This document shows positions 1 to 64,000 of a DNA stretch of 64,000 nucleotides, piece by piece (position 1 is the first letter of the stretch; each line of letters begins with the position of its first letter). This stretch comes from Sporohalobacter salinus (lineage in GTDB: Bacteria; Bacillota; Halanaerobiia; Halobacteroidales; Acetohalobiaceae), in contig NZ_JAFBEG010000008.1 of the NCBI RefSeq assembly GCF_016908635.1, positions 1-64,000 on the forward strand, given 5' to 3'. Under the pieces are notes generated by a model. The model did not search any database. It saw only the letters and a program-made list of their open reading frames with translations, and was not told where the DNA came from. A program made the position numbers and the translations under genes.

Positions 1-404
1 ATACCAATAGCATGAATATCGCCAGTAAAGTGAAGGTTAATGTCTTCCATTGGTACAACCTGAGAATATCCACCACCGGCAGCACCGCCTTTAATTCCCA
101 TGCAAGGACCTAAGGATGGTTCTCTCAATGCAACAGTAGTATCATGTCCCAATTGATTTAGGGCTTGAGCTAAACCGACACTAGTGGTTGTTTTTCCTTC
201 GCCGGCTGGGGTAGGAGTAATCGCAGTTGTTAAGATTAATTTGCTATCTTCATTACTCATCTTCTCTTTATAGGCTTCATACTTAATCTTGGCTTTGTTC
301 TCGCCATACAGTTCGAGTTCATCTTCTTGCAAGTCTAAAATATCAGCAATATCTGTAATATGATTCAATTCTGCCTCTCGAGCTATCTCAATATCTGACT
401 TCAT
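1..404 (-). CDS. fhs: Formate--tetrahydrofolate ligase, N-terminal part (runs off window)
   Basis: ATP-dependent ligation of formate to tetrahydrofolate, a step of one-carbon metabolism and of the methyl branch of the Wood-Ljungdahl pathway. The 134 visible residues begin [16 protein letters not shown] and include the nucleotide loop [10 protein letters not shown] and the conserved stretch [20 protein letters not shown], both typical of this family. The ATG at 402-404 has an AAAGGTGAG ribosome site about 11 bases upstream. The 3' end lies outside the window. It is separated from ftsH by a terminator, so it is probably its own transcription unit. Confidence 0.95.
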
Positions 405-698
405 TACTTAAATCACTCACCTTTCATTTATTTTATATAATATTAAAGTATCCTTTGCTAAAAATATAAAGTTTAATTAGCCACTTGATACTTTTATAAT
501 AATTTAGATATTCAAAATATTACAACAAATTACCTAATCCCTCCTCTCTCAAACTTATACAAGATTAATTTTACTTTAAATTAACCTATTTCCATATTTT
601 TATTAATGGATTCATTATAATGGGTTCATTATAAACTTTGAAATTCCTGCTTTAATCAATAAAGTATTCATTTAAATTCATACATTATAATATAAAAT
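405..698. other. Spacer between fhs and ftsH
   Basis: About 300 AT-rich bases with no credible gene. They contain a 14-bp imperfect tandem repeat (TGGATTCATTATAA at 607-620, TGGGTTCATTATAA at 621-634), one copy of the GCAGGA-N17-GAA motif on the minus strand (625-650) and the fhs ribosome site. No clear consensus promoter for fhs was found. Confidence 0.5.
625..650 (-). repeat. GCAGGA-N17-GAA spacer motif, copy 1 (upstream of fhs)
   Basis: Minus strand reads AAAGCAGGAAT, then GAA after a 17-base spacer. It lies about 220 bases upstream of the fhs start. It belongs to a family of similar sites in this window, all on the minus strand and all upstream of minus-strand genes. Confidence 0.45.
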
Positions 699-728
699 AG
701 GAGTAGCTAATTAAAATTAGCTACTCCT
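699..728 (-). terminator. Intrinsic terminator of ftsH
   Basis: Perfect 14-bp inverted repeat (AGGAGTAGCTAATT and its complement, 2-base centre) just after the ftsH stop, followed on the minus strand by ATTTTATATT. Confidence 0.75.
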
Positions 729-741
729 TATAGATACAAAT

Positions 742-2676
742 CTATTCTGTTAAATTAATATTAATTTTTTTAGTTGTATTATTATCTGATTTAGAATCTA
801 ACTCATTAGTCTCTTCTTGCGACTCCTGAGTCAAATTATCTTCTTCATCATCTGGATTATATTCATAATCCTCTTTAAACTCAGCAATAATCTGCTTAAT
901 ATCATCAGAAACCAAAGTTTCTTTATCTTTAAGCTCTGCTACCATCTTTTCTACCATTTCTTTATTTTCACTCAAAATACGCGTGGCCTTATTATAAGCT
1001 TCTTCTACAAACCTTTTAACTTCTTTATCAACTAAGGAAGCCACTTCCTCACTGTAATTCCTATCTTTAGATAAATCACGTCCCAAGAATACTTGATCGC
1101 CATTCTTACTTCCTAAAGCTAAAGGACCAACCTCATCACTCATACCATAGTCAGTAACCATATTGCGAACAATCTCCGTTGCTCGTTCTAAATCATTCTG
1201 AGCTCCAGTACTGATATCATCAAGAAAGACTTCTTCAGCAACACGTCCTCCTAAAAGAGAAGTTACCTTATCAATTAATTCAGACTTAGTTACATAGTTC
1301 TTATCAGCCTCTGGTAAATTAACTGTAAATCCACCAGCTCTTCCCCTAGGAATAATTGAAACCTTATGTGTTGGATCAGCATGTTCCAATAATTCACCTA
1401 ATAAAGCATGACCGGTTTCATGATAAGACACTATATCTTTTTCTTTGTCGCTGATAATTCTACTCTTCTTCTTAGGACCAGCTAATACTCGGTCAATAGC
1501 ATCATCAAATTCCAGCATACCAATTTTTTCTTTATCCCTTCTGGCTGCTAAAATAGCAGCTTCATTAGCTAAGTTCTCCATGTCGGCCCCTGTAAAACCA
1601 GGAGTTCTTTTAGCTAAAATATCTAAATCGACATCATCAGCCACTGGTTTATCCTTAACATGAATTTCTAAGACACCTCTACGACCCTTAAAGTCAGGTT
1701 TATCAACAACTACCTGTCTATCAAATCGCCCTGGCCTTAATAAGGCAGGATCTAAAACATCAGGTCTATTAGTAGCTGCCATCAAGATGATTCCTTCATT
1801 AGACTCAAAACCATCCATTTCAACTAACAACTGATTTAAAGTTTGTTCACGTTCATCATGACCGCCACCAACACCAGCACCACGTTGTCGACCAACAGCA
1901 TCTAGTTCATCAATAAATATAATACAAGGAGCATTTTCCTTCCCTTGTTCGAATAAATCTCTAACTCGAGAAGCACCAACTCCAACAAACATCTCTACAA
2001 AATCAGAACCACTGATAATAAAAAATGGCACACCGGCCTCACCAGCAACTGCTCTAGCCATCAAAGTCTTACCGGTTCCAGGTGGCCCTACTAATAGAAC
2101 ACCTTTTGGTATCTCTGCTCCCAATTTACTAAATTTATCTGGATTCTTAAGAAATTCTACAACTTCTACTAACTCTTCTTTTACCTCTTCATAATTGGCC
2201 ACATCATCAAATGTAACCTCTTTTTTATCCTCTTCATCATGACGTCTGGCTTTGTTTTTACCAAATGACATCATCTTATTGCCGCCACCTTGCATTCGCT
2301 GCATAATAAAGAACCAAAAACCAAAAATTAAAATAGTTGGTAATAAATAACCTAAGATACTAGTCCACCAAGGTGGTTCAGGTTCCGGCTTTGTCTCAAT
2401 ATTCACTTTATTATCTTGTAGAATCTGCTCAACTTTTTCTATGGTACCTGGAATATTTACTTCGAATTTTTTACCTCCAGCCACCTGCCCTTTAATTAAC
2501 TCTTGACCTACAATAGTTACTTTATTTATCTTTCCGGCTTCAACTAACTGAGTAAATTCACTATAGCTTAAATCCGCTTTAACTGGAGCTGGACTTATAA
2601 AATACTGTGCAATTAAGAATGCTATAGCTATTATTATTAAATAAAAGCCGATATTTTTCGAAAATCGATTCAACAA
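742..2676 (-). CDS. ftsH: ATP-dependent zinc metalloprotease FtsH
   Basis: Membrane-anchored AAA+ protease that extracts and degrades membrane and regulatory proteins. Its 644 residues show an N-terminal transmembrane segment (about 10-28), an extracytoplasmic domain, a second membrane segment (about 107-125), Walker A GPPGTGKT (197-204), Walker [10 protein letters not shown] (252-260), the arginine-finger region RPGRFDR (314-320) and the zinc site HETGH (419-423). The C-terminal tail is acidic. The start is TTG, 5 bases after AGGAGG; a second TTG directly after it (2671-2673) would have 8-base spacing and may be the true start. It lies downstream of hpt and has its own promoter at 2719-2747. 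Confidence 0.98.
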
Positions 2677-2718
2677 AAAAGCCTCCTTTCTGACTATATT
2701 AGCTCACAACGGTTAGTT

Positions 2719-2747
2719 ATTATATCACAAAAGTATATGATTAGCAA
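2719..2747 (-). promoter_or_regulatory. Sigma-A promoter for ftsH
   Basis: Minus strand -35 TTGCTA (2742-2747), 17-base spacer, -10 TATAAT (2719-2724), about 45 bases upstream of the ftsH start. Confidence 0.65.
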
Positions 2748-2778
2748 GAAAGTAATTCTATAATATCATATTTAACTT

Positions 2779-3330
2779 CTATTCATAAAACTTTGATTTT
2801 AAAACAAAAATAAACGGTGCATTTCTATATCTTTCATTATAGTCCAGCCCATATCCAACTGCAAATTTATCAGGAATCTCAAAACCATTATAATCAACTT
2901 CAACTTCTTTTTCGGTTCTTCTTTCAGGTTTATCTAATAAAGTACATATCTGAATGCTAGCCGGACCTCTAGTTTCTAAAAAATCAACTACATGTCTTAA
3001 AGTTCTTCCTGTATCTATTATATCTTCTACAATTAAAACATGTCTATTTTCAATATTTTCCTCTAAATCTTTGATTATTCTGACTACCCCTGATGATTCA
3101 GTACCATCATAGCTAGAAACATCCATGAAATCAAAAGTAACTGGTAGCTTTACATGACGAGCAAGATCAGCCATAAAGACTATTCCTCCTCGTAAAACAC
3201 CTACCATTACAATATCATCGTCATCATCATAATCAGCAGTAATTTCTGCCCCCATTTCTGCAATTCTTTCTGCCAATTCATCCTCTGTCACTAAAATTTC
3301 ATCAATTTTGTCTGCTAGCTTATTACGCAT
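2779..3330 (-). CDS. hpt: Hypoxanthine phosphoribosyltransferase
   Basis: Purine salvage: transfers ribose-5-phosphate from PRPP to hypoxanthine or guanine. The 183 residues are the usual length and contain the PRPP-binding motif VLIVEDIIDTGRTL (98-111). The ATG follows GGGAGG with good spacing. It lies 17 bases after tilS, and the order tilS-hpt-ftsH is conserved in Bacillota. Downstream ftsH has an additional promoter. Confidence 0.96.
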   Translation of the reverse strand: MRNKLADKIDEILVTEDELAERIAEMGAEITADYDDDDDIVMVGVLRGGIVFMADLARHVKLPVTFDFMDVSSYDGTESSGVVRIIKDLEENIENRHVLIVEDIIDTGRTLRHVVDFLETRGPASIQICTLLDKPERRTEKEVEVDYNGFEIPDKFAVGYGLDYNERYRNAPFIFVLKSKFYE

Positions 3331-3347
3331 ATTTACTTCCTCCCTTT

Positions 3348-4748
3348 CTATATCCTCTTCATACTTAACGCTAAAATTTTTTCCGTTTGATCAGTAACTT
3401 TAAATCTGTCGTCAATTCTTAAATCTCCTACTGCAAATATATTACCCTCTAAAGTAGTAAAAATAGGAATATAATCCCTATCTGTTGCTGGAATCTTTTC
3501 ATCAATAAAAAAATCCTTTAGTTTCTTGCTCCCCTCCATACCTAAAGGATAAAAACGATCTCCTTCTCTACGATTCCTTATTTTAATTTTATCACCAATT
3601 AATTCATAGTCTAAATAAAGTTTACTGGATGAATGTAATAATTCCTGCAAATTATTTTCAAATTTAATAATATCTATTTTAAGCTTAATTCCTAACTCTT
3701 TTATTTCATACTCTCCTGGTACAGAATATTTCCCTGAAAAATCATCTATGTTTATTATACTATCATCTTTCCAATAAAATTTTAACTTATTATAACTTTT
3801 TTTCAAACGTAACCCCTGCGGCAGTTGTAATATGTTTCCTGTTTCTCCATCTGTAATCAAATCTATCATTTGCTGAATATGTTGAGCATAATAATCTCTT
3901 TTTGTATTGCAAAAATCTAAAAGAGCCTGTCTAAAAACTCTGCGTTGAATAGCTAAATCTAAATTTTTTATTGCCTTTAGATCTAAAATCAATTCTTGTT
4001 CATCACTTTCAATAATTATCTGATTATACTTCTCTGCAGTATATTTCTCCATAAATGAATTTTCCGCTCTAAATATTTCAGCCATCCGAACCAGGTTTTC
4101 CTTAATTGAAGAATTAAATTCTTCTGCTAAATGCGGCAATAATTCTAACCTAACCTTATTACGTCGATAAACAGACTTCAAATTAGATTTATCTATTCTC
4201 GGCTCTAAATTATAATTTCTACAGTACCCTTCAATATCTTCACGCCAAACCTTCAAGAGAGGTCGAATAAAGTTTTTATTCCTTATAGGCTCAATACCAC
4301 TTAAACCATCTAAACCAGCACCTCGAAGAAAATTCATCAACACTGTTTCTGCCTGATCGTCAGCATGTTGACCAATAGCTATCTTATCTGCTTTAAGGTT
4401 ATCAGCTAATTCAGTACACATCCGATAACGGATTTCTCGAGCAGCTGCTTGCTTAGATAATCCAGTTTCTTTTATATAAGCAGGCACATTGTATTCTTCG
4501 ATAGTTGCCGGAATATTTAACTCTTTTGCAAATCGAGCCACATACTCAGCATCTTCCCGTGATGCTTCCCCTCTAAACATATGGTCTAAATGAAAAACAT
4601 GCAGATTTAGACTATATTCAGCCTGTAACCTCCATAAAATATGTAATAATGTAAGTGAATCTGGACCTCCAGAAACACTGACAACAACCTTATCTCCTTC
4701 TGACAATAATTGATGTTCTTCTATCACATCTTTTACCTGTTGAATCAA
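3348..4748 (-). CDS. tilS: tRNA(Ile)-lysidine synthase TilS
   Basis: Modifies C34 of the CAU-anticodon tRNA-Ile to lysidine so that it reads AUA. It has the N-type ATP pyrophosphatase P-loop SGGPDS (26-31), the usual TilS catalytic domain and a C-terminal substrate-recognition domain (466 residues, usual length). The start is TTG with AAGGGAG 8 bases upstream. It sits between spoIIE and hpt, as in B. subtilis. Confidence 0.96.
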   Translation of the reverse strand: MIQQVKDVIEEHQLLSEGDKVVVSVSGGPDSLTLLHILWRLQAEYSLNLHVFHLDHMFRGEASREDAEYVARFAKELNIPATIEEYNVPAYIKETGLSKQAAAREIRYRMCTELADNLKADKIAIGQHADDQAETVLMNFLRGAGLDGLSGIEPIRNKNFIRPLLKVWREDIEGYCRNYNLEPRIDKSNLKSVYRRNKVRLELLPHLAEEFNSSIKENLVRMAEIFRAENSFMEKYTAEKYNQIIIESDEQELILDLKAIKNLDLAIQRRVFRQALLDFCNTKRDYYAQHIQQMIDLITDGETGNILQLPQGLRLKKSYNKLKFYWKDDSIINIDDFSGKYSVPGEYEIKELGIKLKIDIIKFENNLQELLHSSSKLYLDYELIGDKIKIRNRREGDRFYPLGMEGSKKLKDFFIDEKIPATDRDYIPIFTTLEGNIFAVGDLRIDDRFKVTDQTEKILALSMKRI

Positions 4749-4824
4749 TTTTGTAACTCCCTTTTAATCATATTATATACTTCTTATAATCTTCATGAGC
4801 TAAAATTCAGGTTCAAGTTTTTCC

Positions 4825-4851
4825 TTCGATAAAAAACATTACGATTCCTGC
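4825..4851 (-). repeat. GCAGGA-N18-GAA spacer motif, copy 2 (upstream of tilS)
   Basis: Minus strand reads TTAAAGCAGGAATC, then GAAGG 18 bases after GCAGGA. It occupies the 111-base spacer between spoIIE and tilS. Confidence 0.45.
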
Positions 4852-4859
4852 TTTAATTA

Positions 4860-7298
4860 CTATTTATTTTGATATCCATTTAGTCTCGTTACTAATACTG
4901 TCATATCATCATTAACTCTATTTCTTAAATTAACGGCTTGCTGTAAAATATATTCAGCTAATGACTGTGGATCATCGATTAAATTATTACGTAGTATACG
5001 CATCATCCATTCTTCTTGTTTAGTTCCATCACCCTGCAGATCTAATACACCATCGGTTACCATCACTACCATATCTCCAGGCAACAATTGTAATTGTTGT
5101 GTTGATTCTATGTCTATATTATCAACAATGCCTACTGGCAAGGAAGAACTTCTAACTAATTCGATATTTCTGTTATCTCTTTTAACAAATGTCGGTACAG
5201 AACCAATTTTAATAAAATCTACTTTTCCTGTATAGCGGTCAATAGCACTAATATCTAAAGTAGCAAATATCTCCTCAGACGACCTCAGTAATAAAGCAGA
5301 ATTAACTGTCTTAATTGCTAATTCTTTATCGAAGCCGGCATTAATTAATTTTCCTACTAATTGTACTGTAGTATTGCTTTCCAGAGCGGCTCTCTGCCCT
5401 GTTCCCATTCCATCACTTAAAACAGATACTGTCTCTTTATCATCAACTTCTATAATCTCGTAATTATCTCCTGACACTTCTTCATCATTAGGACTAACTT
5501 GAGCTATGCCTGTTTCTACCCAGTAGCGAGCAGCTGATGCAATTTCAAACGAACAAAGATTATCTCCTATACTTCCTCCACATTCACTCCACTTAACCTT
5601 AAAGTTCTGATCTAACATCCGATTTAAAATAGGAATAATCTTTTCAGTACATTCTTGCTTACCATTACAAGACTGTTTAGTAATGGTCATCTCCGTAGTA
5701 TGTCTTTTTTTATCTATATCTATCTGATTAAGAAAAAGCCCATGGGCTTCCATTTCACTTTTAATAGCTCGCTTTAAGTTGTTATCAAATTTTACTTCCA
5801 TTTTTAAATTAGAACCCATTTTCTCTAAAATTTGAGAAACTCCCGATAATTGATTTCCGATTATTTCTCTACTATCCTCTATCTTCTGCTGCCAGAAAGT
5901 ATCAGTTTCATATTTTTCTAAAAATCTATTAATCGTATCACTAAATCTAATCAGTCGCTTACAGTCCCCTTCCATAATAGAATCTAGTTTCTTACTCTTT
6001 ATTCTGCCTTCTTTTTCTGCTACTGATAAAGCTTCAATAGTTCGCTGGTAAGTTTTAAAGAAGTCCCGATCCCAACACATATCATAATATTCACAATTTA
6101 AACAGACCTGATTAGTAATTATACTCAATAATTCTTCTAAATTATCATCTTTACCAGCCTCGGCCACTCCGCTTTCTTCAAAAGCATCAGCTAATTCTGT
6201 AAAGACATCAGCCATTTTTTGAACTCTACTTATTACTTCCTGCGATCTTTCTGGTTTCTGCTGCTTAGTTTTTGTAAAGTAAATATCTGTTCTAGGAATC
6301 CAAGATTTAAGTGAATCAATAATCCCTCTTGGTGTTACAGCTAAAACTCCACCAGCTAATAGAGCCTCACTAATAATAGCATTGATGTTAGCAACTCTAA
6401 TTAAAAAGATGGTATATAATAATACTGTTAATATAAAACCAACAATAACTCCTAATTTATCTTCCTTTTTAAAATGCCCACTCACTAAACCAGCCAATGC
6501 ATATAATCCAGTCACTTCAACTGTATATGAAGTAGAAATACCATAAAATAACCCAATAACCATTCCCACAACAGAAGCTATAGTTCCTCCACCATTAATA
6601 GCTATTAACATAATTACTAAACTACTAAAAGCTCGAGCAAGATTAACTATTTCTATACTAATATTAGGTAACCCTACATTAAAAGCAGCAATGGTGATCA
6701 ATAAAGCCAATGCATTAATTTCTTCAAATACTTCCTTAGAATTAAATAAAGGTATTAAACCTTCAAGCAAAACTAAACTCAAAACTCCTATTAAAGCCGG
6801 ACCTAAAAGCAAAATCAAACTATTATACATAGGACGAGGCGTTAAAGCCAAATTAAAAATCTCAACTACTAATAAACTTCCACCATTTAGAAAAGCAAAC
6901 TGCCATTTAGTAAGCTCTCTATCTTTATATCCTAAACAGCCAACAATTAAAATGAATAAAAAGCCAGCAATTAAATACTTTGCTAAAACCCAATTCCAAC
7001 CTAAAATTGTATAGTACCCAATATATATACTACAAGTAAAAAAGATAACCCGTCCAATCTTTTCTTCATTATACATCTTCTGATAGAATATTACTCCTAA
7101 AAAGGCTAACCCAAATGGAAGTAACTCTGATGATATAGCTGCTCTCCCTAACATTAACCCAATACAGAAATAGATTATATGCATCATATCTAATTCTAGA
7201 AAGAAATCCTTAACTAAATCCTTCACTTTACCTTTTTTCTTTTTTTGCTTCTTTTCTCTTAATCTTTTATAGGTAGATAAATCCGTCTCAGCAAACAT
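4860..7298 (-). CDS. spoIIE: Stage II sporulation protein E (SpoIIE phosphatase)
   Basis: Septum-bound PP2C phosphatase that dephosphorylates SpoIIAA and so activates sigma-F in the forespore. The 812 residues have a basic N-terminus, about ten hydrophobic membrane segments (roughly 36-345), a central domain with a Cys-rich stretch near residue 395-410, and a C-terminal PP2C domain with LSDGMGTG near 627 and VMVTDGVLDL near 745 as metal-binding acidic motifs. AGGAGGG precedes the ATG. A promoter with 21-bp spacing and a Spo0A-like box lies at 7351-7383. Copy order with tilS and hpt matches B. subtilis. Confidence 0.97.
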   Translation of the reverse strand: MFAETDLSTYKRLREKKQKKKKGKVKDLVKDFFLELDMMHIIYFCIGLMLGRAAISSELLPFGLAFLGVIFYQKMYNEEKIGRVIFFTCSIYIGYYTILGWNWVLAKYLIAGFLFILIVGCLGYKDRELTKWQFAFLNGGSLLVVEIFNLALTPRPMYNSLILLLGPALIGVLSLVLLEGLIPLFNSKEVFEEINALALLITIAAFNVGLPNISIEIVNLARAFSSLVIMLIAINGGGTIASVVGMVIGLFYGISTSYTVEVTGLYALAGLVSGHFKKEDKLGVIVGFILTVLLYTIFLIRVANINAIISEALLAGGVLAVTPRGIIDSLKSWIPRTDIYFTKTKQQKPERSQEVISRVQKMADVFTELADAFEESGVAEAGKDDNLEELLSIITNQVCLNCEYYDMCWDRDFFKTYQRTIEALSVAEKEGRIKSKKLDSIMEGDCKRLIRFSDTINRFLEKYETDTFWQQKIEDSREIIGNQLSGVSQILEKMGSNLKMEVKFDNNLKRAIKSEMEAHGLFLNQIDIDKKRHTTEMTITKQSCNGKQECTEKIIPILNRMLDQNFKVKWSECGGSIGDNLCSFEIASAARYWVETGIAQVSPNDEEVSGDNYEIIEVDDKETVSVLSDGMGTGQRAALESNTTVQLVGKLINAGFDKELAIKTVNSALLLRSSEEIFATLDISAIDRYTGKVDFIKIGSVPTFVKRDNRNIELVRSSSLPVGIVDNIDIESTQQLQLLPGDMVVMVTDGVLDLQGDGTKQEEWMMRILRNNLIDDPQSLAEYILQQAVNLRNRVNDDMTVLVTRLNGYQNK

Positions 7299-7350
7299 TT
7301 AATACCCTCCTAAATTTAAACATTTAAATAAATAAGTGATTGTAAGTCTT

Positions 7351-7383
7351 ATTATACATTTTTTTCCAGAGAATATTTGTCGA
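7351..7383 (-). promoter_or_regulatory. Spo0A-type spoIIE promoter (21-bp spacer)
   Basis: Minus strand shows -35-like TCGACA (7378-7383), a 21-base spacer and -10 TATAAT (7351-7356). The -35 element overlaps TTTGTCGA on the plus strand, close to the Spo0A box TTTGTCGAA. B. subtilis spoIIE and spoIIG promoters have the same unusual 21-22 bp spacing and overlapping 0A boxes, so the reading follows known biology, but binding is inferred. Confidence 0.6.
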
Positions 7384-7435
7384 TTTTCTTAGATTGCCGT
7401 ACAAGATCTTTTTACATTTTCTTCCAAATAAAAAT

Positions 7436-7459
7436 AACCCCCCTAATCTTTAGAGGGTT
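7436..7459 (-). terminator. Terminator of the tRNA operon
   Basis: Inverted repeat (AACCCTCTAA pairing with TTAGGGGGGTT, one G-U pair) followed on the minus strand by ATTTTTATTT, just after the last tRNA. Confidence 0.75.
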
Positions 7460-7493
7460 TATGTAAAAAAATGTAAGCTGAGAGCATAAAAAA

Positions 7494-7570
7494 TGGTGGC
7501 GGTGTAGGGACTCGAACCCCAGACACTGCGGGTATGAACCGCATGCTCTAGCCAACTGAGCTACACCGCC
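7494..7570 (-). tRNA. tRNA-Met (CAT), elongator
   Basis: Full cloverleaf of 77 bases with CCA encoded. The acceptor is GGCGGTG/CACCGCC, the anticodon loop TTCATAC and the T-loop TTCGAGT. The 5' half closely resembles Bacillus elongator tRNA-Met, so I prefer Met over the lysidine-modified tRNA-Ile(CAT), which cannot be fully excluded by eye. Confidence 0.9.
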
Positions 7571-7580
7571 ACGCATAATT

Positions 7581-7657
<77 letters not shown>

Positions 7658-7675
7658 TCATTATTTAATTATAAG

Positions 7676-7765
7676 TGGTGCCGGGGGTGGGATTCGAACC
7701 CACACGGGCACAGAAGGCCCACCGGATTTTAAGTCCGATGCGTCTGCCAGTTCCGCCACCCCGGC
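7676..7765 (-). tRNA. tRNA-Leu (TAA)
   Basis: Class II tRNA of 90 bases with a long variable arm, acceptor GCCGGGG/CCCCGGC, anticodon loop CTTAAAA (anticodon TAA), T-loop TTCGAAT and encoded CCA. First gene of the three-tRNA operon. Confidence 0.95.
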
Positions 7766-7807
7766 ATCAAAAATTTTATTCGCACTTCTTCATTAGCGAC
7801 AGGAACT

Positions 7808-7836
7808 ATTATAATACACATATCACTTTTGGTCAA
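7808..7836 (-). promoter_or_regulatory. Sigma-A promoter of the tRNA operon
   Basis: Minus strand -35 TTGACC (7831-7836), exactly 17-base spacer, -10 TATAAT (7808-7813), about 35 bases upstream of mature tRNA-Leu. Confidence 0.85.
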
Positions 7837-7912
7837 CAATATTCAAACCTAATTAAACATGATTTAACATATTTAAACCTATAAAACTCTATTTTACTCA
7901 GTCATTCTCCTA

Positions 7913-8806
7913 TTAACAACTTTTATAAACAAGCCCTTCTAATATATCTGCTTCACTAACTATAATATCCGACATATTAAGCCCATTCATTACTTCTAAT
8001 AAAATCTGAATTCCAGCTACAATAATATCAGCCCGCTCAGACTGTAAACCAATTACTTTTTTACGTTCATTAATAGTCTTAACCCTTAAATTAGAAAGTA
8101 TTCTTTCAATTATTGGTAATTCCAACTTGTAACCATGAACTTTATCTGGCTCATATGGTGATAATTGTTGATCAATTGCTGCTAAAGTTGTTATAGTTCC
8201 ACCAACGCCTAATAACATTTCAGACTTTATTGGCAACTCATTGAGTACTGGACTTAATAGTTCAGCAATTAATTCCTGTCTCATTTTAATATCAGAGCTT
8301 TTTTCAGTCATTCTCACTGCTCCTACATCAACACTAACCTTTTCTTTAATTTTAGTCTCGGTTCCAAAAATCAATTCTGTACTTCCTCCTCCAATATCCA
8401 AAACTAAATTAGCATCTGTCAATTGACAATCTAGCCCTTTAACGACACCTAAATACGAAAGATTAGCTTCTTGCTTACCATCAATTATCTCCACTTTTAT
8501 TCCAGTATCAGTTCTAACCTTAGTAATAAATTCCTGCTGATTAGAAACATCTCTAACTGCACTAGTAGCCACTGCTTTAACATTATCTACTTGATAATTA
8601 GCAATTAACTCTGCATATTCCTTTAAAGCTTCTACTGTTCTTTCTATTGCTTCATCATTCAGATATCGATATTTATCAACGCCATCACCTAAACGTGTCG
8701 TCCTTAATTCTGTAACTAAAGGTTTAATTTTTTGTTTGTTCTTTATTTCTGCAATTAGTAAGCGCGTTGAATTAGTACCAATATCAATTGTTGCCATCTT
8801 TGACAT
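7913..8806 (-). CDS. ppx: Ppx/GppA-family phosphatase (exopolyphosphatase or pppGpp phosphatase)
   Basis: Actin-like ASKHA-fold phosphatase acting on polyphosphate and/or pppGpp. It shows phosphate loop IDIGTNSTRLLIAE near the N-terminus, VLDIGGGSTELIF in the middle and the adenosine motif GVGGTITTLAAI. It is about 297 residues, the short form lacking the extra C-terminal domain of E. coli Ppx. I chose the ATG at 8806 because GAGGAG lies 8 bases before it; the upstream GTG at 8815 is too close to that site. It follows the DUF501 gene by 5 bases, a pairing common in Gram-positives. Confidence 0.9.
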   Translation of the reverse strand: MSKMATIDIGTNSTRLLIAEIKNKQKIKPLVTELRTTRLGDGVDKYRYLNDEAIERTVEALKEYAELIANYQVDNVKAVATSAVRDVSNQQEFITKVRTDTGIKVEIIDGKQEANLSYLGVVKGLDCQLTDANLVLDIGGGSTELIFGTETKIKEKVSVDVGAVRMTEKSSDIKMRQELIAELLSPVLNELPIKSEMLLGVGGTITTLAAIDQQLSPYEPDKVHGYKLELPIIERILSNLRVKTINERKKVIGLQSERADIIVAGIQILLEVMNGLNMSDIIVSEADILEGLVYKSC

Positions 8807-8811
8807 TCTTA

Positions 8812-9375
8812 TCACTCCTCATCACAAATACTACAATTATCTAAATTAACTTCTGAAAATCTAGCCTGTAATAAGTTATCTACTATCTTTCCTACTGGGT
8901 TTTTCTGATTAATTAAAAAATCCGCATAATGGGTATGCAAACATTTAATCCCCTCTTTTTCCATAATCCCACCTATTCCTGACTGTGAAATTACTCGCCA
9001 GCGCCCAGGATATTCTTCTTTTAATTTAGTTAAGTCTGAATTGCTAAGTAATTCAACTCTTCTTTGTGCATAATCTTCATGTGCTGTTATTAATTCTTGT
9101 TGTTTTTTACAATCAGCCATTATTTCTTCCTGTACTTGTTGAACAAGTCCTTCAGATTCTAAAGTAAATATCCATTCTATTAATTTAGGACAGCTTAACC
9201 AATAAGTTGTAGGAAATAATTTCAATTCCTCATTCTCTTCAAAGATCGGATAAGTAACCAACACTTGAGGATACCCATCTTTACAACGCTTAGCTATTCC
9301 AACTAAATTCCTAGGTTCTCTATCTAACTGTCGAGTAATTACCTCAATGTCTTCTTCTGTATAGTTTTGTCTCAT
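8812..9375 (-). CDS. DUF501 domain protein
   Basis: 187-residue soluble protein of the DUF501 family, whose function is not established. Recognisable by the pattern RQL.REPR.L.GIAKRC..G.PQV and the C-terminal KCLHTHYADFLI...NP.G segment, ending in a Cys pair (CSIC). It forms a two-gene unit with ppx and is separated from the pst remnants by a terminator. Confidence 0.8.
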   Translation of the reverse strand: MRQNYTEEDIEVITRQLDREPRNLVGIAKRCKDGYPQVLVTYPIFEENEELKLFPTTYWLSCPKLIEWIFTLESEGLVQQVQEEIMADCKKQQELITAHEDYAQRRVELLSNSDLTKLKEEYPGRWRVISQSGIGGIMEKEGIKCLHTHYADFLINQKNPVGKIVDNLLQARFSEVNLDNCSICDEE

Positions 9376-9408
9376 TCATTTCACCTCTTATATAATCTAA
9401 TAAAAAAA

Positions 9409-9430
9409 GATTGCTCTTTTATGAGCAATC
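9409..9430 (-). terminator. Terminator after the pst remnant
   Basis: 8-bp perfect stem GATTGCTC/GAGCAATC with a 6-base loop, followed on the minus strand by TTTTTTTA. It would end transcription from the pst side and isolate DUF501-ppx. Confidence 0.85.
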
Positions 9431-9482
9431 AATGATTATTATATCATTTTACTTACAAAAAGAAAACTACATTTTTTCTATC

Positions 9483-10408
9483 TTAATCTTTAATCATATT
9501 ACCATAATAAAACCTAAGACAAATAGCTACTAAGTTAATAATAATTACTAAGAATAACAAAACCACAGCCGTTCCATAAGCTAGGGGAATCTGCTTAGCT
9601 GGTGTAGTTCCAGCGGTAACCAAAGCATAAATATGATATGGCAAAGCCATAACCTCATCAAAAGCTGAAGCTGGTAACTGAGCTGTATAATAAGTAGCTG
9701 CTGTAAATAAAATTGGGGCTGTTTCGCCAGCAACACGACCAATCCCTAAAATACATCCGGTTAAAATACCTGGAGCAGCTGCTGGTAGAACTACATTCTT
9801 TACTGTTTTCCATTTAGTAACACCTAAGGCTAATGATGCTTCTCTATATTTATCAGGAACTGCCATCAATGCTTCTTCTGAAGCTCTTATGATTGTTGGT
9901 AGAATAACAATCCCTAATGTTAAAGCTCCTGATAAAACAGAAACTCCAAAATTAAAGAATTTCACAAAAACAGCTAAACCAAAAGTCCAAAAACTACCGA
10001 AGGTACTCCAGCTAAATTATTAACTCCAATTCGAATAATACGAATTTTCTCACCTTCTTCAGCATATTCAGTCATATATATAGCAAATAACACTCTTAAT
10101 GATGTTGCAAAGCTTATAAAACCGATAATTAAATAAAATAACCCTAATAATGCTGGAAAAATACCTCCTTCATCCATACCGTTTTTAGGCATTTTAAAAA
10201 TAAATCCTAAGTTTATAACACTAATTCCCTTGCTAAATACAAAGTAGATAATTAAGACTAATATCCCAACAGATAAAGCCAAGGTTGAACTTAGTAATCC
10301 GAAAATTAATTTCTGCTTTAAATGACAAAAATTAATACTTTTATTGTTAATCTGCATTTTATTTTTATTTAATATTTCACTATTTTTAACCACATTATTA
10401 CTCTTCAT
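9483..10408 (-). pseudogene. pstA: Phosphate ABC transporter permease PstA, frameshifted
   Basis: Two adjacent reading frames encode successive parts of one PstA. The 5' part (9974-10408) ends at AGVPSVVFGLLV; the 3' part (9483 to about 9985) continues with GLAVFVKFFNFGVS and runs to the normal C-terminus, with the permease EAA-type loop (EEALMAVPDKYREASLALG). Restoring one T in the T run at 9981-9984 rejoins the frames. It could be a real mutation or a homopolymer error, but neighbouring pstC and pstS are also damaged. No pstB or phoU follows. Confidence 0.85.
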
Positions 10409-11081
10409 TATCCACTCACCTTCTCCTTAAACCTCTGTGAAGCAATATCAGCTATAATATTAAATAACAGTGTAATAAAAAATAATACAATCCCAATTCC
10501 AAATAAAGCATGATAATGATCACTTCCCACTGGAGCTTCACCCATCTCAGCTGCTATAGTAGCAGTCATCGACCGCAAAGGCCTCAATACATCTTTAGAA
10601 ATAACTGCCCCCCATCAAAACAGTCATTGTTTCACCAATGGCTCTACCTATTCCCAAAATAACTACTGTTACTATTCCGGAAGAAGCTGTAGGTAAAATC
10701 ACTCAACTGATGGTCTCCCAAAATTACTGAAAGAATTCCAGCTAGTAATTCAACCAATGGCTTGACTATATTTTTTACATTAGCTGGTAGAATATAAGAA
10801 ATAACAATTGCTGATGAAATCCCAATTGGTACAGAAACTACCATAGTTCCAACAGTAACTACTAAAGAAGCACTAAGCAGTGGGAAAATTCCATAACCAG
10901 GTGGGTCATAAGTTGGATACCATTCATGGCCAAATACAAATTCCAAAATTCCTACTTTCTCAAAGATAGATAGTCCTTCATTAAATAAAGTAATTACTAT
11001 TCCAGTTAAAAATAATATTGACGATAGGGCAAATATAAAGAGAATAACCTTGATTATCTTTTCTTTAGTCTTCCAATGCAC
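10408..11081 (-). pseudogene. pstC: Phosphate ABC transporter permease PstC, internally deleted and frameshifted
   Basis: The N-terminal part (10644-11081) is normal PstC up to KPLVELLAGILSVILG. The sequence then jumps, out of frame, to VILPTASSGIVTVVILGIGRAIGETM, so the segment containing the cytoplasmic permease loop (roughly 70-80 residues by comparison with E. coli PstC) is missing. A second frameshift follows at a run of six Gs (near 10608-10613): with five Gs the frame continues to the proper end, whose TAA overlaps the pstA ATG by one base. Two independent lesions make a pseudogene likely. Confidence 0.88.
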
Positions 11082-11106
11082 TGCCCTTCACCTCCAAGCT
11101 TATTTT

Positions 11107-11556
11107 TTAATGTAATGGAACATATACTTGACTTTCAACAATTTCTTGTCCTTCTGCACTTAAAATAAAGTTAATAAACTTGGCAGTTAAGCCTTCTGGC
11201 CAACCATCAGTAAACATAAATAATGTACGAGCTATTGGAAATTTACCACTAGCTACAGTAGCATTAGTTGGTTTGACGCCATTAACCTTAACAGCCTTAA
11301 GTTTTTCAGATAAGTATCCTAAACCTGCATAACCAATTGCTCCTTCAGTATCAACAACTGCGCTTGCTACTGCTCCATTAGAAGCCTGCATTAATGCATT
11401 AGGAGTTACTCTTTCTCCTTCAAGAGCAATCTCTCCAAACACTTCAAATGTTCCAGAGCTAGAGTCACGAGATACAACAACAATTCTCTCATCTTCTCCA
11501 CCTAATTCTTCCCAATTAGTAATTTCACCAGTGTGGATACCTTTAATTCCCTCCAA
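11107..11556 (-). pseudogene. pstS: Phosphate-binding protein PstS, 5'-truncated remnant
   Basis: Encodes only the C-terminal half of the periplasmic phosphate-binding protein: HTGEITNWEELGG, the phosphate-binding loop VVSRDSSSGTFEVF and the C-terminal IARTLFMFTDGWPEG...KFINFILSAEGQ. The signal peptide and roughly the first hundred residues are absent; only AT-rich sequence and the yabR terminator lie upstream. The remaining frame could start at a TTG but could not make a secreted binding protein. Confidence 0.88.
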
Positions 11557-11613
11557 TGTTAAATTGTTAACAAAATGTTAATGCTAAGAGAAAAATTAAT
11601 ATCAAAATAAAAA

Positions 11614-11640
11614 AACACCCTCTAAATAATAGAGGGTGTT
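11614..11640 (-). terminator. Terminator of yabR
   Basis: 11-bp stem AACACCCTCTA/TAGAGGGTGTT followed on the minus strand by TTTTTTATTTT. Confidence 0.85.
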
Positions 11641-11677
11641 AGTTAACGGGTATAAAATTACAGTATAAACTCATATA

Positions 11678-12037
11678 TTAATAACGCGAGCTTCCGCCAC
11701 GTTTAGATTCAATACTCTTTTTCAACTGCTTCTGTTTTTCGTCGCTCTCTTCTATAAATTTCTTCATTTTCTTTTCAAAAGACATCTTTGGCTTTCTATC
11801 TTCTCCCTCTAACTGCTTAAGGGATAAGCCTATCTTACCGTCATCATCTATTGAAATAACCTTTACCTCAATCTCTTCATTCATTTCTAAATAATCATTT
11901 ACATCTTTAACATAGGTATCGGCTATTTCTGAAATATGAATAAGTCCGGTTTCACCTCCAGACAGCTCAACAAAAGCTCCGAAATTTGTAATCCCGCTTA
12001 CTTTTCCTTCTACAACGCTGCCAACTTCAACTGACAT
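11678..12037 (-). CDS. yabR: S1-domain RNA-binding protein (YabR type)
   Basis: 119 residues: an S1 OB-fold (about 3-75; VGSVVEGKVSGITNFGAFVEL, GLIHISEIA) and a basic, Lys-rich tail. The S1 fold binds single-stranded RNA; the exact role of YabR-type proteins is not settled. It sits in the conserved divIC-yabR-spoIIE neighbourhood, here with tex between divIC and yabR. It has its own consensus promoter and terminator, so it is monocistronic. Confidence 0.9.
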   Translation of the reverse strand: MSVEVGSVVEGKVSGITNFGAFVELSGGETGLIHISEIADTYVKDVNDYLEMNEEIEVKVISIDDDGKIGLSLKQLEGEDRKPKMSFEKKMKKFIEESDEKQKQLKKSIESKRGGSSRY

Positions 12038-12100
12038 ACCTTACAAATTCCTCCTCTTAAAAATTTTCTAAGTGTAAATACACTAATACCAATTAATAAT

Positions 12101-12129
12101 ATTATACCTCATATTAAACTTAGTGTCAA
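12101..12129 (-). promoter_or_regulatory. Sigma-A promoter of yabR
   Basis: Minus strand -35 TTGACA (12124-12129), 17-base spacer, -10 TATAAT (12101-12106): a full consensus promoter directly after the tex stop. Confidence 0.85.
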
Positions 12130-12140
12130 ATAAAGTCAAG

Positions 12141-14291
12141 TTAAAAATTCATTGTCAGTGCTATTCGTTTTCTAGCTGAATCAATCTCTAAAATTTTAAC
12201 TTTAACCACATCACCTACCTTTACTATTTCTAAAGGATCTTCAACATATTCTGAACTTAATTCAGAAATATGTACTAATCCATCCTCTTTAACACCAATG
12301 TCTATAAAGGCACCAAAATCAACTACATTTCGTACCTCTCCTTGCAGAATCATGCCTTCCTTTAGATCTTCCCAATTCATAACTTTCTGTTTAAATATCG
12401 GTTTAGGCATTTCTTCTCTTGGGTCCCTACCTGGCTTAACTAAGTCTTCTTTAATATCTAATAAAGTAGGAAGTCCTACCTCTAACTTATCTACTAATTC
12501 TTCAAAATCCAGATTATTTAAGCTTTCTTTCAACTCCTGGTTTTGACCAAATTTTAAATCATCTAACTTAACCCTAACTTTCTTTAATAAATCTTTAGCT
12601 ACAGAATAAGATTCTGGATGAATTGCTGTAGCTGCCAATTTATCTTCTCCATTATAAATCCGCAAAAATCCTGCTGCCTGAGTAAATGTTTTAGGTCCAA
12701 TTCCATAAACATCTTTTAACTCATCTCTGCTGCTAAACTTCCCGTTTTCTTCTCTCCACTGAACTATATTATCAGCTACTGTCGTATTAACTCCTGCTAC
12801 ATATTTCAATAGAGAAGAGGAAGCAGTATTTAAATTAACTCCAACATAATTTACTACAGATTCAACTACTGTTTCTAAAGCTTCATTCAATTCTCCTTGA
12901 TTAAGATCATGTTGATACATGCCTACCCCTAAATGTTTAGGTTCAATCTTTACTAATTCAGCCAATGGATCCTGAAGCCTTCTTGCTATAGAAATCGTTC
13001 CTCGCAGCGAAACATCTAAATTAGGAAACTCATTCTGTGCTACCTCAGAAGCTGAATAAATTGAAGCACCTGCTTCATTGACAATTACATACTGCACGTC
13101 TAATTCAAAATCATTAATAATATCTGCCACTAATTCTTCAGTTTCTCTACAAGCCGTTCCGTTACCAATAGCAATTAAATCAATATCGTAATCTTTTATT
13201 ACTTCTTTAAGTAACTGCTTAGCTTCAATTACTTTCTTTTGCGGAGGATGAGGATAAATAGTAGCTGTTGTTAACAAGTTTCCTATCTCATCAACAGCCG
13301 CTACTTTCGAACCGGTTCTAAATCCAGGATCAATACCTAAAACTCTTTTATCTCTTACTGGCGGTTGTAGAAGAAGAGTCCTAAGATTATCAGCAAATAT
13401 ATTAATAGCATGTTCCTCAGCCTCTTCAGTTAATTTATTTCTTACTTCTCTAGCTATAGCTGGAGCAACTAATCTCTGATAACCATCTTCAATTGCTTCT
13501 TCAATCTCTTCTAAGAAAATAGTATCTTGATTTTTAATTATATTTCTTTTAATTTCTCTAATAATATCTTCATCCGGAGCTTTAACTTTAACCTGCAGCA
13601 CATCTTCGTCTTCTCCTCGATTTATAGCTAATGTCTGATGAGGAGAAATTCCTTTTATCTTTTCTTGATAGTCATGATAATCTCGATAATTATCTTCTTC
13701 ATCTTCTTTAACTTCTGAAATAATACTCCCTCTAGTAAAAGTCAATTTTCTAGCTTTTTGTCGCACCTCTGGCTGATCAGCTGCATATTCAGCAATTATA
13801 TCTCTTGCTCCTTGCAATACCTCTTCTACTTCTGTTAATTCTTTTTCAGGATTTAAGTAATCAGTAGCTAGTTCTTTAACTGAACCATTCTCTAATTCTT
13901 GGGCCAAAAACTGTTTTGCTAAAGGCTCCAATCCTTTATCTTTTGCCTTTGTGGCTCTCGTTTTTCTCTTCTGTCGATATGGACGATAAAGATCCTCTAC
14001 TGTCTGTAATTTAGAAGCTTGTCTTATTTTTTCTTCTAATTTAGATGTCAATTTATCCTGATCATCTATTAATTCAATAACCTTTTCTTTTCTTTCAGCT
14101 AAGTTACGTAAATATTCCAATCTTTCATTCAATTCTCTAAGTTTTGTTTCATCTAAATCACCAGTTACTTCTTTTCTATATCTAGCAATAAAGGGAATTG
14201 TATTTCCTTCATCCAAAAGTTCTATTGTATTCTTTACTTGTTTAGCTGTTAAATCTAAATCAATCGCTAACTCTTTACTTATCTGATTCAT
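12141..14291 (-). CDS. tex: RNA-binding transcription accessory protein Tex
   Basis: Conserved cytoplasmic nucleic-acid-binding protein related to the core of Spt6. About 716 residues with the N-terminal helical domain (GNTIPFIARYRKEVTG), the YqgF-like RNase-H fold (VLGIDPGFRTGSKVA), helix-hairpin-helix units (YGIGPKTFTQAAGF) and a C-terminal S1 domain (GEVRNVVDFGAFIDIGV, DGLVHISELS). I chose the ATG at 14291 because GGAGGT lies 7 bases upstream; a longer reading from 14318 would lack such a site. The start overlaps the end of divIC by 17 bases, implying translational coupling. Confidence 0.94.
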   Translation of the reverse strand: MNQISKELAIDLDLTAKQVKNTIELLDEGNTIPFIARYRKEVTGDLDETKLRELNERLEYLRNLAERKEKVIELIDDQDKLTSKLEEKIRQASKLQTVEDLYRPYRQKRKTRATKAKDKGLEPLAKQFLAQELENGSVKELATDYLNPEKELTEVEEVLQGARDIIAEYAADQPEVRQKARKLTFTRGSIISEVKEDEEDNYRDYHDYQEKIKGISPHQTLAINRGEDEDVLQVKVKAPDEDIIREIKRNIIKNQDTIFLEEIEEAIEDGYQRLVAPAIAREVRNKLTEEAEEHAINIFADNLRTLLLQPPVRDKRVLGIDPGFRTGSKVAAVDEIGNLLTTATIYPHPPQKKVIEAKQLLKEVIKDYDIDLIAIGNGTACRETEELVADIINDFELDVQYVIVNEAGASIYSASEVAQNEFPNLDVSLRGTISIARRLQDPLAELVKIEPKHLGVGMYQHDLNQGELNEALETVVESVVNYVGVNLNTASSSLLKYVAGVNTTVADNIVQWREENGKFSSRDELKDVYGIGPKTFTQAAGFLRIYNGEDKLAATAIHPESYSVAKDLLKKVRVKLDDLKFGQNQELKESLNNLDFEELVDKLEVGLPTLLDIKEDLVKPGRDPREEMPKPIFKQKVMNWEDLKEGMILQGEVRNVVDFGAFIDIGVKEDGLVHISELSSEYVEDPLEIVKVGDVVKVKILEIDSARKRIALTMNF

Positions 14292-14613
14292 TCTTCCGAC
14301 CTCCAACTTTTTCATCAACTACTATATAGAGCGTTTCACCAGGCTCTATTAATCCTAATTCTTTTCTAGCGATCTCTTTTACAAATTCTTTTGAATTAAC
14401 ATGCTCTAATTTTTTATCTAAAACTTTAACTTCTCTATCTAAACTCTCAGATTGGGCCTCCAAGTTATTTAGTCTCTCTTTCATATTTTTAACTCTAGAA
14501 CTAACACGAAAAAAACTATAAACAGCACTAATTAATATAATTAATACAATTAATATAAACTTTTTGGAAGCTACTATCTTCTTAATAAAGTTAATTATTT
14601 TTTTATTTGGCAT
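14275..14613 (-). CDS. divIC: Septum formation initiator DivIC (FtsB family)
   Basis: 112 residues with a short cytoplasmic N-terminus, one membrane span (about 17-35) and a coiled coil (about 36-75) that in relatives pairs with FtsL in the divisome. The C-terminal ARKELGLIEPGETLY is typical of the family. It lies between yabQ and yabR/tex, as expected. The last 17 bases overlap tex. Confidence 0.9.
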   Translation of the reverse strand: MPNKKIINFIKKIVASKKFILIVLIILISAVYSFFRVSSRVKNMKERLNNLEAQSESLDREVKVLDKKLEHVNSKEFVKEIARKELGLIEPGETLYIVVDEKVGGRKNESDK

Positions 14614-14678
14614 ATTTCCTGCCTCCTAATGCTAACGAAATTAATTCCACTATTATTTTTGATTTTATGTTTACGACA

Positions 14679-14704
14679 TTCTATATATAACCTTAATTTC
14701 CTGC
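14679..14704 (-). repeat. GCAGGA-N17-GAA spacer motif, copy 3 (upstream of divIC)
   Basis: Minus strand reads GCAGGAAATTAAGG, then TATAGAATG, in the spacer between yabQ and divIC. It shares TATAGAATG at identical spacing with the copy at 52895-52920. Confidence 0.45.
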
Positions 14705-14718
14705 CTATTACACTTTAT

Positions 14719-15138
14719 TCAACTATAAAATTTCAATTTAGCAGCTAACTTTTTCAACTTGATAAAGAAATATTTAATTAATCTAAATACTTTTATAATT
14801 AGATTTATTACCTTCATTATTATTTTAATAATAACATCTAAGATTATTCTAATTACTTTTATTACTAAATTACTAAATAATTGATGATAAATTATAATCC
14901 CTAAAGCTAATCCTATAAAAATATAGAATCTTATCTGTCCAAAATTACTTTTAAGTAAAATAAAAAAAACTGCTCCAGCCCCCATTAAAGCAAAGATAAA
15001 GTCAATTACCATAGTAACTATATCATTTATATAACCAAACCCTCTTATCACCCGATAAAAGTCAAATATAATGGCTAAACAATGGCCTAAAATCATCATA
15101 TATATAAAAGTTTTTATCTGCATTTCTAATGAAACCAT
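14719..15138 (-). CDS. yabQ: Spore cortex biosynthesis protein YabQ
   Basis: 139-residue membrane protein with four to five hydrophobic segments and a Lys/Ile-rich tail. In B. subtilis YabQ is mother-cell expressed and needed for spore cortex formation. Identification rests on size, topology, the GHCLAIIFDFYRVIRGF motif and position between yabP and divIC. AGAGGTGAA precedes the ATG. A terminator separates it from yabP, so it may depend on read-through. Confidence 0.88.
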   Translation of the reverse strand: MVSLEMQIKTFIYMMILGHCLAIIFDFYRVIRGFGYINDIVTMVIDFIFALMGAGAVFFILLKSNFGQIRFYIFIGLALGIIIYHQLFSNLVIKVIRIILDVIIKIIMKVINLIIKVFRLIKYFFIKLKKLAAKLKFYS

Positions 15139-15174
15139 AGAAGTTCACCTCTTTTATGAACTCAAAACAAAAAA

Positions 15175-15191
15175 AGCCACTAAATGTGGCT
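15175..15191 (-). terminator. Terminator or attenuator between yabP and yabQ
   Basis: Short stem AGCCAC/GTGGCT followed on the minus strand by TTTTTTTGTTTTG. It lies within an expected operon and could lower yabQ expression. Confidence 0.7.
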
Positions 15192-15195
15192 GCTA

Positions 15196-15450
15196 TTACT
15201 TAAATAAGTTACTAAAAACTCCACCATTATTACTGTCCTGAGAATAATCTAAACCACTAATATAGCCATCCACTACTAACTCTCCATTATCTAAATTTAA
15301 CTGCTGTATATTTAAATCTTCTCCTAGAATAAGTAGTGGTCCTAATTCCGTATCTAAGGATACCTGTTCTTCGCTAAAATTAATAACTTCCAATACTCCA
15401 CTAACCTCCATTAGCTCTCTATCATCAAGCTTAATTCGATGTTTACTCAT
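15196..15450 (-). CDS. yabP: Sporulation protein YabP
   Basis: 84 residues, the YabP/YqfC family. It contains HRIKLDDRELMEVSGVLEVINF and the all-beta pattern of the family. In B. subtilis yabP and yabQ are transcribed by sigma-E, and a sigma-E-like promoter lies at 15484-15510. The RqcP/YabO gene that precedes yabP in B. subtilis is not here. Confidence 0.88.
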   Translation of the reverse strand: MSKHRIKLDDRELMEVSGVLEVINFSEEQVSLDTELGPLLILGEDLNIQQLNLDNGELVVDGYISGLDYSQDSNNGGVFSNLFK

Positions 15451-15483
15451 ACCTTTCCTCCTTTCAAATAGCTCTTCAATCTA

Positions 15484-15510
15484 TATTTATGTTCAAAAAT
15501 GAAAGTCTAT
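15484..15510 (-). promoter_or_regulatory. Possible sigma-E promoter of yabP
   Basis: Minus strand ATA (15508-15510), 16-base spacer, CATAAATA (15484-15491), similar to the mother-cell sigma-E pattern. A weak match in AT-rich DNA, supported mainly by the known sigma-E control of yabP. Confidence 0.35.
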
Positions 15511-15531
15511 TAAAAAATTATTATAAAAAAT

Positions 15532-15565
15532 AATAAAGAAGTGGAATTAATTCCACTTCTTTATT
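15532..15565 (-). terminator. Terminator overlapping the spoIID stop
   Basis: Perfect 34-base palindrome (AATAAAGAAGTGGAATT and its complement) that includes the spoIID stop codon and is followed by ATTTTTTATAATAATTTTTT on the minus strand. Confidence 0.8.
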
Positions 15566-16488
15566 ATCTCAATATCTTTAAAGTAATGCTTAATAATCTC
15601 TTCAGAACTCTTTCCTTCTTTAGCTAAAGCATATGCTCCCCATTGACTCATACCAACACCATGCCCATAACCACTTCCTTCAAAGACAAACTTGTTACCT
15701 GATTTTTTAACATTTTCTATCATAGTTGATTTTAACTTATCTGGTCCAATAGAATTTCTAAAATTTGCAGCTTTGATATTTTTGCTACCGTTTTCATAAT
15801 CTATTGTCAGATCAATAGCACGTCCAGTCTTATCTTTATCAGCTATAGTTATATTCTTTACTTTGCTTGCTTTAGCCCCTTTAACCTCTTTTAATACATT
15901 TAGAATAGCATTCTGAGGAAAAGTAACCGCCCAAGACTTCACATCATCAGGTGCATGTTGATCAGGGGATTTTACACTAGTAATATATCCTGGCTCAGGC
16001 TTGTCATAGGCCAGCCCGACTTTTGCACTAGTTGTCTGTCCCCCAGCGCTTGAATGAAACCAGCCTTTGATGTATTCTTGCTGATAAGTAACTACTTCGC
16101 CTCTTGTTTCATCTACTGCCTTTTTAATTTTATCAGTAATATTCTGTGATCTATAAGCTTGAGCTTTTTCGTGTTCTCCACTAATCTTATTAGTGCCTTT
16201 ATCTTTTAGTAATTTTAAAGCAAAAGTTCGAGCAATTATTGCTTGAGCACCATAAGCCTTCTGTGGCCAATCAGCCTTCATTTCTCCAGCTACCACTCCA
16301 GCTACATACTCTTCCATATTTAACTGTTTAGTATCTCCATTCTCTGTAACTACTTTAATAGTAGGTTCATCTATCTTTTCTGCTTCCTGCTTCTGTTGTT
16401 GAGTACAACTACTACCAAATACTATCATAGCTATAAGCAAGATTAAGATTAATAAATGTTTTAACTTTAATTGTCGTAAAAAATTCAT
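15547..16488 (-). CDS. spoIID: Stage II sporulation protein D (SpoIID/LytB family)
   Basis: Septal peptidoglycan-degrading enzyme of the engulfment machinery (lytic transglycosylase with SpoIIM and SpoIIP in B. subtilis). 313 residues with an N-terminal hydrophobic segment (about 11-26) that ends in SSC, possibly a lipoprotein site, then the SpoIID domain with AQAIIARTFALKLL, a catalytic-region Glu in AGEMKADWP and the C-terminal GHGVGMSQWGAYALA. This position, between dacF and yabP, differs from B. subtilis. The neighbour dacF is also a sporulation-linked peptidoglycan enzyme. Confidence 0.93.
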   Translation of the reverse strand: MNFLRQLKLKHLLILILLIAMIVFGSSCTQQQKQEAEKIDEPTIKVVTENGDTKQLNMEEYVAGVVAGEMKADWPQKAYGAQAIIARTFALKLLKDKGTNKISGEHEKAQAYRSQNITDKIKKAVDETRGEVVTYQQEYIKGWFHSSAGGQTTSAKVGLAYDKPEPGYITSVKSPDQHAPDDVKSWAVTFPQNAILNVLKEVKGAKASKVKNITIADKDKTGRAIDLTIDYENGSKNIKAANFRNSIGPDKLKSTMIENVKKSGNKFVFEGSGYGHGVGMSQWGAYALAKEGKSSEEIIKHYFKDIEIIKKWN

Positions 16489-16508
16489 TCTAAACCCTCC
16501 TTATATTT

Positions 16509-16537
16509 AATCTATCTCTAACAAAGAGGGAATATAC
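16509..16537 (-). promoter_or_regulatory. Possible sigma-E promoter of spoIID
   Basis: Minus strand GTATATT (16531-16537), 14-base spacer, GATAGATT (16509-16516). The -35 is close to the sigma-E consensus and the spacing is right, but the -10 is poor. B. subtilis spoIID is sigma-E-dependent. Confidence 0.35.
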
Positions 16538-16542
16538 ATTAA

Positions 16543-17703
16543 CTATCCAAAGAAACCTAATACAAAATCTTTAATTGCCCGCCATAGCTTAGTTAAAAGA
16601 GATGCTTGTTTAACATCTTCAGCTGCAGCTAAATCAACACTTCTTAAATTCTCATCATTCTGCTTAACAATTAATTTCCCTACTACCTCACCTTTCTTAA
16701 TTGGAGCTACTACTTCTTTATCTAATTTAATTTTACGTTCTAAATCCTTATCGCTAGAGTGCAGTACAACTTTTAAATCTTCAACCGCTTCTACTTTAGC
16801 CTTTAACTTTTGTCCTTGTTTAATTTCTATTTCTCCGACCTTTTCGCCTTGCTTGACCACTTTTTTTACGTCAAATCGACTAAAACCATAGCTAAGTAAT
16901 TTAGCTGATTCTTCTATTCTAGCCTCTTTACTTTTAGTCTTCATTACAACTGAAATCAATCTCATACCATCTCTCTTAGCTGTAGCTGATAAACTATAAC
17001 CAGCTTCATCTGTCCAACCAGTCTTTAAACCATCAGCTCCTGGATAATAATTAATTAAGCCATTAGTATTATAGAGAGTAAACTCTCCATTTCGAATCTC
17101 ATCTATCCATATATTCGTCCAATCTAGGACTTTAGGATGATTATTAATTAATTCTCTAGACATAATAGCTATATCGTGAGCACTACTATAATGGTCACCT
17201 TTATTAGTAGGAAGACCTGTACTATTAGTAAAGTGAGTATGTTTTAATCCCAATTCATCAGCCTTTTTATTCATCATATCAACAAAGCTTTCTTCAGTTC
17301 CACCTACATATTCTCCAATAGCGACACAAGCATCATTAGCTGAAGCAATAGCTATTGACTCCAAAAGTGTCTTTACTTTCATCTTCTCTTTATGAGATAA
17401 ATATATTTGCGAACCACCCATAGAAGAAGCAAATTCACTAGTTATTACCATATCATTTAAACTTATCTGTCCAGAATCTACAGCTTCCATAGCCAAAAGA
17501 AGAGTCATCACCTTAGTTATACTGGCTGGAGGTAACTCCTCGTTAACATTCTTAGTAAATAAAACTTGTCCTGTATCTGCTTCCATTAAAATTGCTGATT
17601 CAGCCTCTACATCAAAAGCTGCCAAAGCAGGATTTGCAAAAACTAAAAGACTGCTTAATACTAAAGTAATCACAACTGTTAAACTTTTATTTAGATTTCT
17701 CAT
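16543..17703 (-). CDS. dacF: D-alanyl-D-alanine carboxypeptidase (peptidase S11, DacF/DacB type)
   Basis: Removes the terminal D-Ala of peptidoglycan stem peptides. 386 residues with a signal peptide (cleavage probably after ALA near residue 28), SITK (61-64, nucleophile Ser), SAN (121-123) and KTG (227-229), then the C-terminal beta domain and a final amphipathic hydrophobic segment for membrane anchoring. The start overlaps the mazG stop by 17 bases. The sporulation context suggests a DacF/DacB-like role in spore cortex or engulfment, but a vegetative enzyme is possible. Confidence 0.92.
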   Translation of the reverse strand: MRNLNKSLTVVITLVLSSLLVFANPALAAFDVEAESAILMEADTGQVLFTKNVNEELPPASITKVMTLLLAMEAVDSGQISLNDMVITSEFASSMGGSQIYLSHKEKMKVKTLLESIAIASANDACVAIGEYVGGTEESFVDMMNKKADELGLKHTHFTNSTGLPTNKGDHYSSAHDIAIMSRELINNHPKVLDWTNIWIDEIRNGEFTLYNTNGLINYYPGADGLKTGWTDEAGYSLSATAKRDGMRLISVVMKTKSKEARIEESAKLLSYGFSRFDVKKVVKQGEKVGEIEIKQGQKLKAKVEAVEDLKVVLHSSDKDLERKIKLDKEVVAPIKKGEVVGKLIVKQNDENLRSVDLAAAEDVKQASLLTKLWRAIKDFVLGFFG

Positions 17704-19192
17704 TAATCTTCTCCTCCTCTAACTTAATTTTAGCTTTCTGCCATAATTCTTCTAATTCATTTAATGACATCTTATTCAATTCATCATTTATAGTCTTTTC
17801 CTCAATATACCTAAATCTATTTTTAAACTTACAAGAAGCATCATGTAAAACCAATTCTAAATCTAAATCCAGAAATCTTCCAACATTGACAATAGCAAAA
17901 AGTAAATCTCCTAACTCTTCTCTAACTCTATCCTTCTGATCAGCTATTAAGGCTTCCTCAAACTCCTCTAGTTCTTCTTTTAATTTATCAACTGCACCTT
18001 CTATCTTCTTCCAATCAAACCCGACTTTAGCTGCTTTAGACTGTATCTGCTGAGCTTCCATTAAGGCCGGAAGTCCTCTAGTAATATCTAGAATAGATTC
18101 TTTCGTTTCTTCACTTTTCTTTTCTGTTGCCTTTATTGCTTCCCATTCCTCTATTACTTCATCTGATGTGTCTAAATCTTTAGCACCAAAAACATGCGGA
18201 TGGCGCCTAATCATCTTTTCTGAAATACTTCTAATTACATCTTCTATATTGAAATCATCTTTTTCATTTGCTAATTGAGCATGAAAGACAACATGCAATA
18301 ATAAATCACCTAGTTCTTCACACAATCCAGCAGTATCATTAAGATCTATACGCTCTAAGACTTCATAGGTTTCTTCAATCAAATGTGGACGTAAAGAAAG
18401 ATGAGTCTGTTCTAAATCCCAAGGACATCCCTCAGGACTCCTTAACTTAGCCACTACTTTAACTAAAGTCTTTAAACTTCCTAGCTTATCCAAACCTATA
18501 TCTAATCTTTCTGTTAAAGCCGGAATATAGAAATTAATTAACTCTTCAATATCTTCTAGATCGTCTAAATTACAAAGTAAAAATTTACTGTTTTTTATTG
18601 TATAGTTTACTCCGCTTTCAATTACCTGAATAGAGTGATCAGGCGGATAAATTTCTAATAGTTCTTTTTTCAATTGAAAAACTGTTTTTTGATTAGAGAT
18701 ATTAGTTATAACTAAATCTTTTTCAACATCTATTTCTTCAGATTTAAATCCAAAACTATCTATAACTTGAACTGAATTAGAATCTAGTTCCAAATTATTC
18801 TTCAACAATTGTAAAGAATCTATTCCTGGTATAACTTCTATTCTTTCATTAGACAATTTAACCAATAATTCATTAATTAACTTATCCCCTACTAAAGGGT
18901 TCCCGGGAACAGCATAACCTATGTCGATATTCTTATCTAAATTATCTTGAAGCTGTTTAAAAATTTCATCAACTAGCTGATCAAAATCATAATCACATAT
19001 TAATAATTCATCAAAGGTTATAAAATCTATTCCTTCCTCTTTCTCTAAATAAGAAATAACAGAATGTTTATCTGTTCTCACAAAAAGCTTGTCTACTTGC
19101 TTTAATTTTCGATAAGCCTGTAGCGTTAAATTATTAATGCCTTTCGGACCTAAACCTATTATCTTTAATCTTCCTAACTCTGATTCTAACAT
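17687..19192 (-). CDS. mazG: Tetrapyrrole methylase-MazG fusion (YabN type)
   Basis: 501 residues. The N-terminal domain (about 8-220) resembles SAM-dependent tetrapyrrole methylases (LKIIGLGPKGINNLT, YAVPGNPLVG). The C-terminal part has two MazG nucleotide pyrophosphohydrolase motifs: EETYEVLERI/EELGDLLLHVVFHA and a second ELEEFEEALI/REELGDLLFAIVNVGRF. Such proteins hydrolyse non-canonical or stress-related NTPs. It starts one base after spoVB ends and overlaps dacF, so spoVB-mazG-dacF are probably cotranscribed. Confidence 0.93.
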   Translation of the reverse strand: MLESELGRLKIIGLGPKGINNLTLQAYRKLKQVDKLFVRTDKHSVISYLEKEEGIDFITFDELLICDYDFDQLVDEIFKQLQDNLDKNIDIGYAVPGNPLVGDKLINELLVKLSNERIEVIPGIDSLQLLKNNLELDSNSVQVIDSFGFKSEEIDVEKDLVITNISNQKTVFQLKKELLEIYPPDHSIQVIESGVNYTIKNSKFLLCNLDDLEDIEELINFYIPALTERLDIGLDKLGSLKTLVKVVAKLRSPEGCPWDLEQTHLSLRPHLIEETYEVLERIDLNDTAGLCEELGDLLLHVVFHAQLANEKDDFNIEDVIRSISEKMIRRHPHVFGAKDLDTSDEVIEEWEAIKATEKKSEETKESILDITRGLPALMEAQQIQSKAAKVGFDWKKIEGAVDKLKEELEEFEEALIADQKDRVREELGDLLFAIVNVGRFLDLDLELVLHDASCKFKNRFRYIEEKTINDELNKMSLNELEELWQKAKIKLEEEKINEKSK

Positions 19193-19193
19193 G

Positions 19194-20801
19194 CTATCCC
19201 CTCACTAATCCAAATTTAAGCAAAATATTAGCCAATCTATTTCCGATTTTAGGAATTAATTTAACATCCTTCTCTTTAACTGCACCTGTTATTAACAGAA
19301 CTAAACTATAAATCACTGCTCCTACGATAACTGCTCCTAAAGTAGCTAAAGTATTATTCTGTATCAATGCTAATACCTGTCTATAAGTAACCCTTACTAA
19401 CAGACTCATAACTCCTACAGCCATAATTGGTTTTAATAACATATCACGGTAGTTATAATCGTAACCAATTAATCGTGCAATAAACAACAAATTTAAAAAA
19501 GCAGCTAAGCAGAAACCAGAAGCAGTAGCTACAGCCGCACCTCTGATTCCTATGCTGGGAATGGCTGTTAGAAAATAATTCAATAAAGCATTTAAAGCTC
19601 CTCCTAAAAATAAATTCCGGGCTGGAATAGTTGTCTTGCCAATCCCCTGTAATATACTAGAAGTAGTCTGCTGTAAACAAACAAATATAACTCCCCAAGA
19701 TACATAACGAAGAGGAATCCCAGCTTCAGGTTGATCAAATAACATCTCACTAAGTGGGGTCGCCAATAAAAAGAGTCCAACTGCTGCTGGTAAACAAATA
19801 AAAATAGTCAATCTCAAAGCAGATTGAGTTCTAAGCTTTATTAATCTATCTTCTCCTAAAGAAAAAGCTTCTGAAATTGCTGGCACTAAACTAGCTGCTA
19901 ATGAAACAGTAATGATAGTTGGAAAATTAACTAATACCATAGCCATTCCAGCAAAGTTACCATATTGACCAGTTGCTTCTGACACGCTAAGACCTGCTAC
20001 TTGTAGACGCCAGGGAATAAAAGTAGCATCAATAAACTGCATTAATGGTAGTACTAAAGCTCCTAGTGTAACTGGAATAGCTAAAGAAGTTAACCGCTGT
20101 AATATCTTATGTACCGGTAATTTATCACCAGGCCCACTTAAAGCAAATTCATCTACCTCTTGCTTGTTTTTATAATAAATATAAAGCAATACCGTCAAAC
20201 CAGCAATTGCACCGGTCACTGCACCAAAAGCTGCACCGGCAGCAGCAAACTTAATACCTTTAGATAACAACAAGTAAGCCAAAAGTAACATAGTACTCAT
20301 TCGTACTAATTGCTCTACTACCTGCGAAATAGCTGTTGGTGTCATAGTCTGTAACCCTTGAAAAAAGCCGCGATAAGAAGCCATTATTGAAACAAAAAAG
20401 ACAGCTGGAGCAATAGCCAATACAGAATAAAAAGCCCTTGAATCTCGTAATATATTCTGCGCCAGAGGTTGAGCCATAAGAATTAAACCTGCCGAAAATA
20501 ATAACCCCAAAATAAAACTAATACTTAAAGCTATACGGAATATTCTATATGCACTTTTACGATTGTCTTCTGCTACCTTTTCAGCCACTAATTTAGAAAT
20601 TGCTACGGGAATCCCTGATCTAGAAATTACTAAAATAATTGTATAAATTGGATAAGCCATCTGATAAAGTCCGATTCCCTGTTCCCCAATTAAACGGGTT
20701 AATAGAATACGATAAACCAGCCCCATTGCTTTACTAATGAAGGCTGCTAATGTTAAAATCAAAGCTCCCTGTAAAAAGCCTTGTTTTTTATTTTCAGCCA
20801 T
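19194..20801 (-). CDS. SpoVB/YabM-family polysaccharide-type flippase
   Basis: 535-residue integral membrane protein of the MATE/MOP flippase superfamily with about 14 hydrophobic segments, N-terminus GALILTLAAFISKAMGLVYRILL typical of SpoVB-like proteins. Relatives move lipid-linked sugars (spore cortex or wall precursors) across the membrane. Position next to mazG/yabN matches B. subtilis yabM; sequence alone does not separate YabM from SpoVB. A GCAGGA motif copy and a weak sigma-E-like site lie upstream. Confidence 0.85.
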   Translation of the reverse strand: MAENKKQGFLQGALILTLAAFISKAMGLVYRILLTRLIGEQGIGLYQMAYPIYTIILVISRSGIPVAISKLVAEKVAEDNRKSAYRIFRIALSISFILGLLFSAGLILMAQPLAQNILRDSRAFYSVLAIAPAVFFVSIMASYRGFFQGLQTMTPTAISQVVEQLVRMSTMLLLAYLLLSKGIKFAAAGAAFGAVTGAIAGLTVLLYIYYKNKQEVDEFALSGPGDKLPVHKILQRLTSLAIPVTLGALVLPLMQFIDATFIPWRLQVAGLSVSEATGQYGNFAGMAMVLVNFPTIITVSLAASLVPAISEAFSLGEDRLIKLRTQSALRLTIFICLPAAVGLFLLATPLSEMLFDQPEAGIPLRYVSWGVIFVCLQQTTSSILQGIGKTTIPARNLFLGGALNALLNYFLTAIPSIGIRGAAVATASGFCLAAFLNLLFIARLIGYDYNYRDMLLKPIMAVGVMSLLVRVTYRQVLALIQNNTLATLGAVIVGAVIYSLVLLITGAVKEKDVKLIPKIGNRLANILLKFGLVRG

Positions 20802-20817
20802 CGATTGCCTTCCTTTC

Positions 20818-20844
20818 TTCCTCTGACTTATCTATGCTTCCTGC
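20818..20844 (-). repeat. GCAGGA-N18-GAA spacer motif, copy 4 (upstream of spoVB)
   Basis: Minus strand reads ATGCAGGAAGC, then GAA 18 bases after GCAGGA, here within the purine-rich ribosome-site region, so this copy may be chance. A weak sigma-E-like promoter (GAATATA, 13 bases, CATAGATA; 20829-20856) overlaps it. Confidence 0.3.
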
Positions 20845-20902
20845 ATTTTTATATTCAATAAAACATTTCAAATTCCTTTAATTTAATTAATTCAAGAAAA
20901 AA

Positions 20903-20925
20903 GGTGAGTCATAAACTGACCCACC
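20903..20925 (-). terminator. Terminator of spoVT
   Basis: 9-bp stem GGTGGGTCA/TGACTCACC with one G-U pair, followed on the minus strand by TTTTTTCTTG. Confidence 0.8.
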
Positions 20926-20936
20926 CTAAGTAATAA

Positions 20937-21497
20937 TTAATTCTCCATCTGTCTGGCTAAAAAACCAGCTGCTGTATTTACTAATTTAACTTCTAAATCT
21001 CCCATAGTATCGTCAGGCTCTTGAGAACTTAAAACAACAGCACCAATGGACTTCCCTTCTGAAGAAATAACTGGCGCTAAAACCTGAGCACTAAATTGAC
21101 AATCTTCATCATCCTTATGACATCCTTTGCAAAAAGAATCAACTTCAGGATCATCAATAATTACTGTCTCCTGTTTATCCATTACCTCTTCAACAGCCTG
21201 ACTAACTGGTTTATCCAAAAATTTCTTATCAGGAGCACCAGCAACTGCGACTACTACATCCCGATCTAAAACACAGGCTATATACCCAGTAACTTCATGT
21301 AAAGAATCAACATATTCCTCAGCGAATTCATTTAACTGTCCTAAAGGAGAATATTTCTTTAAAATAACCTCTCCATCTCTGTCAACAAATATCTCTAATG
21401 GTTCACCTTCTCCAATCCGCATAGTTCTTCGAATCTCTTTAGGAATAACTACACGTCCTAAATCATCAATCCGTCTAACTATTCCTGTAGCTTTCAT
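20937..21497 (-). CDS. spoVT: Stage V sporulation protein T (AbrB-family regulator)
   Basis: Forespore transcription regulator that tunes the sigma-G regulon. 186 residues with an N-terminal AbrB/SpoVT swapped-hairpin DNA-binding domain (TGIVRRIDDLGRVVIPKEIRRT) and a C-terminal GAF-like domain with a Cys pair (CKGC, near 118). The ATG at 21497 has only a weak ribosome site (AGGG); a strong AAGGAGGTG lies about 50 bases farther upstream and is separated from the ATG by an in-frame TGA. A close sigma-G promoter match lies at 21593-21622. Confidence 0.96.
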   Translation of the reverse strand: MKATGIVRRIDDLGRVVIPKEIRRTMRIGEGEPLEIFVDRDGEVILKKYSPLGQLNEFAEEYVDSLHEVTGYIACVLDRDVVVAVAGAPDKKFLDKPVSQAVEEVMDKQETVIIDDPEVDSFCKGCHKDDEDCQFSAQVLAPVISSEGKSIGAVVLSSQEPDDTMGDLEVKLVNTAAGFLARQMEN

Positions 21498-21592
21498 AAA
21501 CCCTGGTCAAACAACCATCTTTGTCAGAGGCTGTCTAACCAGCTTTCACCTCCTTAAATTTATAATTGATGAAAATGTCTTCCATTTGTACA

Positions 21593-21622
21593 TAGTATAT
21601 AACTAATCTTATATTTTTATTC
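21593..21622 (-). promoter_or_regulatory. Sigma-G promoter of spoVT
   Basis: Minus strand GAATA (21618-21622), exactly 18 bases, TATACTA (21593-21599). This matches the published sigma-G pattern GHATR-N18-CATNHTA at all but the first base of the -10. spoVT is a known sigma-G gene in B. subtilis. Confidence 0.6.
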
Positions 21623-21698
21623 TCAAACTCTACTAAATAGTACTAATTCTTTATGTAAAATTTAACATATCTACTAGGAGGTGAAATGAAATTAATTT

Positions 21699-24600
21699 CT
21701 AGTCTTGAGTAGAAATTAAAAATTCCAAAATTTCAATTAAAGTTTCTAAAGTTTCAGTATCACTCTCTTTTGTCTTAAGCTTCAATACTGGTTCCTTTGC
21801 TGATTTAAATTTAATTTGTCCTGAATATTCTTCACTTAATTGAAGTATCTGTGGCCCAGAAAGATAATCTGCTGTATTAAAATTAATCAATATCAAATCA
21901 TCTTTACTTTCAACACTTTTCACATCTATATCTAAAGCTAAAACCTTAATTTTAGAAATCATAACTAAGTTTAATACAGATTGGGGTATAGTTCCAAATC
22001 TATCTCTTAATTCATCTTTAATCTCTTCAACTTCAGTTAAATTTATAATTTCAGAGATTTTTTTATAAATTTCTATCTTCTGTTTTGAATCAGGTATATA
22101 ATCTTCAGGAATATAAGCATCCAGATCTAAATCTATATTTATTTCAGCAGCTTTCTCTTCATCTTCTTCCCCTTTCAATTCATTAATTGCCTGCTCTAAA
22201 AGCTTACAATAAAGTGAAAAACCAATTGCTTCAATATGACCATGCTGCTTTGGCCCTAAAATATTACCAGCACCTCTAATTTCTAAATCCCGCATAGCTA
22301 TCTTAAAACCAGAACCTAAATTAGTAAATTCTTTTATAGCTTGTAAGCGTTTTTCAGCCACCTCTGATAAAACTTGATCCTGTTGGTAAAGCAAATAGGC
22401 ATAAGCCACTCTATTACTCCGCCCTACTCTACCGCGCAGCTGATAGAGCTGAGCAAGTCCTAACTTATCAGCATCATTGATGATTATCGTATTGACATTA
22501 GGAATATCAAGGCCAGTTTCAATAATAGTAGTACAGACTAATACATCATATTCGCCATTTAAAAAAGATAACATAATCTTCTCTAATTTTGCTTCACTCA
22601 TCTGTCCATGAGCAATTACTACTTCAGCCTTCGGCAATATTTCTTTAATTTCTGCTGCTACTTTCTTAATATCCTTAACTCGATTATGAACAAAATAGAC
22701 CTGTCCTCCCCGATCTATTTCTTTACGAATAGCTTCACTAATTAAATCTTTATTATATTCCCTAACATAAGTTCTAATCGGATATCTATTCTGTGGAGGT
22801 GTCTCAATTAAACTCATATCTCTAACTCCGACTAATGACATATGAAGTGTACGGGGAATAGGTGTTGCTGTCAACGTTAAAACATCTATACTATTCTTCA
22901 TTTGCTTTAATCTTTCTTTATGCTTAACACCAAAACGCTGTTCTTCATCTACAATCAGAAAACCCAAATCCTTAAAATTAATATCGTTAGATAATATTCT
23001 ATGAGTCCCAATAACAATATCTATTACGCCTTGCTGTAAACCTTCAATTATCTTCTTTTGTTCTTTGGCGGTTTTAAATCTACTCAACATCTCTACCTTA
23101 ACAGGATAATCCTCAAATCTATCACTAAAGGTATTAAAATGCTGTTGAGCTAAAATAGTAGTCGGTACTAACATAGCTACCTGTTTTCCATCTAATACCG
23201 CTTTAAAAGCAGCTCTAATAGCTACTTCAGTCTTACCATAACCAACATCACCACAAAGAAGCCGATCCATAGGCTGCGGTGATTCCATATCCTCTTTTAC
23301 TTCTTCGATAGCTTTAAGTTGATCAGGAGTCTCTTCATAAGGAAAGTCAGCCTCAAACTCTTGCTGCCAGACAGTATCCTCACTAAAAGCATAACCGTCC
23401 TGCACTTCTCGCTCAGCATAGACCTCTAAAAGTTCCTCAGCCATCTCCTGAACTGATTCCTTAACTCTCTTTTTGACCCGCGTCCAATCATTACTACTTA
23501 GACTATATAATTTAGGTTTACTACCTTCTTTTCCAACATACTTTTGAATTAAATCCACCTGATCTGTCGGTACATAGAGCTTATCTTCATCAGCATACTT
23601 AATCAATAGGTAATCCTGATTATGCCCCTGAACTTCTAGAGTCTTAACTCCTAAATATTTTCCAATTCCATGATTTTCATGAACTACATAATCACCTACG
23701 TTTAACTCTTCAAAAGAAGAAATTTTGGCGCCTTCATCATAAGTCTTTGTTTTTCGTTTCTTTTTACGTTGACTCTGCCCAAAAATATCAGTTTCAGTAA
23801 ATAAAATGAACTTCAAGTCAGGAAATGAGAACCCCTCTTGTAAAGCATCAATAGTAACAGCTATATTACCTGACTGTAATTTATCTGTAATTTCTTCACT
23901 ATAAAAAGCTGTCAACCCTTCTTCCTGCAAAGCAGTAATTAATCTTTTACATTTACTTTCAGTAGACAAGGTAATAGCAATTCTATATTTCTTCTTTATT
24001 AACTGCTCTATTTCATCTAAAAAGTGATTCATATGTCCTCTAAATGTTGGAGTTTCTTTTAAATTAAATTTTAATTTTTGATCAACCCGTAAACTCTTTA
24101 TTTTATGAGTTTTATTTAAATATAATTTAGAAAAATCATAAGCTTCAGTTAATATTTTTTCAAAACTTGCAAAATTGTCAGTATAATTACTTAATACACT
24201 ACCTTGATTTAATAATGAAAGACGTAATTCATTATAATCTTCCATTAAGTTCAAAGCACGTTTTTGAATCCGATTTGGACTATCAAAAACTAAATTGCCT
24301 TCGTTAAAATAATCGAGTAATGTGGACATTTCTTTATAAAAAGCAGGTAAGTACTGACGTATTGCAGGAAACTGAATCCCCTCTTCTATCTGTTCAAGGT
24401 CAGTCTTAAGCTTTTCTCCTAGCTCTTTAGCTTCTTTTTTCTTTCCATTTTCTATTAAAGTCTCTTTATTTTGTTTTAGCTCTTTTTTTAATCTATCTAG
24501 TCCTTGTTGTAATAAATCAGAATCCAATAAAATCTCCGTTGCCGGCGGTATATTTATACTGTCTAACTCTCTAATTGAACGCTGAGTAGCCAGATCAAAT

Positions 24601-25220
24601 TCACGAATTGATTCTACTTCATCACCAAAAAGCTCAATTCGTATCGGATTCCTCTGTGTTAAAGGATAAATATCAATAATTCCACCGCGAATACTGAAAT
24701 TCCCTTTATCCTCTACCATATCAACCCGTTCATATCCCTGCTCTATAAGCTGAGAACTGATCTTTTTCAACTCTACTGTAGAGTCAAAGTTTAATTTAAA
24801 CGAATAATTAGTAAAGATATCTACCGGCGGTAATTTAATCAATAAGGCCTGAATTGGAGCAATAATTATAGATTCATTACCAGTTATTAATTCTTCTAAA
24901 ACTGTTAATCTCTGAATCTTAACAGAAATATCAACTTCAATACTCTCATGAGGCAGAACTTCTAACTGTGGAAATAGAAAAATTTCCTCAGGAGAAATTA
25001 AACGTAATAATTCTTCATAAAGCTCAGCAGCTCGCTGCCAGCTATAGGTCAACAATAAAAGTTTATCATTTATCTTCTCATATAAATTTGCTGTAATAAA
25101 CGCTCGCTGTGATAATGAAAGATTAACTGTCAATTCAGCATTCAATTTTTCAGCAATATTCTTTTCAAGAACATTAATTTTCTCTGTATCAACCAATAAA
25201 TTAGATAATCCAGCTTCCAT
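21699..25220 (-). CDS. mfd: Transcription-repair coupling factor Mfd
   Basis: Translocase that removes stalled RNA polymerase and recruits UvrAB. 1173 residues, full length: N-terminal UvrB-like domains, RNA-polymerase-interaction (CarD-like) domain (GDYVVHENHGIGKYLG), RecG-like helicase motor with GDVGYGKTEVA (near 660) and DEEQRFG (near 757), and the C-terminal TRCF domain. AAGGAG lies 10 bases before the ATG. It is flanked by fin and spoVT, the conserved order. Confidence 0.98.
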   Translation of the reverse strand: MEAGLSNLLVDTEKINVLEKNIAEKLNAELTVNLSLSQRAFITANLYEKINDKLLLLTYSWQRAAELYEELLRLISPEEIFLFPQLEVLPHESIEVDISVKIQRLTVLEELITGNESIIIAPIQALLIKLPPVDIFTNYSFKLNFDSTVELKKISSQLIEQGYERVDMVEDKGNFSIRGGIIDIYPLTQRNPIRIELFGDEVESIREFDLATQRSIRELDSINIPPATEILLDSDLLQQGLDRLKKELKQNKETLIENGKKKEAKELGEKLKTDLEQIEEGIQFPAIRQYLPAFYKEMSTLLDYFNEGNLVFDSPNRIQKRALNLMEDYNELRLSLLNQGSVLSNYTDNFASFEKILTEAYDFSKLYLNKTHKIKSLRVDQKLKFNLKETPTFRGHMNHFLDEIEQLIKKKYRIAITLSTESKCKRLITALQEEGLTAFYSEEITDKLQSGNIAVTIDALQEGFSFPDLKFILFTETDIFGQSQRKKKRKTKTYDEGAKISSFEELNVGDYVVHENHGIGKYLGVKTLEVQGHNQDYLLIKYADEDKLYVPTDQVDLIQKYVGKEGSKPKLYSLSSNDWTRVKKRVKESVQEMAEELLEVYAEREVQDGYAFSEDTVWQQEFEADFPYEETPDQLKAIEEVKEDMESPQPMDRLLCGDVGYGKTEVAIRAAFKAVLDGKQVAMLVPTTILAQQHFNTFSDRFEDYPVKVEMLSRFKTAKEQKKIIEGLQQGVIDIVIGTHRILSNDINFKDLGFLIVDEEQRFGVKHKERLKQMKNSIDVLTLTATPIPRTLHMSLVGVRDMSLIETPPQNRYPIRTYVREYNKDLISEAIRKEIDRGGQVYFVHNRVKDIKKVAAEIKEILPKAEVVIAHGQMSEAKLEKIMLSFLNGEYDVLVCTTIIETGLDIPNVNTIIINDADKLGLAQLYQLRGRVGRSNRVAYAYLLYQQDQVLSEVAEKRLQAIKEFTNLGSGFKIAMRDLEIRGAGNILGPKQHGHIEAIGFSLYCKLLEQAINELKGEEDEEKAAEINIDLDLDAYIPEDYIPDSKQKIEIYKKISEIINLTEVEEIKDELRDRFGTIPQSVLNLVMISKIKVLALDIDVKSVESKDDLILINFNTADYLSGPQILQLSEEYSGQIKFKSAKEPVLKLKTKESDTETLETLIEILEFLISTQD

Positions 25221-25262
25221 CTCATCTTAACTCCTTTTCTAAATGACAATTTCACATACTAA

Positions 25263-25292
25263 AAAGGACCTCAGCATCTACTAAGGCCCTTT
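25263..25292 (-). terminator. Terminator between fin and mfd
   Basis: 12-bp stem with two G-U pairs (AAAGGGCCTTAG/CTGAGGTCCTTT) and TTTTTAG after it on the minus strand. mfd therefore needs read-through or its own promoter. Confidence 0.75.
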
Positions 25293-25294
25293 GT

Positions 25295-25522
25295 TTAATG
25301 AATTAAATTCTTATTCACTAAAGAAATTAAATCGTCCTCTGCTTCACAATCATCACATATAATTCCAATTTTAATTTCATCTTCTGTTTTATTAATTATA
25401 TCTTCTTTTTCAGCAGGAGTCAAGATAGAAAATCCTAATTTATCTTCAGTTATTTCTTCTACATCAACTTCTAATCTATCAACTATGGTATTACACTGAC
25501 TGCAATAATAGACTAAATCCAT
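25295..25522 (-). CDS. fin: Anti-sigma-F factor Fin (YabK family)
   Basis: 75 residues with CSQC (8-11) and CDDC near residue 57-60, a likely zinc-binding pair. In B. subtilis Fin is made in the forespore and inhibits sigma-F to allow the switch to sigma-G. The location between pth and mfd is the same as in B. subtilis, which strongly supports the call for such a small protein. Confidence 0.88.
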   Translation of the reverse strand: MDLVYYCSQCNTIVDRLEVDVEEITEDKLGFSILTPAEKEDIINKTEDEIKIGIICDDCEAEDDLISLVNKNLIH

Positions 25523-25656
25523 AACTATTTCCCTCCTGTCAAAATTCAGGACTATATAATTTTGTAGTCTATAAATTACTGTCCAAATTTTAAATTAACC
25601 TATAGTATTGAATCTATTAATAAGTATTCGCCAAAAATCAAGATAATATGTACAAC

Positions 25657-26214
25657 TTAATTATAATTATTCATTGACTGCTCTATTCCTTGAAGTAGAA
25701 TATCCTCAATAGCCTCAACTGCTTCTTTAACAGCTCTAGCTGCCTTATCTTCCTCTTCATTATCAAATTTTCCTAACACGTAATCAGTAACTGTCATATA
25801 TTCCGGTGGTCTCCCAATACCTACTCTAACTCTTGAAATATCAGTAGTTCCTAGATGATTAAAAATAGATTTAACTCCATTATGGCCTCCATGTCCACCA
25901 GAAGGTTTAATTTTTAATTGACCAGTTTTTAAATCTAGATCATCATAGATAATAATTATATCTTTTAAGGCAATATTATACCAGTCAGCTAACTTGCCTA
26001 CTGACCGTCCGCTATTATTCATATAAGTTTGAGGCTTAGCTAAAATTACTTTCTCTCCCTTAAAATGAAAACTTCCAGTTAAAGCCTCTTGTTCTTCTTT
26101 TTCAATTTTGATCTGTTTTTTAGCAGCAAAGTTGTCAATAACTCTAAAACCAATATTATGTCTAGTTGCTACATATTTAAATCCTGGATTCCCTAATCCA
26201 ACAATTAACTTCAT
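25657..26214 (-). CDS. pth: Peptidyl-tRNA hydrolase
   Basis: Recycles peptidyl-tRNA released from ribosomes. Typical motifs MKLIVGLGNPG at the N-terminus, RHNIGF with the catalytic His, KPQTYMNNSG and GGHGGHNG; about 185 residues. The ATG at 26214 is preferred over an upstream GTG because that GTG is too close to the ribosome site and adds three non-homologous residues. Confidence 0.97.
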   Translation of the reverse strand: MKLIVGLGNPGFKYVATRHNIGFRVIDNFAAKKQIKIEKEEQEALTGSFHFKGEKVILAKPQTYMNNSGRSVGKLADWYNIALKDIIIIYDDLDLKTGQLKIKPSGGHGGHNGVKSIFNHLGTTDISRVRVGIGRPPEYMTVTDYVLGKFDNEEEDKAARAVKEAVEAIEDILLQGIEQSMNNYN

Positions 26215-26247
26215 TATTATCACTCACCCTCTTAAAAATAATAAAAA

Positions 26248-26272
26248 GCGTAATCAATAAAATTGATTACGC
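26248..26272 (-). terminator. Terminator of rplY
   Basis: 11-bp stem GCGTAATCAAT/ATTGATTACGC followed on the minus strand by TTTTTATTATTTTT. Confidence 0.85.
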
Positions 26273-26298
26273 CTGTAATAATGAATATAAGTATTTAT

Positions 26299-26964
26299 TT
26301 ACTCTTCATCTATTTCAACTTCGGCTTCTTCGCCTTCTTCTTCATCTGGCTCTTCACCGATAACTTCTGGTTCAGTAATAACTTCTTCTTCTAATTCTTC
26401 TTCATCCTCATCAAGGTCAAGTTCAGTAGGAGCAACAACTGTAACTACTACTTCGTCGCCAGAAGTTGTGAGTTCAACCCCTTCACCAGCTTCTAAATCG
26501 CCTACATGTAAGGACTCTCCAACCTCTAACTCAGAAATATCCAGCTTTAAATCAGATGGAATTTCTGTTGGTAAACATTCAACCTCTACTTTTCTAAGCG
26601 TTTTCTGTAAAACTCCTCCTTCTCTTACTCCTTCAGCAACACCTTCAAGAGAAATTGGAATCTCTACTACAATCGGTTCATCAAGAGCAATCTGATGAAA
26701 ATCTACATGTAAATATTCATCAGTAATTACATCTTTCTGTACATCTTTAACCATAACTGTTCTCTCTTCATCATCAATCTGTAAATCAATAATAGCATTT
26801 CCACCTGTTACCTCTGCTAGCTCTGTAGCATCTAATTTTAAATTAATCGGTTCCTGATCACGACCATAAACAACTCCAGGAACTAATCCCTGTTCTCTTA
26901 ATCTACGAGCTGATCCTGTTCCAGTTTCATCTCTTAACTCAACATCAAGTTGTACACGTTCCAT
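26299..26964 (-). CDS. rplY: 50S ribosomal protein L25 (Ctc form)
   Basis: Binds 5S rRNA. 221 residues: L25 domain (about 1-90), the TL5/Ctc beta domain (about 95-185) and a strongly acidic Glu/Asp tail (about 187-221). Such an acidic extension fits a salt-adapted cell but also occurs in non-halophiles. It lies between prs and pth as in B. subtilis. Confidence 0.95.
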   Translation of the reverse strand: MERVQLDVELRDETGTGSARRLREQGLVPGVVYGRDQEPINLKLDATELAEVTGGNAIIDLQIDDEERTVMVKDVQKDVITDEYLHVDFHQIALDEPIVVEIPISLEGVAEGVREGGVLQKTLRKVEVECLPTEIPSDLKLDISELEVGESLHVGDLEAGEGVELTTSGDEVVVTVVAPTELDLDEDEEELEEEVITEPEVIGEEPDEEEGEEAEVEIDEE

Positions 26965-27038
26965 TGATACCCACTCCTTTTTTCTAAGTTCTTCTCATAA
27001 CCAGTATTTTAACATCTTTTAAGCCAAAAATCAAAATT

Positions 27039-27986
27039 TTAGTCAAATAATACACTAACTGATAAATCTTTAAAGATTCTATCAAGTGCTTCACCCAATA
27101 AAGGAGCAATTGATAACACTTTAACCTTGTCCAAGTTTTTCTCTTTTGGCAGTGGAATAGTATTTGTAACTACCACTTCCTCCAGAACTGATTCTTTTAA
27201 TCTGTCAATTGCTGGCCCAGAAAAGATTGGATGAGTACAGCAGGCATATACCTCTTTAGCTCCTTTATTTTTTAATACTCGAGCTGCTTCAGTAATTGTT
27301 CCAGCAGTATCAATCATATCATCTAATAAAATAACATTCTTACCAGAAATATCACCGATAATATTCATTACTTCAGAAACATTAGGCTCTGGACGACGTT
27401 TATCAATAATAGCAATCGATGTATCAAGCCTTTCAGCGAAATCACGGCATCTCTTAACTGATCCCACATCGGGAGCTACTATAATTGTATCATCTAAATC
27501 TTTATTTAAAAAGTATTCGGCTAAAATAGGTGCACCTAATAAATGATCAACCGGAATATTAAAGAAACCTTGAATCTGAGCCGCATGAAGGTCAATAGAT
27601 ACTAATCTATCTGCTCCAGATGAAGTCAATAAATTCGAAATCAGTTTAGCAGAAATAGGATCTCGAGGTTTCGCCTTTCTATCCTGTCGAGCATAACCAA
27701 AATAAGGCACTACTGCTGTAACACTACGGGCAGACGCTCTCTTAAGTGCATCAATCATTATCAATAATTCCATGATATTTTCATTTACCGGGGGACAAGT
27801 AGGCTGGACAACAAAAACATCGGAACCACGAATGCTCTCTCTGATCGTAACACTAATCTCACCATCACTAAATCTAAATACGTCTGCATCTACTAAAGAA
27901 TCCCCTAGATAATCACATATCTCTTTGGCTAACTTTGGATTCGAATTACCTGTGAATATTTTCAATTTTTCCTTATATGATGTCAT
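27039..27986 (-). CDS. prs: Ribose-phosphate pyrophosphokinase
   Basis: Makes PRPP from ribose-5-phosphate and ATP for nucleotide, His and Trp synthesis. 315 residues with YARQDRK (ATP loop region), the flexible-loop signature and the PRPP-binding motif VILLDDMIDTAGTI. AGGAGGG precedes the ATG. It is transcribed after glmU, the conserved glmU-prs pair. Confidence 0.97.
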   Translation of the reverse strand: MTSYKEKLKIFTGNSNPKLAKEICDYLGDSLVDADVFRFSDGEISVTIRESIRGSDVFVVQPTCPPVNENIMELLIMIDALKRASARSVTAVVPYFGYARQDRKAKPRDPISAKLISNLLTSSGADRLVSIDLHAAQIQGFFNIPVDHLLGAPILAEYFLNKDLDDTIIVAPDVGSVKRCRDFAERLDTSIAIIDKRRPEPNVSEVMNIIGDISGKNVILLDDMIDTAGTITEAARVLKNKGAKEVYACCTHPIFSGPAIDRLKESVLEEVVVTNTIPLPKEKNLDKVKVLSIAPLLGEALDRIFKDLSVSVLFD

Positions 27987-28063
27987 TATAAAAACTGCCC
28001 TCCTGTTTAATTTTGCTTAATAAATTACTTAGAACTATACAATAGAAGCTTATTATTTAGAAT

Positions 28064-29422
28064 TTAATCTTTCTCATCAAAATCTTTTTCTTTAGCCGGC
28101 ACCCCCAATACTAAAGTATTATCAGCTACATCTTTGGTAACTACCGAACCAGCTCCAGTAACAGCACTTTGACCAACCCTAATAGGAGCAACCAAAGTAG
28201 AATTACTACCTATAAATACCTGATCTTGAATCTCTGTCTTATGCTTTTCTTCCCCGTCATAATTAGCTGTAATGGTACCTGCTCCAATATTAACCTCTTG
28301 TCCGATTCTAGTATCTCCTATGTAGCTTAAATGAGGTACTTTACTTTGATCACCAATTTTAGACTTCTTAATTTCTACAAAACTGCCAGCCTTTCCTTCA
28401 CTTCCAAGTTCAGTTCCTGGTCGTAGATAAGCAAAGGGACCTACTTTCGTTTTATCCCCAATCTTTACTTTGCGAAGAACAGAATGTTCTACAGTTACTT
28501 CAGAACCTAGCTTAGAATCTATAATTCTACTCTGAGGACCAATAATGGTCTCATTACCTATTTCAGTTTCCCCCTCTATATTAGTGAAAGGATAAATAAC
28601 AACATCTTTCCCAATCTCCACCTCCTGATCAATAAAGGTATTTTCAGGATCAATAATAGTTACTCCATTCTCCAAATGTTGATTACATATTCGTTTCTGC
28701 AAAGTATTCCCAGCCTGAACTAAATGACGCCTAGTATTAACTCCTAATGTTTCCGATTCATCATTAGTTACTACTGCCGCCACCTGATTATTTTCTTCTC
28801 TAAAAACTTCAATGATATCAGTTAAATAATATTCTCCCTGAGCATTTTCATTATCAATTTTATCTAAAGCTGAAAATAAAAGTTTACTATCAAAACAATA
28901 AGTCCCGGTATTAATCTCATTGATCTTTCTTTGTTCAGCAGTAGCATCTTTATCCTCTACAATTTTTGCAACATTTCCTGCTTGATCACGAACAATCCGT
29001 CCGTAACCAGAAGGATCATTAACTTCTGTAGTCAGTACAGTAGCTTCAACATCCTCACGCTGCTGTTGTTTAAATAATCTATCTAAAGTATCTGCAGTAA
29101 GCAGCGGTGTATCACCACATAAAACTAATACGGAACCGGCAAAATCTGAAAGTAACTTTTCAGCCTGCATTACAGCATGCCCGGTTCCAAGCTGCTCCTT
29201 TTGATAAGCAAAATTAACATTTGATCCTTCTAATTTAGATTTAACTAGTTCACCTTTATAACCAATAACAGCTATATTCAAAGTCGGATTAAGATTGTTA
29301 GCAGTAGAAATAATATGTTCTACCATTGACTTTCCGCCGATTTGATGTAATACTTTAGGTAATTCAGACTTCATTCGCGTTCCTTTTCCAGCTGCCAAAA
29401 TAATAGTGGCTAATTCTGACAT
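28064..29422 (-). CDS. glmU: Bifunctional UDP-GlcNAc pyrophosphorylase/GlcN-1-P acetyltransferase
   Basis: Makes UDP-GlcNAc for peptidoglycan. The N-terminal uridylyltransferase domain has LAAGKGTRMKSELPKVLH (10-27); the C-terminal half is a left-handed beta helix with hexapeptide repeats and the acetyltransferase motif YIGDT...GAGTITANYDG. 452 residues, full length. A consensus sigma-A promoter lies at 29567-29595 with a 145-base leader. Confidence 0.98.
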   Translation of the reverse strand: MSELATIILAAGKGTRMKSELPKVLHQIGGKSMVEHIISTANNLNPTLNIAVIGYKGELVKSKLEGSNVNFAYQKEQLGTGHAVMQAEKLLSDFAGSVLVLCGDTPLLTADTLDRLFKQQQREDVEATVLTTEVNDPSGYGRIVRDQAGNVAKIVEDKDATAEQRKINEINTGTYCFDSKLLFSALDKIDNENAQGEYYLTDIIEVFREENNQVAAVVTNDESETLGVNTRRHLVQAGNTLQKRICNQHLENGVTIIDPENTFIDQEVEIGKDVVIYPFTNIEGETEIGNETIIGPQSRIIDSKLGSEVTVEHSVLRKVKIGDKTKVGPFAYLRPGTELGSEGKAGSFVEIKKSKIGDQSKVPHLSYIGDTRIGQEVNIGAGTITANYDGEEKHKTEIQDQVFIGSNSTLVAPIRVGQSAVTGAGSVVTKDVADNTLVLGVPAKEKDFDEKD

Positions 29423-29534
29423 ACTAAAGCCTCCTCAAATGATTAAACACAGGAGTTTCATTATATTATAATGACAATCTACATTTATATAATATCTATT
29501 CAAATATGCTCTTTAGTCAAATAAATTTTTAAAT

Positions 29535-29558
29535 TTGATTGTCATTTTAGACAATCAA
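29535..29558 (-). other. Hairpin at the 5' end of the glmU transcript
   Basis: Perfect 9-bp stem TTGATTGTC/GACAATCAA with a 6-base loop starting a few bases after the predicted transcription start. It could stabilise the 5' end; it lacks the T run of a terminator. Confidence 0.5.
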
Positions 29559-29566
29559 CCGACCAT

Positions 29567-29595
29567 ATTATAACAAGGAAATAATTTGATGTCAA
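29567..29595 (-). promoter_or_regulatory. Consensus sigma-A promoter of glmU-prs
   Basis: Minus strand TTGACA (29590-29595), 17-base spacer, TATAAT (29567-29572): all 12 consensus bases match. Confidence 0.88.
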
Positions 29596-29632
29596 TGCAA
29601 CTTCAGCATAAAAAGTATTAATCTAGTTGTCA

Positions 29633-31216
29633 TTAATTATACTCTGTCAAAATTCGCCCGGGCAATAATGCAGTTTGCCGGCTATCCTCAACAACAAACT
29701 GCCCGTCTATAACTAAATACTGAACCCCTTGGGCATACTGATGAGGAAACTGATATGTGGCTCGATCTTTAAATTCTGCTAAATCAAAAATAGCTAAATC
29801 AGCTTTGCTTCCTACTGCTATCCTTCCCCTATTACTTAAGCCCAGTTTCTCTGCTGGTAGAAGGGTCATCTTCTTAATAGCTTCTTCTAAAGTGAAAAGC
29901 TCTTCTTCCTCAACAAATTTATTTATTATTCGGGGAAAAGTCCCATAAGCTCGAGGATGAAACTTCCCTTGATCTAATAAGCCATCTTTTGCTCTAGTCA
30001 AACTATCTGAACCAATCATTGTTCCAGAAAATCTCAAAACTTTTCGCAAATCAGTTTCCGAAATAGAAAATTTATTCATATTTATCTGTAATTTTTCTTC
30101 AATTAAAAGACTAATAACTACATCAGCTGAATTTTGATTTCTCCTCTCTGCTATCCGGGCTATACTCTCACCTTCTAAAGCTTTATTATCCTCATTATTT
30201 ACTTCTGCAATGAAGATCTTATCCCAAGGCTCTTTTTGATCTTCCTGCTTCCAATATTCTTTTATTTCTTCTCTAAACTTTCTATTTTTTAATCTTTCTA
30301 GCACCTTATTTTTTCCACCCCGTTTTATCTTAGAAGGAAGTAGGGCAGCTAAACCTGTTGAAGTTGCTAAATAAGGATACATATCACAATTAATGTCAAG
30401 GCCAGATTTCTTTGCTTTAATAATTAGATCCAAAGTCTTATCTACTTTACCCCAATTTCGCTTTTCGAGGGCTTTATGATGAGAAATTTCGACTGAAGCC
30501 CCAGTCTCTTGCCCAATTTTAATTGCTTCTTTAACTGCTTTAACTAATTCATTTCCTTCACTTCTAAGATGCGTAGCATAAATACCATTATATTCAGCAA
30601 CTACTTTAGTCAGTTCGATCAGCTCTTTAGTATCTGCATAAGAAGAAGGAGGATAAATTAAACCAGTAGACAATCCCCAGGCACCATCTTTTAAGGCCTT
30701 AGCCAATAACTGTTTCATTTTACTCAATTCTTGATTAGTCGGTTGCCGAGGAGCATCTCCCATAACTGATTTTCGTAACATACCATGACCTACTAAAGAA
30801 ATTAAATTTAAAGCACTTCCTCTCCTCTCCAATTCTCTAAAGTAACCTGCAAAGTCTCTCCACTTTAAATTCAGATTATATTTAGCTAACTTATCTTGGA
30901 CCGATTTAATATTTTTATCAGTAACTGGTGCAGCAGAAGCTCCACAATTTCCTACTACTTCTGTTGTTACTCCTTGATAGATTTTTCCTGTAGCTTGAGG
31001 ATTAGCCAAAATTGAATATTTAGAATGGGAATGAATATCTATAAATCCCGGTGTAACAATCAAACCATTAATGTCGTATTCCCTACGAGCAGTTAACTCT
31101 TTTAGATTACCCACTTTTTCAATCTTTCCATTTTTTATTCCAACATCAGCCTGAAACCTATCTTTCCCAGTTCCATCTACGATAATACCATCACTTAATT
31201 TTAAATCAAGTACCAT
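29633..31216 (-). CDS. N-acyl-D-amino-acid deacylase (amidohydrolase family)
   Basis: Zinc amidohydrolase that likely removes acyl groups from D-amino acids. 527 residues with GFIDIHSHS (metal-binding His62 and His64), VGNCGASAAP with the bridging-type Cys, EISHHKALE, and GSDSL near the C-terminal metal site, ending in a cyclic-urease-like beta domain. GGAGG precedes the ATG. It follows merR, separated by a strong terminator. The exact substrate cannot be read from sequence. Confidence 0.85.
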   Translation of the reverse strand: MVLDLKLSDGIIVDGTGKDRFQADVGIKNGKIEKVGNLKELTARREYDINGLIVTPGFIDIHSHSKYSILANPQATGKIYQGVTTEVVGNCGASAAPVTDKNIKSVQDKLAKYNLNLKWRDFAGYFRELERRGSALNLISLVGHGMLRKSVMGDAPRQPTNQELSKMKQLLAKALKDGAWGLSTGLIYPPSSYADTKELIELTKVVAEYNGIYATHLRSEGNELVKAVKEAIKIGQETGASVEISHHKALEKRNWGKVDKTLDLIIKAKKSGLDINCDMYPYLATSTGLAALLPSKIKRGGKNKVLERLKNRKFREEIKEYWKQEDQKEPWDKIFIAEVNNEDNKALEGESIARIAERRNQNSADVVISLLIEEKLQINMNKFSISETDLRKVLRFSGTMIGSDSLTRAKDGLLDQGKFHPRAYGTFPRIINKFVEEEELFTLEEAIKKMTLLPAEKLGLSNRGRIAVGSKADLAIFDLAEFKDRATYQFPHQYAQGVQYLVIDGQFVVEDSRQTALLPGRILTEYN

Positions 31217-31252
31217 CCGTAATCCTCCTTCAAAAAAGTTGTCCTAACTAAA

Positions 31253-31286
31253 AAAAGGTTTCTTGTCGCTTGACAAGAAACCTTTT
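31253..31286 (-). terminator. Terminator of merR
   Basis: 15-bp stem AAAAGGTTTCTTGTC with its complement, then TTTTTTTAG on the minus strand. Confidence 0.88.
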
Positions 31287-31290
31287 AACT

Positions 31291-31683
31291 TCACTCTTCT
31301 TCTTCTTCTTCCTTTAATAACTTTACTAAATCAGCTCTATTAGATACCGGATATAGCGAACTCAATTTTTTGGTACTAACCTTAGAAAGTTTATCAGCCA
31401 ACTCAATATCTTCTTTCTTCTGCTCTTTTTCTTCTTTTAATTTAGAAACTGTTCCTAATTGTTTTTGAACACCAGCAATATTTAAACCTCCTGCCAAGAG
31501 CTCCTTAATTTTCTTTAATCTTTCTATATCATTTTCTGAGTAAATTCGTTGATTACCTTCTGTTCGAGCCGGTTTAATCAAATCTACTTCTTCATAATAA
31601 CGAATCTGTCTTCTAGTTAAACCAGTCATTTCTTTTACTACTCCAATTGAATAGACAGAAGTATCAGGATCAATATTTGTCAT
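31291..31683 (-). CDS. MerR-family regulator (GlnR-like)
   Basis: 130 residues with a winged-helix MerR domain (YSIGVVKEMTGLTRRQIRYYEEVDL region, about 11-75) most like GlnR/TnrA (NQRIYSENDIERLKKIKELL), and a Lys/Glu-rich tail ending in six Glu. It lacks obvious metal-binding Cys residues. It may control nitrogen genes or itself; the promoter at 31719-31747 has normal 17-bp spacing rather than the 19 bp of MerR-activated promoters. Confidence 0.8.
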   Translation of the reverse strand: MTNIDPDTSVYSIGVVKEMTGLTRRQIRYYEEVDLIKPARTEGNQRIYSENDIERLKKIKELLAGGLNIAGVQKQLGTVSKLKEEKEQKKEDIELADKLSKVSTKKLSSLYPVSNRADLVKLLKEEEEEE

Positions 31684-31718
31684 TTATCTCCAACTCCTTT
31701 TTGCCTAAGTGTGCCTAC

Positions 31719-31747
31719 ATACTAACAGAAAGCTAATTTCATGTCAA
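31719..31747 (-). promoter_or_regulatory. Sigma-A promoter of merR
   Basis: Minus strand TTGACA (31742-31747), 17 bases, TAGTAT (31719-31724), about 35 bases upstream of the start. Confidence 0.75.
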
Positions 31748-31784
31748 TATTACGTAAAATAATTGTAGTTATTATAAATGATTC

Positions 31785-31811
31785 ACACTTTATATCCTAT
31801 TACATATTATA
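31785..31811 (+). promoter_or_regulatory. Sigma-K-like promoter upstream of the duplicated P-loop protein
   Basis: AC (31785-31786), 16 bases, CATATTATA (31803-31811), matching the mother-cell sigma-K pattern AC-N16/17-CATANNNTA. About 37 bases upstream of the ATG. The same -10 occurs twice upstream of the Cys-rich protein gene at 45.3-46.3 kb. Confidence 0.5.
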
Positions 31812-31847
31812 GTAGTAGTTAATTGAATTTATGAGGAGGTAATAGTA

Positions 31848-32939
31848 ATGGAAAAAGGCAGTATAATTAATTTCTTTCCTGGGGGAAACACAGCACAAGG
31901 CTTCTACTCTTTTTATAATTACTTACCATATAATGCTGATCATGTATTTATAATCAAAGGTGGACCAGGAACAGGTAAATCTACTTTTATGAAAAAAATT
32001 GGTCAAAAAATGATAGAAGAAGGTTACGATATTGAATTCCACTGGTGTTCATCAGACAACAATTCTTTAGACGGGGTAGTAATTAAAGATCTACAAGTAG
32101 CTTTCTTAGATGGAACTGCTCCCCATTTAATAGATCCTGAAGATCCAGGAGCTGTAGATGAAATTATAAATTTAGGTCGCTACTGGAACCGCGATCTATT
32201 AAAAGAATATAGAAAGGAAATAAAACAGCTTAACAGTCAGATATGGGATCAATTCCAGCAAGCCTACGACGATTTAGCTATAGCTAAATCTTTTTATGAT
32301 AAATGGAAATCTCATTACATAGAAGCATTAGACTCACAAAAAGTCGACCGAAGAATTAAAAAACTAAAAACTAAAATCTTTGATTCCAACGATATAGCTG
32401 ATAAACGAGGAGAAGAAAGGCGCCTCTTTGCTAGTGCCTTAACACCTCAAGGGCCTGTCAACTACTTAAATAATATCACTAAAAATATAGAAAAACGATA
32501 TATTCTAAAAGGCAAACCCGGTAGTGGAAAAGAACGCCTAACAGAAGAAATAGCAGAAGAAGCTTTAAAACAAGGATATAAAGTTTACTTTTATCACTGT
32601 GCTTTTGATCCTGAAAAGATAGACACAATCATCATTCCTGAACTTGATACAGCATTAATCAATGGCACTTTACCTCATAAAGTAGAACCTAAACAAAAAA
32701 ATGACAAAATAATTAATATGTTAGACTGCATTGACCAACAGATGAAAAATAAATTTGAAACTAATCCTTTAGAAGCAGAAAAAAATTATCAAGATTTACT
32801 CTCTAAAGCAATATCTAAAATTGCTAAAGCCAAGAGCCTTCACGATGATCTAGAAGAATATTATATAGAAGCCATGGATTTTACTGCTATTGACAACCTT
32901 AGAGAAAAAATAGTATCTGAATTATTAAATGAAAATTAA
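31848..32939 (+). CDS. Duplicated P-loop ATPase, PRK06851-like, function unknown
   Basis: 363 residues made of two similar halves. The first has Walker A GGPGTGKST (38-46), then YDIEFHWCSSDNNSLDGVVI and FLDGTAPHLIDPEDPGAVDEIINL; the second has GKPGSGKER (about 222-230), YKVYFYHCAFDPEKIDTIII and LINGTLPHKVEP. The second loop has Glu after the Lys instead of Ser/Thr, so it may not hydrolyse ATP. I recognise the family from Bacillota genomes but know no assigned function. AGGAGG precedes the ATG. It is convergent with purR, sharing the junction base for base, and has a sigma-K-like promoter. Confidence 0.8.
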   Translation: MEKGSIINFFPGGNTAQGFYSFYNYLPYNADHVFIIKGGPGTGKSTFMKKIGQKMIEEGYDIEFHWCSSDNNSLDGVVIKDLQVAFLDGTAPHLIDPEDPGAVDEIINLGRYWNRDLLKEYRKEIKQLNSQIWDQFQQAYDDLAIAKSFYDKWKSHYIEALDSQKVDRRIKKLKTKIFDSNDIADKRGEERRLFASALTPQGPVNYLNNITKNIEKRYILKGKPGSGKERLTEEIAEEALKQGYKVYFYHCAFDPEKIDTIIIPELDTALINGTLPHKVEPKQKNDKIINMLDCIDQQMKNKFETNPLEAEKNYQDLLSKAISKIAKAKSLHDDLEEYYIEAMDFTAIDNLREKIVSELLNEN

Positions 32940-33767
32940 TTAATCAACTTCAGTTAAAATACAGTTGCTAGGTCTAACTACTACTTCTTGATTTTTTTCA
33001 TCTACTTTGTCTACTACAATTAATGAAGTATAATCAGAAACTAATTTACTTTCGGGCTGGGCTGTTTCCATTAAGACACCAATATCTAAGACTTCAGATT
33101 TAAATTCCTCTAATAAATCTAGCATTCCTTTAGCAGTTCCCCCAGCCTTCATAAAATCATCAATAATTACTACTTTTGACTTTTCGGGTAAAGCCCTACG
33201 GGATAAAGACATGGTTTCAATCTTTTTTGACGAACCAGTAATATAATTAATGCTAACAGCCGATCCTTCTGTAACCCGATTATCTTTCCGAATGCTAACC
33301 ACTGGTAGATTCATTGCCCGGGCTGTAGCTAAAGCTATTGGAATCCCTTTAGTTTCAATAGTAATTATATAATCAACATCCAATTTAGCAAATTGGGTAG
33401 CAAATATCTTTCCGATCTCCATAATTTTTTCTGGTGAAAATATAAGATCAGTAATATACAAAAAACCGCCCGGCAAAATCCGGTTAGCATCAGATAATTC
33501 CTGACATAAATCAGTCACAACATTTTCAATATCATCAGCAGCCTTTTTAGGAATAAATCTGACTCCTCCAGCTGCACCAGATATAGTCTCAATTCTACCC
33601 ATATCTTCAGCAGCAAAAACTCGTTTAATAATTGAAAGATCTTCACTAATAGTAGATTTAGCTGCATCAAATTTAGCAGTAAAGTGATTTAAGGAAAATA
33701 ATCTATATGGCTTATCAGTTAAAACTTTAGTAATTGCTACAATTCGTTCGCTCCTTCTTAACTTCAT
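32940..33767 (-). CDS. purR: Purine operon repressor PurR
   Basis: PRPP-responsive repressor of purine genes. 275 residues with an N-terminal winged helix (RRSERIVAITKVLTDKPYRLFSL, about 3-70) and a phosphoribosyltransferase-like domain with the PRPP loop VVIIDDFMKAGGTAKG. AAGGAG lies before the ATG. A PurBox-like site directly upstream suggests autoregulation. purR normally neighbours ispE and glmU, as here; the usual spoVG is missing from this interval. Confidence 0.96.
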   Translation of the reverse strand: MKLRRSERIVAITKVLTDKPYRLFSLNHFTAKFDAAKSTISEDLSIIKRVFAAEDMGRIETISGAAGGVRFIPKKAADDIENVVTDLCQELSDANRILPGGFLYITDLIFSPEKIMEIGKIFATQFAKLDVDYIITIETKGIPIALATARAMNLPVVSIRKDNRVTEGSAVSINYITGSSKKIETMSLSRRALPEKSKVVIIDDFMKAGGTAKGMLDLLEEFKSEVLDIGVLMETAQPESKLVSDYTSLIVVDKVDEKNQEVVVRPSNCILTEVD

Positions 33768-33787
33768 AATTTAGACGAGCACTCCTT

Positions 33788-33818
33788 CCGAACATTTTCT
33801 CATAAATCTAATGTTTTG
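33788..33818 (-). promoter_or_regulatory. PurBox-like operator of purR
   Basis: CCGAACATT on the plus strand (33788-33796), identical to the core of the PurBox (CCGAACWWT), with a weaker inverted match AATGTTTTG (33810-33818). The spacing between half-sites is not exactly that of B. subtilis boxes. Confidence 0.45.
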
Positions 33819-33825
33819 TTCATAC

Positions 33826-33852
33826 TTCTCTAAAGATTAAGTTAACTCCTGC
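33826..33852 (-). repeat. GCAGGA-N18-GAA spacer motif, copy 5 (upstream of purR)
   Basis: Minus strand reads TTGCAGGAGTT, then GAAG 18 bases after GCAGGA, in the spacer between the nucleotidyltransferase gene and purR. Confidence 0.4.
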
Positions 33853-33883
33853 AAAAAAACTGAAACCTTTATAATAAATTTTA

Positions 33884-34654
33884 CTAATTCCCAATTAAAT
33901 TACGCATTAACTCTAAATCTTGGTATTTATCGACATCAAGATTCAATTCAGGATAACTAGAAATAATTGCCCTACAAGAACTACCAATCAATTGAGAAAT
34001 TTTAGTTTCTATCTCCGCTAGAGACAAGCAGCCAAAAAAAAGTTTAGCAGCAAACTTTAACCCAATTATTCGACTCATCTTAAAAGGATTCTTACGATTT
34101 TCAATTATCTTTTCTAATAACGGCATAGATTCAATAATTACTTTAGGTTTAATTAAAGTTAAATTCCCTCCAGTATAAGTATCATCCTTCAAATCTACAT
34201 AAGTACTATCAAAAGTTGGATAAGCAGATTGAACAACCTCTTTAGAAATTATAGGATAATAAACTCCCGACTCTCCTTTTCTTTCACAATCAGCAATAAA
34301 ACTATCAATCGCCTCGCTAGTTACTAATGGAATATCAGAAGTAATCAGTAAACAAGGCTGATTAATATTAAATTTTTTATCTAAAACTTCTAAACCTGCT
34401 TCTATATTCTCTATTATACTCTTCTTCGATTTTATAACTAAATCAGCTCCATTAGCTATCAAAAGTTTCTCTGCATTTTTAGGTCCTACAACAATAATCC
34501 TATTTACTTGTTCTGCATTATTTAAAGCTTCAAGAACATAATTAACTATAGCTTTGCCATTTATCTCTAATAAAGCCTCATAATCTGTAGTTAATTTTTC
34601 AGGAATTAAATCACTATTCTCAGCTCCAGCTAATAGAACTGCATTATATTTCAT
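33884..34654 (-). CDS. MobA-like nucleotidyltransferase-fold protein
   Basis: 256 residues with a GT-A/NTP-transferase fold: MKYNAVLLAGAENSDLIPEKL at the N-terminus, ITSDIPLVTSEAI (metal-binding Asp region) and TYTGGNLTLIKP. The usual G-x-G-T-x-M loop is replaced by GAENSDLIPEK, so the donor loop is atypical. It starts 13 bases after ispE ends and is probably cotranscribed with it. Substrate unknown; such genes beside purR/ispE are seen in related clostridia-like genomes. Confidence 0.75.
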   Translation of the reverse strand: MKYNAVLLAGAENSDLIPEKLTTDYEALLEINGKAIVNYVLEALNNAEQVNRIIVVGPKNAEKLLIANGADLVIKSKKSIIENIEAGLEVLDKKFNINQPCLLITSDIPLVTSEAIDSFIADCERKGESGVYYPIISKEVVQSAYPTFDSTYVDLKDDTYTGGNLTLIKPKVIIESMPLLEKIIENRKNPFKMSRIIGLKFAAKLFFGCLSLAEIETKISQLIGSSCRAIISSYPELNLDVDKYQDLELMRNLIGN

Positions 34655-34667
34655 CGAAAGCCTCCTT

Positions 34668-35555
34668 TTAATTCTTAATTACTACTCCCTGACAAGTAGT
34701 CTGGGCTGCTTTTATAATATAATCCTTTGATAACTGTAATTCTAACCGATTAACTAACTTTTGAGCTTCTACTTGATTATCTACAAATCCAAGCATAGTA
34801 GGACCGCTACCTGACATTAAAACCTTTCTAGTTCCCTGCTTCAGAAGCATTTCTTCTAATTCATATAACTGAGAATATCTCTTCATAGTTACTTCAGCTA
34901 ATAAATTATCTACAGCCTCAATAATCTCGGCTTTATTTCTCGTTTCCAAAGCAACAAGCATTCTTCTTAAATCAGGATGCTTATTAACTTTATTTAAATT
35001 AAGATTTTGATAAACTTCTGCTGTAGAAACAGAAAAGGGCGGATTAATTAACACTAAATCTAGCTTCGGGACAGAGTTTAAGGGTTTTAAATTAGTACCA
35101 ACACCTGTTGCCAATGCAGTCCCACCTTTAATACAGAAAGGAACATCAGCTCCTAAATCTGCTCCTAAATTCTCTAACTCTTCAACAGACAGATTCAAAT
35201 TCCACAAGTTATTAATAGCCACTAAAGTAGCTGCTGCATTAGTACTACCTCCAGCTAAACCAGCTGCTACTGGAATCTCTTTATTGATCTTTACTTGTAA
35301 ACCACCTTTTAACTCATATTGTTTAAAGAATAATTCTGCTGCCTGATAAACCAGATTATCCTCTCCGGTAGGAACCTCCGAATGATCTACTTTTAATTCA
35401 ATTCCTTTCTGTATTCGATTAAATTCCAATTGATCAGCTAAATCTATACTCTGCATAACCATCTCTACTTTATGATAACCATCATTCCGCTTTCCTACAA
35501 CATCTAACAATAAATTTATTTTAGCCTGAGTAGCCACCTGTAACCTAGATTTCAT
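34668..35555 (-). CDS. ispE: 4-diphosphocytidyl-2-C-methyl-D-erythritol kinase
   Basis: GHMP kinase of the MEP isoprenoid pathway. 295 residues with QAKINLLLDVVGKRNDGYH at the N-terminus, the ATP loop PVAAGLAGGSTNAAA and the C-terminal VLMSGSGPTMLG. AAGGAG lies 9 bases before the ATG. The ispE-purR neighbourhood is conserved. Confidence 0.97.
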   Translation of the reverse strand: MKSRLQVATQAKINLLLDVVGKRNDGYHKVEMVMQSIDLADQLEFNRIQKGIELKVDHSEVPTGEDNLVYQAAELFFKQYELKGGLQVKINKEIPVAAGLAGGSTNAAATLVAINNLWNLNLSVEELENLGADLGADVPFCIKGGTALATGVGTNLKPLNSVPKLDLVLINPPFSVSTAEVYQNLNLNKVNKHPDLRRMLVALETRNKAEIIEAVDNLLAEVTMKRYSQLYELEEMLLKQGTRKVLMSGSGPTMLGFVDNQVEAQKLVNRLELQLSKDYIIKAAQTTCQGVVIKN

Positions 35556-35619
35556 ATCAACCAGCTCCTTAAATATTAGTTTACAGTATTTAATGTATTT
35601 AACTCTAACTATAATTAAT

Positions 35620-35625
35620 TCCTGC
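35620..35625 (-). repeat. GCAGGA element without the GAA half (upstream of ispE)
   Basis: Minus strand TATAAAGCAGGAATT matches the 5' half of the spacer motif seen elsewhere, about 65 bases upstream of ispE, but no GAA follows at 17-18 bases. Recorded as a partial copy. Confidence 0.25.
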
Positions 35626-35735
35626 TTTATATTGGCTACCCATGAAGTCTATACTTTCCTTAAAAGCTAAAAAAGTAATTTAATTTATTTTTCCCTTAAG
35701 TTAAAACAGTATACTTAATATTTATAATGTCACTA

Positions 35736-35762
35736 ACAATTTCAAATTTAAATCATATAATA
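35736..35762 (+). promoter_or_regulatory. Sigma-K-like promoter of the L,D-transpeptidase gene
   Basis: AC (35736-35737), 16 bases, CATATAATA (35754-35762), a full match to AC-N16/17-CATANNNTA. B. subtilis ykuD is itself sigma-K dependent, which supports this reading. Confidence 0.55.
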
Positions 35763-35807
35763 CTATAGACATCTTATCTACATAATTTTTTACAGGAGGT
35801 GAATAAT

Positions 35808-36314
35808 ATTAATAAGAAAATTTTAATTAATTTAAATCAGCGTTATCTTGAACTCTATCAAAATTCAGAGCTATTTGGTCATTATCCAGTAGCTGTTGGC
35901 AAAGATTCAACTTCCACTCCTACTGGTAACTTCGAAGTAATTCTTAAACGTAAAAATCCTGGTGGAGCCTTAGGTTCACGGTGGATTCAGTTTACTTGGC
36001 AATCCCATGGAATCCATGGTACCAATCAGCCTTGGCTCATTGGGCAAGCTGTTTCTCATGGCTGTGTTAGAATGTATAATTCTGATGTTGAAGAAGTATA
36101 TAGGCAAGTACAAGTAGGAACTCCTATTCATATCTATTCTAATATCAAATCTAATCCCAATCCAAATTATACTATCTATAAAGTACAACCAGAAGATACA
36201 TTATATAAAATAGCTCATAAATTCAATACTTCAGTTACAAAATTAATAGAAATAAATCAGTTAAAGAACCCAGATTTAATTTATCCTAATCAAAAATTAA
36301 AGATTCCCAAATAA
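35808..36314 (+). CDS. L,D-transpeptidase (YkuD) with C-terminal LysM domain
   Basis: Peptidoglycan cross-linking enzyme, probably acting in the spore envelope. The YkuD domain has GIHGTNQPWLIG and the catalytic SHGCVRM; a LysM repeat (YKVQPEDTLYKIAHKFN to YPNQKLKIPK) closes the protein. Start choice: the only ATG/GTG/TTG upstream is a GTG (35799) inside the AGGAGGTG ribosome site itself. The codon at the right 8-base spacing is ATT (35808), giving (M)NKKILINLNQRYLELYQN, which begins where family members begin. ATT starts are rare, so this needs checking; the GTG reading adds three residues. Confidence 0.9.
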   Translation: MNKKILINLNQRYLELYQNSELFGHYPVAVGKDSTSTPTGNFEVILKRKNPGGALGSRWIQFTWQSHGIHGTNQPWLIGQAVSHGCVRMYNSDVEEVYRQVQVGTPIHIYSNIKSNPNPNYTIYKVQPEDTLYKIAHKFNTSVTKLIEINQLKNPDLIYPNQKLKIPK

Positions 36315-36316
36315 TT

Positions 36317-36438
36317 TTATACACAATAACTTGTTAACACTATTGTGGATTATTCTGTGGATAATGTGGATAAGTTCGAAATTTCCTAACTTCTAAGGCT
36401 TATATATGTGTATAACTCCACTATATGCCTGTGGATAA
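36317..36438. promoter_or_regulatory. Cluster of six DnaA boxes
   Basis: Matches to TTATCCACA or its complement in 122 bases: TTATACACA (36317), TGTGGATTA (36344), TGTGGATAA (36356), TGTGGATAA (36365, directly abutting), TGTGTATAA (36407), TGTGGATAA (36430). Three are perfect, two have the tolerated C-to-A change, one has a single mismatch; five share one orientation. They fill the spacer upstream of rnj. Confidence 0.75.
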
Positions 36439-36478
36439 CCTGTTGAAAGTGTGAGTAACTAAAAGAGGTGAAGCTAAA

Positions 36479-38152
36479 ATGACAAACTCTACAGATAGAA
36501 TCGGTATTATCCAATTAGGCGGCAAAGGTGTCGTCGGTAGTAATATGATAGCAATTGAATATCAAGATGAAATTCTAGTTCTTGATGCTGGAATTATGTT
36601 TCCTACTGATGAAATGCCTGGTATCGACTATGTTATTCCGGATATGACATATTTACAGAAAAATAAAGAACAAATAAAGGCTTTATTACTCAGCCATGGT
36701 CATGAAGACCATATTGGAGCTGTTCCTTTTCTAATCTCAAAAATAAATGTCCCAATCTATGGTACCAAATTAACTATAGCTTTAGTCAAAGAAAAATTAA
36801 AAGAAAAAAAATTACTTAAGAATACAGAATTAAATAAAATTCAACCTAGAGAAAAAATTGAAATAAATAACTTTAAAATTGAATTTATTAATGTTAGTCA
36901 TAGTATACCTGATTCTGTTGCTATGTCGATAACAACTCCTGCAGGAAAGATTCTGTATACTGGCGATTTTAAGATTGATCAAAGTCCAATCAATAACGAC
37001 TTAACTGATTTCTATAAATTGGCTCAATTAGGAGAAGAAGGCCTACTAGCTCTATTATCTGATAGTACTAATGCAGAACAGGAAGGATACAGCGGATCTG
37101 AAAGTTCTGTTGGTAAAACTTTACATGATCAGTTTCGAACTGCACAGGGAAAAATAATTACTGCTACTTTCTCTAGTCATATTCATAGACTCCAACAAGT
37201 AGTTTCTGTAGCTAAAAAATATGATAAAAAGATAGCAATCAATGGGCGAAGCATGATTAAAACTGTTAAGATTGCTAGAAAATTAGGTCATCTGGATCTG
37301 CCTTCCGAAATGTTAATCGATATTAATAAAATCGATGAGTTTGATCCTACTAAAGTAGTAATTTTGATGACTGGTAGTCAAGGTGAACCAATGGCAGCCT
37401 TAACTAGAATAGCCCGCGGGGATCACCATCAAGTGGAAATCACTCCGCAGGATACTATCATTATTTCAGCTACTCCTATTCCCGGTAATGAAATAGCTGT
37501 TAGTAATACTATCAACCAACTACTAGAAACCGGAGCTGAAGTTGTCTATTATAACCATGCCCACGTTCACGTTTCTGGCCACGGTTTCCAAGAAGAATTA
37601 AAGTTAATGCTTAATCTAACTAAACCTCAATACTTTATTCCTGTCCATGGTGAGTATAGACATTTACATTTCCATGCTCAATTAGCTCAAAAAATAGGAA
37701 TTGCAAAAGAAAATATTTTCGTTACTCCTAATGGAGTTAAACTTGAATTAACAGAAAATAATGCTAAAATAACAGATAAAGTTCCAGCTGGAAAAATATT
37801 AATTGACGGCTCTCAAGCTGGTAATCTAAATAATGATGTCCTAGAAGACCGCCAATCTTTAGGTGAAGATGGAATTGTAACTGTTATGGTTACTATTGAT
37901 GAAGAAACTGGAAAAATAATTGGCGGGCCTGATCTCACCTGTCGCGGAGTTACTTATCAGCAAAACTCCCGAATAAGAAATATATTAAAAGACATAAAAT
38001 CTCAAATAACTAAAATCTTAAATAGAACTAATATAGAAAATATTAATCAACAGTCTAAATTAAAATCTAGAATCAAAGCTGGAGTCAACTCTCTGTTAAG
38101 AAAACAACTAAATAGCAATCCGCTAATTCTTCCTTTAATTATGAAAATTTAA
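36479..38152 (+). CDS. rnj: Ribonuclease J
   Basis: Metallo-beta-lactamase-fold RNase with 5' exonuclease and endonuclease activity in RNA decay. 557 residues with HGHEDHIGA (73-81) as the zinc site, TGDFKID, DSTNAE, MTGSQGEPMAALTRIA and the beta-CASP motifs HVHVSGH and PVHGEYRH. AGAGGTGAAG precedes the ATG. DnaA boxes occupy its upstream region. A hairpin at 38151-38179 separates it from the convergent sipL-like gene. Confidence 0.96.
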   Translation: MTNSTDRIGIIQLGGKGVVGSNMIAIEYQDEILVLDAGIMFPTDEMPGIDYVIPDMTYLQKNKEQIKALLLSHGHEDHIGAVPFLISKINVPIYGTKLTIALVKEKLKEKKLLKNTELNKIQPREKIEINNFKIEFINVSHSIPDSVAMSITTPAGKILYTGDFKIDQSPINNDLTDFYKLAQLGEEGLLALLSDSTNAEQEGYSGSESSVGKTLHDQFRTAQGKIITATFSSHIHRLQQVVSVAKKYDKKIAINGRSMIKTVKIARKLGHLDLPSEMLIDINKIDEFDPTKVVILMTGSQGEPMAALTRIARGDHHQVEITPQDTIIISATPIPGNEIAVSNTINQLLETGAEVVYYNHAHVHVSGHGFQEELKLMLNLTKPQYFIPVHGEYRHLHFHAQLAQKIGIAKENIFVTPNGVKLELTENNAKITDKVPAGKILIDGSQAGNLNNDVLEDRQSLGEDGIVTVMVTIDEETGKIIGGPDLTCRGVTYQQNSRIRNILKDIKSQITKILNRTNIENINQQSKLKSRIKAGVNSLLRKQLNSNPLILPLIMKI

Positions 38153-38179
38153 TCCCAGTAAATAGAATTTACTGGGATT
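38151..38179. terminator. Shared hairpin between rnj and the SPOCS gene
   Basis: 13-bp stem AATCCCAGTAAAT/ATTTACTGGGATT between convergent genes. Neither side has a long T run, so termination may be weak. Confidence 0.55.
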
Positions 38180-38202
38180 ATCTTCAAACCTCAATTTTTA
38201 GA

Positions 38203-39807
38203 TTATCCTTTAGGATCAATTATTTTTTTAGGAATACATAACTTCTGTCCAACATCAATACGGTCAGGATCTTGAATATCGTTAGCCTCTACAATAGCAT
38301 CAACTGTTGTACCATATCTCCGAGCAATCTTATAAAGAGTATCTCCTGGCTGAACAACATAAACTATATATGACGGGCGATCTTCACAAGGCTTATCAAC
38401 AATTGGAGAAACTGCAACACAGTCAGTTACAATCTCTAATTGTCTAAACTGAACTACTTTTGCAAACTTCTGTAATGTAGTTACCAATTCAATTGTTCTT
38501 TGGTTTAACAGACTATATCTAACATTAATTACCGATACATTTGTGTAAGCCGCCATTCCTTCTTCAGCCCCATTTATATTTACAAAATTACTAAAATTAA
38601 AGAAATTCTCTACAAAATGAACCGGTTGTTGTGGTTCATCCTCTGGTACATCTGCTACATAAATTACTGCTCCTTCAATCTCTCCATCAACTAACACTCC
38701 CCCTTCTTGTACTGTAGCTGTTGGATTTAAAACTGTCGCGTTAGTTCCAGCCAAAATCCTTTCTACATCTGGCTTGCCGGCTGGTACATTAACATTCCCC
38801 GTAATAGTTTCAGTAATGGTATTTTCTCCAATTACCTCTTCCACTCTCAATAGATCTTTTTCAACTTCTATCTTATCACTATCAATATCTACAACTGCTT
38901 CTATCTGAATTGGTTCTGTTACCTTAGTAAAGATTTCTGTCACTACCTCAACTCCAACCATACCATCATCTACAAAGTTAGCTGTTACTTGCTTTACTGT
39001 TACATCAGTAAAAGAAGATAAATCATCAGTTTCTGATACTCCAGGCACATCTACAGCATAAGAAAAGTTAAAAGTTCCTTCAAAAAAGTGAACCGGTTGA
39101 TCTCCTTCGTCAGTTGCTGCTACATAAACAATCCCACCTTCAATAGTCCCTTCTATTATAACTGCCCCATCAACAACTTCAGTTTCAGACTCACCAATGA
39201 GATCTCCCTGAACTCTAAGAATTCTTTCAATTGGAGGCTTCTCCGCTGGAACATCTATCTCTCCAGCTACAACTTCTGTAATTACATTTTCATCAATTAC
39301 ATCATTTAATCTTAATAATTCCTTATCTACAAGATTATGATCTAAGCCCATAATATCAGTAACAATTGTCATCTGTCTAAACTCTACTACTTTAGCAAAT
39401 TTACGTAATGTAGCTGTCACCTCAATAGTTCTTTCATCAATAAAGTCACTACTAGTTCTAATAATTTGAACATCAGTTATAACATGCATTCCTGACTCTG
39501 CATTCGGTAACTCAACAAAATTGCTAACACTAACTGGTCCTTCAAAGAAGTGCACCGGCTGCTGTGGATCATCTTCGGGAACATCTGCTACATAAAGTAT
39601 CCCTACGTCTAAATCAATGTCTAAATTAACACCGCCTTCCTCAACTGTAGCTGTCTCTGTACCAATTTCTGTTGTAACTTCTAATACTCGTTCGATATCA
39701 GGCTTTTCGTCTGGGACTGTCAAATCTCCACTGACAGATTCTCTAACTGTATCTTCATCAACTACATATTCTACTCTAACAGTTCTATCTCTACACTGTA
39801 CTGCCAT
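38203..39807 (-). CDS. SipL-like spore morphogenesis protein (three SPOCS/DUF3794 repeats plus LysM)
   Basis: 534 residues. Three homologous SPOCS (DUF3794) units of about 155 residues are visible, each opening with VPxxKPxIERIL and containing IYVADVPEDxPQQPVHFxE or a variant, followed by a LysM domain (about 484-530, YVVQPGDTLYKIARRYG to IDVGQKLCIPK). C. difficile SipL has this architecture and tethers the SpoIVA coat basement layer, so a role in spore-surface assembly is likely. Very acidic composition. A sigma-K-like site lies upstream at 39854-39880. A decayed SPOCS fragment occurs at 44.9 kb. Confidence 0.88.
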   Translation of the reverse strand: MAVQCRDRTVRVEYVVDEDTVRESVSGDLTVPDEKPDIERVLEVTTEIGTETATVEEGGVNLDIDLDVGILYVADVPEDDPQQPVHFFEGPVSVSNFVELPNAESGMHVITDVQIIRTSSDFIDERTIEVTATLRKFAKVVEFRQMTIVTDIMGLDHNLVDKELLRLNDVIDENVITEVVAGEIDVPAEKPPIERILRVQGDLIGESETEVVDGAVIIEGTIEGGIVYVAATDEGDQPVHFFEGTFNFSYAVDVPGVSETDDLSSFTDVTVKQVTANFVDDGMVGVEVVTEIFTKVTEPIQIEAVVDIDSDKIEVEKDLLRVEEVIGENTITETITGNVNVPAGKPDVERILAGTNATVLNPTATVQEGGVLVDGEIEGAVIYVADVPEDEPQQPVHFVENFFNFSNFVNINGAEEGMAAYTNVSVINVRYSLLNQRTIELVTTLQKFAKVVQFRQLEIVTDCVAVSPIVDKPCEDRPSYIVYVVQPGDTLYKIARRYGTTVDAIVEANDIQDPDRIDVGQKLCIPKKIIDPKG

Positions 39808-39853
39808 ACTTTCACTCCTCCTTTTTAAAAATAAACGCTTAAATCTTTCATTA

Positions 39854-39880
39854 TACTATATGCACCAGAAATGGAAATGT
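39854..39880 (-). promoter_or_regulatory. Sigma-K-like promoter of the SPOCS/LysM gene
   Basis: Minus strand AC (39879-39880), 16 bases, CATATAGTA (39854-39862), matching AC-N16/17-CATANNNTA. A sigma-E reading cannot be excluded. Confidence 0.45.
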
Positions 39881-39988
39881 GTACAAATCACCCATGTAAT
39901 TATTACCAACTACTAATTAATCTTCACAGTCTAGCTCCTTAAAGCATAAATATATAAATATAGTCTTGGAATCTTAGGAGGGAAGAAT

Positions 39989-40402
39989 ATGTCTTTTGGT
40001 TATCCTGATGAGATCTTTCCTTATCCAGCAGTAGAATATATTCCTATCAATTTATATGATACGAAACTAATCCAAAATCAACAAATACCAAATAAAAATT
40101 CGACAGTGAAAATCCATATTTTTTCTAGCTTAAAAGAAGCAAAAAAGATAAGTGCCACTTATCAATTCCCTATCTTGACTGACAATCTAACTGAAAATGA
40201 ACTTTTAGTTATAATTCTTGGAGGAAAAGTTGATGAAATCAAATATCGAAACTATAAAGTAATTATGATCGGTTCTAAGAATAATAATCTAAATCATATC
40301 TTCAAAATTAAAACTGACTATTTTTATAAAGAAAAATTATTCTTTATTCTCTACACTCCAGAAGCAGTAAAATTAGATACTACAAATTTTATTCTAAATT
40401 AA
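39989..40402 (+). CDS. Unrecognised 137-residue protein
   Basis: I do not recognise a family. The ATG has an excellent AGGAGGGAAGAAT ribosome site and the frame is clean, so the gene is probably real. The protein starts MSFGYPDEIFPYPAVEYIPI, is rich in Ile, Asn and Lys, has no signal peptide or membrane span and no Cys. A poor sigma-K-like site (AC at 39926, 17 bases, CATAAATAT at 39945-39953) precedes it. It lies divergent from the SPOCS/LysM gene. Confidence 0.7.
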   Translation: MSFGYPDEIFPYPAVEYIPINLYDTKLIQNQQIPNKNSTVKIHIFSSLKEAKKISATYQFPILTDNLTENELLVIILGGKVDEIKYRNYKVIMIGSKNNNLNHIFKIKTDYFYKEKLFFILYTPEAVKLDTTNFILN

Positions 40403-40463
40403 CCTTCTATCTATTTAATAATATTAATTTAATTAGTAATAAATTACTCCTTAATATTTTTAT

Positions 40464-41267
40464 TTATAAATCTAAATAAGAAAAATTATAAGGAGGCCAA
40501 GGACCTGAATAATAAAAATAAAAACCTAAATCAGAATAACTAACCTCCAATTCTTTTAATTTTAATAATAAATCAGAAGATTTATTCCGGTGAACTAAAT
40601 GGACAGAATTAAACAGCATAGGTTTTGAAAAAACATCAACTGCTAAATCATCAGTCTTATTAAATTGAGATTGAGCTGCTATCGTTGATAACTCTTCATA
40701 AATCTTATCTGTAATTGAAAAAGCTTTATTCCCCATTGTATTGTCTAACTCTTGTTCTAACCTCTGTTCTAAAAAATTCTTAGTTTCTCCCTGACTCTTT
40801 TTTAATCTGTTTTTTATCTCTCTTACCCCATTACTAAGTTGGGGCATGGAATCCCTAAACTGCATAAAATCACAATATAACTTCAATCCCCATTCTTCAT
40901 GATCTTTTATTGATTCAAAGGTTTCCCTAATCTCAGGTAATACTTGACGAATATTTTCTTTTAATCTAATTTCTTTTTTAAAGATAATACCAAAAGTAAG
41001 GGGGATTACTGATGTCTGATTCATTGCTTTTTCTATAACTTTCTCATGGCGCTTAGCCTTTCTTTGTAGCCAAGATAAGTCTTGGACTTTTTTAGCTAAT
41101 TCTCGCTGTCCAAATTCAGACATTAAAATCTCACTCACTAAAACCCCTACTTGTCCACAGGGAATAACATATGGTCGATGCTCATTATCTATCCCTAATA
41201 TATCAATATCTAACTCTTCTGTTGTGTTTAAAACACAATACAGATAAATCCCTTTTTCCACTCCCAA
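40464..41267 (-). CDS. Gas vesicle protein GvpF/GvpL family
   Basis: 267 residues with the GvpF/L features: N-terminal GIYLYCVLN, then LSWLQRKAKRHEKVIEKAM and TSVIPLTFGIIF, and the C-terminal signature YFYYSGPWPPYNF. In known systems GvpF/L are minor structural or assembly proteins of gas vesicles. No gvpA, gvpN or other gvp gene is in this window, so it is an orphan here. Neighbours are spore-surface-like genes. Halanaerobial relatives are known whose endospores carry attached gas vesicles. Confidence 0.88.
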   Translation of the reverse strand: MGVEKGIYLYCVLNTTEELDIDILGIDNEHRPYVIPCGQVGVLVSEILMSEFGQRELAKKVQDLSWLQRKAKRHEKVIEKAMNQTSVIPLTFGIIFKKEIRLKENIRQVLPEIRETFESIKDHEEWGLKLYCDFMQFRDSMPQLSNGVREIKNRLKKSQGETKNFLEQRLEQELDNTMGNKAFSITDKIYEELSTIAAQSQFNKTDDLAVDVFSKPMLFNSVHLVHRNKSSDLLLKLKELEVSYSDLGFYFYYSGPWPPYNFSYLDL

Positions 41268-41448
41268 CTTCCTCCTTAATTTCTGATATTAAGCAGCCTT
41301 ACTGTATAATATTCAGTCCAATAAATGTCTATTACTATTGACTATATTAGTCTTCTACTAATACTATAGCTATCTTTTCTTTAAAGGTACATTAATAACT
41401 CTTCTCTTTAGTATTATATGCTATATGATTGCAAAGTGTGCAAAAAAA

Positions 41449-41485
41449 TTAACCGAGATAAAATATAATTACTTACCCCGGTTAA
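41449..41485 (-). terminator. Terminator of the small membrane protein gene
   Basis: TTAACCG/CGGTTAA stem extended by G-U pairs, followed by TTTTTTTGC on the minus strand. Confidence 0.75.
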
Positions 41486-41502
41486 AATTAATCTGTTAAA
41501 AT

Positions 41503-41718
41503 CTAGTCAGCAAAAACTTCAATATACTTCTGTTCCCAATGACTTAAATCCTGATTATCTACAGCCTCTTGTCCAAAAGACCTATTATAATTAATAATAA
41601 AGTTTCTCGAATCCTGCTTGAATAGATTAAGGTATTCAATAAATAAGCAAGTATACCTTGCAGCTAAAAGAATATTTACGGCTAATGCTACAGCAATAAC
41701 TACCAATACTTCAATCAT
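41503..41718 (-). CDS. Small single-span membrane protein, unknown
   Basis: About 71 residues. A hydrophobic N-terminal span (MIEVLVVIAVALAVNILLAA) is followed by a polar tail ending HWEQKYIEVFAD. No family recognised. The ATG at 41718 is chosen because GAGG lies 7 bases upstream; an earlier frame start falls within the ribosome site. A near sigma-K-like site (AC-N16-CATATAATG, 41755-41781, one mismatch) precedes it and a clear terminator follows, so it is a monocistronic unit. Confidence 0.65.
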   Translation of the reverse strand: MIEVLVVIAVALAVNILLAARYTCLFIEYLNLFKQDSRNFIINYNRSFGQEAVDNQDLSHWEQKYIEVFAD

Positions 41719-41736
41719 GCAACCTCCTCCTCTCAA

Positions 41737-42109
41737 GCTCTATCTCTTTGTATACATTATATGTTCATCATTGTAAAAAGTGAGTAAAGTTAACTAATGA
41801 AATAATATTAATTTACATAAAACCAAATTAAAATTAATACTTAGCTAAGAAGGAAAAGTTTGGCTTTTGTTGAATATATATTTATAGTATGTGAAATAAT
41901 TGCACAATTTAGAAAGTTCCATAATTTTAAGACTAGGAGGGATAAAAACTCAAATCTCTATCTTAATGTAATTAATATTAATAAGTATTTGAAGCATTGG
42001 TTGCAATTTAAAGTAATATTTAAAAAAGTAAATAAGTTAACATGATAAGTATTCATGAATTTAAGACTAATCTACTAAAATTATCAAATACTAAAATGGG
42101 GTGTTAATA
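41737..42109. other. Spacer with no convincing gene
   Basis: AT-rich. It holds the weak sigma-K-like site of the small membrane protein gene (41755-41781) and the ribosome site of the solute-binding protein. A short open frame on the plus strand (41860-42045) has no proper ribosome site and is not accepted. Confidence 0.5.
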
Positions 42110-42877
42110 ATGTTAAAAAAGTTCGGAAAATTATCTTGCTTAGCTTTAATATTGGCCCTTTTATTCAGCTTTGGCACCTATGCTAAATCACTAACTATAA
42201 TAACTGAAAATTATCCTCCTTTAAATTATAAGGAACAAGGTAAAATAACTGGACCATCAGTAGAAATAGTCAGAGAAATTCAGAAACGAGTAGGATCAAA
42301 TAGTAAAATTAAATTATATCCTTGGACACGAGGTTATAATATGGCTTTGAATAAAGCTAACGTAGCTTTATTTTCCACCACCAGAACTAAAAAAAGAGAG
42401 AATAAATTTAAATGGGTAGGACCAATTGCTGAAATGAAATCAGTATTTTTCGCTAAAAAAGGTTCTAATATTGAAATTAATAGCTTACAAGATGCCAAAC
42501 AAGTTAATACTATTGGTACACTCATGGGAGACGCTACTGAACAAACTTTAGAAAAAAAAGGATTCACAAATTATTCTGGTGTATCCAAAAACTCTTTAAA
42601 TCTTAAAAAGTTATTAGCCGGTCGAATTGACCTATGGTACACAAGAGCTATTAATGCTAAAGAATTTTGTAAAAAAGCTGGTGTAGATTTTGATAAGCTT
42701 GAACCAGTTTATACTGTAAAAAGTCCTGAACTTTATATTGCTTTTAATAAAAATACTCCTGACACCATTATTAATAAATGGGAAAAAGCTTATGAGGAAT
42801 TAAGAAAAGAAGGCTTTATAAAGAAAGTACTGAAAAAATATAATTATAGCATATTATATCCTACAGAAGATAAGTAA
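42110..42877 (+). CDS. Extracellular solute-binding protein, family 3 (orphan)
   Basis: 255 residues: a signal peptide (LKKFGKLSCLALILALLFSFGTYA), then a family-3 periplasmic-binding fold with LTIITENYPPLNY, ITGPSVEIVREI and the SLQDAK...IGTLMGDATEQTL hinge region. Families of this type bind polar amino acids. There is no permease or ATPase gene beside it. The ATG at 42110 has GGGGTG upstream; a GTG at 42101 is too close. It lacks a lipobox Cys, so it would be secreted or wall-retained. Confidence 0.8.
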   Translation: MLKKFGKLSCLALILALLFSFGTYAKSLTIITENYPPLNYKEQGKITGPSVEIVREIQKRVGSNSKIKLYPWTRGYNMALNKANVALFSTTRTKKRENKFKWVGPIAEMKSVFFAKKGSNIEINSLQDAKQVNTIGTLMGDATEQTLEKKGFTNYSGVSKNSLNLKKLLAGRIDLWYTRAINAKEFCKKAGVDFDKLEPVYTVKSPELYIAFNKNTPDTIINKWEKAYEELRKEGFIKKVLKKYNYSILYPTEDK

Positions 42878-42926
42878 GTCTAATTATAAAGCTAAGCTAT
42901 ATTATCTAATAAAATCTTTCAAGATA

Positions 42927-42964
42927 TAATAACTGTTATCCATAAAGCTGGGTAACAGTTATTA
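42927..42964 (+). terminator. Hairpin after the solute-binding protein gene
   Basis: Stem TAATAACTGTTA-CC/GG-TAACAGTTATTA, with no long T run. Probably the 3' end of the transcript. Confidence 0.5.
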
Positions 42965-43023
42965 TTATGAATTTTGGGAAATATGTCTATTTTTCGATCA
43001 TTATAATAAAAATAATTTTATTA

Positions 43024-43052
43024 TTGCAAAAGAAACAATTATATGATATAGT
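43024..43052 (+). promoter_or_regulatory. Sigma-A promoter of the glycine riboswitch transcript
   Basis: TTGCAA (43024-43029), 17 bases, TATAGT (43047-43052), about 35 bases upstream of riboswitch helix P1. Confidence 0.7.
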
Positions 43053-43089
43053 TTTAATGGAATTTAAAAATTAAATTATACTGGTTGAA

Positions 43090-43167
43090 TCTTAAGAGAG
43101 AGAACTGTTAATTCAGTCGCCGAAGGTGCAAGGAAAGTTAAACTCTCAGGCAAAAGGATCTTAAGAG
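43090..43167 (+). ncRNA. Glycine riboswitch, single aptamer
   Basis: Shows the conserved cores CGCCGAAGGTGCAA and ACTCTCAGGCAAAAGGA with the P3-type GAGAG/CTCTC helix and a P1 formed by TCTTAAGA at 43090-43097 and 43160-43167. Only one aptamer is visible, followed by GAGGACAGGCTCTG, which may form the short ghost-aptamer stem of singleton glycine riboswitches. It precedes an alanine/glycine:sodium symporter, a usual target. Confidence 0.92.
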
Positions 43168-43175
43168 GACAGGCT

Positions 43176-43258
43176 CTGAACTAATTTTTAGGACAGAAGA
43201 TAAGTTCTGACTAATTTTTAGAACAGAGGTAGCTAATTTATTTCTGGCTGCTTCTGTT
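43176..43258 (+). promoter_or_regulatory. Glycine riboswitch expression platform with terminator and direct repeats
   Basis: Two near-identical segments, 43176-43197 and 43206-43227, both read TCTGA-CTAATTTTTAG-ACAGA with one indel and one substitution. The second runs into the terminator stem AACAGAGGTAGC/GCTGCTTCTGTT (43222-43258), which is followed by TTTTTTATTTTT. The first copy could compete for pairing as an antiterminator. Confidence 0.7.
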
Positions 43259-43440
43259 TTTTTATTTTTGTGATTGTGAACTTTACCACAAAACAATCAT
43301 TTAAAACTAAACTTACTTATATAAGGGAGGTGAAATTTAATAAAATATTGAATCAATTGATTTAATATTTATTATCTTTATTTTTATTTATCAATTCTAT
43401 ATTAACTCAATTTTCAAAAATATAATGAAGGTGTATAAAA
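43259..43440 (+). other. Leader between the riboswitch and the symporter
   Basis: AT-rich untranslated leader. It holds a strong ribosome-site-like AGGGAGGTG (about 43325) not followed by an open frame, and the weaker AAGGTG used by the symporter gene. Nothing else recognised. Confidence 0.45.
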
Positions 43441-44811
43441 ATGCAACAACAATTACTAAGCTTTTTTAATGCAGCTAGTGGAATAGTCTGGGGAGTCCCA
43501 ATGTTAATTTTACTTGTAGGGACAGGAATCTACTTAACTTTAAGATTACGATTTGTTACTATAACCAAACTTCCTCATGCTCTAAAATTAATTTTTGCCA
43601 AAGATGATAAAGAAAGTGAAGGAGATGTTTCAGGGTTTGAAGCTTTAGCTACAGCTTTATCATCAACAATTGGAACTGGAAATATAGCAGGAGTTGCTAC
43701 TGCAATCTCATTAGGTGGTCCAGGAGCTGCCTTATGGATGTGGGTCGCTGCTTTATTTGGTACAGCTACCAAATTTGCTGAGGGAGTTTTAGCTGTTAAA
43801 TATAGAGTTAAAAATGAAGCTGGTGAAATGTCAGGTGGTCCAATGTACTACATAGAGAAAGGATTAGGAGAAAAATGGAAACCATTAGCAATTTTCTTTG
43901 CATTCTGTGGGATACTAGTATCCTGGTTTGGAATTGGTGCTACAGTACAAGCTAACTCTTTGGCTGATGCCTTAGACGCTAATTTCGGGATATCAACTTG
44001 GGTATCAGGAACTATAATGGCAGTTTTGGTTGGTGTGGTAGTTCTAGGAGGAATCAAGCGTATTGCTAAAGTAGCTGGTAAAATTGTCCCTTTGATGAGT
44101 GCACTTTATATCCTATCAATTGCATATATTCTCTTAACTAATCTAGGGGAACTTCCTGGAGCTATATCTTTAATCATAACTTCAGCTTTTAGCGGTCAAT
44201 CTGCTGTAGGTGGCTTTGCCGGTGCAGGAGTTATGATGGCTATTAAGCGTGGTGTTTCACGAGGAGTATTCTCTAATGAAGCAGGTGTTGGTAGTGCTCC
44301 AATTGCTCATGCTTCCGCTAAAACAAACAGTCCAGTACGACAGGGCCTAATTGCAATGACAGGAACTTTCATTGATACAATTCTTATTTGTACTCTAACT
44401 ACTTTAACTATTGTAGTAACTGGTGTCTGGGATAGTGGGCTAACAGGTGCTGCATTAACTACCGAAGCATTTAATGTAGGAATGCCAGGTCCAGGAGGAT
44501 TTCTAATTGGAATTGGAATTATCTTCTTTGCTTTTTCTACAGCTCTAGGCTGGTGTTTCTATGGAGAAAAATGTGTTGAATACTTATTCGGAAGTAAAGC
44601 AGTTAAACCATATAAGGTTTTATATTTACTTTGTATATTAATCGGAGCTAATAGTAAGCTAAACTTAATTTGGGCTATCTCCGATGTAGCAAATGCTATG
44701 ATGATTATTCCTAACTTAATTGCCCTATTAGGATTATCCGGTGTCATTATTAAAACAAGTCGAAAATACTTTGATCCATCTCTTGATGAAGATAGAAACT
44801 TAGTAACATAA
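43441..44811 (+). CDS. Alanine or glycine:cation symporter (AGCS family)
   Basis: 456-residue integral membrane protein with about ten hydrophobic segments and the family signatures TALSSTIGTGNIAGVATAI, GEMSGGPMYYIEKGLG and SNEAGVGSAPIAHASA. These transporters import alanine or glycine with sodium. The upstream glycine riboswitch suggests glycine as a substrate, either for uptake of betaine/glycine-pathway products or for avoiding excess. AAGGTG lies before the ATG. Confidence 0.94.
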   Translation: MQQQLLSFFNAASGIVWGVPMLILLVGTGIYLTLRLRFVTITKLPHALKLIFAKDDKESEGDVSGFEALATALSSTIGTGNIAGVATAISLGGPGAALWMWVAALFGTATKFAEGVLAVKYRVKNEAGEMSGGPMYYIEKGLGEKWKPLAIFFAFCGILVSWFGIGATVQANSLADALDANFGISTWVSGTIMAVLVGVVVLGGIKRIAKVAGKIVPLMSALYILSIAYILLTNLGELPGAISLIITSAFSGQSAVGGFAGAGVMMAIKRGVSRGVFSNEAGVGSAPIAHASAKTNSPVRQGLIAMTGTFIDTILICTLTTLTIVVTGVWDSGLTGAALTTEAFNVGMPGPGGFLIGIGIIFFAFSTALGWCFYGEKCVEYLFGSKAVKPYKVLYLLCILIGANSKLNLIWAISDVANAMMIIPNLIALLGLSGVIIKTSRKYFDPSLDEDRNLVT

Positions 44812-44817
44812 CTTTTA

Positions 44818-44845
44818 TTAGCCGGCTACTTAAGTAGCCGGCTAA
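44818..44845. terminator. Palindrome after the AGCS gene
   Basis: Perfect 12-bp stem TTAGCCGGCTAC/GTAGCCGGCTAA with a 4-base loop between convergent features. Without a T run on either side it may act as an RNA 3'-end stabiliser. Confidence 0.55.
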
Positions 44846-44868
44846 CTTCAATAACTTACAACTTTATT

Positions 44869-45175
44869 TTAATTAGAAATATCAACTATAAGTTCCTTAA
44901 CTTCTTCAGCAATTACCTCTTGACCCGTAATTAATTTTCCAGCTTGATCAACAGTTACTTTAACTTGTTCTCTTTTTGAAACTAAAAGTTCTAAATCTAT
45001 AAAGGTTTCTTGATTAAGAAGCCTATTATTAAGCAATTTAATTTCTTCAACTCTTGCTGTCTTTTCTACTTCACCTATTTCAACTTCAGGAACTTCAACA
45101 AAATTTGAAATCGGTACAGTTTCCTTTTGATCAAATTACTAACATACTTAACTTGCTTATCTTTTCAGTCATCAT
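44869..45175 (-). pseudogene. Decayed SPOCS (DUF3794) domain fragment
   Basis: An ATG at 45173-45175 with AAGGAG upstream opens a frame that stops after 14 codons. In a second frame the sequence continues as KQVKYVSN and then, after another one-base shift at a T run, as DQKETVPISNFVEVPEVEIGEV to the stop at 44869-44871, with LNQETFIDLELLVSKREQVKV in the position of a SPOCS strand pair. This resembles the second half of the repeats in the 38.2-39.8 kb protein. Two frame breaks indicate a pseudogene. Confidence 0.55.
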
Positions 45176-45247
45176 TAACAACTCCTTTTTAATTCCAATA
45201 TATTTTATATCTATATAATAATAATGTAAATAGTTATTAATTGAGCT

Positions 45248-45289
45248 AAAAGTTAGGCTGCTCCTTGTTTAGAGGAGCAGCCTAACTTT
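45248..45289 (-). terminator. Terminator of the Cys-rich protein gene
   Basis: 17-bp stem AAAGTTAGGCTGCTCCT with its complement just after the stop; only a short T stretch follows. Confidence 0.65.
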
Positions 45290-45309
45290 AGATTTTTATC
45301 CTCAAATTA

Positions 45310-46272
45310 CTAAATTATGGGACAGCCTCCTACTATGGCCGGTGGAAACACAAAGTTTCCTGTAAACCTGATAATCTTTTTATCAGGCTCATCAACTCCT
45401 TCAGGACATTCTACAACTTCAGCATTATTAAAATTAACAGCTATCTGACTGAAATCTAAAGCATCTGGACATGTTAGAGTATCTCTTTCATTACAACAGA
45501 TAAGCTCATTTACACATACAGTGCTTTTACATCCAGCTGGAACAACACCAACATCTACTGGACGATCCTGTGGTCCTGAAATTACACCTATTGTAGTACC
45601 TATAGCATATTGAATGCAGCCAATTAGTCTTAATTCATCTACAGGAACCTGACCTCCTCCTTGTGGACAATCAAGCATTCCAGCTTTTATACAACATTCT
45701 AGCTTAGGCTCAAAAGTTATTTGAAGATTATCCGCAAGAATTTCATCTATTGGATCTCCAACTGCATCTACTATTTCAAGATTCCCCGGTACAACCTGAG
45801 TACAACAAAACTCTACCGTAGCCTCTCCATCTACTTGTTGTTTTTCTGCACAACCACATTGAATCTTTTCAAATTCTTGTTTTGACATTTTTTCACCTCC
45901 TTTCTCATTATCATTTTGATGACTACTATTCTCTACTAACTCCTCTTCTAGTCCCAACTGCTCTTTATCAACTGCTTCTACTTTATCAACATCCATTTCT
46001 ACTTCGGTCTCCTTTCTTTCAACTTTAGATCCATCATCTTCTACTTGTTCTTTAATTTCAGTCTCACTATTTTCTACCTCTTCCTCTTCAGCCTCACTAT
46101 TAACATCTTCTACTTCTTCCTCAATTTCTTCAGTTTCTAAATTCAAATTCCTAATCGAATCAACATTATCCTCTTCTTTCTTTGAAGTTAGAGTTTCAGT
46201 TTTTTCTATTTCCGAATCATTTTCTGCTTTAAAGTAGTCTATTACATTATCAATAGTCATTACAGAATCCAT
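45310..46272 (-). CDS. Cys-rich protein with acidic N-terminal extension; internal second start
   Basis: 320 residues, family not recognised. Residues 1-125 are low-complexity and very acidic; residues 129-320 form a Cys-rich domain with CGC, CC, CC, C-P and C-N-E patterns (about 16 Cys) ending VFPPAIVGGCPII. The first ATG has AAGGAGG. A second ATG at 45888 (residue 129, MSKQEFEKIQC) has an even better AAAGGAGGTG at 7 bases, so the Cys-rich part can be made alone. Two sigma-K-like promoters precede the gene. A spore coat or exosporium protein is my inference. Confidence 0.75.
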   Translation of the reverse strand: MDSVMTIDNVIDYFKAENDSEIEKTETLTSKKEEDNVDSIRNLNLETEEIEEEVEDVNSEAEEEEVENSETEIKEQVEDDGSKVERKETEVEMDVDKVEAVDKEQLGLEEELVENSSHQNDNEKGGEKMSKQEFEKIQCGCAEKQQVDGEATVEFCCTQVVPGNLEIVDAVGDPIDEILADNLQITFEPKLECCIKAGMLDCPQGGGQVPVDELRLIGCIQYAIGTTIGVISGPQDRPVDVGVVPAGCKSTVCVNELICCNERDTLTCPDALDFSQIAVNFNNAEVVECPEGVDEPDKKIIRFTGNFVFPPAIVGGCPII

Positions 46273-46313
46273 TTCTATCCTCCTTTCCTTTCATGTTTTT
46301 CTGCAAATCATTA

Positions 46314-46341
46314 TATAATATGATATGAATCTAAAACTTGT
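46314..46341 (-). promoter_or_regulatory. Sigma-K-like promoter 1 of the Cys-rich protein gene
   Basis: Minus strand AC (46340-46341), 17 bases, CATATTATA (46314-46322); about 40 bases upstream of the first ATG. Confidence 0.5.
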
Positions 46342-46403
46342 GAAAAATATAATAATTAATTTTGTGTTTTTTATATTTTTCTATCTTTTACTACAATCCA
46401 CTA

Positions 46404-46430
46404 TATAATATGGTATAAATCAAAAATTGT
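46404..46430 (-). promoter_or_regulatory. Sigma-K-like promoter 2 of the Cys-rich protein gene
   Basis: Minus strand AC (46429-46430), 16 bases, CATATTATA (46404-46412). Together with promoter 1 it lies in an imperfect direct repeat of about 40 bases, so the promoter seems duplicated. Confidence 0.45.
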
Positions 46431-46457
46431 GAATCAAAATATTAAAACACAATAAAA

Positions 46458-46491
46458 AAGCGAAACAGCTAATAATTCTGCCGTCTCGCTT
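46458..46491 (-). terminator. Terminator of the CAP-domain gene
   Basis: Stem AAGCGAGACGGC/GCTGTTTCGCTT with two mismatch or wobble positions, then TTTTTTATTG on the minus strand. Confidence 0.75.
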
Positions 46492-46505
46492 AAATAAGTA
46501 AGCTA

Positions 46506-47264
46506 TTATTTATCTATAAATTCTTGTGAAAACATCATACCATATGGTCCGCTCCCAATAATTCCAATTCCTACATGAGTAAACCGCGGCCGCAAAATAT
46601 TCTCTCTATGACCTGGACTATTCATTAAAGCCTCATGAGCTCGCGCTACTGTTCCAGCACCAGCTATATTCTCACCAGCAAATTCATATTCAATATTTAA
46701 CTTCTGCATCATATCAAAAGGTGAACCCAAGGTTGGCGATTGATGTCCAAAATAATCCTCATCAATCATATTTTGACTCTTAGCCCTCGCTACCTTAACC
46801 AACTTCAAATCCACCTTCAGCGGTTCTAATCCGTGCTTAATTCGTTCCTGATTTAAAAGATGTAACATCTCTTTTTCTGCTGAGGTTAGCCCTGTTACTT
46901 CCATCATCGTCCAATCAGTTAAGTTTTCATTCGAAGCATTATTATTGTCATTATCATCTGGTACAGGTTCCTCTATAACATCATTGTCACCTGAATTGTC
47001 ATTACCATTATCCATGGAAGATGGATCCTGCTTTTGAGTTTGGGATGGCTGAGATTCAGCTTCAGCAGAATCGTCATCTCCAATTATCTTATTCAAGAAA
47101 AAAAGTGCTACTAATCCTTTTAATACTGATAAAAAACCACTATTTAAGTCTAAACTACCCAAACCAGAAAAAGCATATAACGGGCTTGTCCAACATAAAA
47201 CTATTAAACTAGGCAATAATAAAACTACAATTAATAAAGAAGCTATATATTTATCTCCTCGCAT
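46506..47264 (-). CDS. CAP-domain (SCP/PR-1, YkwD-like) protein
   Basis: 252 residues: an N-terminal hydrophobic anchor or signal (about 9-35), a second short hydrophobic stretch, a Ser/Asp/Asn-rich linker (about 68-115) and a C-terminal CAP domain (about 123-250) with LLNQERIKHGLEPL, YFGHQSPTLGSPFDMM, GENIAG and SPGHRENIL. Bacterial CAP proteins are surface or spore-associated; their activity is mostly unknown. GGGGAG precedes the ATG. It lies directly beside a DnaA-box cluster. Confidence 0.85.
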   Translation of the reverse strand: MRGDKYIASLLIVVLLLPSLIVLCWTSPLYAFSGLGSLDLNSGFLSVLKGLVALFFLNKIIGDDDSAEAESQPSQTQKQDPSSMDNGNDNSGDNDVIEEPVPDDNDNNNASNENLTDWTMMEVTGLTSAEKEMLHLLNQERIKHGLEPLKVDLKLVKVARAKSQNMIDEDYFGHQSPTLGSPFDMMQKLNIEYEFAGENIAGAGTVARAHEALMNSPGHRENILRPRFTHVGIGIIGSGPYGMMFSQEFIDK

Positions 47265-47404
47265 AATTAAACTCCCCGCATTTTATTAGTTATAATTATC
47301 TTAATTGTCACTTATATAACTTAGCTCTAATTATAACACAAAACTTTTTAAAAATTGAATGTAAGTCTTAACAACTAAAGAGGTTATTTGAGTTTTCTAC
47401 AAAA

Positions 47405-47516
47405 TTATCCACAGGAATGCACCTAAATACAGATTTGTGCACAAGGTTATCCACATTTTTAACAGACTTTTACACATTTTGTGGATAACCCATGTGGACA
47501 AGCACAGTTATCCACA
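47405..47516. promoter_or_regulatory. Cluster of about seven DnaA boxes
   Basis: In 112 bases: TTATCCACA at 47405, 47447 and 47508, TGTGGATAA at 47480 (all perfect), plus TTGTGCACA (47435), TTTTACACA (47468) and TGTGGACAA (47493) as weaker matches. Mixed orientations. The cluster fills the spacer between the CAP gene and the 3' end of the glycosyltransferase gene and ends 7 bases before its stop. Confidence 0.75.
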
Positions 47517-47522
47517 AAGTAT

Positions 47523-49166
47523 TCATTGCTTCTCAATTTCCATCAAATCAAATGGTTCCCACTTTCTAATAAAAAATTCACGATCATTAATAAGGTCTCT
47601 CTCCTCTTCTATGGTAAAAACATCTTTTTCTTCTAATTTATCCTGCTTTATTCTATACAGATTGCTTCCCATGAAATCACAACCTTTATATCCTTCCTCC
47701 TGAATCCGTAATAGATAATCAATAGTTTCAAAATAAGATGAATAACAAGTATCAAAATAACCTACTTCAGATACTAATTCTCTAATAAACATATATACTG
47801 CTCTATTGGTATTAATCCAATCAACCTCACTTTGAACTAAATTCTGCTTAAATAATTCACTCAGTGTCAAACCTATTCTCTGCTCATCTTCTGTCCACAC
47901 TTGGGGCTTTATAATAGAAGCCTCATTATTCTCTTGTAGTTTAGTTACCAGAGAATTTAACCACCCTTCTGTTACTCTAAAAGAGGTATCCATAAGTAGA
48001 ATATACTGACCATTACTCACTTTAATTCCTCGATTATAGGCTTTAGCATAACTAAGTTTCTTTTTAGGTGTAATTACTTCTATCCAACTTAAAAGTTTAA
48101 AATCTTCTAAGCTATTACCACAATCATAATTATCAATTATTATTATTCTATAAGTAAAATCGGTGTTCTCTAAAATATTCTTTATACAGCCCTCCATTAT
48201 CTCTAGTTTATTATTGTTAACTAAAACTATATCTACTTTTCTTTCTTTGCTGGTAATGACATTTGATAATTTATCTCTAATCAATTCACTCCAGCTTTGA
48301 ACTGTCTTCTGCCACTTATGTTTTTTAGCTATCTCCAAGCCTTTTTTAACTAGCTTCTTAGCTAAAGTATTATCCTTTAATAACTTCAAAGTCCTAAGAA
48401 CAATCTGTTTCATATCAAAATTAATTGAATCCGAATAATTATCCAATAAAGAATCTGTTACCTTTTGGTCAATGATTACTATTGGTATTTGGGAAGCCAT
48501 TAACTCTAAAGTAGTTAATCTATCATTTCTCTTTCCATTAACTATCAATGCTAATTCAGCACTAGCATACTGAACCACTCTAGCTTCTAAAGATTCAAGG
48601 TTCATTACTTCATAGGCCATTTCTGTATCAAGTACCAAACCTTCTTTACTCAAAATAACAACTTCAATTTGACATGAATTTTCAATCAACTCTAAAGCAT
48701 TAACTAAAAATTCTATTTCTTTCCTAGCTAGTCCATGACCTGAAATTATAATTCTCCGTTTTTTTGTTGTAATTAATTTATCTTCTAATTTTGATTGATA
48801 AAAATCTTCTTTCACTCCAAAAGGAATAAATGCCGTCCTCGATTGAAAATTAACAGGAAGACTGTCTTTTTGACCTTTTTTTGTTACCACCATTGGCAAA
48901 TGATATAAACTTTTTTCTTCTAAGTCATCATTCCAACCTCTATACCAATATATTACTTGCATAGTCTTTCGCTTAGCCAATAAATTAGCTACTGTAAGAT
49001 TATCAGTAACCACTAAATTTACTTTTCTATGTTTATTTAAATCTAATTTCTGCTGTTGATAACCGATTCCTATCTGTAATTCTTCCTCTAAATCTAACAA
49101 TAAATCTTTAATTAATAATTCTTCTCTTTTATTAAGCAAAGTCTGCAAATGAAATATAACCTGCAC
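47523..49166 (-). CDS. Two-domain glycosyltransferase (GT-B-like plus GT2)
   Basis: 547 residues. The N-terminal 260 or so resemble a GT-B glycosyltransferase (RRIIISGHGLARKEIEFLVNAL, then LEARVVQYASAELALIVNGKRNDR). The C-terminal part (about 287-540) is a GT-A family 2 domain (VDIVLVNNNKLEIMEGCIKNIL, IIIDNYDCGNS, YAKAYNRGIKVSNGQYILLMD). The start is GTG with GGGAGG 7 bases upstream. A role in surface or spore glycosylation is inferred from the neighbours. Acceptor and donor are unknown. Confidence 0.85.
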   Translation of the reverse strand: MQVIFHLQTLLNKREELLIKDLLLDLEEELQIGIGYQQQKLDLNKHRKVNLVVTDNLTVANLLAKRKTMQVIYWYRGWNDDLEEKSLYHLPMVVTKKGQKDSLPVNFQSRTAFIPFGVKEDFYQSKLEDKLITTKKRRIIISGHGLARKEIEFLVNALELIENSCQIEVVILSKEGLVLDTEMAYEVMNLESLEARVVQYASAELALIVNGKRNDRLTTLELMASQIPIVIIDQKVTDSLLDNYSDSINFDMKQIVLRTLKLLKDNTLAKKLVKKGLEIAKKHKWQKTVQSWSELIRDKLSNVITSKERKVDIVLVNNNKLEIMEGCIKNILENTDFTYRIIIIDNYDCGNSLEDFKLLSWIEVITPKKKLSYAKAYNRGIKVSNGQYILLMDTSFRVTEGWLNSLVTKLQENNEASIIKPQVWTEDEQRIGLTLSELFKQNLVQSEVDWINTNRAVYMFIRELVSEVGYFDTCYSSYFETIDYLLRIQEEGYKGCDFMGSNLYRIKQDKLEEKDVFTIEEERDLINDREFFIRKWEPFDLMEIEKQ

Positions 49167-49358
49167 TCTAAATCCTCCCAGAAATTATTATTTTTAACAT
49201 ACGTTAAACTAATATCTTTACTCTATTATATGCAGTAAAAATTTAAATTTTTACTCATACTTTATCTATATAATTAAAACTTCAATGCTAAATTTACACA
49301 CTTAGTTAAATCTAACACTATAATAGTAATAAATTTAAAAAAGAAAGGAGGAACTTCT

Positions 49359-49733
49359 ATGTCAATTGACCTAAGTAGTATAATTACAGCCTTTAGTGCA
49401 TTGACAGCATTAATTATTATCATAGTAAAATTAAATCCAAAATTTAATAATTATTTACAAAAAAAAGTCCCCGTTATAGAAGAAATAGATGACATAATTG
49501 ATATTGTCTTAGATCAATTTCCTAATCAAGATAGACTAAATAATCTCGATATTATTCTAGAAAAAGTAGTAGAAGAATTAAGAAAAGCAGGATATAAATT
49601 AGATGAACAGGATAAACAGAAGGTAAAGAATCGCTTAAAAGCTAAAATATGTAATAACAAAAATCTAAACCTAAAATTTGACTCTAAGAAAAAAAATTAT
49701 ATAATAGAATCTAAACAAAAATCTAAACCATAA
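49359..49733 (+). CDS. Small membrane-anchored protein, possibly LL-H-holin-like
   Basis: 124 residues: one N-terminal hydrophobic span (about 8-24), then a charged, helical cytoplasmic region and a Lys-rich tail. The pattern resembles phage LL-H-type holins but the match is weak and no other phage gene is near, so I leave the function open. A very good AAAGGAGG ribosome site precedes the ATG and a terminator follows. Confidence 0.6.
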   Translation: MSIDLSSIITAFSALTALIIIIVKLNPKFNNYLQKKVPVIEEIDDIIDIVLDQFPNQDRLNNLDIILEKVVEELRKAGYKLDEQDKQKVKNRLKAKICNNKNLNLKFDSKKKNYIIESKQKSKP

Positions 49734-49739
49734 AAATAA

Positions 49740-49757
49740 GCCTCCTAATTAGGAGGC
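49740..49757 (+). terminator. Terminator of the small membrane-anchored protein gene
   Basis: Perfect stem GCCTCCTAA/TTAGGAGGC followed by ATTTTG. A second hairpin (TATGGCTGATT/AATCAGCCATA, 49771-49796) follows before the convergent protease gene. Confidence 0.65.
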
Positions 49758-49809
49758 ATTTTGTATCCTTTATGGCTGATTAAAAAATCAGCCATAACTC
49801 AATACTATA

Positions 49810-50859
49810 TTAAACAAATTCCACTTTTAATTCATCCAAAACATTATTAATTCGATTGCAAACAGTACTTTTATCCGAACCAGCAAATAATAATCCTACT
49901 GCATTATAATTGCGATCTAAAATTAATGAACCGCTATCACCTGGCTTAGAAAAAGGTTCAGCAATTATTTGATCATCAAAGACTCCTTTCTCACTACCTG
50001 TAATCGATACTTCTACTGTAGCATGTACTGCCTTAATTCTAGATTCAGTCATCCCTGTAGTCCTTCCACTTTTAATTACTTCCATTCCTACTTGAGGCTG
50101 CTTTACGCCTTTTACTTTCCCAATCTCTAAAATTTGATCAGTTATCACATCTTCAGAAGTTGGCTTAGCCACTGCACAATCAACTAGATTATTAGTCTTA
50201 TTCTTTTGAACAAATTTAATTAAATAAGGAAACTTAATCACATCGCCTATCCCATTTAAAAGATTCTCTACTCCTTGTATAGCAGCACTTGATGATGGTT
50301 CAGTTTTTCTTTTTAATGAACTAAACCTCTTTAAATGTCCAATAACATCACGATTTCGTTCACCGTTATCATGTTGACCAGGCTGTAAAATAGGATCTCC
50401 TTTTTTAGCACGACCATCATAACCAGTACTCATATTAGCTAACACATGATTATTAGATAAAATCAATGATTCCCCAGTTTTTCTATCTTTAACTACCGCC
50501 CCAAAAGTACCAGCCGATATTCTATAATGACCAATACTAGTCCCAGGCTGAGCTGGACGCGAACGTTTCATGCGATCTATTTCAGCTAGATTAACTTTAT
50601 TTTGCCCTATCTCTGGGACAAGTAATTCTAATTCACCTACCTCAATTACATCAGTATCAATATCTTCTACTTTTTCAGGTACTACTTCATATGATTCTAA
50701 TTCATTCTTATCTAGCTTTTCTTCAACTAAAACTACTAATGCCTCATCATCCGTTTTTTCATTATCTACTTCTTTATACCCACAACCAACACCAACAACA
50801 TTCTTAAGATCTAATATCTGATTCCAATACTTTTTAACCAACCCCTGTAGTCTTTCCAT
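49810..50859 (-). CDS. Trypsin-like serine protease (NAL1-like fold)
   Basis: About 349 residues. The catalytic triad is visible, counting from the upstream ATG at 50868: His141 in LSNNHVLA, Asp230 in LVDCAVAKP and Ser312 in KPGDSGSL. The N-terminal half has a GVGCGYKEVDNEKTDDEALVV type domain found in NAL1-like peptidases. No signal peptide, so it acts in the cytoplasm (perhaps the mother cell) or is released on lysis. I prefer the ATG at 50859, which has 9-base spacing to GGAG; the upstream ATG touches the ribosome site. Confidence 0.82.
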   Translation of the reverse strand: MERLQGLVKKYWNQILDLKNVVGVGCGYKEVDNEKTDDEALVVLVEEKLDKNELESYEVVPEKVEDIDTDVIEVGELELLVPEIGQNKVNLAEIDRMKRSRPAQPGTSIGHYRISAGTFGAVVKDRKTGESLILSNNHVLANMSTGYDGRAKKGDPILQPGQHDNGERNRDVIGHLKRFSSLKRKTEPSSSAAIQGVENLLNGIGDVIKFPYLIKFVQKNKTNNLVDCAVAKPTSEDVITDQILEIGKVKGVKQPQVGMEVIKSGRTTGMTESRIKAVHATVEVSITGSEKGVFDDQIIAEPFSKPGDSGSLILDRNYNAVGLLFAGSDKSTVCNRINNVLDELKVEFV

Positions 50860-51010
50860 TATACTCATCTCCTTTCCAAACTACTACATACTATTCAAAT
50901 TAGAAAGAAGACGTGTTACAAAATAAAATCAATATATCCAACTATTCCATATCCGGAAAATAGAAAATGCTAACTTAATTTCTTAAAAACATTCTCACCT
51001 GCCAAATAAA

Positions 51011-51040
51011 AATAAGCAGCCCAGTACTGGGCTGCTTATT
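51011..51040 (-). terminator. Terminator of the glutamate-synthase-like gene
   Basis: Perfect 30-base palindrome AATAAGCAGCCCAGT with its complement, followed on the minus strand by TTTATTTGG. Confidence 0.85.
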
Positions 51041-51071
51041 TAAACTATATTCATTAATTTTATATGATTAA

Positions 51072-52718
51072 TTAATATCTTTTTCTTAAGATTTCTTTAG
51101 CCTCTTCATCTAAAGCTTCTGTCATATATGGAATACCTATTTCTCTTTCTGTAGCTCGATTAGCAGACATCAAATCAGATTGATCAAGTTTATTCAACTG
51201 GAACTTTCTTGATCCAGCTAAGAACTGTTGCAAACCAGCGCTTAATTTATCAGCTAATGTCCACATAGCTACTGCACCAAATGGAATATTTTCCATTTCA
51301 TCCTTACCAACTTTATCAGCTACATCATGCCAACCAGCAAAGATAGCTTCTGGACTTTCACCTAATTCTCTAACTGTCTTAGGTAACTTATCCCAATTAC
51401 CATTAATCTCTTCTTTTCTTTCTGGACGTAAAACACCTTCAATATTAGAACCAACAAATCCAGCAACCATCGGCGCTCGTCCCATACAAACTAACTTAAC
51501 ATATGGTGAACCTAAAGCTAATGCCTTGAAAATATGATCCTCTCTAGCTAAACCTCCAGCAAAAGCCAAATCAGGTACTTCCATACCTTGTTCAGTTAAG
51601 ATATCAGCATACTCAACTGCTTTAGAATGTAACTGTAACGGAGGTACACCCCAATGTTCCATCATATTCCAAGGACTCATTCCAGTTCCACCACCGGCGC
51701 CATCGATAGTAACTAAGTCTAATTCAGCCTCAGCAGCAAAACGAAGTGCCATAGCCAAACCTCTCATACCGTAAGCACCAGTTTTAAGTGAAATTCGCTT
51801 ATAGCCTAACTCTCTTAAATATTCCACTTTATCCATGAACTGTTTTCTTAACACTTCTGGATTAGAAGCATCAGTTCCACCTAATCTACTATGACGGGCA
51901 AAGCTTTTAATTGCTCCTGATTTAAATGCCTCTTGATTAGCCTTAACGGTAGGATCAGGATCGACTACATAACCTCGATTAGCCAAAAACTTAGCATACT
52001 CTAAACTTTCAACTTGAATCTCTCCACCAATATCTTTAGCACCTTGACCCCATTTGATTTCAGCAATTACATCTTCACCATAATTTTCGATTACATACTC
52101 AGCAACACCATTTCTTGTATCCTCTACATTAAACTGAATAAAGATATCTCCGTACTCATCAGCATAACGCTGATAAATATCTATTCTACGATCTAATTCA
52201 GGTGCTTCAACTACTTTACCATCTTCAAGAACTGCCTCTTGATCAACTCCAACGACATTTTCCCCAATTACAATTGGAAATCCTGCTAAAGCCGCTCCAA
52301 TAGCAAAAGAATCCCAGTACTTTTCAGCAATAAAAGTAGAACCAAGCGCTCCTGTCATAATCGGCACCTTACATTTTGTCTTAATCTCATTACCGAACTT
52401 AGTCTCGATATCTACATTAGGAAAGATACAGTCATCAGCACTATTACTTAAACCCTTTGGTAATCCTTCAGCATTATGAGTATAACCCTGAATTCTAAGT
52501 GAATGATAACCTACTCCCTCAGCCGTAATATTACTACTTCCAGACGTTATTTCACCAAAGTCTCTTGGATATAACATCTTTCTACCACGTAAAGAAGACA
52601 TCCAAGTTTCGCATTTCCCTTTACAATCAGCTCGACATAAGGTACATAATCCAGATTCACAAGGATCTCCCCTATTTACAGTTCCTAAAACATCTTGCTT
52701 CTTCTTCCAATTACTCAT
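51072..52718 (-). CDS. FMN-binding glutamate-synthase-family oxidoreductase
   Basis: 548 residues corresponding to the FMN domain of the large subunit of glutamate synthase, without the glutaminase domain. An N-terminal Cys cluster (C-x4-C-x2-C-x3-C-x3-C, residues 19-35) suggests an iron-sulfur centre. The core includes IKWGQGAKDIGG, RISLKTGAYGMRG, DLVTIDGAGGGTGMSPWNMM and LAFAGGLAREDHIFKALALG. Archaeal-type glutamate synthases have this split form. No small subunit or glutaminase gene lies beside it, so the actual reaction is uncertain. An IclR-type regulator gene lies upstream. Confidence 0.88.
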   Translation of the reverse strand: MSNWKKKQDVLGTVNRGDPCESGLCTLCRADCKGKCETWMSSLRGRKMLYPRDFGEITSGSSNITAEGVGYHSLRIQGYTHNAEGLPKGLSNSADDCIFPNVDIETKFGNEIKTKCKVPIMTGALGSTFIAEKYWDSFAIGAALAGFPIVIGENVVGVDQEAVLEDGKVVEAPELDRRIDIYQRYADEYGDIFIQFNVEDTRNGVAEYVIENYGEDVIAEIKWGQGAKDIGGEIQVESLEYAKFLANRGYVVDPDPTVKANQEAFKSGAIKSFARHSRLGGTDASNPEVLRKQFMDKVEYLRELGYKRISLKTGAYGMRGLAMALRFAAEAELDLVTIDGAGGGTGMSPWNMMEHWGVPPLQLHSKAVEYADILTEQGMEVPDLAFAGGLAREDHIFKALALGSPYVKLVCMGRAPMVAGFVGSNIEGVLRPERKEEINGNWDKLPKTVRELGESPEAIFAGWHDVADKVGKDEMENIPFGAVAMWTLADKLSAGLQQFLAGSRKFQLNKLDQSDLMSANRATEREIGIPYMTEALDEEAKEILRKRY

Positions 52719-52942
52719 TTTCTTCTCTCCTCCTTAAAAGTAAGATATTCACCTTTTTTATATTAAATTAAAGATTAATAACAAAGTATTACATTTACTC
52801 TACTACTCAGACAGTCATACTTTGCTCTAGAATATAACCCAGACTGAATTTTCATAATATGAAAACAACTTTCATATTCTTTTCATTTGTCTCATTCTAT
52901 AACTCAATTTATTTTCCTGCTTTATTTTTAAAAAAATAAAAT
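52719..52942 (-). promoter_or_regulatory. Regulatory spacer upstream of the glutamate-synthase-like gene
   Basis: Contains a perfect 17-base palindrome TTTTCATAATATGAAAA (52849-52865), an inverted repeat CAAAGTAT/ATACTTTG (52782-52789, 52817-52824) and a GCAGGA motif copy. The palindrome is a candidate operator for the adjacent IclR-family protein. Confidence 0.45.
52895..52920 (-). repeat. GCAGGA-N17-GAA spacer motif, copy 6 (upstream of the glutamate-synthase-like gene)
   Basis: Minus strand AATAAAGCAGGAAAAT, then TATAGAATG at the same spacing as the copy at 14679-14704. It lies just after the iclR stop. Confidence 0.45.
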
Positions 52943-53713
52943 TTATATTCTATAACCTAGTCTAGATGAAATTTGATTAGCTACTTCAACAACTGCTGTA
53001 ATTACTTCTTCTTCAATATATTCCTCAGTCATTCTAATACTAGGCCCAGAAACACTTACGGCAGCTATAACATCTCCCTCATGATTCTTGATCGGCGCAG
53101 CTACACAACGAACTCCTTCTTCCATTTCACCTCTATCTACAGCATATCCATGCTGTCTAATCTCTTTTAATTCTTTTTCTAAAATTTCAGGAGTTACCTT
53201 CGTATTATCAGTAAACTTCTGAAATTCCATCTCAGCAAATAAATCCGCCCACCGTTTAGGATCTTCATAAGCTATTAAGGCTTTACCTGTACCAGTACAA
53301 TAAGCCGGCCCTCTACTACCTATCTGGGCAAACATCTTGACCATATTAGTAGAAGCCACTTGATCAACATAGACAACTTGTCCTTTATCTAAGATAGCTA
53401 AATTAGCAGTTTCATTACATTGATCTACTAAATCCTGTAAGTATGGTTTGGAAATAGTAATTAAATCAATATTCTTTTTAGCTGCATTACCAATTTCAAA
53501 TGTCTTCAGCCCCAAATAATACTTCCCATTATCCTCTTCTTGTTCTATAAAACCTCGTACTCGCAATGTGTTAAGTAATCTATGAACAGTACTGATATTT
53601 AAATCTATCTTTTCTGCCAAACTACTTAATGTCATAGGACTTCCTTTATTCGCTAAGGCTTCTAAAATAATCAAAGCTCTATCTACTGACTGAACTACCT
53701 TTTTTTTGACCAT
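52943..53713 (-). CDS. IclR-family transcriptional regulator
   Basis: About 256 residues: N-terminal winged helix (QSVDRALIILEALANKG, then SLAEKIDLNISTVHRLLNTL) and C-terminal effector domain (GSRGPAYCTGTGKAL, GYAVDRGEMEEGVRCVAAPI). The start at 53713 (MVKKKVVQ) has the better spacing to AAGGAGG; an ATG six bases earlier is possible. The longer hydrophobic frame upstream is not coding. Likely regulates the downstream flavoprotein gene. Confidence 0.9.
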   Translation of the reverse strand: MVKKKVVQSVDRALIILEALANKGSPMTLSSLAEKIDLNISTVHRLLNTLRVRGFIEQEEDNGKYYLGLKTFEIGNAAKKNIDLITISKPYLQDLVDQCNETANLAILDKGQVVYVDQVASTNMVKMFAQIGSRGPAYCTGTGKALIAYEDPKRWADLFAEMEFQKFTDNTKVTPEILEKELKEIRQHGYAVDRGEMEEGVRCVAAPIKNHEGDVIAAVSVSGPSIRMTEEYIEEEVITAVVEVANQISSRLGYRI

Positions 53714-53793
53714 AGCCATATTCCTCCTTTTTAAACCAACTATAACTAGCCAATTAAGAATTATAAAATATTTAAAATTAAAGAAATAAAAAT

Positions 53794-53820
53794 AACACAA
53801 GTGAATTATTCACTTGTGTT
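53794..53820 (-). terminator. Terminator of veg
   Basis: 12-bp stem AACACAAGTGAA/TTCACTTGTGTT followed on the minus strand by ATTTTTATTTC. Confidence 0.85.
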
Positions 53821-53827
53821 AAAAGTT

Positions 53828-54094
53828 TTAAACACTGACACAACCAATCTTAGTATTATTTTCTTTTATCTGAACTTCTACAGTTTCTGTTAAAATATCC
53901 GCATAACTGTAAGATACTTTGCGAGGTGCCCTATCTTCTTCTACCTTAACAACAAAAACATTAGAATAAGTTTCTTCTAAAACACCTTCTTTTTCAATTA
54001 TCTTACGTCTACCTTGGTTTGCTTTTAAACTAACTTGTTTTCCTACAAAAGATTCTAAATCACTCTTTATCTGATTTAAGATATTATCCCCCAT
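53828..54094 (-). CDS. veg: Veg family protein
   Basis: About 88 residues with SDLESFVGKQVSLKANQGRRKI and the Veg-type five-strand pattern. Veg is linked in B. subtilis to biofilm matrix control and the gene has a famously strong promoter. The ATG at 54094 has AAGGTGG upstream; a longer frame from 54157 would start inside the -35 box and is rejected. Two consensus promoters precede it. Confidence 0.92.
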   Translation of the reverse strand: MGDNILNQIKSDLESFVGKQVSLKANQGRRKIIEKEGVLEETYSNVFVVKVEEDRAPRKVSYSYADILTETVEVQIKENNTKIGCVSV

Positions 54095-54128
54095 AACAGT
54101 CCACCTTTCATCTATTAAGGTCTTTATT

Positions 54129-54157
54129 ATTATAACACAGAATATATAAAATGTCAA
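54129..54157 (-). promoter_or_regulatory. Consensus sigma-A promoter veg P1
   Basis: Minus strand TTGACA (54152-54157), 17 bases, TATAAT (54129-54134): full consensus, about 35 bases upstream of the ATG. Confidence 0.88.
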
Positions 54158-54168
54158 TATAAAAATTA

Positions 54169-54197
54169 ATTATACCAGAAAGAAAAAGATATGTCAA
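54169..54197 (-). promoter_or_regulatory. Consensus sigma-A promoter veg P2
   Basis: Minus strand TTGACA (54192-54197), 17 bases, TATAAT (54169-54174): a second full-consensus promoter exactly 40 bases upstream of P1. Confidence 0.85.
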
Positions 54198-54316
54198 TAG
54201 TTATTCTTTATGATATATAATAGGAATTTATATCCTATCTTTTCACTTATTTATATATTTGTCTCATTCTACTTAATATTTAAATATATTTTATATAGAG
54301 CACCTAGCAAATAAAT

Positions 54317-55660
54317 CTAAAAACCTCCAAGTAAATACCCCGCAACTAAAACAATGAATGATACAATCGTAAAGATATATTTCATATAAGGTTCGAGCCA
54401 TTTGCCTAAAGGATAATTTGATCCTTGATTTATTTCTTTTCGAGCTTCAGAAACATCATAAACCCAGTAATAAACGATTGCTGCTAACACTGCTCCAGAA
54501 GGTAAAACCAATATAGCAAACAAATTAGAAAATTTATTGAACCAAAGCATATTTAAATTTAAAGGAATTCCAATTAAGAATGATACTAGCCCTATACTCC
54601 AAACACTTTTTTCTCTACTCCAGTTCAAGCGATCTATAAGGGCTCCAACCGGAACTTCTATCATATTAATAGCTGAACTTATAGCTGCAAAAGTAACACA
54701 AATAAAGAAGAGTAAACCAAAAATATAACCACCAGGCATTTTTAGAAAGATATGTGGAACAGTCTTAAAAAGCAGAGTAGGTCCAGCAGCTGGGTCCAAT
54801 CCAAAAGCAAAAGCTGCAGGAATAATTGTAAATGCTGCAAGTAAAGAAGCACTTAAATTAAAAACAGAAGTTAAGGTTGCTGAAAGTGGAATATCCTCAT
54901 TTTGTTTTAGATAACTCCCATAAATCACCATTCCCGCCCCGCCCAAACATAACGTGAAAAAAGACATGCCTAAGGCCATTATCCAAGTCTTAATATTTGT
55001 TAAGTAAGACCAATCTGGAATTAACAAAAATTCTATTCCTTTTTCAGCACCTGTAAGAGTTAGAGATCTAATTAATACTGTAACAATAATCATATAAAAT
55101 AATGACATCATATATTTATTTGCTCTTTCAATGCCATTTTCAATACCTGATCTAACGATGAGTATTGTAATAAAAACACCTAGAGCATGCCAGAAAATAC
55201 TTTCTGGAGTACTAATAAAATTCCCAAAATAATTAGCAATATTGATAGTATCAAAAGAACCCGTAATTGCTAATGAAAGATATTTAAGTATCCATCCCAT
55301 CACAATTACATAGAAAATAAAAACTCCTGTAACTCCAATAACAGGAATTACCCCTAATTTATCACCATTTTCTTTATTTTTTTCTTCAAATACTCCATTA
55401 AAGGAACCAATCGGCCCCCTTCGCTGGCTCCGCCCAAGAGAAAATTCCCCCATTAACCCTAGAGTAGATAATCCAAATAAGAAAATTAAGTAGGGAATCA
55501 AAAAGGCTACTCCCCCAAACTTACCAACTCGCCAAGGAAACATCCAAATATTTGCTAGCCCCATGGCCGAACCAACACATGAAATAATAAATCCAAACTT
55601 CCCTGAAAAAGTTTCACGTTCAGTAGAAGTTGATTTATCATTATTCAAGTCAGAACTCAT
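54317..55660 (-). CDS. Sodium-dependent neurotransmitter:sodium symporter (NSS) family transporter
   Basis: 447 residues with about 11-12 hydrophobic segments and the NSS signature near the N-terminus: GFIISCVGSAMGLANIWMFPWRVGKFGG, which carries the unwound TM1 substrate/sodium site. Bacterial relatives (LeuT, MhsT, TnaT) import amino acids with sodium. It is directly downstream of tyrosine phenol-lyase, so tyrosine uptake is the likely job. AAGGAGG precedes the ATG. Confidence 0.92.
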   Translation of the reverse strand: MSSDLNNDKSTSTERETFSGKFGFIISCVGSAMGLANIWMFPWRVGKFGGVAFLIPYLIFLFGLSTLGLMGEFSLGRSQRRGPIGSFNGVFEEKNKENGDKLGVIPVIGVTGVFIFYVIVMGWILKYLSLAITGSFDTINIANYFGNFISTPESIFWHALGVFITILIVRSGIENGIERANKYMMSLFYMIIVTVLIRSLTLTGAEKGIEFLLIPDWSYLTNIKTWIMALGMSFFTLCLGGAGMVIYGSYLKQNEDIPLSATLTSVFNLSASLLAAFTIIPAAFAFGLDPAAGPTLLFKTVPHIFLKMPGGYIFGLLFFICVTFAAISSAINMIEVPVGALIDRLNWSREKSVWSIGLVSFLIGIPLNLNMLWFNKFSNLFAILVLPSGAVLAAIVYYWVYDVSEARKEINQGSNYPLGKWLEPYMKYIFTIVSFIVLVAGYLLGGF

Positions 55661-55736
55661 TGTATCCTCCTTCGCTGAATATTTTTCAATAATCTGAATT
55701 TTCTTACAATAAAAATAATAAATTAAAAGCTACTTT

Positions 55737-55775
55737 AAGATCTCGAGTAAATTATAACAAACTACCCGAGACCTT
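55737..55775 (-). terminator. Hairpin between tpl and the NSS transporter gene
   Basis: Stem AAGGTCTCGGGTAG pairing with TTACTCGAGATCTT with mismatches and a loose loop; no T run follows directly, so partial read-through into the transporter gene is plausible. Confidence 0.5.
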
Positions 55776-55793
55776 AATCAATATTACTTTTAA

Positions 55794-57471
<1,678 letters not shown>

Positions 57472-57500
57472 CTGACAATCATGACAATTTAAGTTAAATT
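57472..57500 (+). promoter_or_regulatory. Probable sigma-A promoter of the cobalt operon
   Basis: CTGACA (57472-57477), 17 bases, TAAATT (57495-57500), about 25 bases before the cobalamin riboswitch. Confidence 0.5.
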
Positions 57501-57524
57501 AATGAAAAAATTAAATATAAGAAG

Positions 57525-57694
57525 TAATTAGGTGCCTTTAGTTACGGCTAAAGGAGAATAGGGAATCAGGTGTAAATCCTGAACGGGTCCGCCACTGTAA
57601 CTGACCAGCTAGTGCCTATAATCCACTTGGATATTTTAGTATTCAAGGAAGGAAAGGGGATATTAAGTCAGAAGTCAGGAGACCTGCCTAATTA
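57525..57694 (+). ncRNA. Cobalamin (B12) riboswitch
   Basis: Conserved elements in order: GGGAATCAGGTGTAAATCCTGAAC, the GGGTCCGCCACTGTAA core, and the B12 box GTCAGGAGACCTGCC (57674-57688). Closing helix P1 is TAATTAGG (57525-57532) with CCTAATTA (57687-57694). Cobalamin binding would turn off the downstream cobalt-transport genes. Confidence 0.96.
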
Positions 57695-57754
57695 TTTAAC
57701 CTACTTAGCTCTTCGATGACAAGAATAGTAGGTAATTAGGGTTTTACTAATTAT

Positions 57755-57790
57755 CTTCAATCTCTTATTTATCGAGGTTGAAGTTTTTTT
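57755..57790 (+). terminator. Riboswitch-controlled terminator of the cobalt operon
   Basis: 10-bp stem CTTCAATCTC/GAGGTTGAAG followed by TTTTTTTGTTTTT. Placed between the B12 riboswitch and the first gene, indicating transcriptional control. Confidence 0.88.
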
Positions 57791-57896
57791 GTTTTTAGGA
57801 GGTGATTAATAAATATAAGAAAATTTTAAGAAATAAATTAATTATAATAAAGTTGAACTAAATTTAAAACATCTTTAAAAAAGGAGAGAAAATGAA

Positions 57897-58682
57897 ATGA
57901 AAAAAATCTGTTCAATTTTAATGTTAAGTTTAATTTTAGTATTAAGTATTACAGTAGTAGTTTCCGCTCACTTTCAAATGATTTTACCTTCTGACGATAT
58001 AGTCATGCAAGGAGACAAAAGAGAAATAAATTTAGATCTTATCTTTACTCATCCAATGGCCGCTTCACATACTATGGATATGAAAAAGCCACAAAAATTT
58101 GGCGTCTTACATAAAGGTAACAAAAAGAATCTACTAAATACTTTAAAATCAACAAAGATAATGAATGGCAAAGCCTTTGAAACATCTTATCAGCTTAGAG
58201 GCTTTGGAGACTTTGTCTTCTATCTCGAACCAGCACCTTATTGGGAATCTGCTGATGAAGTTTATATTACTCAATATACAAAAGTAGTCGTCAACTCTAT
58301 GGGAGTAACCAGTGACTGGGATAAAGAAGTTGGTATGAAAGCAGAAATTGTTCCTCTAACTCGTCCTTATGGTCTATGGACTAATAATATTTTTAAAGGA
58401 GTAGTCAAAAAGAATGGAAAACCAGTTCCTTACGCTGAAATTGAAGTAGAATATTTTAATGAAGGTAAATTTCCTAAGCTAAAAGGAGATGAAGTAACTA
58501 AGTTACCAAATGCTGCTTATACCAGCCAAACCATTAAGGCAGATAAAAATGGTGTCTTTACTTATGCTATGCCTAAATCAGGCTGGTGGGGCTTCGCAGC
58601 TTTGATGAAAGGCAAACCGATTGATGGTAAAGACCATGAACTAGGAGCTGTTATGTGGGTTAAAACAAAAAATATGAAATAA
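57897..58682 (+). CDS. DUF4198 metal-transport periplasmic component (NikK-like)
   Basis: 261 residues with a signal peptide ending near VVSAHF, so that His is at or near the mature N-terminus (AHFQMILPS), a feature of metal-binding NikK-type proteins. A DUF4198 carboxypeptidase-regulatory-like beta domain follows (GLWTNNIFKGVVKKNGKPVPYAEIEVEY). First gene of the B12-riboswitch operon, so cobalt is the likely ion. The ATG overlaps a two-codon frame ATG-AAA-TGA directly upstream. Confidence 0.82.
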   Translation: MKKICSILMLSLILVLSITVVVSAHFQMILPSDDIVMQGDKREINLDLIFTHPMAASHTMDMKKPQKFGVLHKGNKKNLLNTLKSTKIMNGKAFETSYQLRGFGDFVFYLEPAPYWESADEVYITQYTKVVVNSMGVTSDWDKEVGMKAEIVPLTRPYGLWTNNIFKGVVKKNGKPVPYAEIEVEYFNEGKFPKLKGDEVTKLPNAAYTSQTIKADKNGVFTYAMPKSGWWGFAALMKGKPIDGKDHELGAVMWVKTKNMK

Positions 58683-58699
58683 ACTAACTTAATAATGAA

Positions 58700-58721
58700 A
58701 CTTCTTTTAATTAAAAGAAGT
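58700..58721 (+). repeat. Intercistronic palindrome between nikK-like and cbiM
   Basis: Perfect 22-base palindrome ACTTCTTTTAATTAAAAGAAGT with no T run; may protect the upstream mRNA. Confidence 0.45.
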
Positions 58722-58765
58722 CTCTCATATAAAATTGTAGTTAATTTGAAAGGAAGGTGATAGGT

Positions 58766-59377
58766 ATGCACATTTCAGAAGGAGTTCTTTCAGCACCAAT
58801 TTTACTAACAGGCGCTGCAGCTTCAGCTACAGGAGTCGCTGTCGGATTAAAAACAATGGATAATGAAGATATTCCTAAAATAGCTATAGTGTCTTCAGCT
58901 TTATTTGTAGCTTCTCTGATACATATTCCTCTAGGTCCAACTAGTGTTCATCTTATTCTTAATGGAGTTGCTGGCATATTATTGGGATGGCAGGTCTTTC
59001 CTGCTTTTCTTATATCTTTATTTTTACAGAGTGTTTTATTTCAATTTGGAGGCCTTACTACTCTAGGCATAAATACAATTAATGTAGCTTTTCCTGCTAT
59101 AATTGGTTATTATTTATTTAATTTTTTATTAAAGTTTAATTTTAACGATAAACAAATTATTTTAGGTGTAATATCTTTTATCTGTGGAATAGTTCCAGTC
59201 TTTTTAACTACAATTATGTTAGCTATTTCTCTTATATTTACTGACGAATCTTTCTTTGAGATAGCCCAACTTACTATATTTAGCCATCTACCAGTCATGA
59301 TTATTGAAGGAATTATTAGTACTTTTACTATAATCTTTATCAAAAAAGTTAAGCCAGAAATTCTAAAGGAGGAATAA
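58766..59377 (+). CDS. cbiM: Cobalt/nickel ECF transporter substrate-binding protein CbiM
   Basis: 203-residue membrane protein. The start at 58766 gives Met-His-Ile at the N-terminus (MHISEGVLSAPIL); the free Met-His amino end binds the metal in CbiM/NikM, so the upstream GTG (58757) is rejected. About six hydrophobic segments. It lies 6 bases before the nikL-like gene. B12 control implies cobalt. Confidence 0.93.
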   Translation: MHISEGVLSAPILLTGAAASATGVAVGLKTMDNEDIPKIAIVSSALFVASLIHIPLGPTSVHLILNGVAGILLGWQVFPAFLISLFLQSVLFQFGGLTTLGINTINVAFPAIIGYYLFNFLLKFNFNDKQIILGVISFICGIVPVFLTTIMLAISLIFTDESFFEIAQLTIFSHLPVMIIEGIISTFTIIFIKKVKPEILKEE

Positions 59378-59383
59378 TAAAAA

Positions 59384-60028
59384 ATGAAAAATAGTAAATT
59401 GAAATATAAGCAAAATCTATTTACTTGTATTTCCTTTAACATTTGTATTACTCTATTGATAATGTTAATATTAACATTGCCGGTATATGCTCATAGAGTT
59501 ATTTCTTATTCTTATATTGAAGGTAATAATATTGTTGTTGAAGGAAGTTTTGATGATGGTAGTCCTACCAAAAAAGCTAAAATAGAAGTATATAATTCTT
59601 CAGGAGAAATGATATACGACGGAAAAACTAATGCACAGGGAATTCATAAGTTTAAAATACCAGAAAAAGATAACTTAAAAATTATATTAAAAGCAGGAAT
59701 GGGGCATCAATCAACATCTAATATTAAAAAAGAAGATCTACCTAAAATATCTAATTCAAGTACTCAACAACAAACTACAGAAAAGTCTAAACAAATCAAA
59801 ACTACTGAAATTAATGAAGATAAATTACGTTCTATTGTCAGAGAAGAGCTATCTAAAGAATTATCCCAAAAGTTACCTCAAGAAATAGCCCCTATAAAAA
59901 AAGAATTAATTCAGCTCAAAAACAAGAAAAAACCTGGTATCACCGAAATTTTAGGAGGAATAGGTTATATTTTTGGTTTAATGGGAATTGCATTATATTT
60001 TAAAACAAAAAGGAATGAGTCAGTTTGA
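59384..60028 (+). CDS. NikL-like component of the cobalt transporter
   Basis: 214 residues: an N-terminal hydrophobic signal ending near VYAHRV, a beta domain (ISYSYIEGNNIVVEGSFDDGSPTKK region), a Gln/Lys-rich coiled linker and a C-terminal membrane span (about 188-206). In NikKMLQO-type systems NikL takes the place of CbiN as the extra membrane subunit. It overlaps cbiQ by four bases. Confidence 0.75.
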   Translation: MKNSKLKYKQNLFTCISFNICITLLIMLILTLPVYAHRVISYSYIEGNNIVVEGSFDDGSPTKKAKIEVYNSSGEMIYDGKTNAQGIHKFKIPEKDNLKIILKAGMGHQSTSNIKKEDLPKISNSSTQQQTTEKSKQIKTTEINEDKLRSIVREELSKELSQKLPQEIAPIKKELIQLKNKKKPGITEILGGIGYIFGLMGIALYFKTKRNESV

Positions 60029-60786
60029 TTGATGAAAAATTTGCTGAGGGATCTTCCTGGGTTCACCAGTTAGATCCCCGAATAAAAATCATAGTAACTA
60101 TAATATTAGCAATAGTAATTGCAGTAGGAAAAAATCTCAATATGTTATTATTATCCTTTGGAGTCTCCAGTTTACTGTTAATAACTGCTAAACTTGATAT
60201 TAAAGAGGTTGGCAAACGATTACTAATAGTTAATGGATTTATATTTCTTATGTGGTTAGTCTTACCTTTTACGTATCCAGGAGAAAGTCTATTCCAAATT
60301 GGCCCTTTAATGGCTTCGCGAAAAGGTATCATCTATACAACTAAGATTACTTTAAGATCAAATACTATTATGTTGATAATGATTTCTTTAATTTCAACTT
60401 CTACTATATCATCAATCATCCATGCAATGAAATATCTTTATGTTCCAGAAAAACTTATTTATTTGTTAATCTTTATTTATAGATATATACATGTAATTAA
60501 GACTGAATTTCATAAACTTTATAATGCTATGTTGTTAAGGGGGTTCAAACCTAAAACAACTATTCACTATTATAAATCATATGCTTATTTAGTGGGCATG
60601 TTAATTATAAAAAGCTATGAACGATCTAAAAGAGTTTATGAAGCAATGATATGTCGTAGTTTTAAAGGTAAATTTTATATGCTAGACGACTTTAATGTAT
60701 CCTTATTTGACTACCTAATTTTTATTAGTTCTCTATTCTTTGTTAGTTTTTTAATCATGCTGGAAAAAGGACTCTGGAATCTCTAA
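60025..60786 (+). CDS. cbiQ: ECF transporter transmembrane component CbiQ
   Basis: 253-residue T-component with about five to six hydrophobic segments and the N-terminal FAEGSSWVHQLDPRIKI typical of CbiQ. A coupling-helix motif is seen in AMLLRGFKPK and AMICRSFKGK, the A-R-G/S type sites that contact the ATPase. The start is TTG, overlapping the upstream TGA. No cbiO ATPase gene follows; the next gene is convergent. Confidence 0.92.
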   Translation: MIDEKFAEGSSWVHQLDPRIKIIVTIILAIVIAVGKNLNMLLLSFGVSSLLLITAKLDIKEVGKRLLIVNGFIFLMWLVLPFTYPGESLFQIGPLMASRKGIIYTTKITLRSNTIMLIMISLISTSTISSIIHAMKYLYVPEKLIYLLIFIYRYIHVIKTEFHKLYNAMLLRGFKPKTTIHYYKSYAYLVGMLIIKSYERSKRVYEAMICRSFKGKFYMLDDFNVSLFDYLIFISSLFFVSFLIMLEKGLWNL

Positions 60787-60816
60787 TTAAAATAAATAGT
60801 CCTTCATTTCAGCATG
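60756..60816. terminator. Hairpin at the convergent cbiQ / ykuK ends
   Basis: CATGCTGGAAAAAGGACT (inside the end of cbiQ) pairs with AGTCCTTCATTTCAGCATG (60798-60816) with a few mismatches. Probably ends transcripts from one or both sides. Confidence 0.45.
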
Positions 60817-60827
60817 CAAATTTTATA

Positions 60828-61298
60828 CTATTTTGTATATCTATCAGCCACATTAGAGGCAGCATAAGCAGAAGGCTTGATTTTAGCTTCATATCCATTT
60901 CCAACTACCATGCCTACTATCTCTTTAATTAAATCACGAGTTTCACCATTCTGACCTATATCAATGTGAACTTCAATATTTAAGTCAGCTACAGTTTTTT
61001 CAGTCATCTTCTCACTTACTAAGCCCGCTACTTTTAAACTATTTAATGTTTCATGATATATCCTCTTGCGCAAAGTAGGCTTAGGCTTTACTTCTTCTTT
61101 ATTATAATAAAAGCGTGCTCCTCTTCCTTCACGATAAATAACAATTGCTGTCACAAAAACAGCTGTTTGAGTTTGTTTAGAATCGGTACCAATTATCAAT
61201 CGATAATTGGCCTTGGGGGCTGCTTTTACGAATTTAATTATACTTGTAAAAGTCTGATCAAAGCTTAATGTTCCTTCTGTAGGACTAATAAAGTTCAT
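60828..61298 (-). CDS. RNase H-like YkuK family protein (DUF458)
   Basis: 156 residues with FISPTEGTLSFDQTF at the N-terminus and IIGTDSKQTQTAVFVTAIVIYREGRGARFYY, the family's RNase H-like core with an Asp in GTDS. Cellular role not established. It lies downstream of rsmA. Confidence 0.85.
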   Translation of the reverse strand: MNFISPTEGTLSFDQTFTSIIKFVKAAPKANYRLIIGTDSKQTQTAVFVTAIVIYREGRGARFYYNKEEVKPKPTLRKRIYHETLNSLKVAGLVSEKMTEKTVADLNIEVHIDIGQNGETRDLIKEIVGMVVGNGYEAKIKPSAYAASNVADRYTK

Positions 61299-61323
61299 CG
61301 CTTCCCCTCCATTTTAAATAAAG

Positions 61324-62196
61324 TTAACTTAACAATTCAAAGAGAATATTGCTCAATAAAGCAAACCTCTCTAAATTTAACTTTTCCCCCCGCCTTCGTG
61401 ATTCTATTCCTGCTTGATTTAAAGCCTCATCAACTAAGTTCCGTTTTAAATCTAAATTAGCTGCTTTACTTAAAGAATTTCTAATAGTCTTGCGACGCTG
61501 TTGGAAAGCAGCCTGAATTACTTTAAATAATAATTCTTCATCTTTGATTTCAACAGCCGGCTGCTGTCTAATCTTCATCTTAACTATTGCTGAATCTACT
61601 TTAGGCTGTGGCATAAAGACAGTTCTAGGAACTATTCCTGTAATCTCGGGTTGAGAATAATACCGAACTGCTAATGAAAGTGAACCATACTGCTTCCCAT
61701 CTTCAGGAGTAGCTACTATTCTCTCAGCTACTTCCTTTTGAACCATAACTACTATCTGTTCAAAAGGTAACTTATCTTCTAATAATCGCATAATAATTGG
61801 GGTAGTAATATAATATGGTAGATTTGCTACTACCTTGACAGATTCTCCATTTAATTTAGTTAATAACTGTCTAAAATTATACTCTAAAGCATCAGCTTGA
61901 ATAAAATTAATATTATCATAACTATTTAGATTTTCATCTAAAATTTCAATAAATCTATCATCTAATTCAATCGCCCAAACTTCTTTAGCCTCTTCAGCTA
62001 ACCGCTGAGTTAGAGAACCAATACCAGGACCAATTTCAATCACATGATCATCTGAAGTCAAATTAGCACTAGCAACAATTTTATCAATAATATTTTGATC
62101 AACTAAAAAGTTCTGTCCAAGACTTTTTTTAAGTTGAATACCATTTTGCTTCAAAATTTTTCTAGTCACACTAGGATTAGCTATTCTCTTTTTCAT
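61324..62196 (-). CDS. rsmA: 16S rRNA dimethyladenosine transferase
   Basis: KsgA-type enzyme that dimethylates two adjacent adenosines near the 3' end of 16S rRNA. About 290 residues with SLGQNFL, the SAM loop VIEIGPGIGSLT, the catalytic NLPYYITTP and C-terminal FQQRRKTIRNSL. The ATG at 62196 follows AAAGGTGG; an upstream frame extension lies in the tal terminator and is rejected. It belongs to the conserved tatD-rsmA-veg segment. Confidence 0.96.
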   Translation of the reverse strand: MKKRIANPSVTRKILKQNGIQLKKSLGQNFLVDQNIIDKIVASANLTSDDHVIEIGPGIGSLTQRLAEEAKEVWAIELDDRFIEILDENLNSYDNINFIQADALEYNFRQLLTKLNGESVKVVANLPYYITTPIIMRLLEDKLPFEQIVVMVQKEVAERIVATPEDGKQYGSLSLAVRYYSQPEITGIVPRTVFMPQPKVDSAIVKMKIRQQPAVEIKDEELLFKVIQAAFQQRRKTIRNSLSKAANLDLKRNLVDEALNQAGIESRRRGEKLNLERFALLSNILFELLS

Positions 62197-62225
62197 TACT
62201 ATTACCACCTTTAAATATCTAATAA

Positions 62226-62254
62226 AAAAGTGAACCCTTTCCGGGTTCACTTTT
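62226..62254 (-). terminator. Terminator of tal
   Basis: 12-bp stem AAAAGTGAACCC/GGGTTCACTTTT followed on the minus strand by TTATTAG, with the stem itself running into the T stretch. Confidence 0.85.
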
Positions 62255-62274
62255 ATCTTCTATTACTACTTGGT

Positions 62275-62922
62275 TTATTCTTGTGACTCTTCCCAATCAG
62301 ATAAAAACTTGTCAAGTCCTTCATCAGTCTTAGGATGTCCCAACATTTTTTCCAATACACCATACGGAATTGTAGCAATATCAGATCCTGCTTTAGCAAC
62401 CTCTTTAACATGCTTCGGATGTCGTACACTAGCTGCAATTATTTCAGTTTCAACTTCATATTCCTTAAAGATTTGAACAATCTCCTCTACTAATGTTACT
62501 CCATTATGTCCAATATCGTCAAGACGTCCCATAAATGGGCTGACATAAGTAGCGCCTGCCTTGGCTGCTAATAGTGCCTGATTAGCCGAAAAGACTAAAG
62601 TTACATTAGTCTTAATTCCTTCAGTAGATAATTGATTAACAGCTTTCAATCCTTCTTTAGTCATTGGTATCTTAATTACTACATTATCAGATATGGATGC
62701 TAATTCTCTAGCCTGCTCTACCATTCCTTCAGCCTTAGTACTAATTACTTCTGCACTGACAGGACCATCCACTATTGAAGTTATCTCTTCAATAATATCT
62801 TCAAACTCCTGTCCGGATTCCTTAGCAATTAAAGAAGGATTAGTAGTTACTCCTGATAATATTCCCAACTGATTCATATCTTCAATTTCATTAATATTAG
62901 CAGTATCAATAAAAAGTTTCAT
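62275..62922 (-). CDS. tal: Transaldolase (fructose-6-phosphate aldolase-like, TalC type)
   Basis: 215 residues, the short transaldolase class: [33 protein letters not shown] with the Schiff-base Lys, [11 protein letters not shown] and ASVRHPKHV. It works in the non-oxidative pentose phosphate pathway or as an aldolase; the short class cannot be split by eye. It lies 21 bases after the radical SAM gene and ends in a terminator. Confidence 0.93.
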
Positions 62923-62943
62923 CTTTTACCCTCCAATTCTTAA

Positions 62944-63543
62944 TTATTCCTCATTATCGGAATGACTATACTCTCTAACTTTAAATTCAACCTCAAAATT
63001 TTCGGCAATCTTCCTACATTCATAAATACTAGTCATAGGATGATTAACAACACTTAAAACCACTTTAGGAATTACCTTTTTACATTCTTCTATAAATTCT
63101 AAAATTGCCGGAAAAGCATCAAACCCAAATTGAGGATTACATAATTGTTTATACTTTTTAGCATTTTTAGCGTTGAGACTAATTGAAATAACATCAATCA
63201 ATCCTTCTAATTCAGAAACTACATTATATTGATGAATCAAATTTGCCTGCCCATTAGTATTTATTCTCACTGTTACATCAAAATCCTGCAGCCAACTGGC
63301 TATTTCTATTACTTCTTCTAATCGAATTAAAGGTTCCCCATAACCACAAAAAACTATTTCCTCATAATCTTCCGGATTTTCAATTTTAGAAATAACTTCT
63401 TTAGCTGTCGGTTCTTCATCTAAATATAAATTATAATCTGCTACGCCATCTTTATATTCTCTTACACAGAATTCACATTGATTGATACAACGATTAGTTA
63501 AATTTAAATAAAGGGAATCTCCTAATCTATAAACAACATCCAT
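62944..63543 (-). CDS. TatD-associated radical SAM protein
   Basis: 199 residues with the radical SAM cluster motif C-x3-C-x2-C (CINQCEFC, 18-25), GYGEPLIR and a partial TIM barrel. It matches the small radical SAM family found next to tatD in Bacillota; its substrate is unknown. GAGG precedes the ATG. It lies downstream of tatD and upstream of tal. Confidence 0.88.
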   Translation of the reverse strand: MDVVYRLGDSLYLNLTNRCINQCEFCVREYKDGVADYNLYLDEEPTAKEVISKIENPEDYEEIVFCGYGEPLIRLEEVIEIASWLQDFDVTVRINTNGQANLIHQYNVVSELEGLIDVISISLNAKNAKKYKQLCNPQFGFDAFPAILEFIEECKKVIPKVVLSVVNHPMTSIYECRKIAENFEVEFKVREYSHSDNEE

Positions 63544-63625
63544 TTTGAGACCTCCTCGCCAACTTAGAGAATATAAACATTATAACATAATCCAAGTCAA
63601 ATGAAAAATAGAGTCAATATTCCCC

Positions 63626-64000
63626 TTAGGCAATATTAAAGATCTCTTTTGCATTCTCTGTAGTGGTAGCAGCAATTTCTTCAGCCGAATAAGGCAAGAT
63701 CTGAGCTAACTTATCCACTACATGTTTTACATAAGACGGTTCATTTCTCTTACCTCGATTAGGTTCAGGGGTTAGATACGGCGCATCAGTCTCAATCAAT
63801 AACTTATCCAATGGTATCTGTTTTACAACTCGTTGGAGTTGATAGGAATTATTAAAGGTTAATATTCCACCAACAGCAATATAAAAGTTAAGTTCTAAAG
63901 CCTGATTTGCCATCTTCTGATCACCAGGAAAACAATGAATAATTCCACCTACTGCTTCAGCTTCTTCTTCTTTCAGAATCTCCATAGTTTGATCTTCAGC
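63626..64000 (-). CDS. tatD: TatD-family metal-dependent hydrolase, C-terminal part (5' end outside window)
   Basis: The visible 124 residues carry the C-terminal half of a TatD deoxyribonuclease: GGIIHCFPG with the metal-binding His, YIAVGGILTF, LLIETDAPYLTP with the conserved Asp, and the ending NAKEIFNIA. The N-terminal HxH site lies beyond the right edge. It heads the tatD-rSAM-tal segment. Confidence 0.95.
   Translation of the reverse strand, partial: AEDQTMEILKEEEAEAVGGIIHCFPGDQKMANQALELNFYIAVGGILTFNNSYQLQRVVKQIPLDKLLIETDAPYLTPEPNRGKRNEPSYVKHVVDKLAQILPYSAEEIAATTTENAKEIFNIA

Follow-up and report, generated by a model that had tools for sequence, protein, structure and literature searches.

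A conserved, origin-proximal pair of DnaA-box clusters in Sporohalobacter salinus and its relatives, with candidate counterparts across the Bacillota

Initiation of replication in Bacillus subtilis is restrained by six DnaA-box clusters (DBCs)—gcp/ydiF, ywlC, ywcI/vpr, yydA, trmE/jag and yqeG/sda—as set out in two reports (PMC5295017; PMC13220808). The gcp/ydiF region contains 10 sites and binds ATP-DnaA, for which it has a 16-fold preference, with a Kd of about 0.15 µM (PMC4447404). Escherichia coli carries the extra-origin DnaA-box loci datA, DARS1 and DARS2, which tune the availability or activity of DnaA, and a DnaA-box cluster in Streptomyces coelicolor is described, through its citation in PMC5742627, as repressing untimely initiation. 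How general DnaA-sequestering sites are in replication control beyond a few model species is the question on which the sites described here bear.

We analysed 64,000 nucleotides of S. salinus (hereafter, the window), in which two DnaA-box clusters lie 11 kb apart, one beside a gene for a CAP-domain protein and the other beside an RNase J gene. As in the B. subtilis DBCs, several boxes are clustered in intergenic DNA outside oriC, and the location is shared too, some DBCs being origin-proximal and most lying 5′ of genes. The differences are in the loci occupied (CAP and RNase J) and in number (two clusters as opposed to six or more). The clusters resemble datA, DARS1 and DARS2 as extra-origin DnaA-box loci, but those of E. 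coli are IHF/Fis-dependent and differ in box spacing: the inverted core pair of DARS1 has an offset of 14 bp, compared with 24–25 bp in the window cluster. The S. coelicolor cluster belongs to a different phylum and is likened to these by description only.

The cluster beside CAP (cluster 2; 47405–47516, no strand assigned) is an intergenic stretch of 112 bp and 62% AT that contains four perfect DnaA boxes (TTATCCACA), one with a single mismatch and two with two mismatches, in mixed orientations. Perfect boxes occupy 47405–47413, 47447–47455 and 47508–47516 on the plus strand and, inverted, 47480–47488 on the minus strand. The weaker ones are TTGTGCACA (47435–47443, plus, two mismatches), TTTTACACA (47468–47476, plus, two mismatches) and TTGTCCACA (47493–47501, minus, one mismatch). 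Six bases separate the end of the last box from the stop codon (47523–47525, minus strand) of a glycosyltransferase gene (47523–49166, minus). The original prediction of four perfect and about three weaker boxes of mixed orientation within 112 bases, ending next to a stop codon, was borne out by our box scan, as was its mention of another cluster 11 kb away. The latter, the RNase J cluster (cluster 1; 36317–36438, no strand assigned), has perfect boxes at 36356, 36365 and 36430 and one-mismatch boxes at 36317, 36344 and 36407; the boxes at 36356 and 36365 abut to form a double box.

As a control for box density, the 64-kb window was resampled 300 times under a first-order Markov model and the best 112-bp stretch was taken each time. 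No resampled stretch exceeded one perfect box, or three boxes when a single mismatch was allowed, compared with four and five in cluster 2, such that the box-density scan proposed at the outset gave a value far above that of resampled sequence. The whole draft genome (2.68 Mb in 54 contigs) contains 30 perfect boxes, compared with 26 matches to the reversed pattern, and uniform placement of 30 boxes would yield around 6 × 10⁻⁹ sets of four within 112 bp. Four of the 30 are in cluster 2, three are in cluster 1 and five surround dnaA on contig C13, and strong clustering in this genome is therefore confined to oriC and the two clusters. The whole-genome lists of the window genome and of a complete congener include no other pair of perfect boxes within 200 bp outside oriC.

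Both clusters recur throughout the family genomes sampled. Across the five genomes compared—the window genome (G000), the complete congener (G001; 2,469,596 bp), G002, G003 and G004—the orthologous CAP gene and RNase J each have a cluster on their 5′ side in every case, in intergenic DNA that is 52–76% identical to that of the window. The box at 47405 is perfect or nearly so in all five aligned genomes, that at 47447 is conserved in the alignment and the inverted box at 47480 is kept in all five with one mismatch in G004; stronger boxes stand at the position of the weak 47435 box in G002, G003 and G004. The one-mismatch box at 47493 is common to the window genome and G001 only, and the perfect box at 47508 is found in the window genome only. 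When the cluster is read towards CAP, starting at its far side, G003 and G004 show an inverted box at position 0 followed by boxes of the other orientation at 25, 34, 46 and 76; the offsets are around 24, 33, 45 and 75 in Acetohalobium, in which some boxes are degenerate. Alignment columns within boxes are invariant at 23 of 45 positions in cluster 2, as opposed to 49 of 213 elsewhere (p = 2 × 10⁻⁴), and at 48 of 54 in cluster 1, as opposed to 26 of 110 elsewhere (p = 5 × 10⁻¹⁶); by this test, the boxes are better kept in cluster 1, the p values being indicative only as neighbouring columns are not independent.

On the basis of gene order, CAP, SipL, RNase J and ispE, which flank the clusters, belong to the conserved backbone. 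A NAL1-like protease, CAP, SipL, ispE and purR are also close together in several other Bacillota, and the accessory island that we considered was rejected, with CAP beside the cluster in all five family genomes and the gene neighbourhood recurring elsewhere in the phylum; the original prediction of inserted accessory DNA was thus mistaken. It also placed cluster 2 between the CAP and glycosyltransferase genes, of which the CAP side holds in 5/5 genomes. The gene on the far side varies among the five and the glycosyltransferase is located around 8 kb from the cluster in G003, leading us to reject an association with it. The position relative to oriC comes from the complete congener, whose record opens with sequence matching the dnaA-bearing contig of the window genome; counted from that end, the clusters lie at 69.9 and 84.4 kb. 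The window contig (C8), which does not carry dnaA, is collinear with this record down to around 15 kb. Given the conserved pair, an origin-proximal, two-part DnaA-control region, as first proposed, is a fair description.

Consensus boxes clustered outside oriC, in intergenic and origin-proximal DNA, are what characterizes the B. subtilis DBCs, and we propose that cluster 2 is probably an extra-origin DnaA-binding site of this kind that restrains initiation together with the RNase J cluster. From the boxes and their conservation, we infer that DnaA would bind here and be titrated, and that initiation and the transcription of CAP and RNase J may be affected. In the proposed mechanism, DnaA, probably mainly in its ATP-bound form, would bind cooperatively to the conserved boxes. 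Because the site is origin-proximal, it would be duplicated soon after initiation and would then hold more DnaA away from oriC, restraining re-initiation; the CAP and RNase J clusters would act in concert across the 11 kb between them. The fixed place 5′ of CAP makes DnaA-dependent regulation of this gene plausible as a second role. The window genome has only one true DnaA match and encodes a YabA homologue. Counting against a DBC, the boxes of cluster 2 are less well kept than those of cluster 1, and the sister family lacks clusters at these genes, suggesting that they can be dispensed with on a longer timescale.

The 5′ placement of the clusters fits transcriptional control as well as it fits titration, and its strictness makes a transcriptional role the main rival. 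On this account, the clusters would serve mainly in DnaA-dependent control of CAP or RNase J, coupling envelope or spore genes to the state of replication, and titration would be incidental. Boxes that lie directly 5′ of a gene and stay with it, as expected of a DnaA-regulated promoter, are found at CAP and at RNase J in all five genomes while the other flank of cluster 2 changes, and several B. subtilis genes with promoter clusters respond to DnaA, by repression or activation (PMC4447404). Cluster 1 is followed by RNase J (36479–38152, plus strand), and cluster 2 is on the 5′ side of CAP (PF00188; 46506–47264, minus strand), with about 140 bp between its nearest box and the start codon. The intervening DNA holds a conserved putative promoter that comprises an inferred −10 element (TATAAT; 47330–47335, minus) and a possible −35 region (TTACATTCAA, plus strand TTGAATGTAA; 47355–47364, minus), both invariant in the five genomes. 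However, a consensus promoter scan left the minus strand empty, with no promoter for CAP and no call at 47330–47335; the cluster of another lineage in the same neighbourhood is on the 3′ side of CAP and precedes another gene; and the commonest site in the Bacillota is 3′ of tsaD. We regard transcription as the main function as unlikely, if still a serious contender. Titration of the DBC kind and a transcriptional role may both hold, and the replication-linked regulation of neighbouring genes that was originally suggested is possible.

Two further readings fare much worse than either titration or transcriptional control. Dense boxes of mixed orientation close to oriC could mark a second replication origin or an unwinding element. 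However, cluster 2 is less AT-rich than its flanks (62% versus 70–77%) and is not an AT peak. Long DnaA-trio runs (TAGTAATAGTAGTAATAGTAG; TAGTAGTAGTAGTAATAG) are present at oriC of both the window genome and G001, and a search for them at the two clusters found none; dnaA itself sits on another contig. GC skew in G001 is positive throughout 24–112 kb, with no switch at 70–84 kb. Lacking both DnaA-trios and a skew switch, the clusters are therefore not origins or unwinding elements, a reading that we rejected as highly improbable; the trio repeats that had been suggested as a check were absent. That the boxes are a chance cluster or the remnant of a mobile element is scarcely credible: the shuffled sequences never approached the observed density, position and spacing are conserved in five genomes despite the divergence of their intergenic DNA, and nothing was found in favour of this idea, which conservation refutes.

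In the sister family (the Halobacteroides/Orenia group), RNase J and CAP are still around 9–18 kb apart in several genomes and no cluster was found at either place. The complete sister-family genome G005, with no perfect-box cluster elsewhere, seems to do without extra-origin clusters; thirteen perfect boxes stand at the start of its record (C1:204–1872). A more distant lineage, f45 (G067, G108 and G143; loci L083, L085 and L087), has a cluster or a weaker box group in the gap between CAP and SipL. A stringent scan of 20 SipL loci of Bacillota found a cluster in G108 only, with weaker boxes at the same SipL-linked place in its relatives G067 and G143, and a general SipL-linked cluster was rejected on this count (1/20). 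A universal inverted pair at a 25-bp offset was also rejected; inverted pairs are widespread, and this offset is not outstanding among the matches listed. CAP–SipL clusters far from the family of the window were observed at L083:2171–2234, L087:3482–3535 and L195:7846–7875. In the window itself, a gas-vesicle gene of GvpL/GvpF type (PF06386; 40464–41267), conserved in the family, lies between CAP and SipL, and a CryBP1-domain protein gene (PF07029; 45310–46272), of which G001 has two copies, encodes a long acidic N-terminal part.

Beyond the family, a survey of 30 tsaD loci across the phylum, counting as a cluster a score of 5 or more near tsaD, identified one in 18 of the 28 loci from outside the family of the window and none in the two loci from within it; no control locus around RNase J or CAP scores above 3. 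The tsaD clusters often have boxes on the minus strand at 0, 9 and 21 bp, which is also the spacing of the boxes at 25, 34 and 46 of the CAP cluster in G003 and G004. A scan of 101 Bacillota genomes for the abutting double box, TGTGGATA[AGT]TGTGGATAA, returned 66 sites in 47 genomes and no match to the reversed control pattern. Nearly half of these sites (32/66, in 31 genomes) lie 16–497 bp 3′ of tsaD, 30 of them on the tsaD strand, and the double box is present in the RNase J cluster of the window and in both clusters of G004. Among the others, Pfam searches identified recurrent genes for comF-like phosphoribosyltransferase/zinc-ribbon proteins, hpf (S30AE) or solute-binding proteins. A class-mate of the window organism, G014, has one cluster directly 3′ of tsaD and another beside an hpf-like gene.

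By position, the tsaD site corresponds to the gcp DBC of B. subtilis, and the family of the window apparently uses the RNase J and CAP sites in place of a tsaD cluster, which would amount to a relocation of sites. DBCs as such are already known; what is unexpected is the conserved place and spacing across the phylum and this apparent relocation. It is conceivable, although we lean against it, that the Bacillota share a standard extra-origin DnaA-control set, in which a double-box module, often with a third box 12 bp on, is found in many families both 3′ of tsaD and beside comF, and that in the Acetohalobium family this duty moved to the origin-proximal pair of sites on the 5′ sides of RNase J and CAP. 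If true, this would make the set a functional counterpart of datA/DARS at the level of the phylum, one that changes place without losing its architecture. A literature search for DnaA boxes at tsaD, with rnjA, in Halanaerobiales and outside oriC in Clostridium, of partial coverage and thus weak as evidence, returned no report. The two conserved sites of these halophilic anaerobes and the gcp counterparts, with their fixed box arrangement, offer concrete places for studying initiator titration and ATP-DnaA sensing.

Clusters directly 3′ of tsaD in many Bacillota families include L191:4803–4912 and loci L224–L246. In G014, six perfect DnaA boxes of the same orientation (L192:4776–4934) lie around 150 bp 5′ of a LacI-type regulator gene. 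A second recurring site, present in several families, is represented on the hpf side by L190:4856–4976, L250, L258 and L272, and by L259, L264 and L273 where a comF-like gene stands beside a solute-binding-protein gene.
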